A stretch of 64,000 bases of DNA from Streptomyces odontomachi. Lineage in GTDB: Bacteria; Actinomycetota; Actinomycetes; Streptomycetales; Streptomycetaceae. Shown here piece after piece: positions 1-64,000 of this stretch. Below the pieces are notes generated by a model, which was not told the DNA's origin, did not search any database, and saw only the letters and a program-made list of their open reading frames with translations. Numbering within the stretch: the stretch's first letter is position 1; every line of letters starts with the position of its first letter. A program made the position numbers and the translations under genes. The DNA lies in assembly GCF_024435355.1 (NCBI RefSeq), contig NZ_JAMJWG010000002.1, positions 248,001-312,000 of the forward strand, written 5' to 3'.

Positions 1-380
1 CGGGCGGCGGCCATGCCGCTCGAGCCGAGCAGCAGACTGGCGAACCCGCCACGGCCGCGCGAGCCGAGCACCAGCAGTTGGGCGCTCTGGCCCGCTTCCG
101 TCAGGACCGCACCCGGGGCGCCCTCCAGGCTGCTGCTGTCCAGCTCCGGAAGGTGCGTGCGGCCCGTGAGGGAGCTCAGCACGCGGGCCAGCACCAGGTC
201 GTCGGCCGGTTGCTGTGGACTGGTCGCCAGCGCTTCGGGCCTGGTCCACGCGGCGTACTGGCGCACATGGACCAGGCGCAGCGGCGCACCGCGTAGCTGT
301 GCCTCCGCCAGGGCCCAGTCCAGGGCGCGCAGACTGCCGTCCGAACCATCGACGCCCACGACGATGGGCAGCGTGCTCAT
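1..380 (-). CDS. Universal stress protein (N-terminal part, cut by window edge)
   Basis: This is the first 126 codons of a universal stress protein; the rest lies beyond base 1. The translation opens MSTLPIVVGVDGSDGSLRAL, the classic Usp beta-strand 1 followed by the nucleotide-contacting Asp, and continues with LVHVRQYAAWT. Further on a G-S-R-G-R-G-G-F run followed by LLLGSSG gives the ATP-binding G-2X-G-9X-G(S/T) signature of the ATP-binding Usp branch. Usp proteins are cytoplasmic and bind ATP during stress or growth arrest. The ATG at 378-380 begins immediately at the conserved first strand, so the start is secure. A second Usp-type gene lies at 38.5 kb. Whether this one is single- or double-domain cannot be seen. 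Confidence 0.85.
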   Translation of the reverse strand, partial: MSTLPIVVGVDGSDGSLRALDWALAEAQLRGAPLRLVHVRQYAAWTRPEALATSPQQPADDLVLARVLSSLTGRTHLPELDSSSLEGAPGAVLTEAGQSAQLLVLGSRGRGGFASLLLGSSGMAAA

Positions 381-413
381 GGGTTCCTCGTCTTCGGCGC
401 GCCACCGCGGCCG

Positions 414-435
414 GGCCGACTACGAGCAGTCGGCC
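414..435 (-). terminator. Perfect 8-bp hairpin between DUF397 gene and usp
   Basis: GGCCGACT and AGTCGGCC flank a 6-nt loop. The hairpin sits about 40 nt beyond the DUF397 stop and about 34 nt before the usp start, both on the minus strand. There is no T-run, so it could be a factor-assisted terminator or a 5'-UTR or operator element for usp. Confidence 0.4.
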
Positions 436-474
436 GCGCGACGGGCCAGGTCGGGCCCCCCGAATCCGGTCATA

Positions 475-717
475 TCAGGTCAGATCGAATTCTCCCTCGC
501 GAGCACCCGACACAAACGCACCCCACTCGTCGGGGGTGAAGATCAGGGACGGGCTCTCGGGGCGGCCGCTGTTGCGCATCGCGATGAATCCCTCGACGAA
601 CGCGATCTGGACGTCGCCACGTCCGCCGCTGCTGGAGCGCCAGTTGGCGTTGCTCAGGTCGAGGTCCGGCTTGTCCCAGCCCGAGAACGGTGGACGCCGG
701 GTGATGCCTTCGGCCAC
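475..717 (-). CDS. DUF397 domain protein
   Basis: This 80-residue cytoplasmic protein belongs to the DUF397 family that is expanded in Streptomyces. The family signature is visible: a W-R-S-S-S-G segment near residue 27, then VQIAFVEGFIAMRNS and FTPDEWGAFVSGAR towards the end (the usual D-P-xG-P-x-L-x-F-t-x-x-E-W-x-A-F pattern, here S-P-S-L-I-F-T-P-D-E-W). DUF397 proteins usually sit directly beside an XRE/helix-turn-helix regulator, as in the BldB and WhiJ-type pairs, and are thought to modulate it. No HTH gene is adjacent here, so this copy is an orphan. Usual length is 60-85 residues, so it is full size. Confidence 0.85.
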   Translation of the reverse strand: MAEGITRRPPFSGWDKPDLDLSNANWRSSSGGRGDVQIAFVEGFIAMRNSGRPESPSLIFTPDEWGAFVSGAREGEFDLT

Positions 718-983
718 GTGCGTGCTCCTCCCGATTGCGTTCGGCGCGGCCAGCCTAGCGAGTGGGGTGAACGCGGCACAGGGGCGGACGGCACAGCGGC
801 GGCGCCCCTGTGCGGCAGGTGTCTCTCCCCGGCGGGGGGCCTTGCCCTGGTGGGGGCGTTCCCCTTACGGGCCTCCCGCCGGGTGAGATCACCTCAAGGG
901 CTCGTCCTCGTACGCCGGACGGGCTGGTGGGGTGCGCTCGGGCCTGCCTTCGGGCGCCGGGCTCCAGGCGCCGGGAGGACTAC

Positions 984-1988
984 TCAGTCCTCCTTCCAGA
1001 CCAGCGCCTTCAGCACGGCGGAGGAGACCGTGATCGGGCTGTCCTGGAAGCCCTTGACGCGGACGCGCATGCCGCGTCCCTTGCCGACGCGGCCGACCAG
1101 GGGGATCACCACGTAGGTGTTGCCCTCGGAGCCGATGACCTCGGTGATGGGGTGGTCGGTCTGGTAGTCGCCGTCGCTGTCGACCTCCGACTGGCGGGCC
1201 TGGACCTGGGCGCCGACCGGGACGCCCTCCAGGACGAGGGAGAGCTGACCGGTGAAGCGGGCCGGGCCGCGGACGAAGACCGAACCGTCACTGGCGTGGT
1301 CGCCGGTCTCGTCGGTCCACTCCTTGGTGAACTCGATCGCGTCCCAGTCCTGCCCAGGGCGGATGGTGTACGGCTTGTCGAGACCGAGATTCACGTACTT
1401 GGGCATGTCGTCCTCCGTCGATGATCCCGCGCCGGTGGCCCACTTCCTCAAGGCGGAACGGTCGGCGAACCTGGCGACGTTCGTGTCGATGGGCGTGCTG
1501 GTGTACTGGTGGAACAGCCAGTTGGCCTTGATGCCGGGCGCACCGGGATGGCCGTTGTAATCGGCGATCCACAGGGCGTCGCCGGCGTACGAGGTGGTGT
1601 CGCGGTTGAGCCAGAAGTCGCGGTTGCAGTACAGGCCCACGCGGTGCTGGGCGCCGCGCAGCTTCTTGACGGCGCGGATGAAGGCGTCCTTCTCGGCGCC
1701 CGAGGCCCGGGTGCCGGACGAGGTGTTCTCCCAGTCGACGAAGAGCAGGTCGCCTTCGGATGAGGCGCACTTCGCCACGAAGTACTCGGCCTGTGCCGCG
1801 ATGTTGCCGGGCCACAGGAAGTGGTAGAAGCCGACCACGCATCCGGCGTCGCGGGCCCGCTTGGCCTGGGCGGCCTGCTTGGGGTTCACATAGGAGCGGC
1901 CTTCGGTGGCCTTGACGATGACGAAGCCCAGGCCGCTCGTCGAGAACCCGGTCCCCTGATAATCGCTGACGTCGATTCCTTTGATCAC
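984..1988 (-). CDS. GH25 family lysozyme-like muramidase
   Basis: A 334-residue protein whose first ~190 residues form a glycoside hydrolase family 25 (N,O-diacetylmuramidase) domain. Catalytic features seen: G-I-D at residues 4-6, the V-K-A-T-E-G strand at 25-30, G-F-Y-H-F at 53-57, and the D-x-E pair D85-W-E87 in LLFVDWENTSSG. GH25 enzymes cut beta-1,4 bonds of peptidoglycan. The C-terminal ~120 residues are rich in Asp/Thr and beta-strand-like; I do not recognise them. The protein starts MIKGIDVSDYQG with no signal peptide, unlike secreted Streptomyces lysozymes such as cellosyl, so export would need a holin-like or other route. The start is a GTG with AAGGGAG upstream. Neighbours give no prophage context. 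Confidence 0.85.
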   Translation of the reverse strand: MIKGIDVSDYQGTGFSTSGLGFVIVKATEGRSYVNPKQAAQAKRARDAGCVVGFYHFLWPGNIAAQAEYFVAKCASSEGDLLFVDWENTSSGTRASGAEKDAFIRAVKKLRGAQHRVGLYCNRDFWLNRDTTSYAGDALWIADYNGHPGAPGIKANWLFHQYTSTPIDTNVARFADRSALRKWATGAGSSTEDDMPKYVNLGLDKPYTIRPGQDWDAIEFTKEWTDETGDHASDGSVFVRGPARFTGQLSLVLEGVPVGAQVQARQSEVDSDGDYQTDHPITEVIGSEGNTYVVIPLVGRVGKGRGMRVRVKGFQDSPITVSSAVLKALVWKED

Positions 1989-2512
1989 AGCGGCTCCCTT
2001 ACGCGATGGGGCGGCACGGCTTCGCCGTCGTCCACCAGGTCACTGAAGTCGGCCCGGGACGGCCACACCCTCCCGTGCTCGCACCGGCCCGCGCTGTGCC
2101 GTGTGCCGACAGCGCGGCTGCCCCATCCGACGCTGCCGCGCAGGCCGCACTCCGGGCGCCCGCCGCCGATGCCGGTCCGGCCGATGCTGTGCATACCCCT
2201 ATTGTCCGACATCACCGCGGTGTGCCACCAGGCCATATCGAGCTGGATGATGCGCAATTGACTGCCTGTGATGCGTGCGGACGCGGGTGTGCGTGGCGCT
2301 TGTGACGGCAGGGGCGAAAGGGGCGGTCGTTCCGGCCGACCGACCTCATGAGACGCCCCTGTCCCCCTGCCGTACCGTTCCGCCGCGGTTGCGTCCCGCG
2401 ATGTGCGGGACGGGTTTGCGAGGTGTCGCACTGTCATCCATTCCGTCGCCTGCCGTCACCGGCCAGGACGCCCGCCCGCCTCCTCCGGTTCCGGATCCGC
2501 GTCGGCCCGCCG
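1989..2512. other. Intergenic, no gene seen
   Basis: Both flanking genes run on the minus strand. I find no convincing small gene, hairpin or repeat. A locally AT-richer patch around 2180-2265 could hold the GH25 promoter. Confidence 0.5.
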
Positions 2513-4072
2513 TCAGCGCCCCAGGACCGCCATGGCGGCGTTGTGACCACCGATGCCGCTCACCCCGCCCCCGCGAACCGCACCCGCCCCGCACAGCAGG
2601 ACGTTGACGTGGCCGGTGGCCACGCCCCAGGGGTCCGCCCCGTCGGTCGCCCAGGGGAAGGAGAGGTCGCCGTGGAAGATATGACCGCCCGGCAGCCGCA
2701 GATCGCGTTCCAGATCGAGCGGGGATTTCGCCTCGATGCAGGGCCTGCCGTCGGCGTCCCGGGCCAGGCAGTCCTCGATCGGCTCGGCGAGGTGCGCGTT
2801 GAGCTGCGCGAGCGTGGCGCTCAGCAGCCGCTCGCGTACGCCGGTGTTGTCGTGTCTGAACAGCCGGGCAGGTGTGTGCAGCCCGAACAGGGTGAGGGTG
2901 TGGCAGCCGCGTTCGGCGAGTGCGGGGTCGAGGATGGTCGGATCGGTGAGCGAGTGGCAGTAGATCTCCGAGGGCGGGGCGGTGGGCAGGGTGCCGCTGT
3001 CGGCCTCGGCGTGGGCGCGTGCCAGGGCGTCGTACCCCTCGGCGATGTGGAAGGTGCCGGCGAACGCCTCGCGGGGGTCGACCGCGCTGTCCCGGAGCCG
3101 TGGCAGCCGCTCCAGGAGCATGTTGACCTTGAGCTGGGCGCCCTCGGCCGGGGCGGGCGGCTGCTCGCCGAGCAGCGTGGCGAGTTCCTGGGGTGAGGTC
3201 CCGGCCAGCACATGACGGGCGGCGACGGTGCCCTCGCCGTGCGCGGTCCGGTAGGTCACCTCGGCCGACCGGCCGTCGGTCTCGATGAGCATCGCGTCGT
3301 GTCCGGTGGCGATCTCGGCGCCCGCCGCGCGAGCGGCCTCGGCCAGCGCGTCGGTGAAGGCGCCCATGCCGCCCACCGGCACGTCCCAGTCGCCGGTGCC
3401 GCCGCCGATCACGTGGTAGAGGAAGCAGCGGTTCTGCAACAGCGACGGGTCGTGGGCGGAGGCGAACGTGCCGATCAGCGCGTCGGTGAGGACGACGCCA
3501 CGGATCAGGTCGTCCTCGAAGTGCTCCTCGATCGCCGCCCCGATGGGCTCCTCGAAGAGCATCCGCCACGCGTCCTCGTCGTCGATGCGGCGACGCAGCT
3601 CGGCACGGGTGGGCAGGGGCTCCGTGAGCGTCGGGAAGACCCGTTGGGCGACGCGCTGGGTGCGGGCGTAGAAGGCGAGCCACGCCTCGTGCGCCCGGTC
3701 GCCGCCGGTCAACCGCGCGAAGGAGGCCCGGGTGCGCTCCGCCATGTCGGAACCCGCGCCGACCAGCAGCCCCGTCGGGCCTCCGGCGCGCTCGACCGGG
3801 GTGTAGGAGGAGACGCTTCGCTTACGCAGCGCCAGGCGGAGCCCCAGGTCGTCGACGATGGTCCGGGGCAGCAGGCTGATCAGGTAGGAGTACCGGGACA
3901 GACGGGCGTCGACGCCGGGGAAGGGGCGGGTGGACACGGCAGCGCCGCCCGGTCCTTCGAGCCGCTCCAGCACGACCACCGACCGTCCGGCCTGGGCCAG
4001 GTAGGCGGCGGCCACCAGACCGTTGTGTCCCCCGCCGACGATCACGGCGTCATAGGCATCGCGAGCAGGCAT
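2513..4072 (-). CDS. FAD-dependent phytoene-desaturase-like oxidoreductase
   Basis: A 519-residue flavoprotein of the CrtI/phytoene dehydrogenase-related family (COG1233 type). The dinucleotide-binding fold is at the N-terminus: D-A-V-I-V-G-G-G-H-N-G-L-V-A-A-A-Y-L-A followed by VVVLERLEGPGGAA (GxGxxG with the acidic end of strand 2). A conserved C-terminal FAD-contact segment, GAVRGGGVSGIGGHNAA, closes the protein. Members desaturate or isomerise polyprenoids and other lipids; no other carotenoid genes are nearby, so the substrate is unknown. The frame stays open upstream, but homology begins at the ATG at 4070-4072. The gene lies 127 nt downstream of the kinase stop on the same strand. Confidence 0.8.
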   Translation of the reverse strand: MPARDAYDAVIVGGGHNGLVAAAYLAQAGRSVVVLERLEGPGGAAVSTRPFPGVDARLSRYSYLISLLPRTIVDDLGLRLALRKRSVSSYTPVERAGGPTGLLVGAGSDMAERTRASFARLTGGDRAHEAWLAFYARTQRVAQRVFPTLTEPLPTRAELRRRIDDEDAWRMLFEEPIGAAIEEHFEDDLIRGVVLTDALIGTFASAHDPSLLQNRCFLYHVIGGGTGDWDVPVGGMGAFTDALAEAARAAGAEIATGHDAMLIETDGRSAEVTYRTAHGEGTVAARHVLAGTSPQELATLLGEQPPAPAEGAQLKVNMLLERLPRLRDSAVDPREAFAGTFHIAEGYDALARAHAEADSGTLPTAPPSEIYCHSLTDPTILDPALAERGCHTLTLFGLHTPARLFRHDNTGVRERLLSATLAQLNAHLAEPIEDCLARDADGRPCIEAKSPLDLERDLRLPGGHIFHGDLSFPWATDGADPWGVATGHVNVLLCGAGAVRGGGVSGIGGHNAAMAVLGR

Positions 4073-4199
4073 GGTTCTTGGTAGCACGCGAAGATCGTTC
4101 GGGGCCAGGGGGACGGGGGCCCCGGGGTGGCGCGCCGTCCCGGTGGACGCCCGGGTGCCGCCGCTCGGCGGTGGGGAACGCCGGCGGGCTGGTGCCCGG

Positions 4200-6662
4200 T
4201 CAGCTGCCGCCGGACGCGTGCTGCTTGCGCAACGCCGCGACCCGGCGGTACAGCTCGACGGCCTCCGGGCTGCGGCCCAGTTGCTCCAGGCAGTGCGCTT
4301 CGTCGTTGAGCGCGGCGAGGGTGTCCGGGTGGCCGGGGCCGAGCGAGCGGGCGCGTGCCGCGGCCACCGCGCGGTATTCGGGCAGGGCGTCGGGCCAGCG
4401 GCCGAGCCAGCCCAGCGCGACGGCGACCTCGCGACGGCTGACCAGGGTGTCGGGGTGGTCGGCGCCGAGCACCCGGGCACGGACCCCGGCCACCTCGCGT
4501 GCCTCGGCGACGGCCTCCTCCCAGCGGCCGAGGCGCCCCAGGTTGACGCCGAGGCCGTGCCGGGCGCGCAGCGTCTCGGCATCGTCGGCGCCGTGCGCCC
4601 GGGTGCGGTCGTCTATCAGGCCGCGGTACAGCTCCAGGGCCTCGGCACTGCGGCCGAGCCGGCCCAGGCTGATGCCGATCTCGTAACGGGCGGCGAGCGT
4701 GTCGGGGTGGTCGGGTCCCAGTACCCGGCCGCGTGCCGAGGCCACCGTGCGGTAGATCTCCAGCGCCTCGGCCCAGCGGCCGATGAGACCGAGGACGTAG
4801 GCGACCTCGTACTGCGTCACCAAGGTGTCGGGGTGCTGCGCGCCCAGCACCCGGGCGCGGGCCGCGGCGACCTCGTACGCCATGCGGCAGGACTCCTCCA
4901 GGCGGCCGAGGCGGCTCAGGTTGAACGCGAGGTTGTGCCGGCAGCGCAGCGTGTCGGGGTCGTCGATGCCCGTGATGCGCTCGCGTGCGGCGAGCACCGC
5001 CGTGTACACCTCGTGGGCCTCCGCGTGCCGGCCGACCTGGCCGAGTTCGAACGCGGTCTCCTGGAGTGCGGCGAGCGTGTCGGGATGGTCGGGTCCCAGC
5101 ACCCGGGCGCGGCCCGCGGCCACCCGGCCGTACTCGGCGAGCGCGGCGCCGGGCCGGCCGGTGCGGCTGAGGCTGAACGCGGCCTCATAACGGCTGGCGA
5201 GGGTGTCGGGGTGGTCGGGTCCGAGCAGCCGGGAACGCTCGGCTGCGACGGCACGGTGCACCTCGCCCGCCTCGGCCCAGCGGCCCAGTCGGCTCAGGCT
5301 CATGCCCGCCTCGTGCCGGGAGGCGAGCACGGCGACCAGGTCGGTGGCGGCCGGCAGGTGGCCGGTGCCGCGGACCGGCTGCCGGCCCGTGCTGCCCGTG
5401 GGTCCGTGGGGGTGGCCGGATCCGGTGCGGGCCGGGGGTGGAACGCCGTCGGTGCCGGGTGGGGCGGGGTGCGCGGCGCCCGGCCCGGTCGGGCGGCCGA
5501 CGGCGGTGTGCGACGGCGTCGGGTGCGGCGCTGACGGTGTGCCGGGGCGGTCCGGTACCGCAGGGCGCACCCCCGTGGGGGACGTCCACGAGGTGGTGAG
5601 GCCGGACGTCGGTTCGGGGGGTGTGGTGCGCAGCAGGCCGGCGCCGGTCGCCTTGGGTCCCGTGGTCATGCCCTGGGTCCAGGACGGCAGGCCCGGGGCC
5701 TGGTACAGGGGTGGCTGGCCGAACTCGGTGCCCGGTCCGACAGGGCCGCGCTGCTCGGCGGGCGCGCGGCGCGTGACGACGGGCGGGCCGGTCAGGGCGG
5801 CGGTGGTGGCGCGGCCCGCACGGATGCGTTGGGTCAGCTCGCGTGCGTCCCCGGGGCGGGCCTCGGGGTCCTTGGCGAGCAGATCGAGGATGATCTTTTC
5901 CAGGTATCCGGGGAGTTCGGCGCGCTTGCTGCTCGGTGGCGCCGGCGGGGTGTCACGGTGCCCGACGAGCACCGCCCAGGCGTCCTCCAGGTCGAACGGC
6001 GGCGCCCCGGTGGCGATCTCGTAGAGCACGCAGCCCAGCGAGTACAGGTCGCTGCGGTGGTCGACCTCGGTTCCGCCGATCTGCTCGGGCGACATGTAGT
6101 GCGGGGTGCCCATCGCGATGCCGGAGCCGGTGAGCTTCTGGGTGAAGCCGACGTCGTGGCCGAGCCGGGCGATGCCGAAGTCGCAGAGCTTCACCGTGCC
6201 GTCGGCCAGCCGCATGATGTTGGCAGGCTTCAGGTCGCGGTGCACGATGCCTTGTTCGTGGGTGTAGGCGAGGGCGGCGGCGACCTGGTCGGCGATCTCC
6301 TCGACCTCGGCGACCTGGAGCGCGCGCCGGGGGTCTTCCTGGCGGGCCATCAACTGGCTGAGATTGTCCCCCTCCAGCAGTTCCATGACGAGGTACAGCA
6401 CGCCCTCGTGCTCCCCGAAGTCGTGCACGACGGTGACCCCGCGGTGCTGGAGCGACGCGGCCACTCGTGCCTCACGGCGGAACCGCTCCCGCATCACCTG
6501 GGTCAACGACTGGTCCTGCTGCGGCGTCAGCGGCTTGAGGCACTTGACGGCCACCCTGCGGCCCAGCGCCTCGTCCCGTGCCCGCCACACCTCGCCCATG
6601 CCGCCGCGCCCGATCACTTCGAGCAGCTGATAGCGGCCCTGAATCAGTGCGGCCTCCGCCAT
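4200..6662 (-). CDS. Ser/Thr protein kinase with C-terminal TPR array
   Basis: An 820-residue Hanks-type kinase. The kinase domain (residues ~10-285) has every key element: glycine loop GRGGMGEVW at 18-26, catalytic Lys40 in V-A-V-K, Glu in FRREAR, H-R-D-L-K-P-A-N catalytic loop, D-F-G, and the G-T-P-H-Y-M-S-P-E-Q activation segment end. A Pro/Thr-rich linker (~285-415) follows, with no transmembrane helix and no PASTA domains. The C-terminal ~400 residues are eight to nine 42-residue TPR-type repeats marked by LGPDHPDTLA-like motifs alternating with LGRWAEA-like helices. It is therefore a soluble kinase that probably recruits partners through the TPRs. The ATG sits 22 nt downstream of the MpaB-like gene stop, so the two may be co-transcribed. 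Confidence 0.93.
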   Translation of the reverse strand: MAEAALIQGRYQLLEVIGRGGMGEVWRARDEALGRRVAVKCLKPLTPQQDQSLTQVMRERFRREARVAASLQHRGVTVVHDFGEHEGVLYLVMELLEGDNLSQLMARQEDPRRALQVAEVEEIADQVAAALAYTHEQGIVHRDLKPANIMRLADGTVKLCDFGIARLGHDVGFTQKLTGSGIAMGTPHYMSPEQIGGTEVDHRSDLYSLGCVLYEIATGAPPFDLEDAWAVLVGHRDTPPAPPSSKRAELPGYLEKIILDLLAKDPEARPGDARELTQRIRAGRATTAALTGPPVVTRRAPAEQRGPVGPGTEFGQPPLYQAPGLPSWTQGMTTGPKATGAGLLRTTPPEPTSGLTTSWTSPTGVRPAVPDRPGTPSAPHPTPSHTAVGRPTGPGAAHPAPPGTDGVPPPARTGSGHPHGPTGSTGRQPVRGTGHLPAATDLVAVLASRHEAGMSLSRLGRWAEAGEVHRAVAAERSRLLGPDHPDTLASRYEAAFSLSRTGRPGAALAEYGRVAAGRARVLGPDHPDTLAALQETAFELGQVGRHAEAHEVYTAVLAARERITGIDDPDTLRCRHNLAFNLSRLGRLEESCRMAYEVAAARARVLGAQHPDTLVTQYEVAYVLGLIGRWAEALEIYRTVASARGRVLGPDHPDTLAARYEIGISLGRLGRSAEALELYRGLIDDRTRAHGADDAETLRARHGLGVNLGRLGRWEEAVAEAREVAGVRARVLGADHPDTLVSRREVAVALGWLGRWPDALPEYRAVAAARARSLGPGHPDTLAALNDEAHCLEQLGRSPEAVELYRRVAALRKQHASGGS

Positions 6663-6684
6663 CTGCCGTCGTCACCCCCCGTCG

Positions 6685-7578
6685 TCACCTCGCAGTGCCC
6701 TCCCCCGGCCCGTCCAGTATGGCGACCCCTGTCCGGAGTTTGTACGGCGTGGGGCGACTGTCGGGTCCAAGGCGCGCCATCGCACGCAGGATGTGCTTGG
6801 GCGGCAGCTGCCACCTCAACCGGCCGGGGATCCGGCGCAGCAGGGCCCCGGTGACGCGCAGCCGCCGGGTCACCCGGGCGGGTGGCGGCGCCGGCATGCC
6901 GTAGATCCGGTGGGCGTACGGGGGCAGGGCGGCGTAGGCGAGGTGGGCCAGCGGGCGCCAGAGCAGGGCGCGTACGGGTGCCAGCGGCAGGGGTACCGGG
7001 GGGCGCCGCAGGAAGGCGGCGACGTCCCGTGCCTCGGGGCCGGCGGCGAGGGCGGGCCGCATCCGCTCGAAGTACCGGGCGAGCTGTGCGGCGTCGGCGG
7101 GCACCTCGCGCGGGTCGAGCCCGACCAGCGGCGCGGCGGCGGTGGCCTGCTCGGCGATGTAGCGGTCGGCCTGCTCGTCGGTGAGCGGGAAACCGGAGCG
7201 GCGCACCACGTGCAGGTAGGAGTCGATCTCGGCGCAGTGCACCCACAGCAGCAGCTCGGGCTCGTCGACGCCGTAGCGCTCTCCGGTGTCCGGGTCGGTG
7301 GCGGTCAGCCGGGCGTGCACCTTGCGGACCCGGGCGCCGGCCTCCTGGGCGGCCTCGCTCGGGCCGTACGTCGTGGTCGATATGAACCGCGCGGTGCGGA
7401 TGAGCCGGCCCCAGGCGTCGCGGCGGAAGTCGGAGTTCTGCGTGACGCCGCGCACCGCCCGCGGGTGCAGGGCCTGGAGGTACAGGGCACGGATCCCGGC
7501 CACCCACATCACCGGATCGGCGTGCATCTGCCAGGTCACCGAGGAGGGCCCGTAGAGCCCCGGGTCGCCGTCCGCCAT
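6685..7578 (-). CDS. Oxygenase MpaB family (DUF2236) protein
   Basis: A 297-residue protein of the latex-clearing-protein/MpaB/DUF2236 family, predicted haem-dependent oxygenases. Visible hallmarks: an N-terminal MHADPVMWVAGIRALYLQ segment, LHPRAVRGVTQNSDFRRDAW, then a T-T-x-Y-G turn and the long helix carrying LTATDPDTGERY and LLLWVHCAEIDSYL, where the conserved H-x6-S/Y pattern supplies likely haem ligands. The substrate is unknown. I place the start at the ATG at 7576-7578, preceded by GGGGAGGG; an upstream in-frame ATG at 7743 would add 55 low-complexity residues unlike the family. It lies directly upstream of the TPR kinase gene on the same strand. Confidence 0.8.
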   Translation of the reverse strand: MADGDPGLYGPSSVTWQMHADPVMWVAGIRALYLQALHPRAVRGVTQNSDFRRDAWGRLIRTARFISTTTYGPSEAAQEAGARVRKVHARLTATDPDTGERYGVDEPELLLWVHCAEIDSYLHVVRRSGFPLTDEQADRYIAEQATAAAPLVGLDPREVPADAAQLARYFERMRPALAAGPEARDVAAFLRRPPVPLPLAPVRALLWRPLAHLAYAALPPYAHRIYGMPAPPPARVTRRLRVTGALLRRIPGRLRWQLPPKHILRAMARLGPDSRPTPYKLRTGVAILDGPGEGTAR

Positions 7579-8146
7579 CAGAGCCGCACCCTCCCCGCAC
7601 CTCTCGCTGCCGTGGTCACCGCCGTCACCGTCCCGCACCCGCACGTCGGGCGCCCCGCCCGACGGATCGACGGTTCCGGCCCGGATCGCCCGTCCCGTCC
7701 ACGGCTGTCCCGGTAGGGACGGTCGCCGGTCCACTCTAGGCATGCCCCGTCGCGAGAACGCCCAGGTGGTGTCCGTACGTTCCCGCTGCGGGGGCGAAGG
7801 GTTCGGAGCTTACGTCCCGAACCGGGCGGATCACAGCCGACAGGCGCGGCACCGAGCGGGACCGGCCACCTGGGGCACGTCCCGGGAGTGCACGGACCCC
7901 TTCTGCGCCACACGGGCGCTCTCCTGCACCTCGTCGGAGTGCCGCTGCCGCGGGTCGGGGCTCGACGGGGCGGTCAGCGGCCCCCGTTGCAACAGCTCAG
8001 GCGCCAGGGCCTTTTCCGAGGGCGCGGGGAAAGGGCGCGCACATCCGCGCGCGCCCGGTGGTTCGGATACGACGGTGACCGCCCCGGCCCGCCGCGCACC
8101 CCGCGAAGGCCACGGCGCGCGGCGGGCCGTCCGGCCCCGGTGACCG
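7579..8146. other. Intergenic, only a terminator seen
   Basis: No credible gene on either strand. The stretch holds the promoter region of the MpaB-like gene (near 7600-7750) and, at 8033-8056, a hairpin that serves the copper-storage-like gene. Confidence 0.5.
8033..8056 (-). terminator. Hairpin terminator after the Cys-rich protein gene
   Basis: GGGCGCGC and GCGCGCCC pair around an 8-nt loop. Read on the minus strand, the stem is followed by CCCTTTCCCC. It lies about 90 nt beyond the stop codon at 8147. Confidence 0.5.
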
Positions 8147-8533
8147 TCAGCCCAGGATCGCCAGGAAGTCCGAGCAGGCACGCGCGCAGGTGCGGCATGC
8201 CGCCGCGCACTCCCGCGCGCCCTCGTGCCGGTCGCACACATGCGCACACTCCAGGCACATCGCCCGGCACCACTCGACCTGAATCCGCATGCCGTACTCG
8301 TCCTGATGGGCCTGCTCGGACAGCATCGCGCAGGTCGCGTCGCAGACCTCCGTGCACAGCACGGCCTGCCGTCGCAGCTCGTGCCCCACACCGCCTTCTC
8401 CGGGGCCGGCGAAGCTCACTCGGCCGGCACAGATCCGGGCGCAGTCGGCACAAGCCTGTGCGCAGGCGAAACCCTCTTCCAGAAACGCGACGAGGTCCTG
8501 CCGGTCCTCCGCGTGCCACGCCGTGGACGTCAC
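8147..8533 (-). CDS. Cys-rich four-helix-bundle copper-storage-like protein
   Basis: A 128-residue soluble protein with 15 cysteines, nearly all in C-x3-C-x2-C-x3-C spacings along predicted helices: ACAQACADCARIC, LCTEVCDATC, WCRAMCLECAHVC, ECAAACRTCARAC. This periodicity places the thiols on one helix face, as in the Csp copper-storage four-helix bundles and the related DUF326 family, which bind many Cu(I) ions inside the bundle. No signal peptide is present, so it would be the cytosolic type. Additional His residues (H43, H79 region) follow family patterns. It is monocistronic, with its own downstream hairpin. A purely structural or iron-sulfur role is less likely because the spacing repeats so regularly. 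Confidence 0.85.
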   Translation of the reverse strand: MTSTAWHAEDRQDLVAFLEEGFACAQACADCARICAGRVSFAGPGEGGVGHELRRQAVLCTEVCDATCAMLSEQAHQDEYGMRIQVEWCRAMCLECAHVCDRHEGARECAAACRTCARACSDFLAILG

Positions 8534-8860
8534 CGTTCGGCTCCTCTCCGAGCTCGTGAGCTCGCTCTCCTACCGCCTCCGGCCGCTCGCCTGCCGCACC
8601 ACCGGCCATGGTGCGGGTAGCCGCGCCCCGCGGGTACCAAACCCCGGCCGCCGAGAGCTTTCCGGCCCGCGCGCATGGGCCGGGGGGCGCGGCGGCGCGT
8701 GTCGGGTCGGTGCACATTGCCTCGCGTAGCCCGCTGCCGTCCCTGCCGCCCCGCGGAGTAGGGTGGGCCGGCGCCCGCACCCGTGACCTGCGTGCTTGCG
8801 CGCGACAGGAGGCAGCGCGAAGGATCGCTGCGGCGGCCGAGCACAGGGGTGGGCTGGTAG
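8534..8860. other. Divergent intergenic region
   Basis: This lies between the minus-strand Cys-rich gene and the plus-strand lipid kinase and must hold both promoters. I saw no clear hairpin, operator or small gene. Confidence 0.45.
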
Positions 8861-10171
8861 ATGAAGTGGTCACCCGGACTGTCCGGGCGCACGGCCCGGC
8901 GTGCCGCGCTGCGTGCGCTCGGCTCGCTGGCCATCGCCGCCGCGGTCACCCGCGCTCTCGTCACCACCCCCCAGACCGGCCGGGCACAACCGACCGGCGC
9001 GGCCGGACGCGCGGCAGCGGCGGCGGCCGTGACGTTGGGCGCCGCCCTGGAGGCGCCCCGTCTGGGACTGCTGCTCGGCCCCCTCACGACGACCGTGGCG
9101 GCCCTGCGCATCCGGGCCGGTGGGCGGCACCGGGGCGAGGTGGCGGCCGGCATAGCGATAGGAGCCGGTGCCGCGACGCTGACCTGCCGCTGGTGGCCGG
9201 TGAAGCCGGCGGCGGCAGCGGCGGCGGCCCCACCGCGCACCCCGGCGCCCGCACTGCGCGACGGGGCCGGGCTGCACCTCGTGATCAACCCGTCGTCCGG
9301 GGTGTCGTTCGGCACCCAGTCGACCGCTGACCAGCTGCGCGCGCTGCTGCCCGAGGCGGAGCTCACCGTGCCCGAGGCCGGCGACGACCTCACCGAGGTG
9401 CTGGACGCCGCGGCGCGGCGGGCCGCCGAGCAGACCGGCGCCCTGGGGATATGCGGCGGCGACGGCACCGTGAACGCGGCGACGGAGGTGTGCATCCGGC
9501 ACGGTGTGCCGTTGGCCGTCTTCCCGGGCGGCACCTTCAACCACTTCGCCGCCGACCTGGGCAACCAGAGCCTCGCGGACGTGGCGCGGGCGGTCCGCGA
9601 GGGAGACGCGGTGACCGCGGACGTGGGTCGGGCCACGGCGGCCGGCGGCACCGAGCAGCTCTTCCTGAACACCTTCAGCCTTGGCGTCTACACGGATCTG
9701 GTGCGGGCCAGGGAACGTCTCGAGCGGCGCATCGGCAAGTGGCCGGCGCTCGCGGCGGGCCTCGCCACGGTGCTGGCCACCGGCAGCCCGGTGCGCATCG
9801 CGGTGAACGGTCGGTCGCGCCGGCTGTGGCTGCTCTTCGCCGGCAACGGGATCTACCACCCGGCGGGCTTCGCGCCCACCTACCGCACCCAGCTCGACGA
9901 CGGGCTGCTCGACGTACGGGTGGTCGACGGCGGCACCGCGTTCGCCCGGACCCGGCTGCTGCTGGCCGTGCTCACCGGCACGCTGCCCAATTCCCGCGTG
10001 CTCACCACGGCCCAGGTGCGCCGGCTGCGCCTGGAGGTGCTGGAGGGCGATCCACGCTTCGCCTACGACGGCGAGGTCACCAGCGCCTCGGACACCCGGC
10101 TGGTCCTCGACAAGCTGCCGCGCGCGGTCACCCTCTACCGGCCGGCCGACCAGGCTCCCTGGCTGCGCTGA
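8861..10171 (+). CDS. Diacylglycerol/lipid kinase with degenerate PAP2 N-terminus
   Basis: A 436-residue protein. Residues ~140-430 form a DAGK-type lipid kinase domain: LVINPSSG strand, G-G-D-G-T-V-N-A nucleotide loop near residue 198, F-P-G-G-T-F-N-H-F-A, and the C-terminal beta-sandwich ending YDGEVTSASDTRLVLDK. Residues 1-115 are hydrophobic and align in layout with the PAP2 phosphatase half of actinobacterial PAP2-DAGK fusions (ALEAPRLGLLLGPL, IGAGAATLTCRWWPVKP), but the phosphatase motifs are gone: no KxxxxxxRP, no PSGH, and the expected SRxYxGxHxPxDV is replaced by L-R-I-R-A-G-G-R-H-R-G-E-V. It should phosphorylate a membrane lipid but not dephosphorylate one. An in-frame TAG lies right before the ATG. 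Confidence 0.85.
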   Translation: MKWSPGLSGRTARRAALRALGSLAIAAAVTRALVTTPQTGRAQPTGAAGRAAAAAAVTLGAALEAPRLGLLLGPLTTTVAALRIRAGGRHRGEVAAGIAIGAGAATLTCRWWPVKPAAAAAAAPPRTPAPALRDGAGLHLVINPSSGVSFGTQSTADQLRALLPEAELTVPEAGDDLTEVLDAAARRAAEQTGALGICGGDGTVNAATEVCIRHGVPLAVFPGGTFNHFAADLGNQSLADVARAVREGDAVTADVGRATAAGGTEQLFLNTFSLGVYTDLVRARERLERRIGKWPALAAGLATVLATGSPVRIAVNGRSRRLWLLFAGNGIYHPAGFAPTYRTQLDDGLLDVRVVDGGTAFARTRLLLAVLTGTLPNSRVLTTAQVRRLRLEVLEGDPRFAYDGEVTSASDTRLVLDKLPRAVTLYRPADQAPWLR

Positions 10172-10306
10172 CGGAGCCGCAGCCGGCGCCGGCGCAAGGC
10201 GCGCCTGTGCCGGGGGGACCGCGCGTCGGGACGCGCCCCACCACGACAGAAGCCTGCATTATGCATGTTTCTCTCCGGAAGGGGCGAACAAGAGCAATAT
10301 GGATGT

Positions 10307-12424
10307 ATGACCGGAAGGGGAGCCGACCCGCCGCGCGGGGAGACGGCATCCACGGACGAGGTCCCGATCTTGGAGCTGAACCGGCTGGGTAGCTTCGAGT
10401 GGGACCTCGACCGGCGCCGGCTGAGCATGGACGACACCGCGCTGGCCGTGTTCGACCTGCGCAACGACGAGTACGACGACCGCCCCACCTCCCTCGGCCG
10501 GCGGATCCCGATGGTCGAGCGGCGCCGCATCGCCCATGTGGTCACCAAGGCCATCCGCAGCGGCGCCGACAGCTACGGGACCTACTTCCAGATGCAGCGG
10601 CGCGACGGTGAGTTCCAGTGGGCGCACGCCCAGGGCTACCTCCAGCGGGACCGGGAGGGGCGCGTGCGGAAGGTCTACGGGATCGTCCGGGACGCCACGG
10701 ACGAACTCGAGGAGTCGGCGCCGCAGCGCGGCGAACCGCAGGGCGGCGCGCGCCAGCTCGGCGTGGTCGTGCAGAGCACCATCTCGGCGCTGGCCCGCGC
10801 ACACACCGTGCACGACGTGATCAACGTCCTGGAGGACAGCCACGACGTCGAGCGGCTGGGCACGGCAAGCCTGTTGCTGGGGCTGGTGCGAGGCGGGCAC
10901 GTGCAGATCGTCGCGGCCACCCCGATGGACCGCCTGCAACCGGGCGCGGAGCTGACCCGCGTCGAGGAACCGTTCCCGACGAACGAGGCGGTGCGCACGC
11001 TCAGGCCGCTGTTCTACGCGTCGCCGGAGGAGCTCATCCGGCAGTACCCGGCGCTGGGGTTCGCCGTCCGCGCCTACGGCGTGTCGTCCGCCGCCTACCT
11101 GCCGCTCATCGCCCAAGCGCACTGCATCGGCGTCATCGGCCTGCACTACCACGACGAGCACGCGTTCACCGACGAGGAGCGCAATCTGCTGCTCGCGCTG
11201 GCCAGCAGCATCGCGCAGAGCCTGCAACGGGCGATGTTCTACGACGAGGCCAAGGACCTCGCCCAGAGCCTGCAACAGGCCATGCTGCCGCACAGCATCC
11301 CCGCCGTGCCGGGCGCCGACGTCGCGGTCCGCTACCGCTCCGCCTCGATGGCCCGGGAGATCGGCGGCGACTGGTACGACGTGATCCCGCTGCCGCAGGG
11401 CCGCTTCGCCGCGGTCATCGGCGACGTCCAGGGCCATGACACGCATGCGGCCGCCGTGATGGGCCAGCTGCGTATCGTGCTGCGCGCCTACGCGACCGAG
11501 GGGCACACCCCGGCGACCGTGATGGCCCGGGCCTCGGCCTTCCTCCATGAACTCGACACGGAGCGGTTCGCCACCTGCGTGTACGCGGAGGCCGACCTGA
11601 CCACCGGCATCCTCCAACTGGTGCGGGCCGGGCACCTGGCGCCGCTGGTGCGGCTGGCGGACGGCGGCTGCCGATGGCTGGAGGTGAGCGGTGGGCTGCC
11701 GCTCGGGCACTCCCACGAGTTCGGCCGGCCCGAGTACGACACGACGGCGGTGGAGCTGGCCCCCGGTCAGACTCTCGTGCTGTTCACCGACGGCCTCGTG
11801 GAGCATCCCGACATCGACCTGGGCGAGGGCATGGCCGCCCTCGCCGCGAAGGTCAGCAGCGGCCCGGAGGACCTGGACGAGCTCGCCGACCGGCTCTGCG
11901 TGGTCGTCGACGAGCGGATAGGCGAGGACGACGTGGCACTGCTCCTGCTGCGCCGTCGGAGGGAGGGCGGCGACCGGACCTGCCGGCAGCTGCGTCGCGA
12001 CGTCGCGCCGAACGACCCCGACGCGCTCCGCAGCGCCCGGAACATGATCCGCACCGCCGGCCGCACCCTGGGCGCGGCCGAGCGCACCGACGAGATCGAG
12101 CTGGTCGCCGACGAACTGATCACGAACGTCCTGCTGCACACCGACGGGCCGGCGACGGTGACCATGCGGCAGCTCCAGGGGCCGGACCAGAGGCTGCGGG
12201 TGGAGGTGGAGGACGCGGCGAGCGCCCTGCCCCGTCGCCGCGAGGCGGGCGAGTCCGGTGTGTCGGGGCGCGGGCTGATCCTGGTGGACCAGCTCTCCGA
12301 CCTGTGGGGCGTGGAGCCGCGCGGCCGGGGCAAGTGCGTGTGGTCGGAGTTCCTGGTGCCGGAGCGGAGGGCGGATCCGGGCGCCGCCGACGGTGTGCCA
12401 CACGCTCCGGGGCCCCGACGATGA
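10307..12424 (+). CDS. PAS-GAF-SpoIIE phosphatase with HATPase domain
   Basis: A ~705-residue signalling protein. Order of domains: PAS fold (~15-125; LNRLGSFEWDLDRRRLSMD, then F-Q-W-A-H-A-Q-G-Y and V-Y-G-I-V-R-D), GAF (~140-330), SpoIIE-type PP2C phosphatase (~340-545; metal-binding Asp motifs G-G-D-W-Y-D, G-D-V-Q-G-H-D and F-T-D-G-L-V-E), and a C-terminal RsbW/SpoIIAB-like ATPase (~565-690; V-A-D-E-L-I-T-N-V-L-L-H and S-G-R-G-L-I-L-V). This architecture is common in Streptomyces, where it controls anti-sigma/anti-anti-sigma partner switching. I chose the ATG at 10307; an in-frame ATG at 10265 would add 14 residues. No anti-anti-sigma gene is adjacent, though an RsbW-like gene lies at 62.4 kb. 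Confidence 0.9.
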   Translation: MTGRGADPPRGETASTDEVPILELNRLGSFEWDLDRRRLSMDDTALAVFDLRNDEYDDRPTSLGRRIPMVERRRIAHVVTKAIRSGADSYGTYFQMQRRDGEFQWAHAQGYLQRDREGRVRKVYGIVRDATDELEESAPQRGEPQGGARQLGVVVQSTISALARAHTVHDVINVLEDSHDVERLGTASLLLGLVRGGHVQIVAATPMDRLQPGAELTRVEEPFPTNEAVRTLRPLFYASPEELIRQYPALGFAVRAYGVSSAAYLPLIAQAHCIGVIGLHYHDEHAFTDEERNLLLALASSIAQSLQRAMFYDEAKDLAQSLQQAMLPHSIPAVPGADVAVRYRSASMAREIGGDWYDVIPLPQGRFAAVIGDVQGHDTHAAAVMGQLRIVLRAYATEGHTPATVMARASAFLHELDTERFATCVYAEADLTTGILQLVRAGHLAPLVRLADGGCRWLEVSGGLPLGHSHEFGRPEYDTTAVELAPGQTLVLFTDGLVEHPDIDLGEGMAALAAKVSSGPEDLDELADRLCVVVDERIGEDDVALLLLRRRREGGDRTCRQLRRDVAPNDPDALRSARNMIRTAGRTLGAAERTDEIELVADELITNVLLHTDGPATVTMRQLQGPDQRLRVEVEDAASALPRRREAGESGVSGRGLILVDQLSDLWGVEPRGRGKCVWSEFLVPERRADPGAADGVPHAPGPRR

Positions 12425-12542
12425 CGTGTGACGGCGTTTTCTTGATACTGATGATATTGCTCGTGGCACACACCGGCGCCGGTCGGACGACGGCCTGCCG
12501 AGCCGCGCTCCGCCCTGCGTGGGCCCACCGCTGGAGGTACCG

Positions 12543-13535
12543 ATGAAGATGCTGATCAACGTGGCGGAGACGGTCGTCGCCGACGCCCTGCGCGGCTTGG
12601 CCGCGGCCCATCCGGAGCTGACCGTCGACGTGGACAACCGCGTCGTGGTCCGCCGGGACGCGCCGGTCGCGGGCAAGGTGGCCCTGGTGTCCGGCGGTGG
12701 TTCGGGGCATGAGCCACTGCACGGTGGCTTCGTCGGTCCGGGCATGCTGTCGGCCGCCTGTCCCGGCGAGGTGTTCACCTCACCGGTGCCGGACCAGATG
12801 GTGCGGGCCGCCGCGGCCGTCGACAGCGGCGCGGGCGTGCTGTTCATCGTGAAGAACTACACCGGCGACGTGCTCAACTTCGACATGGCGGCGGAGCTCG
12901 CCGAGGACGAGGGCATCCAGGTCGCCAAGGTACTGGTCAACGATGACGTCGCCGTCAACGACAGCCTGTACACGGCCGGCCGGCGCGGCACCGGTGCGAC
13001 CCTGTTCGTCGAGAAGATCGCCGGAGCCGCCGCCGAGGAGGGGCAGCCACTGGAGCAGGTGGAGTCGATCGCCCGTCAGGTGAACCAGAACGCCCGTTCC
13101 TTCGGTGTCGCGTTGAGCGCCTGTAGCACCCCGGCCAAGGGCAGCCCGACGTTCGACCTGCCGGCCGGCGAGCTGGAGCTCGGCATCGGGATCCACGGCG
13201 AGCCGGGCCGCGAGCGGCGCGCCATGATGACCTCGCGGGAGATCGCCGACTTCGCCGTCGATGCCGTTCTGGAAGACCTCAAGCCGTCCAGCCCGGTCCT
13301 GGTGCTGGTCAACGGCATGGGCGGCACTCCCCTGCTGGAGCTGTACGGCTTCAACGCGGAGGTGCAGCGGGTGTTGTCGGAACGTCATGTGTCGGTGGTC
13401 CGCACCCTGGTCGGCAACTACGTGACCTCGCTGGACATGGCCGGTGCGTCGGTGACGCTGTGCCAGGTGGACGAGGAACTGCTCCGGTTGTGGGACGCCC
13501 CGGTGCGTACCCCCGGGCTGCGCTGGGGAGCCTGA
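12543..13535 (+). CDS. dhaK: Dihydroxyacetone kinase subunit DhaK
   Basis: A 330-residue DhaK, the dihydroxyacetone-binding subunit of the PEP-dependent kinase. Hallmarks: VSGGGSGHEPLHGGFVGPGM substrate loop, IVKNYTGDVLNF, VNDDVAV, and G-I-G-I-H-G-E-P-G with the His (~217) that forms the covalent hemiaminal with dihydroxyacetone. The complex transfers phosphate from DhaM through DhaL-bound ADP to dihydroxyacetone, giving glycolytic dihydroxyacetone phosphate in the cytoplasm. The ATG is preceded by GGAGGT at 12533-12538. First gene of dhaKLM, 118 nt downstream of the SpoIIE protein, with an AT-rich patch around 12437-12465 that probably holds the promoter. No DhaR/DhaS regulator is adjacent. 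Confidence 0.97.
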   Translation: MKMLINVAETVVADALRGLAAAHPELTVDVDNRVVVRRDAPVAGKVALVSGGGSGHEPLHGGFVGPGMLSAACPGEVFTSPVPDQMVRAAAAVDSGAGVLFIVKNYTGDVLNFDMAAELAEDEGIQVAKVLVNDDVAVNDSLYTAGRRGTGATLFVEKIAGAAAEEGQPLEQVESIARQVNQNARSFGVALSACSTPAKGSPTFDLPAGELELGIGIHGEPGRERRAMMTSREIADFAVDAVLEDLKPSSPVLVLVNGMGGTPLLELYGFNAEVQRVLSERHVSVVRTLVGNYVTSLDMAGASVTLCQVDEELLRLWDAPVRTPGLRWGA

Positions 13536-13624
13536 CATCCCGTCCGTGCCCGAAGCGTGCGCCCGCCGGCCCTCCGGGGCGCCCGGGCGTGCGCGCGCCA
13601 GAACCGAACCCGCTAGGAGATCTC

Positions 13625-14269
13625 GTGCTCGATGCCGCATTCTTCCACCGCTGGATGACGGTGGCCGCCGCCTGGGTGGAGCGTGATGCGCAGCACCTCA
13701 CCGCGCTCGACTCGCCGATCGGCGACGCCGACCACGGCTCCAACATGCTCCGCGGGTTCAAGGCGGTCGTGTCGGCGCTCCAGGAGGAGCACCCCGACAC
13801 CCCCGGCGCGGTGCTGATGCTGGCGGGGCGCCGGCTGGTCTCCACGGTGGGCGGCGCGTCCGGCCCGCTGTACGGCACGCTGCTGCGGCGCGTCGGCAAG
13901 GCGCTCGGTGACGCGGCCACGGTGGACCGCGCCGCCCTCGCCGGTGCGCTGCACACCGGCGTGAACGCGGTGGCGAGCCTCGGCGGTGCCGCGCCCGGCG
14001 ACAAGACCATGCTGGACGCGCTGCTACCGGCCGCCGACGGTCTCGACACGTCGTTCGAGGCGGCCCGTGCGGCAGCCGAGCAGGGCGCGCTGGCGACCAC
14101 ACCGCTCCAGGCCCGCAAGGGCCGGGCCAGCTACCTGGGGGAACGCAGCATCGGCCACCAGGATCCCGGCGCGACGTCCTCGGCGCTGCTGATCGCGGCG
14201 CTCGCCGAGGTCGCCGAGGAGGCGGACGGCACCGATGGCACCGGCGGTCAGGGGGCGTCCGGTGAGTGA
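13625..14269 (+). CDS. dhaL: Dihydroxyacetone kinase subunit DhaL
   Basis: A 214-residue DhaL, the nucleotide-binding subunit that carries ADP/ATP as a cofactor between DhaM and DhaK. The metal/nucleotide site D-S-P-I-G-D-A-D-H-G-S-N-M near residue 30 supplies the conserved three Asp residues, and G-G-A-S-G-P-L-Y-G and G-R-A-S-Y-L-G-E-R-S close the pocket. The start is GTG at 13625 with AGGAGA at 13615-13620; the frame stays open further upstream but that part has no family similarity. It follows dhaK after 89 nt and overlaps dhaM by 8 nt, so translation of the last two genes is probably coupled. Confidence 0.95.
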   Translation: MLDAAFFHRWMTVAAAWVERDAQHLTALDSPIGDADHGSNMLRGFKAVVSALQEEHPDTPGAVLMLAGRRLVSTVGGASGPLYGTLLRRVGKALGDAATVDRAALAGALHTGVNAVASLGGAAPGDKTMLDALLPAADGLDTSFEAARAAAEQGALATTPLQARKGRASYLGERSIGHQDPGATSSALLIAALAEVAEEADGTDGTGGQGASGE

Positions 14270-14708
14270 CGCATCCGGCGCCGCGGGCGGTGTGTCGGAC
14301 GCCGCCCGCGGCCAGGTCGGCATCGTGCTCGTCTCGCACAGCGCAGCCGTGGCGGAGTCCATCGCCGAACTGGCGGCCAACCTGGCGGGCGGCGGCGCGA
14401 CCGCACCGGTGGCACCCGCGGGCGGCACGACGGACGGCGGTCTGGGCACCAGCGCCGAGCTGATCTCCGCCGCGGCGGCTCGGGTCGACCGTGGTGCGGG
14501 CGTGGCGGTGCTGGCCGACCTGGGCAGCGCGGTCCTGACCGTGAAGGCGCTCCTCGTGGAGGGTGGCGAACTCCCCGAGAACACCCGTCTCGTGGATGCG
14601 CCCTTCGTGGAGGGCGCGGTGGCCGCCGTGGTGACCGCCTCCGCGGGTGCCCCCCTCGACGCGGTCGAGTCGGCGGCCACGGAGGCGTACGGCTACCGCA
14701 AGACGTGA
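14262..14708 (+). CDS. dhaM: PTS-type phosphotransferase subunit DhaM
   Basis: A ~148-residue DhaM of the short type, consisting only of an EIIA(Man)-like domain. The active-site His is in G-I-V-L-V-S-H-S near residue 26, and the later LGSAVLTVKAL and VDAPFVEGAVAA segments are typical. It would take phosphate from HPr and pass it to ADP held by DhaL. E. coli DhaM carries extra HPr and EI domains; here these are absent, as usual in actinobacteria, so the general PTS proteins must supply phosphate. I start it at GTG 14262, which overlaps the dhaL stop; an ATG at 14235 is an alternative. A Gly/Ala-rich loop with several Thr lies at residues 40-65. Confidence 0.92.
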   Translation: MSDASGAAGGVSDAARGQVGIVLVSHSAAVAESIAELAANLAGGGATAPVAPAGGTTDGGLGTSAELISAAAARVDRGAGVAVLADLGSAVLTVKALLVEGGELPENTRLVDAPFVEGAVAAVVTASAGAPLDAVESAATEAYGYRKT

Positions 14709-14760
14709 CCCGGGGGATCCGGCACGCGGGGCGCACGTGGGCCCCGGCCCGTGACCGGTG

Positions 14761-14791
14761 GCGCCCCGGTTCCCGAACCCGGCCGGGGCGC
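14761..14791 (+). terminator. Hairpin after dhaKLM
   Basis: GCGCCCCGG pairs with CCGGGGCGC around a 13-nt loop, 52 nt after the dhaM stop. There is no T-run. Probable operon terminator. Confidence 0.45.
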
Positions 14792-14953
14792 AACCCCGGT
14801 TACGCCAGGGGAGCGACCCGCTCACCCCCCTGGCCTCCGCCGGCATGCGGATGTCGCCCGATCCACGTTGGCTCGACACGAGGCAGCACGGATCTCCCGA
14901 CCTTCGGCGGCGCCTGGGATGTACCGCCACCCGTGCCGCCGGAGGGCAAACCT

Positions 14954-15538
14954 ATGCGCACTACTCAGATAGTCGTCCGTTCCGGCCTGACCGCGGCGGC
15001 CGTCGCGCTGCCGCTGTCCCTGGCGTACGGACCGACGGCAGTCGCGGCCGGAGTCAGCGTGTCCGCCACGGGCTCCACCGTACGGGTCTCCACATCGGCG
15101 TGCTCCAACGGCGGCAATGCCTCCCTGCTCTCCAGCGGGCAGGCCATCTTCGCCCAGGGCCGGCAGGCCACCCTGAGCACGACCGGATCCACCCAGAGCG
15201 CGTCGTGGTCGAGCGTCCCGTCCGGGGCGCACACCGTGATAGTGATGTGCAGCGACGGCACCACGGCCGGCACCGGCACGGTACACGTCAGCACCGGAAA
15301 CGCCACGACACCGGTCACGACCTCCCCTTCCGCCACCGCCACGACGATGCCCACCACGACGCCCACGATGACCGCGTCGCCCACGGCCTCCCCGTCCCTG
15401 CCCGTCCAGGGCGGCGTGGGCGGCGGCAGCACCGACTACGGGCCCCTGACGGCCGCGATCGGCGGGACCCTGGTGGCCGCCGCGGTCGGAACGAGTGCCT
15501 GGTACCTGTACCGCCGGCGTGCCCACAAGCGCGTCTGA
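14954..15538 (+). CDS. Secreted Ser/Thr-rich protein with C-terminal membrane anchor
   Basis: A 194-residue protein I do not recognise by family. It starts MRTTQIVVRSGLTAAAVALP, a signal peptide with likely cleavage near AVAAG (residue ~33). A small beta-rich domain with two cysteines (TSACSNGG and VIVMCSDG, likely a disulfide) spans ~35-120, followed by a Thr/Ser/Pro-rich stalk (~120-155), then one transmembrane helix and the positive tail YRRRAHKRV. It should therefore sit outside the membrane with a short cytoplasmic tail. No LPxTG-type sortase signal is visible. GGAGGG at 14941-14946 fixes the start. It is monocistronic, ending at a strong terminator. Confidence 0.75.
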   Translation: MRTTQIVVRSGLTAAAVALPLSLAYGPTAVAAGVSVSATGSTVRVSTSACSNGGNASLLSSGQAIFAQGRQATLSTTGSTQSASWSSVPSGAHTVIVMCSDGTTAGTGTVHVSTGNATTPVTTSPSATATTMPTTTPTMTASPTASPSLPVQGGVGGGSTDYGPLTAAIGGTLVAAAVGTSAWYLYRRRAHKRV

Positions 15539-15566
15539 CCCCTGCCGTCCCCGCTCCCCTCTCCTC

Positions 15567-15606
15567 CGGCTGTCGTCCGCCCGGCTCCTCGGGCGGACGA
15601 CAGCCG
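15567..15606 (+). terminator. Very strong hairpin terminator
   Basis: A perfect 16-bp stem (CGGCTGTCGTCCGCCC and its complement) with an 8-nt loop, followed by TTTC. It lies 28 nt after the stop of the secreted protein gene and is the clearest terminator in the window. Confidence 0.9.
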
Positions 15607-15816
15607 TTTCGCCGTGCCCGCACCCGTGCGTACCCGCCCGGGGCCTGAGGTGCGCCTGGTGCGCGCGGGGCGTATGAGTGCGCGGGCGCGCAGGACGTGC
15701 AGGGCGCACTTGGGTATCCGTTGCGTCCCTAAAAGCCGGTCATGGCCTGAATCAACTCGTTGGCAGAGGCACAACAGCGCATTACCGTCCTCCGAGGACA
15801 GACAGGGAGGGCGTTC

Positions 15817-16566
15817 ATGGCACGACCGCTCAGCGTGCAGCTGTACTCCGTACGGACAGAACTCGCCAAGGACCACGACGGCACGCTGGCCCGCGTGGCC
15901 GGCCTGGGTTACCGCGCTGTCGAACCGTTCGACGTGCTCACCGACCCGCAGGGCCTGCGCCGCCGGCTGGACGACCTGGGGCTGGCCGTCTCGGGTGTGC
16001 ACGCCATCCAGCTGGTGCAGCCGGAGCACGACCCCGACCGTGTCCTGGACGCAGTGGCCGAGGTGGGCACCACCGAGGCCATCGTCCCGGCGGGCATCCC
16101 ACCCGAGGACTTCACCCACGAGGCCGGCCTGGCCCGCGCCGCCGATCTGCTGAACGACCTGTCCGAGCGTGCCGCCCGGCGCGGTGTCCGGCTCGGCTAC
16201 CACAACCACTGGTGGGAGATCGAACCCACCGTCGACCGGCGGCACGCCATCGAGCGGCTGGCCCAGCTCCTCGACCCGGCCGTCTTCCTGGAGATCGACA
16301 CCTACTGGGCCCAGGTGGGCGGCGCCGACGTGCCGGCGCTGCTGCGCCGCCTCGGCGACCGCGTGACGGCGCTGCACATCAAGGACGGCCCCGGCACCAA
16401 GGGCGAGCCGAACGTGGCGGTGGGCGGCGGCGTCATGCCGGTGGCCGAGATCCTCGCGGCCGCCCCGGACGCCTGGCGCATCGTCGAGTTCGACGCCTGC
16501 GCAGGCGACCTGTTCGCGGAACTCGCCGCGAGCCACACTTACGTATCCGCCTTGGAGGCCGCATGA
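15817..16566 (+). CDS. Sugar phosphate isomerase/epimerase (AP-endonuclease-2-like TIM barrel)
   Basis: A 249-residue TIM-barrel protein of the IolE/xylose-isomerase-like family. It opens LSVQLYSVRTELAKD with the usual QLYSVR strand, then has GYRAVEPF, and metal-ligand segments RLGYHNHWWEIEP (His, Glu), LEIDTYWAQVGG (Asp) and VTALHIKDGPG (His), ending with IVEFDAC (Glu). These enzymes use Mn or similar metals to isomerise or epimerise ketoses or inosose-like sugars. The start is ATG 15817 with GGGAGG at 15805-15810. It overlaps the following dehydrogenase by the ATGA quadruplet, so the two form a coupled operon for oxidation and isomerisation of some sugar or polyol. Confidence 0.87.
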   Translation: MARPLSVQLYSVRTELAKDHDGTLARVAGLGYRAVEPFDVLTDPQGLRRRLDDLGLAVSGVHAIQLVQPEHDPDRVLDAVAEVGTTEAIVPAGIPPEDFTHEAGLARAADLLNDLSERAARRGVRLGYHNHWWEIEPTVDRRHAIERLAQLLDPAVFLEIDTYWAQVGGADVPALLRRLGDRVTALHIKDGPGTKGEPNVAVGGGVMPVAEILAAAPDAWRIVEFDACAGDLFAELAASHTYVSALEAA

Positions 16567-17681
16567 GCACGGGTCCCGTCGGTGTCGCCATCGTCGGTGC
16601 GGGCGTCATCAGCAAGCAGTACCTGAGTGCCCTGAGCTCCTTCCCTGACGTGCGGCTGCTGGCGGTCGCCGACCTCGACCCGTCGCGCGCGCTGGCGGCC
16701 GCCCGCGCCTACGACGTGCCCGTCTCGGGTGACCTGGCCACCGCGCTCGCGGTGCCCGAGGTCGAGCTGGTGGTGAACCTGACGGTGCCGGCGGCGCACG
16801 GCCAGGTCGCGACGGCGGCGCTGCGGGCGGGCAAGCACGTGTACGGGGAGAAACCGATCACGCTGACCCCGAACGAGGCGGAGAAGCTGCTCACGGAGGC
16901 CTCCGAGCGGGGACTGCTGGTCGGCAACGCCCCGGACACGTTCCTCGGTGCCGGGTTGCAGTCCGCGCTGCGGGCGGTCCAGGCGGGCCACATAGGCACC
17001 CCGGTCGCCGCGAGCACGGTGATGCAGAGCCTCGGCCCGGAGTCCTGGCACCCGGACCCCGCCTTCCTCTACCAGCAGGGCGCCGGCCCGCTCTTCGACA
17101 TCGGCCCCTACTACCTGACGGCGCTGGTGGCCCTCTTCGGCGGCGTCACCCGGGTGGCCGCCACCGCCACCCGGGCCCGCCTGGAACGCGCCGTCGGCTC
17201 GGGCCCGAAGGCGGGGCAGACCTTCCCGGTCACGGTGCCCACGCACGTCTGCGCACTGCTGGAGTTCGCCTCGGGTGCGACCGCCAACACCACGTTCAGC
17301 TTCGACTCGTCGCTGCCCCGCATCCAGTTCGAGATCACCGGCACGGAGGGCACGCTCGCGGTACCCGATCCGAACACCTTCGGCGGGCCGCTGCGGGTGC
17401 GGCCCAACGGCTCGGCGGACTGGCGCGAGCTGCCGGTGACCGGGCGCACGGACGGCCGGGGGCTCGGCGTGCTGGACATGGCGCGGGCGATCCGCGGCAC
17501 CGGGCCGCACCGGGCGTCGGGGACGCTGGCGCTGCACGTGCTCCAGACGATGACCGCGGTCGACGATTCCGCGGCACGCGGCGAGTTCGCCCCGGTGGCC
17601 GGTCGCATCGTGCCGCCGGCACCGCTACCGGCGGACTGGGACCCGACCGCGGCGACGCTGCCGCGGTCGGCGCGTACGTAG
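16563..17681 (+). CDS. Gfo/Idh/MocA family oxidoreductase
   Basis: A 372-residue NAD(P)-dependent sugar dehydrogenase-like protein. The Rossmann fold is at the N-terminus (VGVAIVGAGVISKQYLSAL) and the family signature GKHVYGEKPITL, carrying the catalytic-site Lys of E-K-P, is near residue 95. The C-terminal domain includes GAGPLFDIGPYYLTALVALF, the conserved D-x-G-x-Y-x-L segment. It oxidises or reduces a sugar or cyclitol carbon; the substrate cannot be read from sequence. The ATG overlaps the isomerase stop by ATGA, so they are probably translated together. No ABC transporter or regulator accompanies the pair. Confidence 0.9.
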   Translation: MSTGPVGVAIVGAGVISKQYLSALSSFPDVRLLAVADLDPSRALAAARAYDVPVSGDLATALAVPEVELVVNLTVPAAHGQVATAALRAGKHVYGEKPITLTPNEAEKLLTEASERGLLVGNAPDTFLGAGLQSALRAVQAGHIGTPVAASTVMQSLGPESWHPDPAFLYQQGAGPLFDIGPYYLTALVALFGGVTRVAATATRARLERAVGSGPKAGQTFPVTVPTHVCALLEFASGATANTTFSFDSSLPRIQFEITGTEGTLAVPDPNTFGGPLRVRPNGSADWRELPVTGRTDGRGLGVLDMARAIRGTGPHRASGTLALHVLQTMTAVDDSAARGEFAPVAGRIVPPAPLPADWDPTAATLPRSART

Positions 17682-17774
17682 CGGCTGCCGTTTCCCGGAT
17701 CGCGTTCGGATCGGGCGGGGCCACGGAAGGTGCGAGGTGGGCAGCGGCACCTGCCGCGTCTTAGGCTCGGGAGC

Positions 17775-18044
17775 ATGACCGTGACGCCCCGCCGCTACAC
17801 CGTGGCCCTCAAACCCCGGGTCGCCGATGCGCAGGGCCATACCGACCACGGCGACAGCCTGCGCACGGCGGTCGTCGAGGCGACCGGTGAGCTGGGCGCT
17901 TCGGGCTATCCGCGCTATGCGGGGCACGGCATGCGGGCGGACATCGATCCCGAGACCGGCGCCATCGAGGCCATCACGGTCGACGGCGACGAGTTGCCCT
18001 ACGGCTGGGTGGCCGAGACCGTCGGCGAGGCGAACGGCCGGTAG
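17775..18044 (+). CDS. Small protein of unknown function
   Basis: An 89-residue acidic cytoplasmic protein without signal peptide or membrane segment. I do not recognise a family. The sequence is mostly beta-like, with RRYTVALKPRVADAQGHTDH near the start, a YPRYAGHGMRADIDPETGA centre and a DGDELPYGWVAETVGEANG end. Codon use is typical of the window (strong GC3), which supports it as real. The ATG at 17775 follows a short CGGGAG. It lies between the dehydrogenase and the MarR regulator on the same strand, 93 nt after the former, but with no clear functional tie. Confidence 0.6.
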   Translation: MTVTPRRYTVALKPRVADAQGHTDHGDSLRTAVVEATGELGASGYPRYAGHGMRADIDPETGAIEAITVDGDELPYGWVAETVGEANGR

Positions 18045-18124
18045 TCGTAGCCGGCGTCCACGCAGCGGTGCCCCGCGCCGCGGTGCTGCGGCACGGATCC
18101 TGTCGACGGGCTTCCCAAGAATCA

Positions 18125-18141
18125 AGTTGTACTCTACAACT
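18125..18141. promoter_or_regulatory. Palindromic operator upstream of MarR gene
   Basis: AGTTGTACTCTACAACT is a perfect 7-bp inverted repeat (AGTTGTA/TACAACT) around CTC. It lies 73 nt before the MarR start and abuts a TAGATA hexamer that could be the -10. TTGTA...TACAA dyads suit a MarR-family dimer, so autoregulation is likely. It stands out in GC-rich surroundings. Confidence 0.75.
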
Positions 18142-18213
18142 AGATAGTGGACGTGAGGGGACCCGGCGCGCACGCGCCGACGCGCCCACCCGCCGGCGAG
18201 AGGACATGCGGTC

Positions 18214-18783
18214 GTGATGTCAGGGCACCAGACGACCGGGCGGGCCACCGACGACGGCGAACGGCCGGCCACTTCGCGGTCGCACCCGGTGGGGCGTCGG
18301 GCCGCCCGGGACGCGGCCGTCGAGACCATCCACCGCGAGCTGACCGTGTTCGCCCGGCGCGCCAGGGCCACCGCCGGGCGGATGCACCCGCAGTTGTCCC
18401 TGGTCGCGTACACCCTGCTCAGCCATCTGGAGGAGCGGGGCGGCTGCCGGGCCACGGACCTGGCGGCGCACTACGCGCTGGACAAGTCGACGGTGAGCCG
18501 GCAGGTGGCAGCCCTGGAGCGGGACGGCCTGGTACACCGCCGGGTGGACCCCGAGGACCATCGCGGCCAGGTGCTGGACCTGACCCCGGAGGGCACCGGC
18601 ATCCTCGCCGAGGTCACCGAGAGTCGCCGGGCCGCCTTCGAATCCCGCCTCGCCGGCTGGCCGCCGGCCGACCTCCTCCGGTTCGCCGACTTCCTGCGGC
18701 GCTACAACGAGGCCGCGTCCCGGCCCGACGACGACCCGACGGCGCCGGCCGCGCCGCCGGGGCCGCCGCCCGAAGCCGCCTGA
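18214..18783 (+). CDS. MarR family transcriptional regulator
   Basis: A 189-residue winged-helix regulator. The core (~35-165) has the MarR layout: an N-terminal dimerisation helix, LSLVAYTLLSHLEERGGCRA, the recognition helix ALDKSTVSRQVAALERDGLV, and the wing HRRVDPEDHRGQVLDLTPEG with the conserved D-x-R-x5-L-T-x-x-G. Pro/Ala-rich tails at both ends are probably disordered. MarR proteins usually repress themselves and a neighbour until a ligand or oxidant binds; the perfect dyad at 18125-18141 is the likely operator. The start is GTG 18214 or ATG 18217, with GAGAGGA upstream. The next gene is convergent, so the target beyond itself is not obvious. Confidence 0.92.
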   Translation: MMSGHQTTGRATDDGERPATSRSHPVGRRAARDAAVETIHRELTVFARRARATAGRMHPQLSLVAYTLLSHLEERGGCRATDLAAHYALDKSTVSRQVAALERDGLVHRRVDPEDHRGQVLDLTPEGTGILAEVTESRRAAFESRLAGWPPADLLRFADFLRRYNEAASRPDDDPTAPAAPPGPPPEAA

Positions 18784-18816
18784 GCCCGTCGCGCACCCCG
18801 CGCGCGTCCCTCGTCC

Positions 18817-19560
18817 CTACACCGCCTCGACCGCCCGCGCCTCCGGCAGGTGCTCCGGTACGCGGGCGGTGCGGAACATCGCCGGGCGGCGCTGGCGGAA
18901 GCCCAGGGACTCGTAGAGCGCCCTCGCGCCGGTGTTGCGCATGGCGACGTGCAGGAACGGGGTCTCGCCCCGGGCCCTGATACCCGCGGCGACCGCGCGC
19001 ACGAGTCGGGTCGCCAGGCCCTGCCCGCGATACTCCTGGTCGGTGCAGACCGCGCTGATCTCTGTCCAGCCGGGCGGGTGCAGCCGCTCCCCCGCCATCG
19101 CGACCAGCCGGCCGTCGCGCCACACGCCGAGATAGTCGCCGAGCAGGATGCTGCGCGGCAGGAAGGGTCCGGGCTCGGTGCGCGCCACCAGGTCGAGCAT
19201 CTGCGGTACGTCCGCGGGGGTGAGGGGCTTGGCCTCGCCGTCGAAGGCCGCGTCGACTCCGTCGTCGACGTACTGGGCGCCGGGCAGCTGCCCGGTGACC
19301 TCCCAGTCCGACGGCAGGGCCACCCGCACCCCGGGGAAGTGGATCGAGGCGCCGGGACCGGCGAGCGCCGCGACATCCGCCCAGTCGTCGGGACGCGGGT
19401 CGGTGGGCAGGGCGAGCCACGGCGAGACGTCGACCGGGTAGCGCAGCACCCGTCCGCAGCGTTCGGCCAGGTGGGCGTGCGGGCCCGTCAGGGCGCTGTA
19501 GGCGGGGTTGTCCAGCGGATGCGGGAGGGCCGGCGGATGCGGCATGGACGCTGCCCTCAC
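18817..19560 (-). CDS. GNAT family N-acetyltransferase
   Basis: A 247-residue acetyltransferase with the GNAT fold in the C-terminal half. The acetyl-CoA pyrophosphate loop is visible as TDQEYRGQGLATRLVRAVAA (the Q/R-x-x-G-x-G/A motif), and the last conserved strand and helix as FLHVAMRNTGARALYESLGF. The N-terminal half (~1-115) contains VRVALPSDWEVTGQLPGAQY and is an extra domain seen in FR47-like GNATs. The substrate is unknown. The GTG start overlaps the stop of the upstream oxidoreductase gene (GTGA), implying translational coupling; an ATG at 19545 is an alternative. Confidence 0.85.
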   Translation of the reverse strand: MRAASMPHPPALPHPLDNPAYSALTGPHAHLAERCGRVLRYPVDVSPWLALPTDPRPDDWADVAALAGPGASIHFPGVRVALPSDWEVTGQLPGAQYVDDGVDAAFDGEAKPLTPADVPQMLDLVARTEPGPFLPRSILLGDYLGVWRDGRLVAMAGERLHPPGWTEISAVCTDQEYRGQGLATRLVRAVAAGIRARGETPFLHVAMRNTGARALYESLGFRQRRPAMFRTARVPEHLPEARAVEAV

Positions 19561-20477
19561 GCCCCCACCTCGATGACGACCTTGCCGCGGGCGTGCCCTT
19601 CCTCCACCGCGCGGAGCGCCGGGCCGGCCTGCTCCAGCGGGAAGGTGCGGGTGACGTGCGGGGTGAGCCGTCCGTCCACCACCAGGGCGGCCACCTCGTC
19701 GAGTACGGCCGCGGTGCGGGCGCGCTCCACGCCGGCGCCGCCGAGCCGGGCGACGGTCGCCCGGTCCGCTGCGGTGATCAGTTTCGAACGGTCCTCGAGC
19801 AGACCTGCGGCGGCTTCCAGCGCGTCACCGCCCACCAGGTCGTACACCGCGTCGATGCCGTCCGGTGCCGCGGCCCGCACCCGCTCGGCGAGATCCGGCC
19901 CGGAGGGCACGTGGATCGCGCCGAGCGACTCGACGAAGTCCTTCTTGCCCTCGCTCGCCACCCCCACGACCCGCAGTCCGCGGACGCGGGCGATCTGGAT
20001 GGCGGCCACGCCGACGCCGCCCCCCGCGCCGGTGATCAGCAGCACTGCGCCGGCCGGCAGGTCCAGTTGGCGCACGCCGTCGTAGGCGGTGGCGGCGGCG
20101 ACGGGCAGGGCGGCCGCATCGGTGAAGGAGAGAGCGGCCGGCTTGCGTGCGGCGACCGTCACGGGGAGCAGGGTGTGCTCGACGTATCCGCCGGTGAGCG
20201 AGCTGCCGAAGACCGCGTCGCCGGGCGCGAACCCTTCGACGCCCGGCCCCACCCGTTCGACGATCCCGGCGACCTCGCTGCCGAAGGCGACCGGCAGTTG
20301 TGCAGGCGGGGCACCCGGCCGGCGAAAGCCGGTGCGCAGCTTCCAGTCCACCGGGTTGACCCCCGCGGCCCTGACGGCGACGAGCAGCTCGCCGGCGCCC
20401 GGCTCGGGTGCCGGGCGGTCGATGAAGGTCTCCACCTCCGGCCCGCCGAACGCGGTGTACACATACGCCTTGCCCAT
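19557..20477 (-). CDS. NADP-dependent quinone-oxidoreductase-like MDR protein
   Basis: A 306-residue medium-chain dehydrogenase/reductase of the zinc-free quinone oxidoreductase branch. It opens MGKAYVYTAFGGPEVETF, has the GroES-like domain with AAGVNPVDWKLRTG, and the nucleotide-binding motif LLITGAGGGVGVAAIQIA near residue 140. The zinc-ligand Cys/His of alcohol dehydrogenases are absent, as in this branch. Such enzymes reduce quinones or enones with NADPH in the cytoplasm, often in stress response. The ATG at 20475-20477 is preceded by GAGGAG. It is translationally coupled to the GNAT gene. Confidence 0.88.
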   Translation of the reverse strand: MGKAYVYTAFGGPEVETFIDRPAPEPGAGELLVAVRAAGVNPVDWKLRTGFRRPGAPPAQLPVAFGSEVAGIVERVGPGVEGFAPGDAVFGSSLTGGYVEHTLLPVTVAARKPAALSFTDAAALPVAAATAYDGVRQLDLPAGAVLLITGAGGGVGVAAIQIARVRGLRVVGVASEGKKDFVESLGAIHVPSGPDLAERVRAAAPDGIDAVYDLVGGDALEAAAGLLEDRSKLITAADRATVARLGGAGVERARTAAVLDEVAALVVDGRLTPHVTRTFPLEQAGPALRAVEEGHARGKVVIEVGA

Positions 20478-20784
20478 GTACTCCTCACTCTCCTCACGGC
20501 ACCGCTCCACCGGTCTGCCCGGCGTCGCCGTGGTGCTTCTGCCATCCTTGCGGCCGGCCGCCAGGTGCAAGGACGGCGGGGTGCGGCACATTCCCGGTTT
20601 CGGGAATCCGTCATGCTGCCGTCACATCGCGTGCGCGCTTCGGTCCCTCGATCACACCCATCACCCCTCACCCCTCGCCCAACTGTGCGAAGCGCCAGGG
20701 GGCGCTGGCAGCACCCACCGCCTCCGCGGGTCAGCGGTCACCTGACGCATTCACCCCCGGCGCACGACCGGCCTCGTTAACAAT
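20478..20784. other. Divergent intergenic region
   Basis: Promoter region for the minus-strand oxidoreductase and plus-strand DUF5954-like gene. A GTTAACAAT patch at 20776-20784 is the only AT-rich element. No other structure seen. Confidence 0.45.
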
Positions 20785-21810
20785 ATGCGCATGACTGATG
20801 ACTGGAAGCGACAGATGGATCGGCTTCACGCGGCCCTGGTGCGCCGTGATGACCCCGCCGCCTGGGTGACCGAGGCCGATGCCGTGGACGCCTCCTACCG
20901 CTACCCCTATGTCGCCCTGCGTGGGCCCGTCTTCGGTCTTGCCGCACAGGACCCGCGTACGGGGTCGCACTGGAGTCTGGTGCGGCCGGTGACGAACGGC
21001 ACCCCGCAGCAGGCCCGTGACGAGTTGAACTCGCTGCTGTGGTTCAGGGCCAAGGACGACACCGACGACCGCGCCGTGCGGCGCGCGTTACTGGCGGCGG
21101 TGGACGTGCTGGACCGCGAGCCGGTCAACGAGGTCGACGTCCTCGGGGTCCGCTACCGCGTGGTGCGCGGGGACGAGTTCGCCCGCAGCGACAAGGACGG
21201 CAACCTGGAGCCGCCTCGCCCGACCGACGTCGAGCCGGTCGACCTGACCTGGGACAAGGACGACAAGAGCCCGTCGCCGGACATCGACTTCGCCCTCGAC
21301 GCGGACCGCGAGGACGGCGTGATGGCGGGTGCCATGAAGTTGGGGCTGCGGGACTTCACCTACGCCGGGCCGCGTTTTCCCACCGATGTGCGCAAGGACT
21401 CCGAACAGGCGGTCACGGCCTGCCCGGACATCGTCCTGCTGCCCGTCGGCTTCGGGGTCGCCGAGCGCAACGGCAAGGGCTGGCTGCCGCGTGGCTCCCT
21501 GATGTCCACGCCGCACGGCGCGCGGCAGCTCCTGTACGGACAGCTGACCGAGACCTGGCCCCTGGTCCGCGACTTCGACGCGGACCAGAAGGCGGTGTAC
21601 GCGCAGGCCGCCGAGGAGTTCAGGGCCGCGGGCCGCGCCAATGAAGTGCGGGTGTCCGGCAGCCTGTTCAGGATCTCCCGCATCGAGCGCTTCGTACGCG
21701 TGGGCCCCGATGGACCGGAACAACCCAGGGCCTCGGACCAGGACGGCTACGGCCCGATGAAGATCCACCCGACCATGGACGAGGACGGCACCCTGCACTA
21801 CGACGACTGA
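20785..21810 (+). CDS. DUF5954-like protein with an in-frame TTA codon
   Basis: A 341-residue cytoplasmic protein without signal or membrane segments. The segment YPYVALRGPVFGLAAQDP near residue 40 and the later VVRGDEFARSDKDGNLEPPR match my memory of the Streptomyces DUF5954 family, whose function is unknown. Codon 102, at 21088-21090, is TTA, the codon read by the developmentally controlled bldA tRNA in Streptomyces; so full-length product may appear only late in growth. No Shine-Dalgarno is visible; a second ATG at 20791, eight bases beyond a TAACAA hexamer, would give a leaderless message and is an equally good start. The gene stands alone between divergent and distant neighbours. Confidence 0.72.
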   Translation: MRMTDDWKRQMDRLHAALVRRDDPAAWVTEADAVDASYRYPYVALRGPVFGLAAQDPRTGSHWSLVRPVTNGTPQQARDELNSLLWFRAKDDTDDRAVRRALLAAVDVLDREPVNEVDVLGVRYRVVRGDEFARSDKDGNLEPPRPTDVEPVDLTWDKDDKSPSPDIDFALDADREDGVMAGAMKLGLRDFTYAGPRFPTDVRKDSEQAVTACPDIVLLPVGFGVAERNGKGWLPRGSLMSTPHGARQLLYGQLTETWPLVRDFDADQKAVYAQAAEEFRAAGRANEVRVSGSLFRISRIERFVRVGPDGPEQPRASDQDGYGPMKIHPTMDEDGTLHYDD

Positions 21811-22491
21811 AGCGATGGCTGCGCCACGGCGCCGCATGGCCGGGAGCGCGGGAAGCCGCGGTCGACGGGTGGACCGCGTCGCTTCCGGCGCGGTGCTCGC
21901 CGCGGTGGACAGTCCCGCGGCGAGCACCGCCGGAACCGGTACGGCACCCTCCCGCGTGGCGCCGCCGGGACCGGTGCCGCTTCCTGCGACACGGCACCGG
22001 TCTGATGGTCACAACACCGAACGCGCCGACGGCAACCGCGGTGCCGACGGGGCCGGTTGCGGCTATGCCTGACGGCTGCCGCCGAGCCTGGTCCTGGTCT
22101 CCCTGCCCCGGCCGGCCGGTTCTATGCCGCACAGGCCGCATCCTCCCGGCGGCTCCTGCTCTCCCCAGGGCGGGCTGACGACGGTGCAGCTCGACGCAAC
22201 GGCCACGGACATGCCTCCGAGGGCGACTCCCGACACCTCGATGCCTCACCCGGTCGGTGACCGGTTCACGATGTCGTCGCCGCGATCCTAGGCTCCGCCG
22301 CGGGCCCGGTCGAGCTGGATACGGCCGTACCGGTGCCCCCGCTCACCCCTCCCCCACACCGCGCACCCGCCGGCGGCCCGACCGCCCTCGGGCCCGCGGA
22401 CGGGGCCCGGGCTGCTCCGGTCGCGTGAACCGCACGGCGTGCCGCGGGGGAGCTCAGCGATGTCCTGCGCGCCATATGACATTGAGGAGAA
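21811..22491. other. Long intergenic stretch, nothing recognised
   Basis: About 680 bases without a credible reading frame on either strand. Frames here show no family-like sequence. The promoter of the polysaccharide deacetylase should lie towards 22440-22480. Confidence 0.5.
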
Positions 22492-23442
22492 ATGCGATCC
22501 GATAATCATATGAATACGCGCCGATGGCTCTTGCTGAGCGCGCTCGGAATCGGAGCGGCCGCGGCGACCGGCTCGGCCGTCGTGCTCACCAGGACCACGG
22601 ACCACGCCAGTTCATCCGCTCACCGGCCGGCGCCGGGCCCTTCGGGAACGTCCGGTCACAAGAAGGCCGGCAAGGGCACGCCCAGCCCGTCCAAAGGACC
22701 CCACCGGCCCTCCGGAGGCTCCCGCCGCAAGTCGAGCGGGCCCCGTCCGGGCTCCGTGCCCGTCGAAGCGGGTCTGCGCCAGACCTACCGGCTGCGGCCG
22801 GTCGCCGGCGAGTACGCGATCGGGAGTACGGTCCTGCATCCGCAGATCCGCAAGCACGCCCAGCTGACCCTGCCGGGATCCGGTCGCTACATCGCCCTGA
22901 CCTTCGACGACGGTCCCCACCCGGACTACACCCCGAAGGTGCTGTCCGTGCTGCGCACGTACCGCATCCAGGCCACGTTCTTCGTCATCGGCGAGAACGC
23001 CGCCGCCTTCCCCAAGCTGCTGCACGACATCGCGGCGGGCGGGCACGTGGTGGCCAACCACAGCTACACGCACCCGCTGTTGACCAGCCTCTCCACGGCC
23101 AAGGTCAGGCAGGAACTGGGCAGGACGAGCGACGTCATCGAGAAGGTGCTGGACGCGCCGCCGCGCTGGTGCCGTGCGCCGTACGGGGAGTGGGACGCGC
23201 GCTCCCTGAAGGTCTGCGCCCAGCTCGGCATGGAGCCCCTCGGCTGGTCGCTGGACACCAACGACTGGGCCCGGCCCGGCATCGCCAAGATCGAGAAGGC
23301 GGTCACCCACGGCGTCGAACCGGGCAGCGTCATCCTCCAGCACGACGGTGGCGGCAACCGGGCCCAGACGGTGCGCGCCATCACCGACTATCTGCCCCGA
23401 CTGCTGGACAAGGGCTACGTGTTCGTGCGTCCGCACACCTGA
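22492..23442 (+). CDS. Polysaccharide deacetylase (CE4 family), secreted or anchored
   Basis: A 316-residue carbohydrate esterase family 4 protein. An N-terminal hydrophobic stretch RWLLLSALGIGAAAATGSAV after two Arg acts as signal or anchor, followed by a Ser/Pro/Lys-rich linker (~35-95). The NodB domain (~135-316) has all five motifs: TFDDGPHPDYTP (catalytic base Asp and metal Asp), H-S-Y-T-H-P (metal His pair), R-A-P-Y-G-E-W, W-S-L-D-T-N-D-W, and I-L-Q-H-D with the catalytic His. It removes acetyl groups from peptidoglycan or chitin-like polymers outside the cell. GAGGAGAA directly before the ATG fixes the start. Followed after 5 nt by a small hairpin. Confidence 0.93.
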   Translation: MRSDNHMNTRRWLLLSALGIGAAAATGSAVVLTRTTDHASSSAHRPAPGPSGTSGHKKAGKGTPSPSKGPHRPSGGSRRKSSGPRPGSVPVEAGLRQTYRLRPVAGEYAIGSTVLHPQIRKHAQLTLPGSGRYIALTFDDGPHPDYTPKVLSVLRTYRIQATFFVIGENAAAFPKLLHDIAAGGHVVANHSYTHPLLTSLSTAKVRQELGRTSDVIEKVLDAPPRWCRAPYGEWDARSLKVCAQLGMEPLGWSLDTNDWARPGIAKIEKAVTHGVEPGSVILQHDGGGNRAQTVRAITDYLPRLLDKGYVFVRPHT

Positions 23443-23447
23443 GCCGG

Positions 23448-23465
23448 CACGCGCGGCGGCGCGTG
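23448..23465 (+). terminator. Small hairpin after deacetylase gene
   Basis: CACGCGC pairs with GCGCGTG around a 4-nt loop, five bases after the stop. Weak T content downstream. Confidence 0.45.
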
Positions 23466-23491
23466 GAGCTGTCCATGATGCGGTCAGCCCT

Positions 23492-23521
23492 TTGACCACG
23501 CCCCGCCGCCACGGCTACCTT
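23492..23521 (+). promoter_or_regulatory. Promoter for the first cysteine leader peptide
   Basis: TTGACC at 23492-23497 and TACCTT at 23516-23521 are separated by 18 nt. A start site about 7-8 nt past the -10 falls on or next to the leader ATG at 23529, so the message would be leaderless. Confidence 0.6.
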
Positions 23522-23528
23522 GCGGCAC

Positions 23529-23609
23529 ATGCAGCGATCGGCACATCTCACGGTTCGGGGGCACGTCGACCTGAAGCGTGTGTGCTCCGCCGCGTGTCGG
23601 CAGCCCTGA
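23529..23609 (+). CDS. Short cysteine-containing leader peptide (HVDL type)
   Basis: A 26-residue reading frame, MQRSAHLTVRG then HVDLKRVCSAACRQP, ending TGA. The segment H-V-D-L-x-R-x-x-S-A-x-C-R matches the short actinobacterial leader peptides that stand in front of cysteine, sulfonate and other sulfur genes. Two Cys codons (TGC, TGT) near the end would stall ribosomes when Cys-tRNA is scarce. No Shine-Dalgarno is present, and the promoter spacing suggests a leaderless start, as is common for such peptides. The next gene, a ROK regulator, begins 276 nt downstream, and the sulfonate-type operon follows that. Confidence 0.75.
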   Translation: MQRSAHLTVRGHVDLKRVCSAACRQP

Positions 23610-23885
23610 GCGTACGGCGGCACCTTTCGCCCCGTACGGCTGTTCCGCACGCACCACGACCCTGAGGACCGGGACGGGCGCGGCCGGCGGCTTCCTCCCG
23701 CTGCCGGCGCCCCCCATCAGTCCACGGCGTCGGTCACGAGCATCCGGTGCGTCCCGGCCGTGGCGACCTCGCCCGGCCCCGCCGCGAGCCCGGTCCGCAC
23801 CGGGCCCGCCGGTACGTCGCCGGGCCCTGCCCCCTGGCCGGGCCCTCCGGCGCAGCCATGCGCTGCCGCATCCCGGAAGGCATCC

Positions 23886-25199
23886 GTGAACGGATCACCG
23901 GCGCACCCGCGCCGCCGCACCGCACCGCGTCACCCCGACGCACCGCCCACCGCGCCACCCCGCCGTCCGCCGGCCACCCGGGCGGTGCTCGGCGCCATCC
24001 TCGACCACGGTCCCGTCGCCCGCAGCGCCGTTGCCCGGCTCACCGGCCTGTCGCCGGCCTCGGTCACCGGGCACTGCGGGCACCTGCTGGCGCGCGGGCT
24101 GATCCGGGAGGCCGCGGCGACCAGCGGGCCACGTGGCCTCGGACGGCCGCACATACCCCTGGAGATAGACACCGAACGCCATGTGGTGGCCGGTGCGCAC
24201 ATCGCCGTGCGACACACCACGTTGTCCCTGATGGACCTGCGTGGCCGGATCGTGGCGGAGGACCGTGAACCCCACCGCGGCACCGCCCCCGACCAGGTGC
24301 TGGACCGGCTCGCTGCACGGCTGCCCGCGCTGGTGTCCGGGCACGCCGCGGACCGTACGGTGCTGGCGCTCGGCGTGGCCACCGGACACCGGGTGGATCC
24401 ACGCACCGGCGTGATCGTGGACCATCCGCAGCTCGGCTGGCGAAACGTGCCGGCACGGGACGTGCTGGCCACCGCGACCGGGCTGCCGGTGCACGTGGAC
24501 GGGCACGCCCGGGCACTGGCCCGCGCCGAACAGCTCATCGGCGAGTCGTCGAGTCGCACCAGCGCCGTGCTGCTGTTCGTCGGCACGGTCGTGGACGCCG
24601 CCTTCGCCACCGGTGGCCTGGTCCATCTGGGACCGCATTCGGGTGCAGGCAGCGTCGCCCATCTTCCGGTCGGCGGGCGGGATCCGGCGCCCGGCGCGGA
24701 GCGGAACGAGGGCCCGACCCCCGCGGAGGGCTCACCGGAGCGATGCGCGTGCGGTGCCCCCGACTGCCTCCAGGCACAGGTGTCGGAACCCGCCCTGGTG
24801 CGGCGGGCCGCACGGCGCGGACTGTCCGTGCCCGACTTCCCGGCACTGCTCGAACGGGCCCTGCGGGGTGATCCCGTGGCGTGTGCGGTCTTCGTGGACC
24901 GGGCCCGACGGGTCGGCCGGGCCGCCGCTTTGCTGCTCGACATGTTCGATCCCGATGTGCTGGTGGTGGTCGAACCGGCGTCCGGACGGCTGCCGGAGTG
25001 CCTTGCCGCGCTGCGGGCGGAGGTGAAGCGGCGGTCCTGGGCGGGCGAGGCCGCGGCCACGGCGGTCGTGCCGAGCAGCTTCACCGGCTCCGTGTTGGCG
25101 GTGGCGGGCGCCGCGGTGGCGCTGGGGGCGCTGTATGCGGACCCCCTTGGCGCCGGGGCCGCGCCCCCGTCCCGGTTCACCACCGCGGATTCGACTTAA
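23886..25199 (+). CDS. ROK family transcriptional regulator
   Basis: A 437-residue ROK-family protein with an N-terminal winged-helix domain (~25-100; PVARSAVARLTGLSPASVTG as the HTH, then LIREAAATSGPRGLGRPHIP as wing) and a C-terminal ROK/actin-like fold. The ROK zinc site is clear: C-A-C-G-A-P-D-C, giving the C-x-C-G-x3-C pattern. The sugar-kinase catalytic motif is poorly kept (ATGHRVDPRTGVI region lacks the D-I-G phosphate loop), so it is a regulator, not a kinase. The GTG start follows GGAAGG by five bases. Its position between two cysteine leader peptides and upstream of the monooxygenase operon suggests it controls that operon; similar ROK genes accompany sulfonate-type clusters in other actinomycetes, but the effector is unknown. 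Confidence 0.88.
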   Translation: MNGSPAHPRRRTAPRHPDAPPTAPPRRPPATRAVLGAILDHGPVARSAVARLTGLSPASVTGHCGHLLARGLIREAAATSGPRGLGRPHIPLEIDTERHVVAGAHIAVRHTTLSLMDLRGRIVAEDREPHRGTAPDQVLDRLAARLPALVSGHAADRTVLALGVATGHRVDPRTGVIVDHPQLGWRNVPARDVLATATGLPVHVDGHARALARAEQLIGESSSRTSAVLLFVGTVVDAAFATGGLVHLGPHSGAGSVAHLPVGGRDPAPGAERNEGPTPAEGSPERCACGAPDCLQAQVSEPALVRRAARRGLSVPDFPALLERALRGDPVACAVFVDRARRVGRAAALLLDMFDPDVLVVVEPASGRLPECLAALRAEVKRRSWAGEAAATAVVPSSFTGSVLAVAGAAVALGALYADPLGAGAAPPSRFTTADST

Positions 25200-25216
25200 T
25201 TCAACGATGTGCTTTC

Positions 25217-25246
25217 TTGACCGGCTCCCGTTCCGCCGAGGAAAAT
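25217..25246 (+). promoter_or_regulatory. Candidate promoter of the poly-Cys leader and operon
   Basis: TTGACC at 25217-25222 and GAAAAT at 25241-25246, spacing 18. The predicted start falls at about 25253, the A of the leader ATG. The -35 equals that of the upstream leader promoter; the -10 is weak. Confidence 0.45.
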
Positions 25247-25252
25247 GGATTC

Positions 25253-25372
25253 ATGAGCGACCCGCAGCGTCTTTTCCCGTATGCGCCCCTTTCGGCGCCG
25301 CACGAGGGCGTGGCCGCGTCGATGCCCATTCCGTCGGGCCGCTGCTGTTGTCGCCGCATGCGCCGCACATGA
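25253..25372 (+). CDS. Poly-cysteine leader peptide upstream of the sulfur operon
   Basis: A 39-residue frame opening MSDPQRLFPYAPL and ending P-S-G-R-C-C-C-R-R-M-R-R-T-stop. Three consecutive Cys codons (TGC TGT TGT) followed by Arg codons lie six codons before the stop. Poly-cysteine upstream frames that act as cysteine-responsive attenuators are known in mycobacteria; position here, ahead of a sulfur-scavenging operon, fits that role. GAGGAAAA seven bases before the ATG could be a Shine-Dalgarno, but the promoter above would give a leaderless message instead. A shorter 16-residue version could begin at ATG 25322. The first structural gene follows 384 nt later. Confidence 0.65.
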   Translation: MSDPQRLFPYAPLSAPHEGVAASMPIPSGRCCCRRMRRT

Positions 25373-25756
25373 CGCCAAGCCAGCGAAATTCTGACGTGTG
25401 ATCTGACATCGAGGCGGCCTTCTCCGTTCAGCCGGTCCGTCCGCACCGTGCCACACGTGCACTTTCGCACGCTCACATTCCGCGGCTCGCTCGCACATGC
25501 TTCGCTTCTCGCCTGCGCCCGCGCGTCTCCCATCCGACCTTGCATGCCTGCCCTTCATGGGCCCGCCACGGCGCGCCCATCCGTCATTCCGCATGCGCGG
25601 GTCCGAGCGTCACGGGGCAACGCTGCCGCGCTGCCGCGCCGTTCCCTTTTCCTCTTCGGCCCCCGATTCCCCTCCCTTTTCCGTCCTCCCTTTTCCGCCG
25701 GCCCTTTCCGCCTTCCCTTACCCGTCTTTGTGCCTATCTCCATCCCGGGAGACTCC
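25373..25756 (+). other. Long 5' leader of the sulfur operon
   Basis: A 384-nt untranslated stretch between the poly-Cys peptide and the flavin reductase. Only small hairpins are seen (for example CGTGC/GCACG near 25455-25475). Its distal third is the pyrimidine tract listed separately. Confidence 0.5.
25641..25745 (+). promoter_or_regulatory. Pyrimidine-rich, G-poor tract in the operon leader
   Basis: In these 105 bases I count 12 G and 4 A; all others are C or T, in runs such as TTCCCTTTTCCTC and CCTCCCTTTTCCG. A C-rich, G-poor, unstructured RNA of this length is what Rho utilisation sites look like. It ends right at the Shine-Dalgarno of the flavin reductase gene, so Rho or an RNA-binding protein here would decide read-through into the operon. 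Confidence 0.55.
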
Positions 25757-26302
25757 ATGGCTCTTGCCCCCGCTCCGCGTTCCTCGCCGAACATCGCTCC
25801 TGACCGGTTCAGGCAGGTCTTCCGACGCCATCCCGCGGGGGTGGTGGTGATCACGCTGGACGCCGGGCAGGGTCCGGTCGGATTCACCGCCACCTCGCTC
25901 ACGTCGCTCTCGCTGAACCCGCCGCTGGTGTCGTTCGCCATCGCGGCCGGCGCGTCGTCCTGGCCGCATGTGGCGCGGGCGGCGAGCGTGGTCGTGCACT
26001 TCCTCGGTGCCGAACAGGAGCCGCTGGCCCGGCGGTTCGCCAGCCGTGGCGTCGATCGGTTCGCGGCGCCGACCGCATGGCGGCGGCTGCCCACCGGTGA
26101 ACCGGTACTCCACCACGTCGCCGGCTGGTTGCGCCTGGGTGTCGAGCAGATCGTCCCGGCCGGCGACCACCACATCGTCATCGCCCGTGCCCTGGAGGCC
26201 CGGCTCGACGCCGGCCGTGACCCGCTCCTCTTCCACGACGGCGTGTATCACTCGCTTTCACCCCGAACGGATATCGGCAATGCCCAGCCTCACATCGCCT
26301 GA
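25757..26302 (+). CDS. Flavin reductase (FMN reductase domain protein)
   Basis: A 181-residue flavin reductase of the HpaC/DszD-like fold. Visible: DRFRQVFRRHPAGVVVITL at the start, then VGFTATSLTSLSLNPPLVSF, the conserved flavin-contact segment T-A-x-S-x-x-S-x-S-x-x-P-P-L, and ADGH-like VPAGDHHIVIARALEA near residue 135. It makes reduced FMN with NAD(P)H for the two-component monooxygenase encoded last in the operon. The ATG follows GGGAGA closely. The frame is open far upstream, but similarity begins here. It overlaps the next gene by 23 nt. Confidence 0.88.
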   Translation: MALAPAPRSSPNIAPDRFRQVFRRHPAGVVVITLDAGQGPVGFTATSLTSLSLNPPLVSFAIAAGASSWPHVARAASVVVHFLGAEQEPLARRFASRGVDRFAAPTAWRRLPTGEPVLHHVAGWLRLGVEQIVPAGDHHIVIARALEARLDAGRDPLLFHDGVYHSLSPRTDIGNAQPHIA

Positions 26303-27350
26303 ACCGACCCACCGCAGAAAGTTCCTCGCCCTGGCCGCCGGCACGGCACTCGGGCTCGGCCTCACCGGCTGCGTCTCACGCACCGAAGCCGCCTCACAGC
26401 CGGCACCGACCGGCGCCCTGCCGACCGCAGCAGCACGCGGCACCAGGCTCTCCATAGCCGTCCACACCTCGCAATTGCAGCTCGCCGCATCGGGGCTCGG
26501 CAGAAAACTCGGATTCACGGTCTCCCAGTGGCCCAATCTGACGGCCGGACCCGACGTCATCCAGGGATTCAGAGCGCACTCCATCGATCTGGCGGCCAAT
26601 GCCGGAATTCCCCCCATCCAGGCCGCCGCAATCGGAGTGCGGGCCAGGATCGTCGCGGTGCAGGAACGGCACGTCCCGCTCTACCGGTTTGCCACCGCAC
26701 CCAGCTCGTCCATCGCCGACGCCGCCGATTTCCGCGGCCGGAAAATCGCGTTCTCGCAGGGCCAGGCGCAGGGCGTGGTGGTCCTGCGCGCCCTGAAGGA
26801 GGCCGGGATCAAGAACGACGACGTCACACTCGTCGCGCTGCCCAGCACGCAGTTCCTGACGGCTTTGCAATCCGGGCAGGTGGACGTGGCACCGCTCAAC
26901 GAACCGGTGCTGACCAAGTACCTGAACCAGTACGCCAAGGACGGGGCCCGGTCCGTGCCCACCGACGTGGTGGACCTGCTGACCGTCCTGTGGGCCCCGG
27001 TCGAGGTGCTGGACGACCCGGCCAAGCTGGCGGCGGTGCGCGACTACGTGCCGCTGTGGGCCCAGGGCCTGGTGTGGGCGTGGCAGCACACGGACGCCTG
27101 GATCGACACCTACTACGTCAAGGACCAGGGCGTGACCAGGGTGGACGGCAAGCGCATCGTCGCCTCGCTGGGCCCGCCCCGCTTCCCGGACAGCTGGGAC
27201 AGGGCCATCGCGTGGGAGCAGGAGACCGCGGATCTGCTGGCGGACGGCGGCTTCGTCAAGAAGCTCGACGTCACCGAGCTGTTCGACCGCCGTTTCGAGG
27301 ACCTCGCGGCGCAGGCCGTGCCGGGCCGGTACCGGGAGGCGGCCTCATGA
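26280..27350 (+). CDS. ABC transporter substrate-binding lipoprotein (SsuA-like)
   Basis: A 356-residue periplasmic-binding-type lipoprotein. The export signal is RRKFLALAAGTALGLGLTGC with the lipobox L-T-G-C; the double Arg suggests possible Tat export. The mature part matches the nitrate/sulfonate/taurine binding family: VSQWPNLTAGPDVIQGF, IDLAANAGIPPIQAA, FRGRKIAFSQGQAQGVVVLR and SGQVDVAPLNEPVL. It would capture an organosulfur or aliphatic sulfonate compound outside the membrane. Start ATG 26280 lies inside the end of the reductase gene; stop overlaps the permease start by ATGA. Confidence 0.87.
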   Translation: MPSLTSPEPTHRRKFLALAAGTALGLGLTGCVSRTEAASQPAPTGALPTAAARGTRLSIAVHTSQLQLAASGLGRKLGFTVSQWPNLTAGPDVIQGFRAHSIDLAANAGIPPIQAAAIGVRARIVAVQERHVPLYRFATAPSSSIADAADFRGRKIAFSQGQAQGVVVLRALKEAGIKNDDVTLVALPSTQFLTALQSGQVDVAPLNEPVLTKYLNQYAKDGARSVPTDVVDLLTVLWAPVEVLDDPAKLAAVRDYVPLWAQGLVWAWQHTDAWIDTYYVKDQGVTRVDGKRIVASLGPPRFPDSWDRAIAWEQETADLLADGGFVKKLDVTELFDRRFEDLAAQAVPGRYREAAS

Positions 27351-28255
27351 GCGGCACGCTCTCGCACGTACGCCCTCCCGAGACGCCCCCCGCCGAGGCG
27401 CCGGTGCCGGGCCGGTCCACGCGTCCCGATCCGGACGGGGCAGCGCCGTCCCGTGCCGTCCGCTCCCCCGGACGGAACCGTCGCAGGCTCGGTCCCGGGC
27501 GCCCGGTGCGCTTCGGGCGGCTGCTCGGGCCCGTCCTGCTGGTCACCCTCTGGTGGACGGCGTCGGCGCTCGGAGTGCTCGACCCGCGGGTGCTGTCCGG
27601 GCCGGGGGAAGTCGTGTCCACCGCGGGCGAGCTGGTCGCGGACGGCCGGCTCGCCGACCATGCGCTGATCTCGCTGCAACGGGCCGGGCTCGGGCTGCTC
27701 TTCGGGGTCGTTGCCGGCGTGCTGCTGGCCGTGGTCGCCGGTCTGAGCCGGCTCGGCGAGTACCTCGTCGACGGTCCGTTGCAGATCAAGCGGGCCATCC
27801 CGGCGCTCGCGATGCTGCCGCTGCTGATCCTGTGGTTGGGCATCGGTGAGCAGATGAAGGTCACCGTCATCGCGCTCGGCGTCGCGGTCAACCTGTACAT
27901 CAACACGTACGCGGCGCTGACCGGCATTGACCAGCGCCACGTCGAGCTGGCCGAGTCGCTGCGGCTCGGCAGGTGGGAGTTCCTGCACAAGGTCGTCGTA
28001 CCGGGTTCGTTGCCGGGGTTCTTCGTCGGGCTGCGGCTCGCGGTTACCTCGTCGTGGCTCGGGCTGATCGTGGTCGAGCAGATCAACGCCACGTCGGGCA
28101 TCGGCTACATGATGTTCCAGGCCCAGCAGTACGCCCAGACCGATGTGATCGTCGTCGGTCTCGTGGTCTACGGGGTCTTCGGCTTCCTCTCCGATGCCCT
28201 GGTCCGCGTCGTCGAGAGGAGGGCCCTGTCATGGCGGCGCACGCTGACGAGCTGA
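27347..28255 (+). CDS. ABC transporter permease (SsuC-like)
   Basis: A 302-residue inner-membrane permease. After a Pro/Arg-rich cytoplasmic N-terminus of ~55 residues there are about six hydrophobic helices (LLGPVLLVTLWWTASALGVL as the first). The EAA loop that contacts the ATPase is ELAESLRLGRWEFLHKVVVP, with the conserved G at R-L-G. Sequence type is the nitrate/sulfonate/taurine BPD family. The coding region overlaps the binding protein by ATGA upstream and the ATPase by 25 nt downstream, so the three transporter genes are tightly coupled. Confidence 0.92.
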   Translation: MSGTLSHVRPPETPPAEAPVPGRSTRPDPDGAAPSRAVRSPGRNRRRLGPGRPVRFGRLLGPVLLVTLWWTASALGVLDPRVLSGPGEVVSTAGELVADGRLADHALISLQRAGLGLLFGVVAGVLLAVVAGLSRLGEYLVDGPLQIKRAIPALAMLPLLILWLGIGEQMKVTVIALGVAVNLYINTYAALTGIDQRHVELAESLRLGRWEFLHKVVVPGSLPGFFVGLRLAVTSSWLGLIVVEQINATSGIGYMMFQAQQYAQTDVIVVGLVVYGVFGFLSDALVRVVERRALSWRRTLTS

Positions 28256-29103
28256 ACCGGGACGGGACGGCAGCCGGCTCCGACGCCCCCGTCGCGCTCC
28301 GCGCCGCCCGACTGGTGCGCCGGTTCGGCGGCCGGCTGGTGCTGGACGGCCTCGACCTGACCGTGGCCGCGGGCGAGTTCGTCGCGCTGCTCGGCCGCAG
28401 TGGCTCCGGCAAGTCGACCCTGTTGCGGGCCGTCGCCGGGCTCGACGACCGGGTCGACGGCTCGGGTGAGCTGCTGGTGCCGGAGCGGGTCTCGCTGTCG
28501 TTCCAGGACTCCCGGCTCCTGCCGTGGCTACGGCTGCTGGACAACGTGGTCCTCGGTCTGCGCGACCGCGCGGGCGCCGCCCGGGCCCACCCGAAGCGGG
28601 GGGACGCCCGCCGGCGCGGCAGTGCGGCGCTGGCCGAGGTCGGCCTCGCGGGCCGGGAGCGCGCCTGGCCCGGTGAGCTGTCCGGGGGCGAGCAGCAGCG
28701 TGCCGCACTCGCCCGGGCGCTGGTGCGCGAGCCGGAACTGCTGCTGGCCGACGAGCCGTTCGGCGCGCTCGACGCGCTCACCCGGATCCGGACGCACGGC
28801 CTGCTGCGTGAGCTGTACGAGCGGCACCGTCCCGCCGTGCTGCTGGTCACCCACGACGTGGACGAGGCGATCGAACTCGCCGACCGCGTGGTGGTGCTCC
28901 AGGACGGCCGCATCGGCCTCGACCTGCCCATCGAGCTGCCGGCGCCGCGCAGCCCGGGCGAACCGCGCTTCCAGGAGCACCGCGCGACGCTGCTCGCCGC
29001 CCTCGGCGTGACGGCCGCTCCCGACAGGCCCCCGGCACCGGCTGCCCACGCCGGCGCCGTGCCACCCCACTTGGAGGAAACCCCGCATGTCCCGCACGAC
29101 TGA
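28231..29103 (+). CDS. ABC transporter ATP-binding protein (SsuB-like)
   Basis: A 290-residue ATPase. Walker A is GRSGSGKST near residue 57, Q-loop in LSFQDSRLLPW, signature LSGGEQQRAALARAL, Walker B ELLLADEPFGALDALT, and H-loop TVLLVTHDVDEAIELA-like (VLLVTHDVDEA). The F-Q-D-S-R-L-L-P-W motif is typical of SsuB/TauB importers. It energises uptake with the permease and lipoprotein. The ATG follows GAGAGGAGGG at 28214-28223. A Pro/Ala-rich C-terminal tail of about 35 residues is likely disordered. It overlaps the monooxygenase gene by 17 nt. Confidence 0.94.
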   Translation: MAAHADELNRDGTAAGSDAPVALRAARLVRRFGGRLVLDGLDLTVAAGEFVALLGRSGSGKSTLLRAVAGLDDRVDGSGELLVPERVSLSFQDSRLLPWLRLLDNVVLGLRDRAGAARAHPKRGDARRRGSAALAEVGLAGRERAWPGELSGGEQQRAALARALVREPELLLADEPFGALDALTRIRTHGLLRELYERHRPAVLLVTHDVDEAIELADRVVVLQDGRIGLDLPIELPAPRSPGEPRFQEHRATLLAALGVTAAPDRPPAPAAHAGAVPPHLEETPHVPHD

Positions 29104-30472
29104 TCGTCCGCCGCTGCACCTCAACGCGTTCCTGATGTCCGTCGGGCACCACGAGGCGGCCTGGCGGCTGCCCGGGAGCAGTGCGCAGCCGACACCCGAC
29201 ATCGAGCACTACCTCCACCTGGCGCGCGTTGCGGAGCGCGGCAAGCTGGACTCGCTGTTCCTCGCGGACAGTCCCGTGTTGCAGGGCGACCCTGGGCGGC
29301 GGCCCGCCAGCAGGCTGGAGCCGACGCTGCTGCTGACCGCGCTGGCCGGTGCGACCCGGCACATCGGGCTGATCGCCACCGCCTCCACCAGTTACAACGA
29401 GCCGTACAACCTGGCACGCCGGTTCGCCTCGCTGGACCATGTCTCCGGGGGCCGGGCGGGCTGGAACATCGTCACCACCGCGGGCGCGGACGCGGCACGC
29501 AACTTCGGCCTGGACGACAGCCCGCCGCACCACGACCGCTACCGGCGGGCCGCCGAGTTCGTCGAGGTCTCCACCAAGCTGTGGGACAGCTGGGCCGACG
29601 ACGCCGTGGTGGCCGACAAGGAACGCGGGGTGCACGCACGGCCGGACCGGGTCCGCCGGATCGGCCACGCGGGGGAGTTCTTCCGCGTCGACGGGCCGCT
29701 CAACGTGCAGCGCTCGCCCCAGGGCTATCCGCTGCTGGTGCAGGCCGGGTCGAGCGAGGACGGCAAGGACTTCGCGGCGCGCTACGCGGAGGCCGTGTTC
29801 ACCGCGCAGCAGACCCTCCAGGAGGGCATCGCGTTCTACAAGGACGTCAAGCACCGTGCCGAGCTCCTCGGCCGCGACCCCGACGGGATCAGGATCCTGC
29901 CCGGCATCGTGCCGGTGATCGGGGACACCGAGGCGCAGGCGCGGGAGCTGGACGCCGAGCTCGACCGGTTGATCGTGCCCGAGTACGCCAAGCAGCAGCT
30001 GGCCAGGACGCTCCGGCTCGACCCGGCTGAGCTGGCCCTCGACGAGGAGCTGCCCGAAGGACTGCCCACCGAGGACGAGATCGAGGGCGCGAAGAGCCGC
30101 TACACCCTGGTCGTGGAACTGGCCAGGCGCGAGCGGCTGACGGTGCGGCAGCTGATCGGCCGGCTCGGCGGCGGACGCGGCCATCGCACCTTCGCGGGCA
30201 CCGCGGTCCAGGTCGCCGACACGATCGAGCACTGGTACGACAGGGGCGCGGCGGACGGTTTCAACATCATGCCGGCGGTGCTGCCGTCCGGGCTGGAGCG
30301 GTTCGTGGACGACGTCGTGCCGATCCTCCAGGAGCGTGGCCTGTTCCGCACCGCGTACACGGGCCGCACCCTCCGCGACCACTACGACCTGCCGCGCCCT
30401 GCCAACCGGATCTTCGAGACGGTGGAGCGGCGGCCGGGACGCATCGGCATCGGCCTTGCCGAGGCCGGGTGA
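29087..30472 (+). CDS. FMN-dependent monooxygenase, NtaA/SnaA/DszA family
   Basis: A 461-residue luciferase-like TIM-barrel monooxygenase of the NtaA/DszA/SnaA branch. Family marks: LHLNAFLMSVGHHEAAWR at the start, DSLFLADSPVL, TSYNEPYNLARRFASLDHVS, G-R-A-G-W-N-I-V-T-T, the F-R-V-D-G-P-L-N-V-x-R-S-P-Q-G-x-P-L-L-x-Q-A-G-S-S strand series, and A-D-G-F-N-I-M-P. It uses FMNH2 from the reductase made by the first gene to cleave a C-S or C-N bond, most likely desulfurising the imported compound. Length is normal. GGAGGAAA lies 8 nt before the ATG. Last gene of the operon; a strong hairpin follows. Confidence 0.93.
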   Translation: MSRTTDRPPLHLNAFLMSVGHHEAAWRLPGSSAQPTPDIEHYLHLARVAERGKLDSLFLADSPVLQGDPGRRPASRLEPTLLLTALAGATRHIGLIATASTSYNEPYNLARRFASLDHVSGGRAGWNIVTTAGADAARNFGLDDSPPHHDRYRRAAEFVEVSTKLWDSWADDAVVADKERGVHARPDRVRRIGHAGEFFRVDGPLNVQRSPQGYPLLVQAGSSEDGKDFAARYAEAVFTAQQTLQEGIAFYKDVKHRAELLGRDPDGIRILPGIVPVIGDTEAQARELDAELDRLIVPEYAKQQLARTLRLDPAELALDEELPEGLPTEDEIEGAKSRYTLVVELARRERLTVRQLIGRLGGGRGHRTFAGTAVQVADTIEHWYDRGAADGFNIMPAVLPSGLERFVDDVVPILQERGLFRTAYTGRTLRDHYDLPRPANRIFETVERRPGRIGIGLAEAG

Positions 30473-30513
30473 GTCCCGAGGGCGGGTGACCGCCGGCGGG
30501 GTCGGTGATGCGG

Positions 30514-30542
30514 CGCGGCGGCCCGTGTCACCGGCCGCCGCG
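30514..30542. terminator. Bidirectional terminator after the sulfur operon
   Basis: A perfect 10-bp stem (CGCGGCGGCC/GGCCGCCGCG) with a 9-nt loop. It lies 41 nt after the monooxygenase stop and overlaps the last codons of the convergent methyltransferase gene, whose stop is inside the loop. Confidence 0.7.
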
Positions 30543-31310
30543 GCGGGTGGCCACGATCATGCCGCAGCGCGGGCTGCCGTCGGCGCGGGAACCGAGCGCG
30601 GGCAGCGCGTGCAGCGTCACGTCGAAGCCGGCGGCGGTCAGCTCGCCGCGCACCCGGTCGGGGCGGAAGGTGCGGTAGTACATGACGAACGGCGGGCGCC
30701 ACACGGCGTTGCGCACCCGCATCACCACGTCGAACGCCAGCAGCATCCAGGCGGCCGGGGAGCTGGGCGCGGGGAGCTCAGCGATCGGGAAGACAAACCG
30801 TCCACCGGGCCGCAGCACCTGCCTGACCTGGTCGAACAGTCGGGGCCGCTCGCGTGGCAGAAAGTGCCCGAAGGCTCCGAAGCTGACCACGAGGTCGAAC
30901 ACGGCACCGAACGGCAGGGCGCGCGCATCCCCGCGCACCCACTCCGTGTGCGCGGGCGCGGGCGCGAGCGGCCCCGCGCCGGTCGCCGGGGCAGCCGGGC
31001 GGCCGGTGGACTGCCGGCTCGCGCGCGCCTGGGTGAGCATGCCCATGCTGAAGTCGACGCCGGTGATCCGGCCGCGGCACACCTGTGCCAGGACGTCCAT
31101 GCCCGCGCCGGTACCGCAGCACAGGTCGAGCCCGTCCTGGAAGGGACCGAGCGGCCGGATCGCTTCGGTCACGGCGTCCAGCACGGCGTCCGGCGTCCGG
31201 AACGGCGTCACGTCGAACTTCGGCGCGAGCAGGTCGTAGCCGCGCTCGACGGAGGACAGGGCCTGCACGGCGAGCTCGCGGACGGTGGGGCCCTCGGGTG
31301 CGAACATCAC
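30528..31310 (-). CDS. Class I SAM-dependent methyltransferase
   Basis: A 260-residue methyltransferase. SAM-binding motif I is DGLDLCCGTGAGMDVLAQ near residue 62, motif II acidic residue in ITGVDFSMGMLTQARA, and motif III/IV FDLVVSFGAFGHFLPRERPR and LRPGGRFVFPIA. The C-terminal substrate part contains VMRVRNAVWRPPFVMYYRTF. The substrate is not readable. Between motifs II and III there is an inserted low-complexity stretch (GRPAAPATGAGPLAPAPAH) that most relatives lack. The start is GTG 31310 or ATG 31307. It is convergent with the monooxygenase and 72 nt beyond the SDR gene on the same strand. Confidence 0.87.
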   Translation of the reverse strand: MMFAPEGPTVRELAVQALSSVERGYDLLAPKFDVTPFRTPDAVLDAVTEAIRPLGPFQDGLDLCCGTGAGMDVLAQVCRGRITGVDFSMGMLTQARASRQSTGRPAAPATGAGPLAPAPAHTEWVRGDARALPFGAVFDLVVSFGAFGHFLPRERPRLFDQVRQVLRPGGRFVFPIAELPAPSSPAAWMLLAFDVVMRVRNAVWRPPFVMYYRTFRPDRVRGELTAAGFDVTLHALPALGSRADGSPRCGMIVATRRGGR

Positions 31311-31382
31311 TGCTCAGCATAGGCAACGACGCCGGGCGCGTGCGGCGGTGCCAGGTCCGGGCCCGGCCGGGTGGCAGCGCGC

Positions 31383-32138
31383 TCACACCGCACTGCACCC
31401 TCCGTCCACCGGTACCGCCGCCCCCGTCACGAAGGAGGCGCGGTCACTGCACAGCCAGGCCACCGCCTGGGCGATCTCGACCGGATCGGCCAGGCGCCGC
31501 TGGATGGCACGGGCCACGGAGAGCTCCTCCAGCTGCGGCACCTCGCGCATCGCCTGCTCCAGCAGTTCGGTGCGGGTGCTGCCCACCATCAGGACGTTGA
31601 CCCGGATGTTGCGGTCTCCGTACTCCGCCGCCGCGGCCTTGGTCAGGCCCGCCACCGCGTGCTTGGCGGCCACGTAGGGGGCGGCGGCGCCGGTCGCGAA
31701 GAGGCCTGCCGTGCTGCCGGTGTTGACGATCGATCCGCCGGAGGGCTGCCGGAGCATCACGGGTATCTGCTGGCGCAGGCAGTTCCAGACACCGCGGACG
31801 TTGACGTCCATGATCCGGTGGTAGTCCGCGTCGTCCATCTCGTGCAGCCGGGCGCCCACGGAGCCCCACCCCGCGTTGTTGAACGCGGCGTCCAGCGATC
31901 CGTAGGTCTCCACCGCTCTCGACACGGCCCGCTCGACGTCCGGCGGCGAGGTGACGTCGCCCGGTGCGGCCAGTGCGCGTCCGCCCTCCGCCGCGATGCT
32001 CTCGACGATCTCGTGGAGCCGCTCGGCCCGCCGCGCCATCAGCACCACCGCCGCGCCCTCGGCCGCCAGCAACCGGGCGGCTGCGGCGCCGATCCCGCTG
32101 GACGCACCGGTGATCATGACCGTCTTGCCGTGCAGCAT
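31383..32138 (-). CDS. Short-chain dehydrogenase/reductase
   Basis: A 251-residue classical SDR. It opens MLHGKTVMITGASSGIGAAA (TGxxxGxG cofactor motif), has N-N-A-G near residue 86, catalytic Ser in NTGSTAG, Tyr/Lys in YVAAKHA, and ends ASFVTGAAVPVDGG. The residue pattern after strand 2 (MARRAERL) favours NADP(H). It sits 144 nt beyond the TetR receptor gene on the same strand. In butyrolactone loci a ketoreductase completes the signal molecule made by the AfsA-type synthase, so this SDR is a candidate for that step; that is inference from position. The ATG at 32136-32138 follows GGAGGCGGG. Confidence 0.9.
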   Translation of the reverse strand: MLHGKTVMITGASSGIGAAAARLLAAEGAAVVLMARRAERLHEIVESIAAEGGRALAAPGDVTSPPDVERAVSRAVETYGSLDAAFNNAGWGSVGARLHEMDDADYHRIMDVNVRGVWNCLRQQIPVMLRQPSGGSIVNTGSTAGLFATGAAAPYVAAKHAVAGLTKAAAAEYGDRNIRVNVLMVGSTRTELLEQAMREVPQLEELSVARAIQRRLADPVEIAQAVAWLCSDRASFVTGAAVPVDGGCSAV

Positions 32139-32282
32139 GTGTCCCGCCTCCGCCAAGGCGAACAACCGTCCGCCATCCGCCGTGTGCGAGCACACCGTAC
32201 GTCCCGGCCCCACCTGCACGGATGCCGGCCCCTGGTCCGGGCCGGCGCTCCGCCTCCACGCCCGGGTCCCGAAGCGCCGTGG

Positions 32283-32912
32283 TCACCGGGCCCGGCCGCG
32301 TTCCTCCCCGAACTCGAGGCGCTTGGCGACGCTCGGCACGGCGAGTGCGGGCAGCAGGCAGTGCCACATCTCGACGATCCGGTCGGGCAGGTCCTTGCGC
32401 CCGGATTCCATGCTCGCGTGCATCTGCGCGCCGGTACAGAAGTTGACGACCAGCCGGGCCATCGCCTCCACGTCCACGCCGGCCCTCAGCTCCCGCTTGC
32501 GCTGTGCCGCCCGGAAGCTGTGCACCACCACTTCGGCCCACTGCTTGTGGGAGTTCTCGTCGGGCTCGATGAACTGGTCCTGGTCCATCACCAGGCGGGC
32601 GCCCGCCAGCAGGACGGGGTTGTCGAGCAGTTGGTAGCCCCAGGCAAGGGTGATGTCCACGATCTGCTGGAGGCCCTGGGCCTCGATCGGCGGCACCACC
32701 AGGTCGGGCTGGCTGCGGACGATCTCCCGGGCCAGTTCACCCTTGCGCGGGAAGTGGTGGTACATGGTTCCAAGGGTGACCCCCGCGCGTTTCGCGATCC
32801 GTGCGACGCTGGCGCCGGCGTATCCGCACTCGGCGAACTCCTCGGCCGCCGCGCGCACCAGCGCCGCTCGGGTCCGTACGCCTCGTGCCTGCTTCGCCGC
32901 CCGTCCCGGCAT
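32283..32912 (-). CDS. TetR family regulator, gamma-butyrolactone receptor-like
   Basis: A ~209-residue TetR protein. The DNA-binding domain spans ~1-60: RTRAALVRAAAEEFAECGYA, then ARIAKRAGVTLGTMYHHFPR-K. This spacing and the Y-H-H-F-P-R-K-G-E-L-A resemble ScbR/ArpA-type butyrolactone receptors, and the C-terminal ligand domain keeps the W at VEMWHC. It is divergent from the AfsA-like gene, the standard scbR/scbA arrangement, and probably represses that gene until the signal binds. Start is ATG 32912 (AGGTGG just upstream) or GTG 32918. Receptor-like pseudo-receptors that do not bind the signal look much the same and cannot be excluded. Confidence 0.87.
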   Translation of the reverse strand: MPGRAAKQARGVRTRAALVRAAAEEFAECGYAGASVARIAKRAGVTLGTMYHHFPRKGELAREIVRSQPDLVVPPIEAQGLQQIVDITLAWGYQLLDNPVLLAGARLVMDQDQFIEPDENSHKQWAEVVVHSFRAAQRKRELRAGVDVEAMARLVVNFCTGAQMHASMESGRKDLPDRIVEMWHCLLPALAVPSVAKRLEFGEERGRAR

Positions 32913-32935
32913 GCCCACCTATCCGATCTTGCTCG

Positions 32936-32964
32936 ACAAGGAAAACGACACTCCCTATTTTTGT
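32936..32964. promoter_or_regulatory. Possible receptor operator between tetR-like and afsA-like genes
   Basis: An AT-rich patch with imperfect inverted arms: ACAAGGAAAA on the left and TATTTTTGT on the right. It is the only AT-rich sequence between the two divergent genes, where an autoregulatory element would be expected. The symmetry is partial, so this is tentative. Confidence 0.35.
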
Positions 32965-33050
32965 AGCCGTTGTCACCGCGTGACCCTGCCGGCCCGGAGC
33001 GCCGGCTCGAGGATCACCGCTCGTTGCGTGAGGTTCGGGGAGGGAGCCGA

Positions 33051-34004
33051 TTGGTCACCGGTGCCGCCGATGTTCCCCCGACAGACTATGAAGCCGCTGT
33101 GCCCGCACTTCCCGAGTATGTACGCAAGATCGACGCTGCCGAAATCCTCGTCCGCGGATGGCGATCGGACACGCCACGGTCCCATGTGGTGACGGTGCGG
33201 TGGCCGCGCGCGCACGCCTTCTACACGCTGCACGGGAAGGCGATCAGCCCGCTGCTGTTCACGGAGAGCATCCGTCAGGCCCTCGCCGTCCTGTCCCACA
33301 CGGTGCACCGGATACCGCTGGACCACCGGCTCGGGTGGGAGTACGTCCGTTCCAGCGTGGTCACGCCGGTGTTCACCAGCGGTCCCGTCCCGACCACCGT
33401 GGACATGCGGATCGTCCACACCGCCGTGCAGCGCCGCCGGCTCGGCTCCGTCCGGGTCGCCGCACGGATCGACGCGACCTGCGGCGAGACGTATGTGGGC
33501 TGCGCCGAGATCGGTTACATCACGCATCCGCCGGCCATCTACCGCCGGCTGCGCGGCCGTTACGCCGATGCGAAGGCGGCCTTCGAACGGGCCCTGCCGC
33601 CGGCTCCGGCCGCCCGGCCGCGCCACGTCGGGCGGGTCCGGGTGCGGGACGTGGTGCTCTCCCCCACCGTGCAGCCCGGCAGTTGGCGGCTGCGCGTCGA
33701 CACCACGAACCAGGTCCTCTTCGACCATCCGCACGATCATGTGCCCGGCATGGTGATGTTGGAGGCCGCCGCCCAGGCCGCGCAGGCCGAGGCGCTGCCC
33801 CGGCGGGTGCTGCCGGTCTCCTTCGATGCCGTGTTCAGCCGCTACGTGGAGCTGGACCAGCCGTGCTGGATCGCCATCGCGCCCGCCGCCGATGATCTGC
33901 TGGGCCGTCCCCGCCTCAGGGCCGACACGATCCAGGACGACCAGGTGGTCGCGTCCGTCCTGGTGGCCACCGAACCGTTGGAAGGCGGCCGGGCCACCGG
34001 CTGA
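33051..34004 (+). CDS. AfsA/ScbA family gamma-butyrolactone biosynthesis protein
   Basis: A ~317-residue AfsA-type protein with two tandem hotdog domains. First repeat: AEILVRGWRS then VRWPRAHAFYTLHG, followed by LLFTESIRQALAVLSH; second repeat: NQVLFDHPHDHVPGMVMLEA, the stronger F-D-H-P-x-D-H-V-P-G-M motif with catalytic Glu. AfsA enzymes condense a beta-ketoacyl chain with dihydroxyacetone phosphate to begin A-factor-like signals that trigger secondary metabolism. I start it at TTG 33051 because GGGGAGGGAG lies six bases upstream; an earlier TTG at 32970 lacks one. Divergent from the receptor-like gene. Notably, dihydroxyacetone phosphate is also the product of dhaKLM in this window. Confidence 0.88.
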   Translation: MVTGAADVPPTDYEAAVPALPEYVRKIDAAEILVRGWRSDTPRSHVVTVRWPRAHAFYTLHGKAISPLLFTESIRQALAVLSHTVHRIPLDHRLGWEYVRSSVVTPVFTSGPVPTTVDMRIVHTAVQRRRLGSVRVAARIDATCGETYVGCAEIGYITHPPAIYRRLRGRYADAKAAFERALPPAPAARPRHVGRVRVRDVVLSPTVQPGSWRLRVDTTNQVLFDHPHDHVPGMVMLEAAAQAAQAEALPRRVLPVSFDAVFSRYVELDQPCWIAIAPAADDLLGRPRLRADTIQDDQVVASVLVATEPLEGGRATG

Positions 34005-34020
34005 GTCCGCTTGCCGGACC

Positions 34021-34046
34021 ACGGCTCGAGCCCCGCGCCGAGCCGT
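34021..34046 (+). terminator. Hairpin after afsA-like gene
   Basis: ACGGCTCG pairs with CGAGCCGT around a 10-nt loop, 16 nt after the stop. No T-run. Confidence 0.5.
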
Positions 34047-34063
34047 CGGTCAGGCCTCGCGTC

Positions 34064-34106
34064 TTGACAAGGACACGCAATCCGCAGAGTCTTTGAGAGC
34101 GCTCTC
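34064..34106 (+). promoter_or_regulatory. Promoter with LacI-type operator for the GH64 gene
   Basis: TTGACA at 34064-34069 is a perfect -35. A weak CAGAGT at 34085-34090 may be the -10. GAGAGCGCTCTC at 34095-34106 is a perfect 12-bp palindrome with the central GCGC step of LacI-family operators such as the cellobiose-responsive CebR site. It covers the expected transcription start. Confidence 0.65.
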
Positions 34107-34245
34107 TCGCCCCGCCGGCCGGGTTCCGGTTGGGGCTGCCCCCCACGATTCACGCAGGTGGGACCAGGCACCGCCGCCCGTCGGCGGCCGCGCAGCCTGG
34201 CTCTGCCGCGCCCTTTTTCACGCCCCCCACAGCCAGGGAGGAACG

Positions 34246-35223
34246 ATGTCCCCCACCGCAACCCCTCCGCTCCGCCGCCGCCGATCCACCTATCTGGTCG
34301 GCGCCATCGCCCTGTTGCTCGCCGCCTCGGGCGCCGTCGTGAACAACGCGGCGTACGGCGCCGGGACGGCCGCCCCGGCCCTCGCCGCCGGTGAGGCCCC
34401 GCCGGACTCCTGGTGGGGCGACACGGGCAGCATTCCGGCCGCGCAGAACGTCCTCACGGTCAAGGTGCTCAACAAGACCAACGGCCAGTACCCGGACGAC
34501 CAGGTGTACTGGACGTTCAACAACGAGACCCACTCGATCGCCGAGCAGCCCTACATCGACATGCCCGCCAACTCGGCCGGACGGATGTACTTCCACCTCG
34601 GCTCGCCGGACAGCAAGTACGCGGACTTCATCGAGTTCACCGTCGGCCCCGACGTCTTCAACGGCAACACCACCCGGGTGGACGCCTTCGCGCTCAAGCT
34701 CGCGATGCGGCTGCACGCGCACGACGGCTACGACGTGCAGGTGGGCGAGGACTACGAGACGTTCCAGGAGTCCCGGGACGCCACCTGGCAGAAGTTCGCC
34801 GATGCGATGCCCACCGAGTTCAAGTCGCTCACCGAGGTCGAGAAGCCCTACCGCATCCTGGCGCCCGGCAGCGTGCCGGACTTCCGCCCGGGCGGCCAGT
34901 ACGAGAACTACATGAGCAGCTACGCGAGCCAGCACGGCATCAACGCCACGACGCAGGAGATCTTCGGCTGCTCGGGGCCGCTGGCCGCCGACCCGGGCCA
35001 CTGCGCCGCCGCCAACCGGCACGTGGCCGAGCTGCCGGAGGACCAGTGGTCGACGCCGGCGAACTACTACAAGAGCGCCCCGGCCAACTACTACGCCAAG
35101 TTCTGGCACGACCACTCCATCAACAACCTGGCCTACGGCTTCCCGTACGACGACTACGCGGGCCAGTCCTCGTTCGTCTCGCACGGTGACCCGCAGTGGC
35201 TGGAGGTCGCCGTCGGCTGGTGA
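34246..35223 (+). CDS. Secreted GH64-like beta-1,3-glucanase
   Basis: A 325-residue secreted protein. The signal peptide is RRRRSTYLVGAIALLLAASG with cleavage near A-L-A-A-G (residue ~48). The mature part follows the thaumatin-like/GH64 family of laminaripentaose-producing beta-1,3-glucanases: LTVKVLNKTNGQYPDDQVYW at its start, AGRMYFHLGSPDSKYADFIE, then the acidic cleft segments including E-F-T-V-G-P-D. GGGAGGAA before the ATG fixes the start. The upstream LacI-type palindrome suggests induction by oligoglucans. A second catalytic-site check was not possible, so activity is inferred. It converges on the GH65 gene through a shared hairpin. Confidence 0.75.
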   Translation: MSPTATPPLRRRRSTYLVGAIALLLAASGAVVNNAAYGAGTAAPALAAGEAPPDSWWGDTGSIPAAQNVLTVKVLNKTNGQYPDDQVYWTFNNETHSIAEQPYIDMPANSAGRMYFHLGSPDSKYADFIEFTVGPDVFNGNTTRVDAFALKLAMRLHAHDGYDVQVGEDYETFQESRDATWQKFADAMPTEFKSLTEVEKPYRILAPGSVPDFRPGGQYENYMSSYASQHGINATTQEIFGCSGPLAADPGHCAAANRHVAELPEDQWSTPANYYKSAPANYYAKFWHDHSINNLAYGFPYDDYAGQSSFVSHGDPQWLEVAVGW

Positions 35224-35229
35224 CACCCG

Positions 35230-35260
35230 GCGGGCGGGCGCACCCCGGTCGCCCGCCCGC
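35230..35260. terminator. Bidirectional terminator between convergent GH64 and GH65 genes
   Basis: An 11-bp GC stem (GCGGGCGGGCG/CGCCCGCCCGC) with a 9-nt loop, 6 nt after the GH64 stop and 14 nt beyond the end of the minus-strand GH65 gene. Confidence 0.7.
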
Positions 35261-35274
35261 GTCGCCCGCCGCCG

Positions 35275-37710
35275 TCAGCCGGGGACCATCAGCTCGACGG
35301 ACTCCCCCGGCTCGACGACCAGGGAGCGGTCGGGCAGTTCGATGTCGATGGGCAGCTGCGTCGACGGGTCCGAGTCCGGTACGGCCAGGTTCAGCCACCC
35401 GGGCCGCACGCTCACCCGCACCCCGCCGTGGCCCTGGTAGTACACCGAGAAGCTGTACTCGGCCAGCTCGGGCATCGGTACCGGGTCGAGGCAGAGCGCG
35501 CCGCGGCGGGTGGCCAGTCCGGTGAGGCCACGCTGCACCAGGTCCAGGGTGCCCGCCATGGCGCCCAGGTGGATGCCTTCGCCGGTGGTGCCGCCCTGGA
35601 GGTCGGCGATGTCGCCCTCGACGGCCTCCTGGAAGAACGTCCACGCCTCGGCGCGCCGTACCCGGGCCAGCACCCAGGCGTGCACCAGGCCGCTGAGCGT
35701 GGAGCCGTGGCTGGTGCGCCGCAGGTAGTAGTCGACGGTGCGCTGCCACAGGGCGTCGTCGAGGCGGTAGCCGAGCCGGTCGAAGACGCCCGCCAGCTCG
35801 GCCGGCGAGAAGAGGTAGCCGAGCATCAGCACATCGGCCTGTTTGCACGCCTGGTAGCGGTTGACCGTGTCCCCTTCGGCCTCCAGGATCCGGTCCAGCC
35901 GGCGGATGTTCCCGTACGCCTTGGCGTAGCCGTCCCAGTCGAGTTCCTTCAGCTCGCCGTATCCCTCGAACTGGCTGATGACGCCGGCGTGGAAGGGCAC
36001 GTTCAGGGTGCGCGAGAGCTCGTCCCAGTGCGCCAGTTCGGTGTCGTCGAACCCGGTGCGCTCGGCGAGTTCGCGCCGTTTGGGCTCCGAGAGCGCGCCG
36101 AGCAGGTCCAGGGTGCGGGCGAGCACCCAGGAGGCCATGACGTTCGTGTACGCGTTGTCGTCCAGGCCGGGTTCCGCAGCGCCGGGGTACCCGTCGTGGT
36201 ACTCGTCGGGACCGACGACGCCACGGATCCGGTACCGGCCAAGGCCCTTGTCGTAACCGGCCGAGCCGGCCCAGAACCGTGCGATGTGCACCAGCATCTC
36301 GGCGCCCTTGGTGTGCAGGAACCCGACGTCGCCGCTGGCCTCGCCGTACTGCCAGACGTTGTAGGCGATCGCCGAGCCGACGTGCCGCTGACGGCGCGAA
36401 TGGTCCGGCAGCCAGCGTCCGGAGCGCGGATTGAGGTGCAGCTCCTGCGTCTCCTCGCGGCCGTCGCTGCCGCTCTGCCACGGATACATGGCACCCGTCA
36501 GGCCGGTGTCCCGGGCCGTGTTGCGGGCCCGCTCCAGGCGCCGGTGGCGGTAGCCGAGCAGCGCTCTGGAGACCTCGGGGAAGTGCAGGTTCAGATACGG
36601 CAGGACGAACAGCTCGTCCCAGAAGATGTGCCCGCGGTACGCCTCGCCGTGCAGCCCGCGGGCCGGTACCCCCACGTCGAGGTCGGCGGTGTGCGGGGAG
36701 AGCGTCTGGAGCAGGTGGAACTGGTGCAGTCGCAGGATGCGGCCCGCCTCGCCCGACACGTTCAGCTCGGCGCGGCGCCACAGTTGCTCCCAGGCCGTGT
36801 GCTGGGTGTGCAGCAGCTCGTCGAGGTCGGGAGCGCGGGCGGCGCGGTCCACGGCCGCGTCCAGCGGGTCGCTGATCGCCGGGTCGTTCGAGGTGTGCAG
36901 CGCCACCACCTTGTCGACGGTGACCGTGCGGCCCTCCTCGATGTCCAGCCACCACACCTGCACCGCACGGGCCGCCTCGTGCGGCGTGTCCGGTTCGGCG
37001 GCCGTTCCCCCGCGGACCGTGGTGCGTGCCGCCATCCCGATGCGCAGTGCGGACGTGGTGGTGCGGCAGCTCAGCCAGATCCGTTCCGGGGTGCTGGTGC
37101 CCGCGCGGACCGTGGTCAGGTGGCTGCCGTTCAGATCGCGGTAGCGCGGCACGCCGGCGTTGGTGACGGTGCCGTCCAGGGCCGACTCGATCTCGATGCG
37201 GCCGGCGAAGTTCTCCGGCTCCACCTCGGTGCGCAGCGCCGCGAGGTACGGGTCGGCCATGTGCACCAGCCGGGTCTGCCGTACCGTCAGCCGCCGGCCG
37301 CGCTCGTCCTCGTAGCGCACCCGGCGCTCCAGGACACCGAGGTCGAGACGGAGCCGCTGGCTGTGGTCGCGCAGTGCGGGGGTGTCCGGGGTGAGCCAGG
37401 GCGCGGGGGCGCGGCGGCGCGGGCCGCTGGTGTCGGGTCCCTCGTGGCTGTCGACGATGCGCAGCCGCAGCGGGAGCCAGTTGGGCAGGTTCACCATGTC
37501 CTCGTTCTCGACCTGGTGTCCGTCGACCGTCGACGTCAGCCGGTTGTACCCGCCGGCCGCGTACGTGCCGGGGTAGTGCACGTCGTCGGCGACGCACTCG
37601 GGGGCGGCGCCGCGGGTGGCGAAGTGGCCGTTGCCGAGGGTGCACAGCGACTCCCGCAGCCGCTCGTCCGCGGGTTCGTAGCCCTCGTACTCCCAGGTCC
37701 AGGCCGTCAC
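35275..37710 (-). CDS. GH65 family disaccharide phosphorylase/hydrolase
   Basis: An 811-residue glycoside hydrolase family 65 protein, the family of maltose, trehalose and kojibiose phosphorylases. It starts WTWEYEGYEPADERLRESLC with the typical TLGNGHFATRG. The (alpha/alpha)6 barrel has the general acid Glu in VVGPDEYHDG (~residue 504) and the phosphate-binding H-G-S-T-L-S loop (S-H-G-S-T-L-S-G). GH65 phosphorylases make beta-glucose 1-phosphate, which a beta-phosphoglucomutase then converts; exactly such a gene lies directly upstream, with a GTGA overlap. This favours a phosphorylase. The frame stays open further upstream but the GTG at 37708-37710 is the coupled start. Confidence 0.9.
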   Translation of the reverse strand: MTAWTWEYEGYEPADERLRESLCTLGNGHFATRGAAPECVADDVHYPGTYAAGGYNRLTSTVDGHQVENEDMVNLPNWLPLRLRIVDSHEGPDTSGPRRRAPAPWLTPDTPALRDHSQRLRLDLGVLERRVRYEDERGRRLTVRQTRLVHMADPYLAALRTEVEPENFAGRIEIESALDGTVTNAGVPRYRDLNGSHLTTVRAGTSTPERIWLSCRTTTSALRIGMAARTTVRGGTAAEPDTPHEAARAVQVWWLDIEEGRTVTVDKVVALHTSNDPAISDPLDAAVDRAARAPDLDELLHTQHTAWEQLWRRAELNVSGEAGRILRLHQFHLLQTLSPHTADLDVGVPARGLHGEAYRGHIFWDELFVLPYLNLHFPEVSRALLGYRHRRLERARNTARDTGLTGAMYPWQSGSDGREETQELHLNPRSGRWLPDHSRRQRHVGSAIAYNVWQYGEASGDVGFLHTKGAEMLVHIARFWAGSAGYDKGLGRYRIRGVVGPDEYHDGYPGAAEPGLDDNAYTNVMASWVLARTLDLLGALSEPKRRELAERTGFDDTELAHWDELSRTLNVPFHAGVISQFEGYGELKELDWDGYAKAYGNIRRLDRILEAEGDTVNRYQACKQADVLMLGYLFSPAELAGVFDRLGYRLDDALWQRTVDYYLRRTSHGSTLSGLVHAWVLARVRRAEAWTFFQEAVEGDIADLQGGTTGEGIHLGAMAGTLDLVQRGLTGLATRRGALCLDPVPMPELAEYSFSVYYQGHGGVRVSVRPGWLNLAVPDSDPSTQLPIDIELPDRSLVVEPGESVELMVPG

Positions 37711-38450
37711 GCGGGGGCTCCTTCGGTGAGCAGCTCGGCGAGGTCGTCCACCACCGTGTCGGCGCCGTGTTCCCGCAGCCGCTCACCGGCGTCCGGGGTG
37801 GCCGTGCGGTTCACCCCGATGACGGGTGCGAAGCCGCCGCTGCGCCCCGCGGCCACCCCCGCGAGGGCGTCCTCGACGACGGCGGTGCTCCGCGGTGGGT
37901 GACCGAGCCGGTCGGCGGCGGTCAGGAACAGGGCCGGGTCAGGCTTGCCGGGCAGCCCGAGCCGGGCCGCTTCGGCGCCGTCCACCAGCACGTCGAACAG
38001 CGGCTCGACCGCGGCGCCGACCAGCAGCTCGCGGGCGTGCCGGGACGCGGAGACGGCGGCGAGCGCGACCTCGTCGGCACGCAGCGCGTGCAGCAGCCGC
38101 ACCGTGCCCGGATAGGCGACGATGCCGCCCTCGTGCAGCCGGGCCACGAAGATCTCGTCCTTGTCCGCCGCGACGGCCTGCACGGTCGCCGGGGACAGCC
38201 GAAGGCCCCGCGACACGAGGAAGGCCTCGGCGCCGTCGAGCCGGGACCTGCCGTCCACGTACCGCAGGTAGTCGTCCTGCTCGTCGAAGGGCCTGCGCTG
38301 GCGCGGGTCGCCGGGCGGATGGGCGTCGAGGAAGGCGTCGAAGGCCCGCTTCCAGGCGGCGGCGTGCACGCGCGCCGAGTCGAGGATCACCCCGTCGGTG
38401 TCGAAGACGACGGCGGGGACGCCGGTGAGGGGTGCGCGGATCGCCGTCAT
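37707..38450 (-). CDS. HAD superfamily beta-phosphoglucomutase-like protein
   Basis: A 247-residue HAD hydrolase-type enzyme. Motif I is VVFDTDGVILDS (nucleophile and acid/base Asp pair), motif II AVSASRHARE (Ser), motif III Lys in GLPGKPDPALF, motif IV VVEDALAGVAAGRSGGF. The helical cap near DDYLRYVDGRSRLDGAEAFL is that of beta-phosphoglucomutases. It should convert beta-glucose 1-phosphate to glucose 6-phosphate, feeding the GH65 product into glycolysis. The two genes overlap by four bases. HAD phosphatases share these motifs, but context argues for the mutase. Confidence 0.88.
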   Translation of the reverse strand: MTAIRAPLTGVPAVVFDTDGVILDSARVHAAAWKRAFDAFLDAHPPGDPRQRRPFDEQDDYLRYVDGRSRLDGAEAFLVSRGLRLSPATVQAVAADKDEIFVARLHEGGIVAYPGTVRLLHALRADEVALAAVSASRHARELLVGAAVEPLFDVLVDGAEAARLGLPGKPDPALFLTAADRLGHPPRSTAVVEDALAGVAAGRSGGFAPVIGVNRTATPDAGERLREHGADTVVDDLAELLTEGAPA

Positions 38451-38526
38451 GCGTCGCTCTCCTCCCTCCCGCAGTCACGGTGCCGGGCCCGCGGTGTCCG
38501 GGCGCGCGACCCGAGGCGGGTACCCC

Positions 38527-39588
38527 TCATCCGCGATGCGGCACCACCGCCACCGGGCAGTCGGCGTAGTGCAGCATCGTGTGCGCCACCCGGCCGATCT
38601 GCGCGCCGAGGTGCCGGCGGTGCCGCCGTGCGCCGGTCACCAGCAGGTCCGCCCGCTGCGAGCGGGCCAGCAGCACCTCGTGGGCGGGGCCCTCGACGAC
38701 GGCGCGCACCACGTCGGTCTGCGGGAAGGCGCGTTCCGCGGGGCGCAGGACGTCGTCGAGCAGCTGGGCGGCGCGTTGCTCGTGGCGCCTGACGCGGTCC
38801 TCCGGCCAGCGCAACCGGCCGGCCGTCTGGGAGGCCGGGCACCGCCAGGCGCGCAGCGCGAGCAGTTCGCTGTGGCGCATGGTGGCCTCCCGGAAGGCGA
38901 ACAGCACGGCGCCCGCACCGCTGGCGGCCTCACCGGCCGCGAGCAGCACCCGCCGGTGGACGTCGCCACGGTTGCGGGCGCTACCGCGCACCACGATCAC
39001 CGGGCAGGGCGCGCGCACCGCCATGGCCAGCGCGACGCTGCCGAGCAGCAGGCCGGGCACGGCGCCGCAGCCGCGCTCACCGACGACCAGCGCGGTGGCG
39101 TTGCGTGCCTCCCTGAGCAGGGCGTCCTCGGTCTCCTCGCAGACCACCTCGGTGAGGACCTTGACGTCCGGGTTGCGTAGGGCGGCCCGCTCCGCGGCGC
39201 ATTCCACGATGTCCTGCGCGCGGGGGCACGCCTCGGGGCGGGTGGCGGCTTGGGGCCGCCCCGGGGCGCCGGACACCTCCGGCTGGCCGAACTCCGCGCC
39301 GGCGGCGCCCGTCTCCCAGGTCTCGGGTACGGCCGCCTCCCCGATCTGCCGTCCCCCGGTGTCCCCTCCGCTCGCCTGCCAAGCCTCGGACTCGGCCGGA
39401 GACCGTGCGGGTGATGTGGGGATGTTGCCTGATGAGGGGGTGTTGCCCGGCTGCTCGTAACGCTGCCACAGGGAGGCGTGCACCAGGCGCAACGGGAGTC
39501 CGTAGCGGGCCGCCTCCTCCGTGGCCCAGTCGACGGCCCGGAGGCCGAACTCCGATCCGTCGACGCCCACGACCAGCGGCAATTCCAT
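38527..39588 (-). CDS. Tandem universal stress protein with inserted linker
   Basis: A 353-residue double-domain Usp. Domain 1 opens MELPLVVGVDGSEFGLRAVD and carries the ATP loop GERGCGAVPGLLLGSVALAM; domain 2 (~205-353) starts RRVLLAAGEAASG and ends with VTGARRHRRHLGAQIGRVAH and TMLHYADCPVAVVP. In domain 1, between HASLWQRY and the helix DIVECAAERAA, about 75 residues rich in Gly, Pro, Ser and Glu replace the usual short loop. Double Usps of this type are prominent in hypoxia/dormancy regulons of actinobacteria. A DosR-box-like site lies about 100 nt upstream. Start ATG 39588; GTG 39597 is possible. Confidence 0.9.
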   Translation of the reverse strand: MELPLVVGVDGSEFGLRAVDWATEEAARYGLPLRLVHASLWQRYEQPGNTPSSGNIPTSPARSPAESEAWQASGGDTGGRQIGEAAVPETWETGAAGAEFGQPEVSGAPGRPQAATRPEACPRAQDIVECAAERAALRNPDVKVLTEVVCEETEDALLREARNATALVVGERGCGAVPGLLLGSVALAMAVRAPCPVIVVRGSARNRGDVHRRVLLAAGEAASGAGAVLFAFREATMRHSELLALRAWRCPASQTAGRLRWPEDRVRRHEQRAAQLLDDVLRPAERAFPQTDVVRAVVEGPAHEVLLARSQRADLLVTGARRHRRHLGAQIGRVAHTMLHYADCPVAVVPHRG

Positions 39589-39688
39589 GATCGGCACTCC
39601 TCTCCGGGCCTGCGGAGGGTCCGTCATCCGCCATCCATCGTCGCATCCCCGCTGGTCACCGCCAGCAGGGCCCATCCGCCCCGGTCCC

Positions 39689-39702
39689 GGGACGTTCGGC
39701 CC
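39689..39702. promoter_or_regulatory. DosR/DevR-box-like site
   Basis: GGGACGTTCGGCCC has the GGGAC-N4-G(T/G)CCC layout of the mycobacterial DosR box. It lies between the divergent Usp (about 100 nt away) and cyclic-nucleotide-binding genes. Random occurrence is not negligible at this GC content. Confidence 0.5.
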
Positions 39703-39938
39703 AGCGACCGGGCAGGACGGCGGGGGCAGGCTCGTAGCGAACCCCACTCGTGCCGGGGCCGGCCGGACACGAGGGGACGGCTCGGGCCGGAGTAGCCGCG
39801 CCCCGGCAGAGCACACCTGCCGGGGGCGTGCGACCCGGGAGGGTGGAGGTGCCGGGCGCGACGCGGCAGCCGATGCTTCCGGGTCGTGCCCGGCGGCGGC
39901 CGACCGGCCGGCCGGGTGCAAGGAAGGCAGGGCGCGCC

Positions 39939-40400
39939 ATGACCGTCGCGACAACCATCACCATCCACGCCCTGGGCATGGAGCATCGCGCACGTCTCAT
40001 GCAGCTGGCGCGTGACGTGTCGTTCGCCGAAGGGGTGCGGATCTTCGAGGAGGGCCAGCACGCGGACCGTTTCTGGGTGGTGCGCACCGGCACCGTCTCG
40101 CTGGACATCCCGGTGCCGGGGCGCCGCTCCGCGGTCGTCGAGACGATCGGGCACAACGAGCTGATCGGCTGGTCCTGGCTGTTCGAGCCGTTCCTGTGGC
40201 AGCTGGGCGCCGAAGCCATGTCGCCGGTACGGGCGCACGAGTTCGACGCGGCGGCCGTCCGTGACCTGTGCCGTTCCGATCCCGCGCTGGACGCGGCCGT
40301 CTCGCACTGGGTCGGGCGGGTGCTCGCGCACCGGTTGCAGGCGGCCCGTAACCGGCTGCTGGACCTCTACGCCCCGTACGGCAGCGGGACGTGGGCGTGA
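39939..40400 (+). CDS. Cyclic-nucleotide-binding domain protein without HTH
   Basis: A 153-residue protein consisting of one CRP-like cNMP-binding fold: LARDVSFAEGVRIFEEGQHA then DRFWVVRTGTVSLDI, VETIGHNELIGWSWLFEPF (the G-E/N-L/I-x-G loop, with N-E-L-I-G-W-S-W). No DNA-binding domain follows; the C-terminus is a long helix. Similar stand-alone CNB proteins sit in Usp-rich hypoxia clusters of actinobacteria. The phosphate-cassette Arg of true cAMP binders is not obvious, so the ligand is uncertain. Divergent from the Usp gene. The ATG follows GGAAGG by about 11 nt. Confidence 0.8.
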   Translation: MTVATTITIHALGMEHRARLMQLARDVSFAEGVRIFEEGQHADRFWVVRTGTVSLDIPVPGRRSAVVETIGHNELIGWSWLFEPFLWQLGAEAMSPVRAHEFDAAAVRDLCRSDPALDAAVSHWVGRVLAHRLQAARNRLLDLYAPYGSGTWA

Positions 40401-40495
40401 CGTGAACGGGGCGTGAGTGCCGGAGGGGGCGCTTGCGCGGCTTTGCCTCGCCGCTTGCCTTGCGGGGGTCGGTTCGGCGTGCGGGGGGGGCGACG

Positions 40496-41134
40496 TCAAC
40501 CCATCCGGTGCCCCCAGCGGGGTTCCACGGCCTCCCACTCCTTGTCCCAGCGCGCCGCGCGATGCCGGTCGATGCCGAGCCGGACGCCGCGGCCGGTGAC
40601 GTAGGTCAGGCCGGAGAAGACCACCGTGGCCGAGCCGCCCAGCAGGACCGACTGGAGCGTCACCTGCGCTTGGCTGGGCGGCGCGGCGGTCAGCCGCCCG
40701 TGCTGGTCCGTCCAGACCTTGACCTGGTAGCCCGCGTGGTGGCCGGGCTCGACGAAGGTGCGGCCCGTGTGGCGGTCGCCGTCCGGTCCCGTCCACTCGA
40801 CGGTGGCCCGCACCCGCTGCCCGTCCTGGCCGGCCAGGGCCGCGTTCCACGGCGCGTCCTCGGTGAGCACGGCCGTCGCATGGTGCCGCTCGGTGCGCTG
40901 CCGGGACAGGGTGTCCTCGGTGGCCCCGGCCGCGAGGGCGCCGGCGAACACACCGCCGACGGCGACCACGATCCAGACGATCAGGATGACCCAGGCCTCG
41001 ATGATGTCCTCGCGCCGCCGCAACGGGTTGCGGCGCCAACGCCACAACCCCGGGTGCGCCGGCTGCTCCGGTCGCCGACCGCCGTGGTTCGGTCCCGGTG
41101 GTGGACCGGGGCCTGGGGGCCTGCCCGTGCGCAT
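40496..41134 (-). CDS. Rv1733c-like membrane protein
   Basis: A 212-residue protein with two membrane helices (residues ~45-70, IIEAWVILIVWIVVAVGGVF; and ~155-180, VTLQSVLLGGSATVVFSGLT) and an outer domain between them. The N-terminal block GLWRWRRNPLRRREDIIEAW is the signature shared with actinobacterial Rv1733c-type proteins; in M. tuberculosis that gene belongs to the DosR dormancy regulon. Function is unknown. GGAGGTG nine bases before the ATG (41132-41134) supports this start over upstream ones. It is divergent from the zinc alcohol dehydrogenase with a DosR-box-like palindrome between them. A paralogue lies at 53.4 kb. Confidence 0.8.
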   Translation of the reverse strand: MRTGRPPGPGPPPGPNHGGRRPEQPAHPGLWRWRRNPLRRREDIIEAWVILIVWIVVAVGGVFAGALAAGATEDTLSRQRTERHHATAVLTEDAPWNAALAGQDGQRVRATVEWTGPDGDRHTGRTFVEPGHHAGYQVKVWTDQHGRLTAAPPSQAQVTLQSVLLGGSATVVFSGLTYVTGRGVRLGIDRHRAARWDKEWEAVEPRWGHRMG

Positions 41135-41241
41135 GAGGACGAACACCTCCTTACGTCCACCTTCTGAACATGCCATCCGGGCGCGGGGTACGGGCAGGGG
41201 CCGACCAGGTGCGTCGGTGGGGCCCGGCGGGCTCTCGTCCA

Positions 41242-41255
41242 GGGCCGGCCGGCCC
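41242..41255. promoter_or_regulatory. GC palindrome resembling a DosR box
   Basis: GGGCCGGCCGGCCC is a perfect 14-bp palindrome with GGGxC-N4-GGCCC spacing, midway between the divergent Rv1733c-like and alcohol dehydrogenase genes. The expected A/T positions are C/G, so it may be coincidental. Confidence 0.35.
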
Positions 41256-41349
41256 ATGCGGAACCCGGCCACGCGGCGCACCCTGAAGCCGTGAGGCATG
41301 GCCCACGCGTCACCCACCGCTTCGGCACCCTTTCGAAAGAGGCATCCTC

Positions 41350-42420
41350 ATGAAAGCTCTCGTCTTCCAGGGCCCCGGCGCATGCGCCTGGGAGGACGTT
41401 GCGGACCCCGACGTCCAGGACGCTTCTGACGCGGTCGTACGGATCGATGCCGTGACGATCTGCGGGACCGACCTGCACATCCTCAAGGGCGATGTGCCGG
41501 AGGTGCAGCCCGGCACGGTGCTCGGACACGAGGCGGTCGGCGAGGTGGTCGAGGTCGGCGCGGAGGTCCGTGCGTTCCGGCCCGGCGATCGGGTCCTGGT
41601 CTCCTGCATCTCCTCGTGCGGCCGCTGCCGCTACTGTCGCACCGGCCTGTACGGGCAGTGCCGTGGGGGCGGCGGATGGATGCTGGGCCATCTGATCGAC
41701 GGCACCCAGGCCGAGTACGTACGGGTGCCGTTCGCCGACCTGTCGCTGCACCCGGTGCCCGGCGCCGTGGACAGCGAGCAGGCCGTCCTGCTGGCCGACA
41801 TCTTCCCCACCGCCTACGAGGTCGGCGTGGAGAACGGCCGGGTGCGGCCGTCGGACACGGTCGTCGTCGTGGGGGCGGGGCCGGTGGGGCTCGCCGCCGT
41901 GGCCACCGCCCAGCTGTACTCACCCGAACGGATCATCGCCGTCGATCGTGCGCCGGCCCGGCTCGACGCGGCCAAGCGGCTCGGCGCCGACGCCGTGGTC
42001 GCCGCGGACGAGGGTCCCGAACAGCTGGTGGCCGACCTCACCGACGGTCTCGGCGCGGATGTGGTGATCGAGGCGGTGGGGCTGCCGGAGACCTTCGAGA
42101 TGTGCCTGCGGATGGTGCGGCCCGGCGGGCACGTGGCCAACGTCGGCGTGCACGGCGCGCCCGCCATGCTGCACCTGGAGGACCTCTGGAGCAGGAACGT
42201 GACGGTCAGCACCGGCCTCGTCGACACCCACTCCACTCCCACACTGCTGCGGATGCTGGCCGCTGGCCGGCTGCCCGCGGCGTCGTCGCTGGTCACCCAC
42301 ACCTTCCCGCTGGACGCCATGGAGGAGGCCTACGACGTCTTCGCGCGGCCGGCGATCACCGGGGCGCTGAAGGTGGTACTCGGCGGCGAGCACCACGACG
42401 CCCTGGTGCCGGCGCCCTGA
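41350..42420 (+). CDS. Zinc-dependent alcohol dehydrogenase family protein
   Basis: A 356-residue MDR enzyme with both zinc sites. Catalytic zinc ligands: C-G-T-D-L-H (Cys ~38) and G-H-E-A-V-G-E-V (His-Glu ~60). Structural zinc: the four Cys in SCISSCGRCRYCRTGLYGQC. NAD-binding motif VVVVGAGPVGLAAVATAQL near residue 172. It resembles the zinc alcohol dehydrogenases found in Usp/DevR-type clusters of Streptomyces, where they may reoxidise NADH during oxygen limitation. The start ATG follows AAAGAGG. It is the first gene of a plus-strand run with the PPOX protein and response regulator, though 209 nt separate it from the next. Confidence 0.92.
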   Translation: MKALVFQGPGACAWEDVADPDVQDASDAVVRIDAVTICGTDLHILKGDVPEVQPGTVLGHEAVGEVVEVGAEVRAFRPGDRVLVSCISSCGRCRYCRTGLYGQCRGGGGWMLGHLIDGTQAEYVRVPFADLSLHPVPGAVDSEQAVLLADIFPTAYEVGVENGRVRPSDTVVVVGAGPVGLAAVATAQLYSPERIIAVDRAPARLDAAKRLGADAVVAADEGPEQLVADLTDGLGADVVIEAVGLPETFEMCLRMVRPGGHVANVGVHGAPAMLHLEDLWSRNVTVSTGLVDTHSTPTLLRMLAAGRLPAASSLVTHTFPLDAMEEAYDVFARPAITGALKVVLGGEHHDALVPAP

Positions 42421-42446
42421 CCGCCCGGTGCGGTGCCGCCCGGCAC

Positions 42447-42493
42447 GGTGCCGGTCGGTGCGGTGCCGGTCGGTGCGGTGCCGGTCGGTGCGG
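42447..42493. repeat. Three tandem 15-bp repeats
   Basis: The unit GGTGCCGGTCGGTGC occurs at 42447, 42462 and 42477 without change, with a degenerate copy just before. It fills the start of the intergenic region after the alcohol dehydrogenase stop. Confidence 0.85.
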
Positions 42494-42527
42494 ACCGGGA
42501 CCCCCAGGGCCGTTCCCCGCGGACGAC

Positions 42528-42541
42528 GGGTCCGATGGGCC
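42528..42541. promoter_or_regulatory. Weak DosR-box-like site before PPOX gene
   Basis: GGGTCCGATGGGCC keeps the GGGxC-N4-GGxCC spacing about 90 nt upstream of the PPOX start. Weaker than the site at 39689. Confidence 0.3.
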
Positions 42542-42629
42542 CTTGGCGGGTGCGCCCGCCGGGCGGAGCGTGGACGGCGTGGACGCCGCACCCGCGCGCC
42601 GCACCGGTGCCCTAAGGATGAGTTCTTCG

Positions 42630-43070
42630 ATGTACGCCAGCGACGGCTTTCGTGAACTGGGCCGGCAGGAATCCCTGCGACTGCTGACCAAGGCGGTCGT
42701 CGGCCGGGTCGTACACACCCGGCACGCCCTGCCCGCCGTCCTGCCGGTGCCCTTCTGCCTCGACCCCGACTCGGCGGTGGTGCTGCGCACCTCGCCCCGC
42801 TCGGACCTGGTGCGTGCGCTCGACGGAGTCGTGGTGGCCTTCGAGGTCGACGAGATGGACGCAGGCGCCCGGCGCGGCTGGAGCGTCGTGGTCACCGGCC
42901 GGGCCGCGGTGGTGACGAGCCCCGCCGAACACGCCCGGCTGGCCCGCACCGGCCCCCTGTCGTGGACCGGCCCCCCGGGTGACGCGGACGACGTCTTCGT
43001 ACGCATCGAGGCGGAGCTGGTCACCGGCCAGGAACTGATGTCCGGGCAGGAGGCGGGCGTACCGTCCTGA
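42630..43070 (+). CDS. Pyridoxamine 5'-phosphate oxidase-like FMN-binding protein
   Basis: A 146-residue split-barrel protein of the PPOX superfamily. It opens MYASDGFRELGRQESLRLL and continues with the barrel strands VVGRVVHTRHALPAVLPVPF, AVVLRTSPRSDLVRAL and VVVAFEVDEMDAGARRGWSV, where G-W-S-V-V-V-x-G-x-A is the hallmark end. Proteins of this group bind FMN, F420 or haem and occur in DevR-type dormancy clusters. The catalytic role is unknown. AAGGATGAG is correctly spaced for ATG 42630; the ATG at 42618 lies inside that element and would add four residues. The same domain is found fused to an HTH in the gene at 44.1 kb. Confidence 0.85.
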   Translation: MYASDGFRELGRQESLRLLTKAVVGRVVHTRHALPAVLPVPFCLDPDSAVVLRTSPRSDLVRALDGVVVAFEVDEMDAGARRGWSVVVTGRAAVVTSPAEHARLARTGPLSWTGPPGDADDVFVRIEAELVTGQELMSGQEAGVPS

Positions 43071-43099
43071 GCCGCTGGAAGGGCGTCCACGCCGGAAGA

Positions 43100-43132
43100 C
43101 ATCTCACGAAAACGGGCATCTCGGGTGAGATG
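43100..43132. other. Inverted repeat between PPOX and response regulator genes
   Basis: CATCTCAC and GTGAGATG are perfect 8-bp arms 17 nt apart, 30 nt after the PPOX stop and about 115 nt before the regulator ATG. Either a terminator with a large loop or a regulator operator. Confidence 0.45.
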
Positions 43133-43245
43133 CGTCGGGTCACGGGTACGCGGCAGGCGGTGCACCCCGTGCCGTCGGCATGCCCGGAGAGGAGCCGGAA
43201 CGAAGGGGTGCGTCCGATCGCAGACGAGCGCGACAGGAGCACCCC

Positions 43246-44046
43246 ATGGCGGAAGGCGAACGGCCCCGCCCCGGCCGCCCGATCACCGTCTTCGTACTGG
43301 ACGACCACGAGGTGGTACGGCGTGGCGTGCACGACCTGCTGACCGGTGAGCCGGACATCACCGTGGTCGGCGAGGCGGCCACCGCCTCCCAGGCCCTGGT
43401 GCGGGTGCCCGCGCTGCGTCCGCAGGTGGCGGTGCTCGACGTGCGCCTGCCGGACGGCGACGGTGTCGGCGTCTGCCGTGAGCTGCGCTCCCGGATGCCG
43501 GAGCTCGCCTGCCTGATGCTGACGTCGTTCGACGACGAAGAGGCCCTGTTCGACTCGATCATGGCCGGCGCTTCCGGGTTCGTACTCAAGCAGATCCGCG
43601 GCTCGGACCTGGTCGCCGCGGTGCGCACGGTGGCCGCCGGGCAGTCGCTGCTGGACCCCAGCGCGACCGGGCGGCTGATGGCGCGGCTGCGGGGCGAGCA
43701 GGCGCACGAGGCGGAGCCGGACGCGCTGCCCGGGCTGACCGAACGCGAGCGGGAGATCCTGGTCCTGATCGGCGAGGGCCTCACCAACCGGCAGATCGGG
43801 CGACGGCTCTACCTGGCCGAGAAGACCGTGAAGAACCACATATCACGCCTTCTGGCGAAGCTCGGCGTGGAGCGCCGCATCCAGGCCGCCGTCCTCGCCA
43901 CCCAGGAACGGGACCGGCTGACCCACGACGCGCACCCGCCCGCGCATCGGGACCACGGACACGACCACGGACACGACCACGGGGTCGACCCCGACCTCGA
44001 TCGTGACGCCACACACGGCGGCAGGGACGACGACGGGCGGGTCTGA
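43246..44046 (+). CDS. DevR/DosR-like NarL-family response regulator with His-rich tail
   Basis: A 266-residue response regulator. Receiver (~12-130): F-V-L-D-D-H-E-V-V with the acidic pair, phospho-acceptor Asp in [13 protein letters not shown], switch Thr in [11 protein letters not shown], and Lys in GFVLKQIRG. The LuxR-type HTH (~160-225) reads [20 protein letters not shown] then [20 protein letters not shown], nearly the DevR/DosR recognition helix (AEKTVKN...[12 protein letters not shown]). After it come about 46 extra residues with nine His, including [13 protein letters not shown], a likely metal-binding tail. No histidine kinase is adjacent. CAGGAGC precedes the ATG. It is the probable regulator of this dormancy-type island. 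Confidence 0.9.
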
Positions 44047-44060
44047 CGCGCCCCGCCCCC

Positions 44061-44768
44061 TCACTCCCCGCCGGATGCCGGCATGTCGTCAACGAGGATT
44101 CGGCGGCCGGTGAGCCGCACCGGCGTGACCGCCACCCAGAGGTTCCTCTCGTCACCCGCCCAGGGGGTCGTGTAGGCCTCGTCCTGGAGCCTGCGGATGG
44201 CCGCGGCGTCGGTGACGGCCCGCGCCGGACCGACGGCCAGCACGCTCCAGCCCTGGCTGAGCGCATCGTCGATGTGGTCGATCTCGAAGGCGACGTCATG
44301 GCCGGCCGCCTGGGCCGGCTGCGCTTCAGGGGAGGTCCGGAAGGCCAGGTCACCGTCGACCACGACATAGTTGACCGGCAGGATCGCGGGCCCGCTCGCG
44401 GTGGTCACGGCGACCCGTCCGACTCCGTGGGTGCCCAGCAGGCTCCGGCACTCCTCGGGGCTGAGGTCCACCAGGCGGGCGCGGCGGGCGGCCTGGCCGA
44501 GACCCGGTGGCAGGTCGACGTTGCTGCCGGTCAGCTCGTCGACGGTGGTCTCCAGCGCATCCGCAAGGCGCAACAGGAAGCCCATGCCGGGGGAGGCCGC
44601 GTGCTCCTCCACGTATTGCAGGTATCCGGGCGCCGAGCCGGACCGCGCGGCGACGTCCTCACGACTGAGACCGAGCTGCTCACGGCGCGTGGCGACACGT
44701 CGCCCCATGTCGCCCCGTATGTGTCCGGTCCCGGCGGCGACGGTTTCCGTCGACCGTTCTTCCGGCAT
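44061..44768 (-). CDS. XRE helix-turn-helix fused to PPOX FMN-binding domain
   Basis: A 235-residue fusion. Residues ~20-85 are a Cro/CI-type HTH (RRVATRREQLGLSREDVAAR, then GSAPGYLQYVEEHAASPGMG and LADALETTVDELTG). Residues ~105-230 form a PPOX split barrel like the gene at 42.6 kb: LLGTHGVGRVAVTTASGPAI, LPVNYVVVDGDLAFRTSPEA, VAFEIDHIDDALSQGWSV. It may be a flavin-, F420- or haem-sensing transcription factor. Such fusions exist in actinobacteria but ligands are largely unknown. Start ATG 44768 (GGGAGTGCC before it); an ATG at 44807 is possible. Convergent with the response regulator, 14 nt apart. Confidence 0.88.
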   Translation of the reverse strand: MPEERSTETVAAGTGHIRGDMGRRVATRREQLGLSREDVAARSGSAPGYLQYVEEHAASPGMGFLLRLADALETTVDELTGSNVDLPPGLGQAARRARLVDLSPEECRSLLGTHGVGRVAVTTASGPAILPVNYVVVDGDLAFRTSPEAQPAQAAGHDVAFEIDHIDDALSQGWSVLAVGPARAVTDAAAIRRLQDEAYTTPWAGDERNLWVAVTPVRLTGRRILVDDMPASGGE

Positions 44769-45052
44769 GGCACTCCCGTCCTTCACTGACGACGTCGCGG
44801 TGGGCATTGCACCCCCCGTGCGCCACCCCCAAGCCCATGCTCGCACCCTCTCTTCTATTTACCCCCTCTTATCCGGTTTGTTCCCCGGTTGCCCCGGATC
44901 TCTTCCATGGAGGCGAGCCGGCACCGCACGCACAGCGTGTGCCCGAAAAAGCACAGGATGTCACAGGGCGCGCGCCACGGAAGCCGAGGCGGCGCGCCGA
45001 GAACGGTTCGGCGGCGCTGCTCAGCCCGCCCGACACCGCTGGGGCATCGGGG

Positions 45053-45550
45053 CTAGGTCATCTCGTCGACGCGCTCGGGCAGGGTCGGGTCGAACCACGT
45101 GGGTGCGTCGGCCAGGGCCTGCTTGATCCTGGTCAGGCCCGTCTCGTGGAGCTGGGGCATGGCGTCCAACGGGAACCAGCCGACCTCGACCGACTCGTCG
45201 TCGTTGACACGGGCCTCGCCTCCCACGGCGCGGCAGCGGATCGTGATGTCCATGAACTGGCACACGTCGCCGTTGTCGTACGTGACGGGTTCCAGCGCCT
45301 GGACCAGGACCAGGCGCTCGGGGACGCAGTGCACCCCGGTCTCCTCGTACACCTCGCGCACCGCGCACGCCGCCGGCTGCTCCCCGGGGTCCGGGATGCC
45401 ACCGATCACCGACCACTTGCGGTTGTCGCTGCGGCGGCCGAGCAGCACCCGACCGGCGTCGTCGAAGACGATGGCGGTGACGCCGGGCAGCCACAGCAGC
45501 TGGTGGCCCGCGGTGGCGCGGACGGCGCGGATGAAGTCAGGAGTTGCCAT
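45053..45550 (-). CDS. NUDIX hydrolase
   Basis: A 165-residue NUDIX protein. The box GGIPDPGEQPAACAVREVYE continued by E-T-G-V is complete (G-x5-E-x7-R-E-x-x-E-E-x-G). N-terminal FIRAVRATAGHQLLWLPGVT followed by A-I-V-F-D-D belongs to the actinobacterial group with an extra strand before the box. These enzymes hydrolyse nucleoside diphosphate derivatives in the cytoplasm; substrate unknown. It starts 66 nt downstream of the lnt stop on the same strand, and could be the last gene of that transcript. Confidence 0.93.
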   Translation of the reverse strand: MATPDFIRAVRATAGHQLLWLPGVTAIVFDDAGRVLLGRRSDNRKWSVIGGIPDPGEQPAACAVREVYEETGVHCVPERLVLVQALEPVTYDNGDVCQFMDITIRCRAVGGEARVNDDESVEVGWFPLDAMPQLHETGLTRIKQALADAPTWFDPTLPERVDEMT

Positions 45551-45615
45551 GGACCGACCCTAATGGTCGCTCCGCGTTCCCCCAGGCCCAACGGGGCCGC
45601 GCGCCGTTGCGGCAG

Positions 45616-47310
45616 CTACTGTCCGCCGCCCGCGCTCGCGGGCGCGTCTTCCGCATCCCCCGTGGCCGTCCGCGGTTCCCGCTCGGCGTCCTCGGCCGCT
45701 CCGGTGGCGCGCCGGGTGCGCAGTGCACCCGTCGCCGCCCAGCCGAGTCCGCCCGCGGCGACCAGCAGCAGGGCGATCTCCGGCCAGATGCCCAGGCGGG
45801 TGGCGGGGGTCTGGGAGGAACGCAGCGGCACCTTCTCGACGAGCGAGGCGGGGGTGAACATCCCGGTCCTGCTGACGATCCGGCCATCCGGCTCGATCAC
45901 CGCGCTCACGCCACTGGTCACCGGGACGGTGACGGTGCGGCTGTGCTCGACCGCCCGGATCCGGCTCATCGCGAGCTGCTGGTAGGTCATCTCGCTGCGG
46001 TCGAACGTGGCGTTGTTGCTCGGCACGGAGATCAGCTGCGCACCGGCCTGGACCGTGCTGCGCACCGTCCAGTCGAAGGCGGCCTCGTAGCAGGTGACGA
46101 GCCCGACCCGGGCGCCCGCCATGGTGAAGACACCGGGTTCGGTACCGCGCGAGAAGTCCTGCGGCACCATGCTGACGTAGCCCTCGCCGAAGGCTCCGAT
46201 GACGTTGCGCAGCGGGATGTACTCGCCGAACGGCTGGATCTGCCGCTTGTCGTAGGTGCTGGTCGGGCCCTTGCGCGGGTCCCAGAGGACCTGCTCGTTG
46301 TAGAGCCGGCCGTCCGGCTTCTGGACCACCGCGCCCACCGACAGCGGGGCGCCGATCGCCTTGACCGCCTCGTCGATCTCGGTCCGGGCGTCCGGGTTGG
46401 TGAACGGGTCGATGTCGGAGGAGTTCTCCGGCCAGAGCACCAGGTCGGGCCGCGCCACCCGGCCGGCCTTGACCTCGGCGGCCAGGCGCAGCGTCTCGCG
46501 CAGGTGGTAGTCGAGCACGGCACGGCGCTGGGCGTTGAAGCCGAGGCCGGCCCGGGGCACGTTGCCCTGGATCACCGCGACCGTCGCGGTGCCGTCCTCG
46601 GGCGCGTCGCTGACGAGCGGCCGGGCCGCGCCGGCAGCGGCCAGCGGCACGGCGACGGCGAGCAGCGCGACCACCGCCGCGGGGCGGCGCAGCACCCGCC
46701 GCCGGCGGACGGCGACGGCCTGCCGGACGATCTCGCAGAGCCCGAACCCGCACAGCACCACCGCGAACCCGAGCACCGGGGTGCCACCGAGCGCGGCCAG
46801 CGGCAGGAACACGCCGTCCGCCTGCCCGAAGGCGACCTTGCCCCAGGGGAAGCCGCCGAACGGCGCGCGCGCACGTGCCGCCTCCCCCGCGATCCACAAC
46901 GCCGCCGCCCACAGCGGCCAGGCGGGCAGCCGGGAGGTGACCGCGACACCCGCACCCACCAGCGCCGGGAAGCACGCCTCGGCGGCGACCAGCGTGAGCC
47001 AGGGCCCTGGACCGACCTCGACGCCCGTCCACACCAGCAGCGGCAGCAGGAATCCCAGGCCGAAGAGGTAGCCGAGGCCGGCCCCGGCCTTCCAGCCACG
47101 CCCGTGCAGGATCCAACCGAAGACGGCGAAGGCCGGCAGCGCCAGCCACCACAGGGTGCGTGGCGGAAAACTGACGTACAGCAGCACTCCGGAGCCCGCG
47201 GCGACGACTGCCGGGGCCAGGCCCCTGACCAGGCGGGCACGCCGTGAAGGCGGCGCGGCGGGCGCGGGGGGCTGCTCCGTGCGGTCCAGGGAGGCTGCTG
47301 TGGCGGTCAC
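45616..47310 (-). CDS. lnt: Apolipoprotein N-acyltransferase
   Basis: A 564-residue integral-membrane enzyme that adds the third acyl chain to lipoproteins. About seven hydrophobic helices fill the N-terminal half (for example RGLAPAVVAAGSGVLLYVSF), followed by the nitrilase-like domain with the catalytic triad: Glu in VLWPENSSDID (~295), Lys in YDKRQIQPFGEYIP (~353) and Cys in GLVTCYEAAFDW (~408). A final helix and a disordered acidic tail follow. I place the start at GTG 47308-47310; no strong Shine-Dalgarno is visible and the frame is open far upstream, where sequence is not protein-like. Divergent from the O-antigen-ligase-like gene. Confidence 0.92.
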   Translation of the reverse strand: MTATAASLDRTEQPPAPAAPPSRRARLVRGLAPAVVAAGSGVLLYVSFPPRTLWWLALPAFAVFGWILHGRGWKAGAGLGYLFGLGFLLPLLVWTGVEVGPGPWLTLVAAEACFPALVGAGVAVTSRLPAWPLWAAALWIAGEAARARAPFGGFPWGKVAFGQADGVFLPLAALGGTPVLGFAVVLCGFGLCEIVRQAVAVRRRRVLRRPAAVVALLAVAVPLAAAGAARPLVSDAPEDGTATVAVIQGNVPRAGLGFNAQRRAVLDYHLRETLRLAAEVKAGRVARPDLVLWPENSSDIDPFTNPDARTEIDEAVKAIGAPLSVGAVVQKPDGRLYNEQVLWDPRKGPTSTYDKRQIQPFGEYIPLRNVIGAFGEGYVSMVPQDFSRGTEPGVFTMAGARVGLVTCYEAAFDWTVRSTVQAGAQLISVPSNNATFDRSEMTYQQLAMSRIRAVEHSRTVTVPVTSGVSAVIEPDGRIVSRTGMFTPASLVEKVPLRSSQTPATRLGIWPEIALLLVAAGGLGWAATGALRTRRATGAAEDAEREPRTATGDAEDAPASAGGGQ

Positions 47311-47604
47311 CTGGGGAGTGTACGGTGCGCCCGCCACCGATCCGTGCGGTGGTGAGGCGCCGTACGACCGGGCACCCTCGGATCGGCCCTTCGATCGGCG
47401 CTCGGCCGCCCGGATCCGCCCCCGAGGTATCAGCCCATCCATCACCCGACGGGCCCTATACCTCCATTCCCCGTCGTTTTTGCATAGTTCCCTACCTTCT
47501 TCTGCACAAACGGAGGGTTGGGCGACTACGGTGTGTCCACGTTCCCGACGCGGGGCGCCGTGCTCGGCGCGCGCTCGGGGCCCGTCAGATTCGGGGGGCG
47601 ACGG

Positions 47605-48651
47605 GTGGCATCTTCCAGAAGTGTGCCGGTGTCCGCCGGCTCGGCAGCGGACCGCGGCGGCAGCGCGGCGGACGCCGTGGGTGTGATCGTGCTCGGCGCC
47701 TGTGCGGCCTGGTCGCTGGTGACCGCTGCGGTGACCGGTGGGCGTCCGGAAGGAAGCCTGCTCGCGGTGCTCGCGGTGGCCGCGGGGTACGCGGGCGGAC
47801 GCGTCTCGGGGGCGCTGCTGCCCGTCGCCGCGCCCGCTCTCGGTGCGCTGGCGGGGACCGCCCTGGCGGTGGCCGCACCGTATCCCGCGCCGCTGGCGGA
47901 CGGCTCGCCGTTGCCCGATGACACCGCGGGTTCGGCGGCCGTGCTCGCGCTGTCCGCCGGAGCGGCCTGCTGTGCGGCACGGGCGGCCGAGCGGCCGGCG
48001 ACCCGCTCGGTGCTGTGGCTGCTGGCCGGGGCGGTCGTGGTGACGGCGGCGCTGCTCGGTTCGCCCGCGGGTGCCGCGGCGGCTCTCGTGGTGGTGGTGT
48101 GCGCGCCCGTTGCGGGCCGCCTCGGCAGGGCGCGCGGGCTCGTGGGCCTGGGTGCCGCCGCCGCCCTCACCGCGGTCGGCACCTGGGCACTGGCCGTGCG
48201 AGCCGTGCCGGGCGGACCGGGCAGCGCCATGGGCGACACTCTCGTCACGCACCGCGTCCGCCTGTGGCACGACGCGCTCGGCCTCGCCGTGGACCACTGG
48301 GTACTGGGTGCCGGCCCCGGTCGCTTCGGCGAGCTCAGTCCGACCCTCGCCGGGGCACTGATGGGGGACGGCAGCGCACGTTCGGCGCTGTTTCAGCAGG
48401 CTGCCGAGCAGGGCGTCGTCGGGGTGGCGCTGCTGGGCGCCGGATACTGCTGGCTGCTGCACGCCCTGTGGCGCTCCCCGCGGCCCACTGCGGTGGTCCT
48501 GACCGCGGGCGCCGCGCTGACGGTCCTGGCGGCGCTCGCCATCACCGGCGACGCCCTGAGCCACACGACGGTGACCGCCGGCGCCGGCCTGCTCGCGGGC
48601 CTCGCCACGGCGCACCCGCTCGCGGACGAAGCGGCGCCGGAGAACGAGTGA
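47605..48651 (+). CDS. O-antigen ligase-like polytopic membrane protein
   Basis: A ~348-residue protein with about nine hydrophobic helices, Ala/Val/Leu-rich. The Wzy_C/O-antigen ligase region is recognisable: VTHRVRLWHDALGLAVDHWV, then L-G-A-G-P-G-R-F-G-E-L-S-P and, after a loop, FQQAAEQGVVGVALLGAGYC, the conserved Q-x-x-x-E-x-G-x-x-G-x-x-x-L. Family members polymerise or ligate cell-surface glycans. The start is uncertain: GTG 47605 has GGGGGG six bases upstream; GTG 47533 and TTG 47518 are alternatives. Divergent from lnt; the AT-richer 47455-47515 stretch probably carries both promoters. Confidence 0.75.
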   Translation: MASSRSVPVSAGSAADRGGSAADAVGVIVLGACAAWSLVTAAVTGGRPEGSLLAVLAVAAGYAGGRVSGALLPVAAPALGALAGTALAVAAPYPAPLADGSPLPDDTAGSAAVLALSAGAACCAARAAERPATRSVLWLLAGAVVVTAALLGSPAGAAAALVVVVCAPVAGRLGRARGLVGLGAAAALTAVGTWALAVRAVPGGPGSAMGDTLVTHRVRLWHDALGLAVDHWVLGAGPGRFGELSPTLAGALMGDGSARSALFQQAAEQGVVGVALLGAGYCWLLHALWRSPRPTAVVLTAGAALTVLAALAITGDALSHTTVTAGAGLLAGLATAHPLADEAAPENE

Positions 48652-48664
48652 CGTCCGCCGCCCC

Positions 48665-49219
48665 TCAGAGCGACCCGCGTGCGGTGGCCGGCCGCAGCCT
48701 GGCCCGGATGACCCGCACCGCCGCCTCCGCGTTGTCGACCGTGACGGTGAAGCGGTGCCCGTCGCCGAGTACCAGCACCATGCCCTCGCCGCGCCGCACC
48801 ACCACCGCGGTGCCCTTGCCGGGCCGCCACCGGTACCCCCAGCCGCCCCACTGCCGGGGCGTGACGCGGGGCGCGAAGACGGCGTCGACGACCTGGCTGA
48901 GGAGGATGCGCCGGCGCGGCACGCCGATGTGCCCGCAGCGCACCTCGAGGCAGTCCTGGTCGACCTTGACCGCGACGTGCACGAACGCGAGCGTGCCGTA
49001 GAGCATCAGCAGCCCGGCGGCGATACAGCCGACGACCGACATGACCAGGGCGGGCAGGACCGACGTCCAGTTGGCGTCCACCGCGAGCTTGATGCCGAGC
49101 GCCAGGCAGGCAGCGCCGGCGGTCGCCAGCAGCCACTGGACACGGTTCGTCGCCCGTCCCGTCCAGACCGCGGGCAGGACGTCGCCGGAGCCACGGTGCC
49201 CGCGGTGGTGATGCCTCAT
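48665..49219 (-). CDS. PH-domain membrane protein
   Basis: A 184-residue protein beginning M-R-H-H-H-R-G-H-R-G with two adjacent membrane helices (~30-80; VQWLLATAGAACLALGIKLA and LPALVMSVVGCIAAGLLMLY) and a C-terminal bacterial PH-like domain (~85-180) with VKVDQDCLEVRCGHIGVPRR then ILLSQVVDAVFAPRVTPRQW, G-W-G-Y-R, and VRRGEGMVLVLGDGHRFTVT. Such proteins are common in actinobacteria; function unknown. An in-frame start at 49267 would add 16 residues, but the ATG at 49217-49219 with AGGGA is favoured. Ends 13 nt from the convergent O-antigen-ligase-like gene. Confidence 0.82.
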   Translation of the reverse strand: MRHHHRGHRGSGDVLPAVWTGRATNRVQWLLATAGAACLALGIKLAVDANWTSVLPALVMSVVGCIAAGLLMLYGTLAFVHVAVKVDQDCLEVRCGHIGVPRRRILLSQVVDAVFAPRVTPRQWGGWGYRWRPGKGTAVVVRRGEGMVLVLGDGHRFTVTVDNAEAAVRVIRARLRPATARGSL

Positions 49220-49300
49220 GTCCCTGAGACTACCCGCGTTCGCCGCAGGGGCCAGTGGATCGGACACGGGCCCGGAACGGGGCGGGCCACGGGGGTGCGG

Positions 49301-50116
49301 TCAGCGCACCGGGCTGACCGCGGCGGCCAGCTGCCTGCCCTCCGAGTACGCCAGCGCCTCGGCGGGCAGGGCCGCCTCACGGCCGTTGAGCAGCACGGTG
49401 AGGCCGCCCACCGCGGGAGTGGCCGGCGTGGCGCCGCCCACCGCTTCCGAGCGGCCGGGCTGCGCTGCGATCCGGCGCAGCGCCTGGGCGGCCACGGCTC
49501 CCGCGGAGGCGTGCAGCACGAGCGGCGGGCGACCGTCGGGGCGCACGGCGGCACGGATGCGCTCCGCCACCAGTTCGTAGTGGGTGCAGCCGAGCACCAC
49601 GGCCCGGACGCCCGCCGGGGTGCGCGCGGCGGCCGCGGCCACGGCCGCGTCGATGGCGGCCTCGTCGGCGTGCTCCACCGCGTCGGCGAGCCCCGGGCAG
49701 GGCACCTCGGTGACATCGGCACCGGCCGCGAAGTCGGCGATGAGGCCGCGCTGGTAGGCACTGCCCGTGGTGGCCGGGGTGGCCCAGATCGCCACGGGCC
49801 CCCCGCCCGCAGCGGCCGGCTTGATCGCCGGCACCGTGCCGACCACGGGCAACCGCGGCTCGTAGGCGGCACGCAGGGCGGGCAGGGCGTGCACGGAGGC
49901 GGTGTTGCAGGCCACGATCAGGGCATCGGGGTCGTGGGCCGCGGCGGCCCGCGCGGCGGCCATCGCCCGGTCCGTCAGGTCCTGGGGGGTGCGCGGCCCC
50001 CACGGCATGCCCAGCGGATCGCAGGAGAGCACGAGATCGGCGTCCGGCCGCAGTCGGCGCACCGCGGCCGCGGCGGCGAGCAGCCCGACTCCGGAGTCAA
50101 CAAGCGCGATCTTCAT
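49301..50116 (-). CDS. Aspartate/glutamate racemase family protein
   Basis: A 271-residue MurI-type racemase. Visible: MKIALVDSGVGLLAAAAAVR (Asp-Ser substrate-contact pair), first catalytic Cys in LIVACNTASVHALP (~residue 70), second in VVLGCTHYEL (~178) followed by His. PLP-independent racemases with this pattern interconvert L- and D-glutamate or aspartate for peptidoglycan. The N-terminal motif differs slightly from housekeeping MurI (D-S-G-V-G versus D-S-G-x-G-G), so it may be an accessory copy with other specificity. Monocistronic; divergent from the glycosyltransferase gene. Confidence 0.85.
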   Translation of the reverse strand: MKIALVDSGVGLLAAAAAVRRLRPDADLVLSCDPLGMPWGPRTPQDLTDRAMAAARAAAAHDPDALIVACNTASVHALPALRAAYEPRLPVVGTVPAIKPAAAGGGPVAIWATPATTGSAYQRGLIADFAAGADVTEVPCPGLADAVEHADEAAIDAAVAAAAARTPAGVRAVVLGCTHYELVAERIRAAVRPDGRPPLVLHASAGAVAAQALRRIAAQPGRSEAVGGATPATPAVGGLTVLLNGREAALPAEALAYSEGRQLAAAVSPVR

Positions 50117-50280
50117 CCGGCCACTTTAGACGATACGCAGCTCAGGCCCCGGCTCGGCCCGGCCCGCAGGCGGCCACGGCGCACCGCGCGGCACCCCCGC
50201 ACCGGCACCGTCGCGGGGCACCGCGCCACCTCGGCGGGCCGGGCTCCCGTGCGCCCCTTCCGTGGGGCAGACTGCCGCGC

Positions 50281-51522
50281 GTGACCGCCATGACAGCGAC
50301 CTCCCTCGTCTCCCTCGCCGCCTGGCTGTGGCTGCTCCTGGGCCAGGGGTTCTTCTGGCGCACCGACGTGCGCCTGCCGCCGCACGGTGACGCCCCGGAC
50401 GACTGGCCGCCGGTGTGCGTCGTGGTGCCGGCCCGGGACGAGGCGGAGGTGCTGTCGCTGAGCCTGCCGTCCCTGCTGGCACAGGACTATCCGGGGCGTG
50501 CCGAGGTGTTCCTCGTCGACGACGGCAGTTCGGACGGCACCGGGGAGCTGGCGACGTCACTGGCCGCGCTGCACGGCGGGCTGCCGCTCACGGTGTCCTC
50601 GCCGGGTGAGCCGCCGGACGGCTGGACCGGCAAGCTCTGGGCGGTGCGGCACGGCATCGCCCTGGCCCGCGCGCGTGCCCCGCGGTACCTGCTGCTCACC
50701 GACGCGGACATCGCCCACCGTCCGGACAGCCTGCGCGAGCTGGTGGCCGCCGCCGAGGCGGGCGGCCTCGACCTGGTGTCGCTGATGGCGCGGCTGCGCG
50801 TGGACACCCGGTGGGAGCGGCTGGTCGTGCCCGCGTTCGTCTACTTCTTCGCGCAGCTGTATCCGTTCCGTTGGATCGGCCGAGTGCCGCGTCCCTCCGG
50901 ACGGTCTCTCAGGTCGCGCACCGCGGCGGCGGCCGGCGGGTGCGTGCTGCTGAGCGCCGCGGCCGCCGAACGCGCCCGGGTGCCGGATGCGATCCGGCAG
51001 GCCGTGATCGACGACGTGTCCCTCGCGAAAGCCGTCAAGCGCACCGGCGGCCGCATCTGGCTGGGCCTGGCGGACGGAGTCGACAGCGTGCGCCCCTATC
51101 CGCGGCTGCACGACCTCTGGCGCATGGTGTCGCGCAGCGCCTACGCGCAACTGCGGCACAACGCGCTGCTGCTGGCCGGCACCGTGGCGGGCCTCGCGCT
51201 GGTCTATCTGGTCCCGCCCGTGGGGTTGTTCGCGGGCCTCTTCCTGGGCGACACGGGAACGGTGACGGCGGCGGGCCTGGCGTGGCTGGTGATGGTGGGG
51301 ACGTATCTGCCGATGGTGCGCTACTACCGCCAGCCCCTGCCGCTCACGCTCCTGCTGCCGTTCACCGCCCTGCTCTACCTGCTGATGACGGTGGACTCGG
51401 CGGTACAGCACTACCGGGGCCGCGGGGCCGCCTGGAAGGGCCGCACCTACGCCCGGCCGCAGCGGGTGCAGACGCAGGAACCGCCGGACTCCGCCCCGGG
51501 GACGGCTCCCGATACCCGGTGA
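50281..51522 (+). CDS. Membrane-associated family 2 glycosyltransferase (HpnB-like)
   Basis: A 413-residue GT-A glycosyltransferase. After an N-terminal membrane helix (LVSLAAWLWLLLGQGFFW) come VCVVVPARDEAEVLSLSLPS, the nucleotide-sugar motif VFLVDDGSSDGTGE, the metal-binding D-A-D in LLLTDADIAHRPDSL, and the acceptor Q/R-x-x-R-W-like R-M-V-S-R-S-A-Y-A-Q-L-R. Two to three hydrophobic helices end the protein. It resembles HpnB, the hopanoid-associated glycosyltransferase, but no squalene/hopene genes are close. A Ser/Arg-rich insert (P-R-P-S-G-R-S-L-R-S-R) precedes AAAAGGCVLLS. GTG 50281; ATG 50290 is an alternative. Confidence 0.85.
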   Translation: MTAMTATSLVSLAAWLWLLLGQGFFWRTDVRLPPHGDAPDDWPPVCVVVPARDEAEVLSLSLPSLLAQDYPGRAEVFLVDDGSSDGTGELATSLAALHGGLPLTVSSPGEPPDGWTGKLWAVRHGIALARARAPRYLLLTDADIAHRPDSLRELVAAAEAGGLDLVSLMARLRVDTRWERLVVPAFVYFFAQLYPFRWIGRVPRPSGRSLRSRTAAAAGGCVLLSAAAAERARVPDAIRQAVIDDVSLAKAVKRTGGRIWLGLADGVDSVRPYPRLHDLWRMVSRSAYAQLRHNALLLAGTVAGLALVYLVPPVGLFAGLFLGDTGTVTAAGLAWLVMVGTYLPMVRYYRQPLPLTLLLPFTALLYLLMTVDSAVQHYRGRGAAWKGRTYARPQRVQTQEPPDSAPGTAPDTR

Positions 51523-52191
51523 CGGCCTGCCGGTGCGCTTGCCCGCACGCCCGCGATGCCGCTTCGGACCGGCGAAATCCGGCCGCGGCGGCATGGGTGA
51601 ACCGGCGGCGTTCCGGAGCCCGGTGGGCCGAGGCCACGGCGCCCGCCGGCCTCTCCTCATCGGCGTCACGGCCCGCCCTGGCCCGGCTCGTTTCCACACC
51701 CCGTACCGCCCCAGACCTGCCGTGACGGCCGTGAACGCGGACATCCGACGTCGGAACGGATCTTTCGCCTACGGTCGACGGGAGGGCCCGGACGGCACCT
51801 CCCCGGACTCCGAGACCCGAACACGGATCCAATTCGAGACCCGTGACAGGTAACGCGACCGACGCATTCGAGCCGTTAGTCTTTGGCATGTCCGCAGCCG
51901 TGGTACAGGGGCCGGCGTCGATCGTTTCGGAAGCGCTTCCACTTTCCCGGTGAGCCCAATCAATTATCTCTGCTTCACCCCGCGGCGCGGCGCTCGAGCG
52001 CCGCCAGGGAGCGTCCGCCCGACCGACGGGTAACCCTGCGTAAGCTTGGTCTTTACCACTTCCACACGAGGCCCTGCGACCGTTTTTCCCACGTTCGCTC
52101 GCATTGGGGATCCGCAGTTTGCACGAAGATGAAAAAACATCTCTCTTATCGGTCTCCCCAACCGGCACATCGTGGGCTTAACTTATGACGC
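51523..52191 (+). other. Long upstream region of the DUF6643-like gene, with a possible tiny ORF
   Basis: About 670 bases. GC falls markedly after ~51840. A 21-residue frame at 51888-51953 opens MSAAVVQGPASIVS and is preceded by TAGTCT at 51877-51882, placed for a leaderless start, but no -35 is obvious. From 51960 to 52190 the sequence is AT-richer and could hold a promoter or an untranslated RNA. No clear terminator-type hairpin seen. Confidence 0.35.
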
Positions 52192-52731
52192 ATGACCTCC
52201 CCCCGCTCCACATATGGCGGCGGTTACTACTCCGCGCCGTCCTTCCCGGACACCCCGATCTACGACTCTCTGGTCGCCGAGCGGGGCACGCCGCAGATCG
52301 CCCCGATCCGCGTGCCGTCGCCGTATGAGAGCAGCAGCCACCTGCCCGCGTACGAGAGCAGCAGTCACCTGCCGGCTCTTCCGCCGGCCCTGCCCGCCCT
52401 GCCCTCCGGGCCCTCGGCAGCTGCTCCCCACCCTGGTCACTACGGCTACCCGGCGCCGCAGCCCGCGCAGTTGCAGCCGGCACCGGCGCCGTACCCCCAG
52501 CCGCAGGCGGCGCCGCCGCGCGGCTACCCGAACGGCAACGGCTACGGCTACCCCCAGCCACAGCGCCCCGCCCCCGCCCCTGCCCCCACCGGCACGGGCT
52601 ACGAGGCGATGCGTCCGGCCGCGCCCGTGCGCCCGGCTCCGCCGCGCCCCATGACGCCGCGCCCGGCTCCCGCACCGGCCCCGACCGGCTACGAGGACCC
52701 GTACAACAACAGGCAGTACCGCGGTTACTGA
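52192..52731 (+). CDS. Pro/Tyr-rich DUF6643-type protein
   Basis: A 179-residue low-complexity protein. The first ~32 residues, MTSPRSTYGGGYYSAPSFPD then TPIYDSLVAERG, are strongly conserved in Streptomyces, in the family I know as DUF6643; the rest is Pro-, Ala- and Tyr-rich and ends PYNNRQYRGY. A short duplication, Y-E-S-S-S-H-L-P-A, occurs twice near residue 50. No signal peptide or membrane helix; probably disordered and cytoplasmic. Function unknown. There is no Shine-Dalgarno, and TAACTT lies 8 bases before the ATG, so it may be leaderless. A strong terminator follows. Confidence 0.82.
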   Translation: MTSPRSTYGGGYYSAPSFPDTPIYDSLVAERGTPQIAPIRVPSPYESSSHLPAYESSSHLPALPPALPALPSGPSAAAPHPGHYGYPAPQPAQLQPAPAPYPQPQAAPPRGYPNGNGYGYPQPQRPAPAPAPTGTGYEAMRPAAPVRPAPPRPMTPRPAPAPAPTGYEDPYNNRQYRGY

Positions 52732-52767
52732 CCGGCGGCGGACGCGGACCGCACGCGGGGTCGACTG

Positions 52768-52794
52768 GCGGGACGGCTCTGAGCGCCGTCCCGC
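52768..52794 (+). terminator. Strong terminator after the DUF6643-type gene
   Basis: A perfect 10-bp stem (GCGGGACGGC/GCCGTCCCGC) with 7-nt loop, followed by GTTTGT, 37 nt after the stop. Confidence 0.85.
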
Positions 52795-53368
52795 GTTTGT
52801 CATGCGGTAGGGCGGCGACGCTCTCGTCCGCCTGCTTCCGCCTGCTTCCGCCTGCCCGAGCCCGCCCGGACGCACGGCTCCCGCGAGGCGGTCGGGAGCC
52901 ATGAGGCCGCACGGAGGCCGGCCTCGGATGTGGATCGACGCTGCCGGACGGACGCTGCCGTGCGCCGTGTGCCGCACGCCTCCGTCCCGGGCAGCGTGAC
53001 CACCCGTCAGCGCGCCCCGGAGTAGGCCGGGGAAGCTGCGCGCGCCTCAACGCGCCGTCGCCGGTTCGGGGATCGGCCGGACTTCAGGCAGAATCTGGTA
53101 ATGGGACCACCGGCATCCTGCGGGTGTCGGGGCTCCCTCATGGTCCTGAACAGCCCGGCGTCGGCCTTGACCAGCCACGCCGGAGCGCCGCATGGGTGCG
53201 GCGTGGGTGGGAACCCGCCCGGCGGGCACGGCCGTTTCCATGCGTGCGGCAGCCGGGAGATCCGACTGACGGCCGGAAAAGAGAAGTGACGTCGCTTACT
53301 CTTCGCGCCCTGCGCGCGTGGGCCGTGCTGATCAAGGCTATGACGGACACGGAAGGGGGTGCAGGGCT
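52795..53368. other. Intergenic, short repeats only
   Basis: No credible gene. Three near-identical 10-bp units (CCGCCTGCTT) occur in tandem around 52828-52857. The promoter of the Rv1733c-like gene should lie near 53300-53350. Confidence 0.5.
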
Positions 53369-53974
53369 GTGCGAGCGATCGCCGGACTCTGGCGCTGGCG
53401 GCACAACCCGCTGCGCCGGAAGACCGATCTTCTCGAAGCCTGGGTGTCGTTGGCGACCGCTGTGCTGATCGCCGTCGCGGCACCGGTAGCGGGCGTGCTG
53501 ACGGGGACGCTGAGTGAGAACGCTCTGCTCAGGACGGTTCACCAGCAACAACAGGAGCGTCACGAGGTCACGGCCACGGTCATGCGCACCATACGGCAGT
53601 CGCCACCCGACCCCGACCCGGAGACGGTTCCCGCGCGGGACGCCCGCAGCCAGGTGATCGCCGGCTGGCGGGCCCCGGACGGCACCCGGCACCACGGCAC
53701 GGTCACCACCGTCCTGCAGACCCCGCACCGCGGCGAGAAGTTCACCATCTGGACCGATGTGCACGGCACCGTCGTCGCCCGCCCGCTCGACCGGATCTCC
53801 GCCATGACGCACGCGATCCTGGCGGGGATCGGTGCCTCGGCGGTGCTGGCGGTGTCCCTCGACGGCGTTCGGCGGCTGGTCATGTGGCGTATCGTGCGCC
53901 GCAGGTACGCACGCTGGGACCGGGCGTGGGAGAAGACCGGTCCCGACTGGGGCAGGACCGGCGCCGACAGCTGA
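53369..53974 (+). CDS. Second Rv1733c-like membrane protein
   Basis: A 201-residue membrane protein, paralogue of the one at 40.5-41.1 kb. It begins (GTG) [20 protein letters not shown] then [20 protein letters not shown] as helix 1, an outer loop with a [11 protein letters not shown] strand and [13 protein letters not shown], and helix 2 [14 protein letters not shown] ([20 protein letters not shown]) near residue 150, ending [12 protein letters not shown]. The shared WRWR.NPLRR block and the closing W-D-x-x-W motif define the family, whose function is unknown. GGAAGGGGG lies about 9 nt before the GTG. It lies outside the 38.5-44.8 kb island and has no DosR-box-like site that I can see. Confidence 0.8.
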
Positions 53975-54098
53975 AAGCCCACGCCATCGGTCAACTCCCC
54001 CACCCGGCACGCGCTACGGTGGACCGGCCGGTTCACCGGCACACTTCCGGCACACCTCGCAGGCCGCCGATCACTTCAGGTGGGGGTCGAAACACCGC

Positions 54099-56573
54099 AT
54101 GGCACAGGGCACGGTCCAGGTGACGCACACCGGCGCATCCCGGTGGCGGCGCCGCACGGGCGAGTACGCCTCCCTCTCCGCCGCTCTCGAGGCCGCGGTC
54201 GACGGTGATGTGCTCACCGTCGCTCCGGGCACCTACCGAGAGAACCTCCTGGTGGAGCGGGCCGTCACGGTGCGCGGTCCCGAGGGCGCCCCCGGCTCGG
54301 TGCGCATCGCGCCCGCCGACGGCGTGCCGTTGACCGTGCGCGCCTCCGCCACGGTGCAGTACATCCAAGTGGAGGGCCAGGACGCGGCCGCCCCCGCGCT
54401 GCTCGTCGAAGAGGGCACCCCCGACCTGACCGCCGTACGGGTCGTGACGCGCTCCGCCAGCGGTATCGAGGTACGCGGCGGCGCCCGGCCCACCGTGCGC
54501 CGGTGCACGGTGGACAACCCGGCCGGGATCGGCATCGCGGTGGTCGACGAGGCCGGCGGGCTCTTCGAGGAGTGCGAGGTCGTCGCCGCCGGCCAGGCGG
54601 GCGTGGCGGCCCGTTCGGGCGCCCACCCCCGGCTGGAGCGCTGCCGGGTGCACCATGCCTCCGGGGCCGGCCTGTCGGCGACCGGCGAGCACACCGGCCT
54701 GGAGGCGGTGGGCTGCGAGGTGTACGAGATCAAGGGCAGCGGCGTGCAGGTGACCGAGCGGGCCGGCATGCACCTCACCGACTGCGACGTGCACCGCACC
54801 ACGGCGGACGGCGTCACCCTCGACACCGACGCGGTGCTCACCCTCGCCGACTGCCGCATCCACGACGTTCCCGAGAACGCGGTCGACCTGCGCTCCCGCT
54901 CGGTGCTCACGCTGACCCGCTCCACGGTGCGCCGCTTCGGCCGCAACGGCCTGTCGGTCTGGGACCCGGGCACCCGCGTGGACGCCAACCAGTGCGAGAT
55001 CCACGACAGCACGGGCGACTACCCGGCGGTGTGGGTCAGCGACGGCGCCACGGCGGTACTGGACGCCTGCCGGGTGCACGACGTACCGGACGCACTGTTC
55101 GTACTCGACCGCGGTTCCCGTGTCGACGTCGTCGACAGCGACCTCACGCAGGTCCGCAACACCGCGGTCTCGGTGAGCGACGGCGCCACGGCACAGCTCG
55201 ACGACTGCCGTATCCGCGACGCGGCCACCGGTGCCTGGTTCCGCGACCACGGCAGCGGCGGCACCCTGTCCGGCTGCACCATCGACGGCGCCCAGACCGG
55301 TGTGATCGTGACCAAGGGCGCCGATCCCACCATCGAGCGCTGCACCGTCACGGCGCCCGCCGAGGCCGGCTGCTACGTCTCCGCGGGCGGCCGCGGCAGC
55401 TTCCTCAACTGCCGGGTCACGGGCAGCGGCGGATACGGCTTCCACGTCATCGACGGTTGCCGCACCACCCTGCGCAGATGCCGCACCGAACGGTGCGCGC
55501 GCGGCGGCTACGAGTTCGCCGACGCGGGCACCGGTGCGGCGACGCAGGACGGCACGCGCGGACCGCTGGTGGAGAACTGCACCAGCGACGAGAGCGCCGG
55601 CGACAGCACCGCGATATCCGAGACGGCGGCGCAGCCGGTGGCGCCGCTCGCCGGGCTGCTCGCCGACCTGCCCACCCAGCGCATCGCCCAGCAGCAGACG
55701 CCGGCATCCGCTCCCGCCGGCACCCCGCCCACCATCCCGCCCGCGCCCGCGGAGCGCCCCACCCGCAGCCCCAAGGAAGTGCTCGGCGAACTCGACACGC
55801 TGGTCGGCCTGGACAGCGTGAAGCGGGAGGTGCGCGCCCTCACCGACATGATCGAGGTGGGGCGGCGCCGGCAACGCGCGGGCCTGAAGGCGGCCTCGGT
55901 CCGCCGCCATCTGGTCTTCACCGGCTCCCCCGGCACCGGCAAGACCACCGTCGCCCGGCTCTACGGCGAGATCCTCGCCTCCCTCGGCGTGCTGGAGATG
56001 GGACACCTGGTGGAGGTGTCCCGGGTCGACCTGGTCGGCGAGCACATCGGCTCCACGGCGATCCGCACGCAGGAGGCCTTCGAACGGGCCCGCGGCGGGG
56101 TGCTGTTCATCGACGAGGCGTACGCGCTCTCCCCGGAGGACTCCGGGCGGGACTTCGGCCGCGAGGCGATCGACACGCTGGTGAAGCTGATGGAGGACCA
56201 CCGCGAGGCGGTCGTGGTGATCGTCGCCGGCTACACGGCCGAGATGCAGCGCTTCTTGTCGGTGAACCCGGGCGTGGCCTCCCGGTTCTCCCGGACCATC
56301 ACCTTCGGTGACTACACGCCCGAGGAGCTGCTGCGGATCGTCGAGCAGCAGGCCGACGAGCAGGAGTACCGGCTGGCGTCCGGTACCGGTGAGACGCTGC
56401 TGAAGTACTTCACGGAGCTCCCCAAGGGGCCCGGCTTCGGCAACGGCCGCACCGCCCGGCAGACGTTCGAGGCCATGGTGGAGCGGCATGCCGGCCGGGT
56501 CGCGCAGCTGGCCGAGCCGAGCACGGACGACCTGACCCTGCTCTATCCGGAGGACCTGCCGGAACTGCCCTGA
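54099..56573 (+). CDS. Right-handed beta-helix protein fused to CbxX/EccA-type AAA+ ATPase
   Basis: An 824-residue two-part protein. Residues ~25-510 are a right-handed parallel beta-helix: a pectin-lyase-like start ([22 protein letters not shown]) then some eighteen coils of about 23 residues with repeated x-x-C-x-V/I-x-x-x-x-x-x-G motifs, lacking signal peptide, so cytoplasmic. A Pro-rich hinge (~525-560) follows. Residues ~565-820 are a CbxX/CfxQ AAA+ domain: [20 protein letters not shown], Walker [10 protein letters not shown] (~608), Walker [12 protein letters not shown] (~667), sensor 1 V-I-V-A-G-Y, and Arg-finger region V-A-S-R-F. EccA of type VII secretion has the same AAA+ type with a TPR N-terminus; here the helix replaces it. 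Confidence 0.88.
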
Positions 56574-56600
56574 GCGGCTTCGGTCGGACCGTTCAGCCGC
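56574..56600. terminator. Compound hairpin between convergent genes
   Basis: GCGGCT/AGCCGC arms enclose an inner CGGT-CGG-ACCG hairpin. It begins at the AAA+ gene stop and overlaps the last codons of the convergent membrane hydrolase. Confidence 0.55.
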
Positions 56601-59010
56601 CGTCCTGCGACGGGCCGCCCGACGGCTCGGCGACCGCGACACCGCCGACGTCGGCGACAGGGCCGTCGTCCCCCGCGTGGGCGTCGGGGCGCTGTGCCGG
56701 GAGCGCGGGCCGCAGCCGGTCCAGCAACTGCCCGCGTTCCACCACGAAGGCGGGGTCGGCCTGGTACTCCGAGTGCCCCAGGATCGGCGCGGGCAGCGGG
56801 TGCAGTCCGGTGCGACCGTAGCCGAGCGGGTCTTTGAAGGGGGGCGCGTCGACCTCGGGCCGGGGCGGTCCGGGCAGCAGTACCGGGCCGCCGATGGGGT
56901 CGGTGGCACGGTGCAGATTGCGCCAGCAGACCACCTCGCGGTGCAGGCTGCTGAGCGCGTCGGGGCCGAAGTGGGCCGGGAACCAGCGCCCGTAGAGCCG
57001 CTCCAAGGGCGATCCGTAGGTCAGCAGTGCCACCCGGCCGCGCAGGGCGGGCCGCAGCTGCCAGGCAGCCGAGGCGGCGAGCACGCTGCCCTGGGAGTGT
57101 CCGGAGATCACCAGCCGTCCGCCGGTGTCCTGCGTCCACGTGGCGATCCGCCAGGTGAGGTCGGGCACCGCGCGCTCGGCGTAGCAGGGCGGCGCGAAGG
57201 GATGTGCCGCGCGCGGCCAGAAGGTGCCGACGTCCCACAGGATGCCGATGGTGCGCCGGGCGGAGACGTCCTTGTAGGCGCGCCGGCCCCAGGTGACGAA
57301 CAGTATGAAACCGAAGCCGATCAGCCAGGAGCCGAGCGCCTGCGACACCTGTGCTGCCCCGTCCACCAGCGGGTGCATGGTCCTGGCCGCCTCGGACGGC
57401 ACCTTGCCGGTGGCCCACGCGCCGGCCAGTGCGCCGGCACCCAGCAGCAGGGTCACCGCGGAGACGATGCCCACGGCGAGTGGTGCGCGGTCGGTGAGGG
57501 TGGCTCGTGCGCGGGTGGCTGCGATGCGGTGGGTGCGGGCCGGGTCCTCCGGCTCGTCGGCGTAGTCGGCGCGCACCCGTGCCAGGCCCCTGCGGGTGTC
57601 GAGCATGCTGCGCAACGCCAGCCAGCCGGCCAGTCCTGCGACCACCACGAGCAGCGGTGGCAGTACCGACGCCTGCCAGGTGAGCAGCACCGGAGGCCCC
57701 CAGATGGTGCCGCCGGCACCCGGCGTCCCGGCGCCGTCGACCCAGTCGGCGACGCGCTGGGCCACGCCACCGGTCATGACACCGCCGAGCGCGCAGGCCA
57801 ACATCGCCACGGCGGGGCCGCCCAGACCGCGCAGCACGGCATGGGTGCCGGGTGGCGAGCCGCGGTGCATGGCATGGGCGACCACGGCGAGCGCGACGAC
57901 CAGCAGGCCCTGCACCAGGGCGATACCGCCGAACGTGGCGTCGCCCGGCAGCCGCCCCGAGGAGTGCCAGTCGGGGCGTGACCACCCGGCGTACACCAGG
58001 GTCAGCACGAGCAGGCCGAGCGCGGCCAGTGGCAGCCCGCGCACCAGCGTCCGGTCGAGCGTGTGGTCGAGGCGGCGCTCGCTGCGGCCCCGGCGGCCGA
58101 CGACCCAGACCACGAGCAGGGCGCCCGCGACGAGCAGCCCGTCCAGGACGCGGCCGAGGACGTCGAGCGTGCCGGGGCCGCCCGGGGCACGGTCGTACCG
58201 GGCGGCCGAGGTGCCGACCGCGGCGGCGACGGTGAGCAGCCCCGCGGCCGTGTGCGCGGCGCGCAACCGGGCCACGAGCCGGCGGCCGTACCAGAAACCG
58301 GGGCTGCCCAGCACGGTGGGCACATGTTCCTCGGTCTCCGACCGCTGCGGCAGCGGCGGGGCGGATTCGTAGGTGCTCCAGGTGCGGTGGGAGAGGTACC
58401 ACAGCAGCGCGATGAGGGCGGCCGGCACGACCGCTGCGAGCGCGAGGCGGCGGCCCGGCTGGGTCCACCAGCCTCCGTGGAAGATGCCCGGCGAGAGGAA
58501 GTGCAGCCAGGTGTGGTCCTGTGCGCAGGCGCGGGTGCCGGCGCACTGCCAGGCCGCGAGGTCCAGGGCGACCTCGCAGGCGGCGGCGACCAGCACCACG
58601 GTGAGGGTGAGCCCGGTGAACCGCACCAGCAGTCCATAGGCCTGCACCGTCCGGCCGCGGCGGCGGACGCTGGGGCGCATCCAGTGGGCCAGGTTGATCA
58701 CCATGAACGGCAGTAAAAGCAGCCACAGCGCCCGGGAACCGTTGCCCGAGGTGAGGTTGGACCAGACGTACGCTTCCGGGATCGGCGTGTCGCGGTCGCC
58801 GCCGGAGTCGCCGGGGCGCCGCTCGGCGTCGACGTCGTCCTCGCGGCGGAAGACCGCGGCGGTCTCGTCGCCGGTGACGCGGACGGTGCGCGGATCGCCC
58901 AGCATCTCCTCCGGCGTGGTTCCGCCGACGCCGTGCACCAGCAGTTCGAGGGCGGGTTCGGCCGCGCGCACGGACGGCTCGGCCGCGGGCCGCTCGGTGG
59001 CAGGTTCCAC
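56593..59010 (-). CDS. Large membrane-embedded alpha/beta-hydrolase with TTA codon
   Basis: An 805-residue protein. The first conserved strand and oxyanion region, LELLVHGVGGTTPEEMLGDP, is at residues 21-40; the nucleophile elbow G-H-S-Q-G-S is only at ~637-642, with the later H in L-H-R-E-V-V-C-W-R-N. Between them some nine to ten membrane helices and charged loops (~85-575) are inserted. So the catalytic fold is split by a membrane domain. Esterase or lipase activity is likely but untested. Codon 99 (58714-58716 on the minus strand) is TTA, a bldA-type control point. GTG start with GGGGGGAAC upstream. Disordered acidic C-terminus. Confidence 0.8.
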   Translation of the reverse strand: MEPATERPAAEPSVRAAEPALELLVHGVGGTTPEEMLGDPRTVRVTGDETAAVFRREDDVDAERRPGDSGGDRDTPIPEAYVWSNLTSGNGSRALWLLLLPFMVINLAHWMRPSVRRRGRTVQAYGLLVRFTGLTLTVVLVAAACEVALDLAAWQCAGTRACAQDHTWLHFLSPGIFHGGWWTQPGRRLALAAVVPAALIALLWYLSHRTWSTYESAPPLPQRSETEEHVPTVLGSPGFWYGRRLVARLRAAHTAAGLLTVAAAVGTSAARYDRAPGGPGTLDVLGRVLDGLLVAGALLVVWVVGRRGRSERRLDHTLDRTLVRGLPLAALGLLVLTLVYAGWSRPDWHSSGRLPGDATFGGIALVQGLLVVALAVVAHAMHRGSPPGTHAVLRGLGGPAVAMLACALGGVMTGGVAQRVADWVDGAGTPGAGGTIWGPPVLLTWQASVLPPLLVVVAGLAGWLALRSMLDTRRGLARVRADYADEPEDPARTHRIAATRARATLTDRAPLAVGIVSAVTLLLGAGALAGAWATGKVPSEAARTMHPLVDGAAQVSQALGSWLIGFGFILFVTWGRRAYKDVSARRTIGILWDVGTFWPRAAHPFAPPCYAERAVPDLTWRIATWTQDTGGRLVISGHSQGSVLAASAAWQLRPALRGRVALLTYGSPLERLYGRWFPAHFGPDALSSLHREVVCWRNLHRATDPIGGPVLLPGPPRPEVDAPPFKDPLGYGRTGLHPLPAPILGHSEYQADPAFVVERGQLLDRLRPALPAQRPDAHAGDDGPVADVGGVAVAEPSGGPSQDGG

Positions 59011-59415
59011 AGTGTGCGTTCCCCCCGTGTGCCGCGTGTGCGTGATGTGGGATCACCAGCATCGCGGACGGCGGTGCGCGGGCACACGTGTCCTCACGGA
59101 ATCTCCTCCGGCTGGAGGACGGTACCCGGCCGTGCGGCGGGCACGCGGTGGGGTGGGGTGCGGGCGGGGTGCGTGGTGCGGGTCGGTGGACGGCGCGCGC
59201 CGAGGCTGCGGTGCGGCCACGATGGGCCGCGGTGGGCCGCGGTGGGCCGCGCAGGGCTGGGTATCACGGCTGTCGGTGCCGCGTGCGAGGATGGTCGAAT
59301 CGTCGAACGCCGCCGACCACGGCGGGCGTACGGTGATCGACCATGGCCGAGGACGGTCGGCCAGAGGGTGGACGTACCCGCACACGGCCCACACCGGTGA
59401 GAGGATCCAGGCGGC
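59011..59415. other. Divergent intergenic region with short repeats
   Basis: Between the membrane hydrolase (minus) and DeoR regulator (plus). G-rich plus strand. Apart from the 10-bp repeats at 59221-59250 I see no gene or clear operator. Confidence 0.5.
59221..59250. repeat. Three tandem 10-bp repeats
   Basis: GATGGGCCGC, GGTGGGCCGC, GGTGGGCCGC in direct tandem about 170 nt upstream of the DeoR start. Could be slippage or repeated binding sites. Confidence 0.7.
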
Positions 59416-60306
59416 GTGACTGAGAACCAGAACCTCCTCGCGGAGCAGCGCCGCACCCTGATCCTCGACGAGGTGCGCCGCCGCGGCGGCGTCCGCGTCA
59501 ACGAGCTCACCCGCCGGCTCGGCGTCTCCGACATGACGGTCCGCCGCGACCTCGACGCGCTGGCCCGCCAGGGCGTCCTGGAGAAGGTGCACGGCGGAGC
59601 GGTCCCGGTCCTGGAGGCGAGCACCCACGAGCCGGGCTTCGAGGCCAAGTCCGGCCTGGAGCTGACCGCCAAGGAGGACATCGCCCGGGCCGCGGCCGCC
59701 CTGGTCACCCCCGGCACCGCCATCGCCCTCTCCGGAGGTACCACCACCTACTCGCTCGCCCAGCACCTGCTGGACGTGCCGGACCTGACGGTGGTGACCA
59801 ACTCGGTGCGGGTGGCCGATGTCTTCCACACCGCCCAGCGCACCGCCGGCCAGCGTCCGGGCGCGGCGACGGTGGTGCTCACCGGCGGCGTGCGCACCCC
59901 GTCCGACTCCCTGGTCGGCCCGGTCGCCGACCGCGCCATCGCCGCGCTCCACTTCGACATGCTCTTCCTCGGCGTGCACGGCATAGCGGCGGAGGCGGGC
60001 CTGTCGACGCCCAATCTCGCGGAGGCGGAGACCAACAGGCGCCTGGTGCACTCCGCACGCCGGGTGGTCGTCGTCGCCGACCACACCAAGTGGGGCACCA
60101 TCGGCCTGAGTTCGTTCGCCGCCCTGTCCGAGGTCGACACCCTGGTCACCGACCACGGCCTGTCCCCCGAGGCCCGGGCGGAGGTCTCCGAGCACCTGCC
60201 GAACCTGGTCGTGGCGGGCGAGCCGCGCCCCGCGGCCGAGGGCCAGCTGCCGGGCGAGCCGGCGGGCGCCGGAGCCATCCCGGACCTCGACGGAACGGCC
60301 GGATAG
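59416..60306 (+). CDS. DeoR family transcriptional regulator
   Basis: A 296-residue DeoR/GlpR-type regulator. The HTH (~10-62) reads LAEQRRTLILDEVRRRGGVR then VNELTRRLGVSDMTVRRDLD, followed by L-E-K-V-H-G-G-A-V, the family hallmark. The C-terminal effector domain resembles ribose-5-phosphate isomerase folds: IALSGGTTTYSLAQHL, LTVVTNSVRVADV, VVLTGGVRTPSDSLVGPVAD, and VVVVADHTKWG. Such regulators respond to sugar phosphates. GTG start with GAGAGG upstream. No sugar-metabolism gene is adjacent; the next gene is convergent, so the target is not evident. C-terminal Pro/Gly-rich tail is extra. Confidence 0.93.
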   Translation: MTENQNLLAEQRRTLILDEVRRRGGVRVNELTRRLGVSDMTVRRDLDALARQGVLEKVHGGAVPVLEASTHEPGFEAKSGLELTAKEDIARAAAALVTPGTAIALSGGTTTYSLAQHLLDVPDLTVVTNSVRVADVFHTAQRTAGQRPGAATVVLTGGVRTPSDSLVGPVADRAIAALHFDMLFLGVHGIAAEAGLSTPNLAEAETNRRLVHSARRVVVVADHTKWGTIGLSSFAALSEVDTLVTDHGLSPEARAEVSEHLPNLVVAGEPRPAAEGQLPGEPAGAGAIPDLDGTAG

Positions 60307-60319
60307 CGGTCCCTTCCGT

Positions 60320-60342
60320 GCGCACCCGTACCATCGGTGCGC
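60320..60342. terminator. Hairpin between convergent DeoR and PLP-enzyme genes
   Basis: GCGCACC pairs with GGTGCGC around a 9-nt loop, 14 nt past the DeoR stop and 19 nt before the end of the minus-strand gene. Confidence 0.5.
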
Positions 60343-60360
60343 CCGTGGGCCTCCGGCGCC

Positions 60361-61506
60361 TCACCCGCCCGCTGCCCCCGGCCACTTCCCCGTGGTCAGC
60401 AGGGACTCGATGGTGGCGGTGTACGGGGCGATGTCCAGGCCCTGCTCGGCCAGCCAGGCGTCGGAGTAGTACTTGTCGAGATAGCGGTCGCCCGGGTCGC
60501 ACAGCAGGGTGACGACGCTGCCGGGCTGGCCGGCGGCCAGCATTTCGGCGACGATCTTCAGCGCGCTCCACAGCCCGGTGCCGGTCGACCCGCCCGCCTT
60601 GCGGCCGATGACCCGCTCCAGGGCGCGCACCGCGGCGATGCTGGCCGCGTCCGGCACCTTCATCATGCGGTCCACCGCGCCCGGCACGAAGCTCGGTTCC
60701 ATCCTCGGCCGGCCGATGCCCTCGATCCGCGAGCCGCTCGCGCAGGTCACGCCGGTGTCGCCGGCCGTCCAGCCCTCGAAGAAGCAGGAGTTCTCCGGGT
60801 CGGCGACGCAGATGCGGGTGGCGTACTGCATGTAGTGGACGTAGCGGGCGAGCGTCGCCGAGGTGCCGCCGGTGCCCGCGGTGGCGACGATCCAGGCGGG
60901 CAGCGGGTGTCGCTCCAGCGCCAGCTGACGGTAGGTCGACTCGGCGATGTTGTTGTTGCCCCGCCAGTCGGTGGCGCGTTCGGCGTAGGTGAACTGGTCC
61001 ATGTAGTGGCCGCCGGACCGGGCGGCCAGGGCCGCTGACTCCTCGTAGACGGTGCGCGGGTCGTCGACGAAATGGCACCGGCCGCCCTGGAACTCGATGA
61101 GGCGGATCTTCTCGGCACTGGTGGTGCGCGGCATCACCGCGATGAAGGGCACCCCGATGAGCTGCGCGAAGTACGCCTCGGAGACGGCGGTCGAGCCGCT
61201 GGATGCCTCGATGACGGGCCGACCCGGGCGGATCCAGCCGTTGCACAGCCCGTACAGGAACAGCGAGCGGGCCAGACGGTGCTTGAGGCTTCCGGTGGGA
61301 TGGGTGGACTCGTCCTTGAGGTAGAGGTCGACGCCCCAGGCCGCGGGGAGCGGAAAGCGCAGCAGGTGGGTGTCGGCGGAGCGGTTCGCATCGGCCTGGA
61401 CCTGGCGCACGGCCTCCGCCAGCCAGGCGCGGTACTCGGGGTCGCTGCGGTCCACGTCCAGTGTGCCTGCGGGCTCCCGGGCCGACGGGGGTGTGGCCAT
61501 CACCAC
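60361..61506 (-). CDS. PLP-dependent cysteine synthase family protein (Cds1-like)
   Basis: A 381-residue fold-type II PLP enzyme. PLP Lys is in [14 protein letters not shown] (~residue 75), the substrate loop is [20 protein letters not shown], and the phosphate-binding glycine loop is [16 protein letters not shown]. It is longer than housekeeping cysteine synthases and carries [11 protein letters not shown] and ENSCFFEGW, matching the Cds1 L-cysteine desulfhydrase group known from mycobacteria, which breaks cysteine to H2S, pyruvate and ammonia. Activity is inferred. Start GTG 61506 or ATG 61500. It relates in theme to the sulfur locus at 23.5-30.5 kb. Confidence 0.87.
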
Positions 61507-61833
61507 GGCTGCTCCTTCGTCTCACCGCCGGCGCCGGTACGGCCCCTGCCGTCCCGGCGGTGGCCCGGCAGCCCCGATGATAGGTCCCCTCGAACGCTTC
61601 CCACCTGCGTGAACTTCCCGGCGACCGGGTCGCACCACGGGCGCGTCCGCGTCGCAGCCGTCACTCCGGGCCGTGCCCGTCGCAACGGCGCCTTCCCGCT
61701 GCGAAACCGGCAGCCGAGGGCGCACTGGCGCCCCCGGTCAAGCACGGGCACACTGCAAAAGGGCGGGAACATTCCCGGCACCAACAGCGCTTCAACGGGA
61801 GTGGGGACGCCGTCCCGTACGTGAGGGGGCATC
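61507..61833. other. Divergent intergenic region
   Basis: Between the PLP enzyme (minus) and the small conserved protein (plus). Two inverted repeats near its right end are listed separately; nothing else recognised. Confidence 0.5.
61764..61816 (+). promoter_or_regulatory. Two inverted repeats upstream of the small gene
   Basis: CGGGAACATTCCCG at 61764-61777 (6-bp arms, 2-nt centre) and GGGACGCCGTCCC at 61804-61816 (6-bp arms, 1-nt centre). The second ends 17 nt before the ATG, touching the Shine-Dalgarno region. Possible operators. Confidence 0.4.
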
Positions 61834-62148
61834 ATGGCAGAGTCGGAATTCACCGCCAGCCGGGTTCGGATCGACAAGTGGCTGCAATCGGTCACCCGGG
61901 CGGGTCAGGTCCGCATCAATGACGGCAGGGTGGAGCTGCTGACCAGTTACGGCAGCGAGATCGACAGCGCCCCCGTCCAGGCGGTGCGCGCCGGCAGATC
62001 CTGGTTCTCCGGCGACGACAGCGCCTCCGCCGAGGTCAACGGCACGCGCTACCGGCTCACCATGAACGACGACGACTCCGACAAGCCGGCACCCACCGCC
62101 AGCCGGTTCATCGAAGCCGTGCGCAGAGCCAGCGGGCGCCGCTCCTGA
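61834..62148 (+). CDS. Small conserved protein of unknown function
   Basis: A 104-residue cytoplasmic protein. The start MAESEFTASRVRIDKWLQSV then TRAGQVRINDGRVELLTSYG-S-E-I-D looks like a family I have seen in Streptomyces without assigned function; S-R-V-R-I-D-K-W-L superficially recalls the S4 RNA-binding start (R-L-D-K-W-L) but the following residues do not fit that fold well. The C-terminus has a helical FIEAVRRASGRRS end. The ATG follows GAGGGGGC. Monocistronic, with two inverted repeats upstream suggesting regulation. Confidence 0.72.
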   Translation: MAESEFTASRVRIDKWLQSVTRAGQVRINDGRVELLTSYGSEIDSAPVQAVRAGRSWFSGDDSASAEVNGTRYRLTMNDDDSDKPAPTASRFIEAVRRASGRRS

Positions 62149-62355
62149 CGGACGCCGCCACCGCACCGAACGGATGCGGACAAGTTGCACTCCCCCGCCT
62201 GCTGGGCCACCTTGGAAGTAGATCACTCACGGTGTACCGGCGGTCACGCTTGTGACCAGCCCGCCGGTCCTCCAGCAGGCGGCCGCTCGGCATGGCCGCG
62301 CTGCTGATCCAGTTCTCCGTCGTCCTCCGGACCCAGCTTTCGGGGAGTCGCAGCC

Positions 62356-62925
62356 GTGATCAGCCAGCCACACAGGCAGTGCACGGTGGAGCTCCAGGCC
62401 CTGCCGTCGCGGATCGGGCAAGTCCGCAGAATCGTCCTGGCGCAGCTGCGCCACTGGCGCCTTGACGCCCTCACCGACCAGGCAGCGCTCGGTGTCACCG
62501 AGTTGTTGACGAACGTGCACCGGCATGCGCTCCCGGACAAGACCTGCACCGTCGACATCGAGTTGCTGCTCCACCGGCTCACCGTTTCGGTGCACGACCA
62601 TGATCCCAGACTGCCGCGGATGGGCACCGCGGAGTCGTTCGCGACCTGCGGCCGCGGTCTCGCCATGATCGCGGCGATGTGCGACAGCTGGGGTGCGCGT
62701 GCCGAGGGCGAGGTGGGCAAGGTCGTCTGGTTCACCCTGCCGGCGCCGGCCACCACCACGCTGCCACCCTGCCTGTCGGTCTACGGGGCGGCCACCACGG
62801 GCCCGTTCGCGGATCCGGTGGGGTGGGCGGGGCCGGGTGAGCTGGTCGGCCCGCTGGATCCGCTGTCCGGCCGGCCGGGGCCGCTCTACGGGCCGGCCGC
62901 CACGCGCTCCGCCCTGATCGGTTGA
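62356..62925 (+). CDS. RsbW-type anti-sigma factor ATPase domain protein
   Basis: A 189-residue histidine-kinase-like ATPase of the SpoIIAB/RsbW group expanded in Streptomyces. The N box is LGVTELLTNVHRHA (E-L-L-T-N-V-x-x-H), the middle VSVHDHDPRLPR (D-x-x-P), and the G box GRGLAMIAAMCDSWG. The ATPase ends near residue 135; a Pro/Gly-rich tail of about 55 residues follows (with PLDPLSGRPGPLYGPA). It probably binds a sigma factor or anti-anti-sigma partner. It starts at GTG 62356. No sigma gene is next to it, but the SpoIIE phosphatase at 10.3 kb is a possible network partner. Confidence 0.87.
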   Translation: MISQPHRQCTVELQALPSRIGQVRRIVLAQLRHWRLDALTDQAALGVTELLTNVHRHALPDKTCTVDIELLLHRLTVSVHDHDPRLPRMGTAESFATCGRGLAMIAAMCDSWGARAEGEVGKVVWFTLPAPATTTLPPCLSVYGAATTGPFADPVGWAGPGELVGPLDPLSGRPGPLYGPAATRSALIG

Positions 62926-62944
62926 GCGAGCGGCGGCCCGCGCC

Positions 62945-62984
62945 TCGTTGCCGTGGTGGGCCCGTCGTTGCCGTGGTGGGCCCG
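62945..62984. repeat. Perfect 20-bp tandem duplication
   Basis: TCGTTGCCGTGGTGGGCCCG occurs twice in direct tandem just after the ATPase gene. It looks like a recent slippage duplication. Confidence 0.9.
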
Positions 62985-63012
62985 AGTGCCGGTCATCCGG
63001 CAGACGGGCCGG

Positions 63013-64000
63013 TCACGGGGCGGAGATGGCGCCCAGCACGTTCAGCCGGGCCGCACGGCCCGCCGGGCGCAGCCCCGCGAGGACTCCCGCGGCCACCCCC
63101 ACGAGCGCCACCACCAGCAGCCGCAACGGAGGCACGGCGAAGACGAACCCGCTGCCGGACACCCCACCGGAAGCCCGGACCAGCACCCAGCCCAGGAATC
63201 CGCCCAGCACCAGTCCGCCCACCGTGCCGAAGGCCGCGACCAGCACCGACTCCCAGCGGACCATGGCGCGCACCTGGGCCCTGGTCTGCCCGACGGCCCG
63301 CAGCAGCCCGAGTTCGCGGGTGCGTTCGTGGACGGCGAGGGTGAGGGTGTTGGCGATGCCGAGCAGGGCGATCAACACGGCGAGGGCGAGCAGCGCGTAG
63401 ACGAGGGTGAGCATCATGTCGATGCCGCTCGCGGACGCCGCGGCGTACTCGTCACGGGTCTGCACCTGGGGGTGGCCGTACGCGGCGGCCACCGAGCGCA
63501 CCGCGGCCTTGCCCGCGGCCGGGTCTACACCGTCCTTGAAGGAGACGGCGATCAGCCGGTCGGCGTCCTGGGTGCGGTGCGGCGCCCACGCCTGGCGGGT
63601 GATCACGTAGTCGCCCGCGAGGTCCGGGCGGTCGTAGACGGCACGCACCGTGAACGGCTGCCGGCTGCCGTCGGTGAAGGTGAGCCGCACCGTGTCACCG
63701 GTCGTCAGATGCCGCGCTCCGGCCTCCTGCGCGCTCAGCGCGATGCCGTCGGCGCCCAGCCGGGCGAGCGAGCCGTGCACGGGACCGAGGTCGAAGGCGC
63801 CGGCCAGGGCGGCCGGGTCGGTGACCGTCAGGGCCCGGCCCTGCCCGTCGACCCGGGCCACGCCCTTGCCGAGCCCGACCGCGGTGGCCACCTCGGGCCG
63901 CCTCGCGAGCGCCGGCGCGAGCCGTGGGCTGAGACCGCTGCCGCCCGCGCCGAACGAGGGGCTGCTCACCGCGACGTCGCCGGCGAAGGACCGGTCGACG
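63013..64000 (-). CDS. FtsX-family ABC transporter permease (C-terminal part, cut by window edge)
   Basis: The last ~328 residues of a MacB/FtsX-type permease; the N-terminus lies past base 64000, and the frame is open to the edge. Visible: a periplasmic/extracellular domain with RHLTTGDTVRLTFTDGSRQP and VRAVYDRPDLAGDYVITRQ, then helix IDMMLTLVYALLALAVLIAL followed by L-G-I-A-N-T-L-T-L-A-V-x-E-R-T-R-E-L-G-L-L-R-A-V-G, the FtsX signature, and two more helices. These permeases pair with a LolD/MacB-like ATPase for export or lipoprotein handling; that gene would lie off the window. Ends with a tail ALNVLGAI-type (RLNVLGAISAP) common to the family. Confidence 0.93.
   Translation of the reverse strand, partial: VDRSFAGDVAVSSPSFGAGGSGLSPRLAPALARRPEVATAVGLGKGVARVDGQGRALTVTDPAALAGAFDLGPVHGSLARLGADGIALSAQEAGARHLTTGDTVRLTFTDGSRQPFTVRAVYDRPDLAGDYVITRQAWAPHRTQDADRLIAVSFKDGVDPAAGKAAVRSVAAAYGHPQVQTRDEYAAASASGIDMMLTLVYALLALAVLIALLGIANTLTLAVHERTRELGLLRAVGQTRAQVRAMVRWESVLVAAFGTVGGLVLGGFLGWVLVRASGGVSGSGFVFAVPPLRLLVVALVGVAAGVLAGLRPAGRAARLNVLGAISAP

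Follow-up and report, generated by a model that had tools for sequence, protein, structure and literature searches.

Cysteine-codon leader ORFs on both sides of a ROK-family regulator gene form a putative control unit for an organosulfur operon in Streptomyces and some relatives

A ROK-family regulator gene of Streptomyces odontomachi is preceded by a short leader ORF with cysteine codons near its stop, and a second such leader separates it from a predicted organosulfur operon. The arrangement is probably a conserved regulatory unit, although considerable doubt attaches to this reading, in which the cysteine leader ORFs would gate the ROK gene and then the operon through ribosome stalling and a ROK operator. 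The window (the whole stretch of 64,000 nucleotides that was analyzed, to which all positions refer) contains, in this order, leader 1, the ROK gene, leader 2, a C-rich stretch and an operon for a flavin reductase, an ABC importer and a monooxygenase (Table 1). All the parts named in the first-pass annotation of this DNA are present in the sequence, in the order given there. The closest solved relatives of the monooxygenase (29087-30472) are YtnJ, MoxC, nitrilotriacetate monooxygenase, and DszA, and the operon is predicted to free sulfur from an organosulfur compound.

Table 1. Features of the locus, in window coordinates
Feature	Position	Strand	Description
Promoter 1	23492-23521	+	TTGACC (23492-23497), 18 nt, TACCTT (23516-23521); inferred from sequence
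Leader 1 ORF	23529-23609	+	26 aa, MQRSAHLTVRGHVDLKRVCSAACRQP; 2 Cys codons close to stop
ROK-family regulator gene	23886-25199	+	437 aa, GTG start assumed; winged helix and ROK domain
Predicted ROK operator	25193-25216	+	TTAATTCA at 25196-25203 and weaker inverted half (TGCTT) adjoining the -35 box
Promoter 2	25217-25246	+	TTGACC, 18 nt, GAAAAT
Leader 2 ORF	25253-25372	+	39 aa, MSDPQRLFPYAPLSAPHEGVAASMPIPSGRCCCRRMRRT; C-terminal end GRCCCRRMRRT
C-rich, G-poor leader stretch	25373-25756	+	Candidate Rho-loading region
Flavin reductase	25757-26302	+	PF01613, 117.1 bits
SsuA-like substrate-binding protein	26280-27350	+	TIGR01728, 88.8 bits (below cut-off 163.5); PF09084, 42.6 bits
SsuC-like permease	27347-28255	+	NF008470, 191.5 bits (below cut-off 347); PF00528
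SsuB-like ATPase	28231-29103	+	NF008420, 234.2 bits (below cut-off 395); PF00005
NtaA/DmoA-family FMN-dependent monooxygenase	29087-30472	+	TIGR03860, 560.4 bits (cut-off 279.7)

Comparison with other genomes demonstrates that the gene order is not unique to this strain; uniqueness was one of the outcomes that the first-pass annotation had named as refuting its reading. Both leaders are present in all 25 orthologous loci examined from groups A and B, that is, 10 of 10 from group A, the window included, and all 15 fetched from the 20 found in group B. In a second collection of 80 named loci, leader 1 was observed in 64, leader 2 in 63, and both in 59; the denominator retains two loci (L112 and L151) that start at or within the ROK gene, so that leader 1 cannot be judged there. 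The count for leader 2 becomes 64 of 80 with locus L139, in which it is hidden by a displaced ROK stop codon. Neither leader occurs at 12 of the 80 loci, each with a related ROK. Five loci (L093, L102, L104, L127, and L172) are genomes repeated from the first set: they are included in both counts of paired leaders and among the 88 leader-2 ORFs described below, and are left out of the folding, C/G, codon, start-openness, and operator counts and of the set of 78 loci, which was drawn from groups A and B with leader 1 as the only criterion. The leader-1 motif is absent from all 16 group C ROK loci and from the 14 other ROK genes of the same genome that were examined among its 18 other ROK matches. 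In a ROK tree of 46 hand-picked rows, the label "both leaders" takes 5 changes versus a shuffled mean of 14.9. Loci with both leaders are clustered in this tree, yet they belong to more than one clade, and the pair recurs across genera, in Streptomyces and some relatives.

Leader 2 provides the clearest case of a cysteine-reading device. The pattern of promoter 2 was found once, versus a mean of 0.0 (sd 0.2) in shuffles. In 76 of the 78 loci an ATG lies 35-37 nt past the first TTGAC found downstream of the ROK gene. Given this fixed distance, we predict a leaderless leader-2 mRNA, with the start codon as the 5' end of the transcript. A search not anchored on position found a short ATG ORF 35-37 nt after TTGAC, with at least two cysteines among its last 16 residues, in 71 of the 78 loci; leader-2 tails contain on average 2.8 cysteines versus 0.52 in shuffled leaders. 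At least two tail cysteines are also seen in 86 of the 88 leader-2 ORFs that passed a filter on start position, for which a distance of 35-37 nt holds by construction, only those offsets being accepted. The body of the peptide is hardly conserved, the shortest one cited being MTCRTLCC (locus L070). Leader 2 has no match in NCBIfam or Pfam, and three of its relatives likewise have none in NCBIfam. In two loci (L133 and L134) it lacks the cysteine tail and the stop codon and continues in frame into the flavin reductase, with the ATG 36 nt after TTGAC; such fusions support the leader-2 ATG as a real start.

The rare codon UGU is preferred at the cysteine positions of the leaders. It accounts for 196 of 281 cysteine codons in leader 2 and 81 of 135 in leader 1, compared with 84 of the 590 cysteine codons of the ROK genes (100 loci counted), and its share is higher in leader 2 than in the ROK gene of the same locus in 82 of 83 cases. 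Among the remaining NNY codons of the leaders, just 21-23% have T in the third position.

The scenario that we favor is as follows. When cysteine is short, a ribosome would stall at the leader cysteine codons, and stalling would raise the regulator first and the operon second. The ROK protein, bound at a TTAATTCA-type operator, would activate the operon promoter, as we infer from CysR and SsuR in Corynebacterium glutamicum. At full cysteine, a ribosome would complete leader 2, so that Rho could reach the C-rich stretch behind it; stalling of the ribosome would prevent or slow the loading of Rho. Rho is the favored read-out after stalling, though the least certain step of the scheme. Together, the two leaders would likely work as a gauge with two steps that switches scavenging on at low cysteine. 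A more specific version, which we put forward tentatively and would not expect to hold in full, is a two-tier gauge where the leaders gate both a one-target ROK activator and its target, yielding a coherent feed-forward on the same charged tRNA, and where leader 2 represents a new minimal class read by Rho.

The regulator contains the domains PF00480 (96 bits) and PF12802 (27.8 bits, cut-off 27), and among solved structures its best relatives are Mlc/NagC-like ROK regulators. Among 20 and 16 aligned relatives, His259 and Cys287, Cys289, and Cys294 are invariant. The glutamate of the sugar-binding motif ExGH is replaced by Ser or Asn in all 20 and by Ser, Ala, or Thr in all 16. This replacement fits a loss of sugar binding.

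The candidate operator core TTAATTCA overlaps the stop codon of the ROK gene (25196-25203). It is present at promoter 2 in all 78 group A and B loci bearing leader 1 and in none of 1560 Markov resamples. The published CysR/SsuR half-site, ATTnn[AT]TTCA, is matched in 7-8 of its 8 positions at 75 of the 78 loci versus 13% of the resamples in an unanchored search, and in 7 of 8 positions in the window. In a set of 83 loci, 79 contain the half-site at 7-8 of 8 positions (9.8% of resamples), a partly circular result, as an AATTC box ahead of TTGAC was the criterion for selecting these loci. The other half of the operator is weak, with a placement about 6 bp nearer the -35 box than in CysR sites, as read by eye. 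The exact operator-promoter pattern occurs once per genome in all 11 genomes searched (the own genome and ten chosen relatives), always beside the ROK gene. Such a single occurrence suggests that the ROK protein likely has one target; by the count of exact pattern copies, this only target would be the operon promoter. We predict binding of the ROK protein to the TTAATTCA-type operator there. The first-pass annotation proposed to look for such binding within 25150-25760; the operator-like site at 25196-25216, with a core conserved in 78 of 78 loci, falls inside this interval and supports action of the protein there.

The sign of this regulation might be the opposite. The ROK protein could be a repressor, or a sensor of sulfate or substrate, at promoter 2; there would then be no feed-forward, the leaders would be separate fine-tuners, and the operon would be an AND gate for an external and an internal signal. 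The ROK family is described as containing transcriptional repressors of sugar operons (PMC2580772), and SsuR is said to respond to sulfate. The absence of the operator half-site from the leader-1 promoters, i.e., the own promoters of the ROK genes (0 of 78), also agrees with this reading. However, the operator is situated upstream of the -35 box and abuts it, much like CysR activator sites, rather than covering the -10 box. We regard this alternative as possible but on balance doubtful, and retain activation of the operon promoter as the preferred reading.

Several ways in which stalling could be read out were considered. Classical trp-type attenuation by a terminator was rejected: no terminator-like hairpins were found in 23400-25800, and the window has no Rfam match. 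A conserved RNA hairpin was rejected as well, as RNAalifold yielded no supported helix for 18 group B loci, with covariation terms of +12.5 and +19.6, read as unfavorable. In the window, the leader-2 stretch folds no better than its shuffles (z 0.66) and the leader-1 stretch somewhat better (z -2.22). A third candidate, masking of the downstream start site that is relieved by stalling, found no support either. The predicted openness of this site is unchanged between a stalled and a terminating ribosome, being 0.452 versus 0.451 for leader 2 (72 loci) and 0.389 versus 0.395 for leader 1 (66 loci).

The composition of the spacer is the feature to which the proposed Rho step refers. The C/G ratio is 1.9 in 25373-25756 and 4.33 in the core 25640-25745, and the 100-nt segment at 25646 has the largest C-minus-G value of the 64 kb on both strands (segments taken every 5 nt). 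Over 77 loci, the median ratio is 1.59 after leader 2, 1.40 after leader 1, and 1.00 in ROK genes; the excess of C is extreme in the window, modest at other loci, and common to both leaders. Alternatively, the same sensor could act by translation attenuation, with stalling altering translation of the next gene and Rho uninvolved. Cysteine leader ORFs of Mycobacterium smegmatis are described as controlling downstream translation (PMC13236596, PMC9031893), and the lack of a terminator in the searched region is compatible with this mechanism. On the other hand, the equal openness of the downstream starts argues against it, as do the spacers after leader 2, whose lengths at the loci listed vary between 36 and about 400 nt, and the lack of conserved pairing in the 18 group B loci. 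We consider translation attenuation rather unlikely, and Rho remains our favored read-out.

The evidence for leader 1 is of a different kind. In the window its ATG lies 37 nt after TTGACC and 7 nt past TACCTT, and from the latter distance to promoter 1 its mRNA is also predicted to be leaderless. Position 23492, where the first-pass annotation began, is the first base of this TTGACC box, 37 nt upstream of leader 1. The consensus of the promoter-1 region in 52 group A loci contains TTTGACCGG and TACGTT. Leader 1 of the window scores below the cut-offs of both relevant NCBIfam models (NF042936, 33.8 bits, cut-off 45; NF042934, 20.6 bits, cut-off 27). All five of its relatives that were scanned match NF042934, two (one group B, Frankia) above the cut-off of 27 (29.7 and 27.3) and three below it (22.1, 24.1, and 24.2). 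Six further places in the own genome match NF042934 or NF042936 (150 candidates scored per search). Four of them sit ahead of sulfur genes, which encode, respectively, a sulfite/nitrite reductase, an OAH/OAS sulfhydrylase, a MoaD-like protein with a cysteine synthase, and a mercaptopyruvate sulfurtransferase-like protein; one precedes a weakly rhodanese-like protein, and for the last one no gene was found downstream.

Leader 1 of group A is selected as a peptide. Cys19 and Cys23, as well as RGH-x-DL, are retained in all 49 copies of 26 aa; the entropy by codon position is 0.19, 0.21, and 0.57, third positions varying most, and nearest-neighbor codon changes comprise 97 synonymous versus 39 non-synonymous ones. 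In group B, all 18 copies of 28 aa keep RR-x-VDL-RR unchanged, and no synonymous excess is seen (36 versus 36 changes). Leader 1 is less well supported as a cysteine sensor, because 24 of the 26 group B copies have a single cysteine. The initial suggestion of two serial cysteine-sensing switches stands well for leader 2, given its cysteine-rich tail, UGU codons, and fixed promoter-start distance, and less firmly for leader 1. Leader 1 might not read cysteine at all, its R-x-H/Y-V-D-L-x-R core serving as an arrest peptide, or the ORF being merely a translated 5' end that aids ROK expression. The lone cysteine of most group B copies and the conservation of the core in both groups point in this direction, while the two cysteines of every group A copy, the preference for UGU, and the occurrence of the same core ahead of other sulfur genes in the own genome point to cysteine. 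We consider a leader 1 indifferent to cysteine to be rather unlikely. Finally, although short ORFs are frequent in high-GC DNA and the leader-2 body is hardly conserved, we reject the notion that the leaders are chance ORFs of a high-GC upstream region in view of the ATG at 35-37 nt from TTGAC (76 of 78 loci), the cysteine-tailed ORF found there (71 of 78), the UGU bias, and recurrence across genera.

The participation of a ROK protein in sulfur control, initially considered notable, is no novelty, since C. glutamicum has two ROK-type sulfur regulators, CysR and SsuR (PMC2580772). Cysteine leader ORFs are likewise already known in mycobacteria. What looks new is that both devices are stacked on a single regulator and on the one target it likely has, together with a leader 2 that belongs to no family searched. 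In the literature searched, whose coverage leaves out most subscription journals, we came across no description of a ROK gene with cysteine leaders ahead of it. If the proposed unit is real, the ROK-type regulator of sulfur genes and the cysteine leader ORF, both known devices, meet in one circuit retained across genera. It would offer a local regulator whose operator is defined and which likely acts on one promoter per genome, and its two leaders would be open to testing through a handful of codon changes; with a likely single target, the effector of this seemingly sugar-blind ROK protein becomes directly testable. Knowledge of streptomycete sulfur metabolism was termed fragmentary in a 2024 review (PMC11356490).

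Four known systems are similar in part. CysR and SsuR share with the system described here the ROK family with a DNA-binding helix-turn-helix, the sulfur genes, and the half-site ATTnn[AT]TTCA, which lies upstream of the -35 box; the comparison is one of family and operator half. Here, in contrast, the site is nearer the -35 box, its halves differ in strength, one being strong and the other weak, it occurs in one exact copy per genome searched, and a leader ORF stands ahead of the regulator gene. In Rhodococcus qingshengii, the ROK regulator IGTS8_peg5940 also adjoins organosulfur genes and was 18- to 33-fold more abundant in a sulfate-starved culture with dibenzothiophene (PMC8557817); the gene order there is divergent, and the accessible text of that paper mentions no leader. 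Candidate cys leader peptides were proposed as early as 2005 in Mycobacterium, P. acnes, and B. longum (PMC1262725). Like those considered here, they have cysteine codons and lack terminator hairpins, and Rho was suggested as the read-out; they differ in preceding cys and cbs genes, and the available part of that account includes neither a ROK regulator nor a cysteine leader in Streptomyces. The closest parallel to the leaders is provided by the mycobacterial polycysteine leaderless leaders of the Ms4527A and Ms5788A families (NF042936 and NF042933; general model NF042934), which are also short ORFs ahead of sulfur genes, with cysteine codons near the stop and a start at or near the mRNA 5' end, as predicted here. 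The difference is that in Streptomyces and some relatives one such leader stands ahead of a regulator gene, and another, to which no NCBIfam or Pfam model corresponds, precedes the likely only target of that regulator.

The locus examined here contains a gene for a ROK-family regulator flanked by two short ORFs with Cys codons, leader 1 upstream of the regulator gene and leader 2 upstream of an operon. Both the coordinates and the element order proposed in the first-pass annotation hold in the window sequence, which belongs to a genome of 10.57 Mb with Streptomyces as its closest named relatives. The solved structures closest to the window monooxygenase are YtnJ, MoxC, a nitrilotriacetate monooxygenase, and DszA.

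Elements of the ROK locus in the window
Feature	Position	Strand
Predicted promoter 1, TTGACC box	23492-23497	
Leader 1	23529-23609	+
ROK gene	23886-25199	+
Predicted ROK operator	25196-25216	
Predicted promoter 2	25217-25246	
Leader 2	25253-25372	+
C-rich stretch	after leader 2, before the operon	+
Operon: flavin reductase, SsuA/C/B-like importer, NtaA/DmoA-family monooxygenase	3' of the C-rich stretch	+

The same gene order with both leaders recurs in other genomes. Across 101 genomes from the genus, including the one that holds the window, 48 ROK relatives were found in 42 genomes (E up to 1e-50). By identity, they form group A (10 proteins including the window, at least 67%), group B (20 proteins, 50-55%), and group C (18 proteins, 42-48%); the loci of nine other A, 15 of the 20 B, and 16 of the 18 C proteins were compared. 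Group A loci keep the ROK, flavin reductase, importer, and monooxygenase genes, except for L060, which has no importer. Group B loci keep the ROK, importer, and monooxygenase genes without the flavin reductase; in one of them (L072) the contig ends inside the importer. All 25 A and B loci examined carry both leaders. No such operon was found at the 16 group C loci, some of which have weak ATPase matches.

The best 80 of 308 relatives from named genomes belong to Streptomyces, Actinacidiphila, Streptantibioticus, Peterkaempfera, Frankia, Amycolatopsis, Saccharothrix, Kutzneria, Nucisporomicrobium, Catenulispora, and Rhodococcus. Among these 80 loci, leader 1 occurs in 64, leader 2 in 63 (64 with L139), both in 59, and neither in 12. 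The loci with neither leader come from Amycolatopsis (8), Catenulispora (2), Kutzneria (1), and Nucisporomicrobium (1), and all except the last have a different or no matching gene order. At the Rhodococcus yunnanensis locus L169, leader 2 starts with GTG and leader 1 was not found. Two Saccharothrix loci have leader 1 followed by a different gene, presumably TauD-like.

The two leaders differ in their mode of variation. Leader 1 is MQRSAHLTTRGHVDLKRVCSAACHRA-like in group A, with two Cys in 51 of 52 copies and three in the other, and MVAQ...SRR-H/Y-VDLRR...C in group B, with one Cys in 24 of 26 copies and two in the remaining two. Variation in 49 group A copies is greatest at the third codon position (0.57 bits vs. 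0.19 and 0.21), with 97 synonymous vs. 39 non-synonymous changes. The 18 group B copies show no such pattern (0.39, 0.20, and 0.37 by codon position; 36 changes of each kind). The body of leader 2 drifts, with 56 synonymous vs. 274 non-synonymous changes in 26 copies of 40 residues. Its start position and a Cys tail are retained; the tails, such as SCCRPCPG in group A and SCRTLCC in group B, contain on average 2.8 Cys vs. 0.52 in shuffles. Leader Cys codons are mostly UGU, a rare codon in the adjacent ROK genes, while non-Cys codons retain C at the third position; in 82 of 83 loci the UGU share of leader 2 exceeds that of its own ROK gene, a safer measure than the Fisher value, which is not a true probability for related sequences. 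In L067 (group B), the CTGTTGCTGACACGT segment at the leader-2 end is duplicated in tandem. Seven group B leader-2 peptides (L145, L159, L160, L164, L165, L166, and L167) contain [KR]CR-x-[IV]DLMR. Its resemblance to the leader-1 VDL-x-R core may reflect shared ancestry of the leaders; two of these peptides scanned against NCBIfam gave no match.

Leader 2 begins 35-37 nt from TTGAC in 88 of 105 loci, a count that cannot show spacing, as only those offsets were accepted. A free test used 78 loci chosen by leader 1 and measured from the first TTGAC downstream of the ROK gene. Of these loci, 76 have an ATG at 35-37 nt, and in 71 a short ORF with at least two Cys in its last 16 residues begins there. 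Another common ATG, at 28 nt in 48 loci, falls within the -10 region. A transcript starting directly on the start codon would give this 35-37 nt spacing. In L133 and L134, the ORF that starts at the 36-nt ATG has no Cys and continues in frame into the flavin reductase, the Cys tail and stop of leader 2 being lost. This natural fusion supports the predicted start codon and shows that leader 2 can be lost.

The predicted ROK operator has the consensus cgAnTTAATTCAGaaagTtGcAtTGTTGAC. All 78 leader-1-bearing loci have the TTAATTCA octamer close to the ROK stop, vs. 0 of 1560 resampled regions; the octamer overlaps the stop codon in 26 of 88 loci (25196-25203 in the window). The CysR/SsuR half-site published in PMC2580772 was scored over 215 nt without anchoring the region on the site itself; 75 of 78 loci agree with it at 7-8 of 8 positions, vs. 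13% of resamples, and a score of 7 is reached in none of 78 leader-1 promoters. Exact TTAATTCA-N8-14-TTGAC matches were counted in this genome and in ten relatives chosen from the 42 genomes with ROK relatives; each has one, always beside the ROK gene. In group C, the octamer lies near the ROK gene in only 1 of 16 loci, and the helix-turn-helix, recognized in 10 of 16 proteins, reads SGLSPAAVSRQ or nearly so rather than TGLSPASVT. Together with this group C difference, the single exact copy in each genome searched makes it likely that the ROK regulator is dedicated to one target. The protein retains His259 and three Cys of the ROK zinc site. Other residues take the place of the ExGH Glu in the aligned relatives (20 and 16), which fits a non-sugar effector. 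Just upstream of the promoter-1 -35 box, a GTCCAnnATGCGG-like stretch is conserved in the window (23470-23490) and in group A (consensus of 52 loci), where a further regulator may act on the ROK gene.

In the mechanism considered likely, low cysteine would stall ribosomes at the Cys codons of leader 1, raising the ROK protein, and the same stalling on the leader-2 Cys codons would open the operon. With the ROK protein activating the operon at promoter 2, the circuit would be a coherent feed-forward loop whose branches share one signal. Folding supports no terminator, conserved hairpin, or start-site masking as the read-out after stalling. Our best guess is a Rho read-out, favored because of the C-rich, G-poor stretch; the C excess is only modest outside the window. 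Rho was proposed for mycobacterial cys leaders in 2005 (PMC1262725).

Besides leader 1, six places in this genome match the polycysteine leader models NF042934 or NF042936 (150 candidates scored per search). Four precede sulfur genes and one a weakly rhodanese-like protein; for the sixth, no downstream gene was found. Genes behind the matches (loci L020, L022, L173, L174, and L175) include a sulfite/nitrite reductase, an OAH/OAS sulfhydrylase, a MoaD-like protein with cysteine synthase, a mercaptopyruvate sulfurtransferase-like protein, and a rhodanese-like gene. The sulfhydrylase and cysteine synthase exceed their NCBIfam cut-offs; the reductase, truncated by the locus end, and the mercaptopyruvate sulfurtransferase-like protein fall below them. 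Because the leader-1 family precedes several sulfur genes of the genome, a genome-wide Cys leader regulon is suggested.

In the literature searched, which covers few subscription journals, no report was found that combines a ROK sulfur regulator with Cys leader ORFs. The role of a ROK protein in sulfur control, initially flagged as notable, has precedents: CysR and SsuR are described as ROK sulfur regulators (PMC2580772), and a Rhodococcus ROK protein is more abundant under sulfate starvation (PMC8557817). Cys leader ORFs are already known in mycobacteria (PMC4633059, PMC9031893, and PMC13236596).
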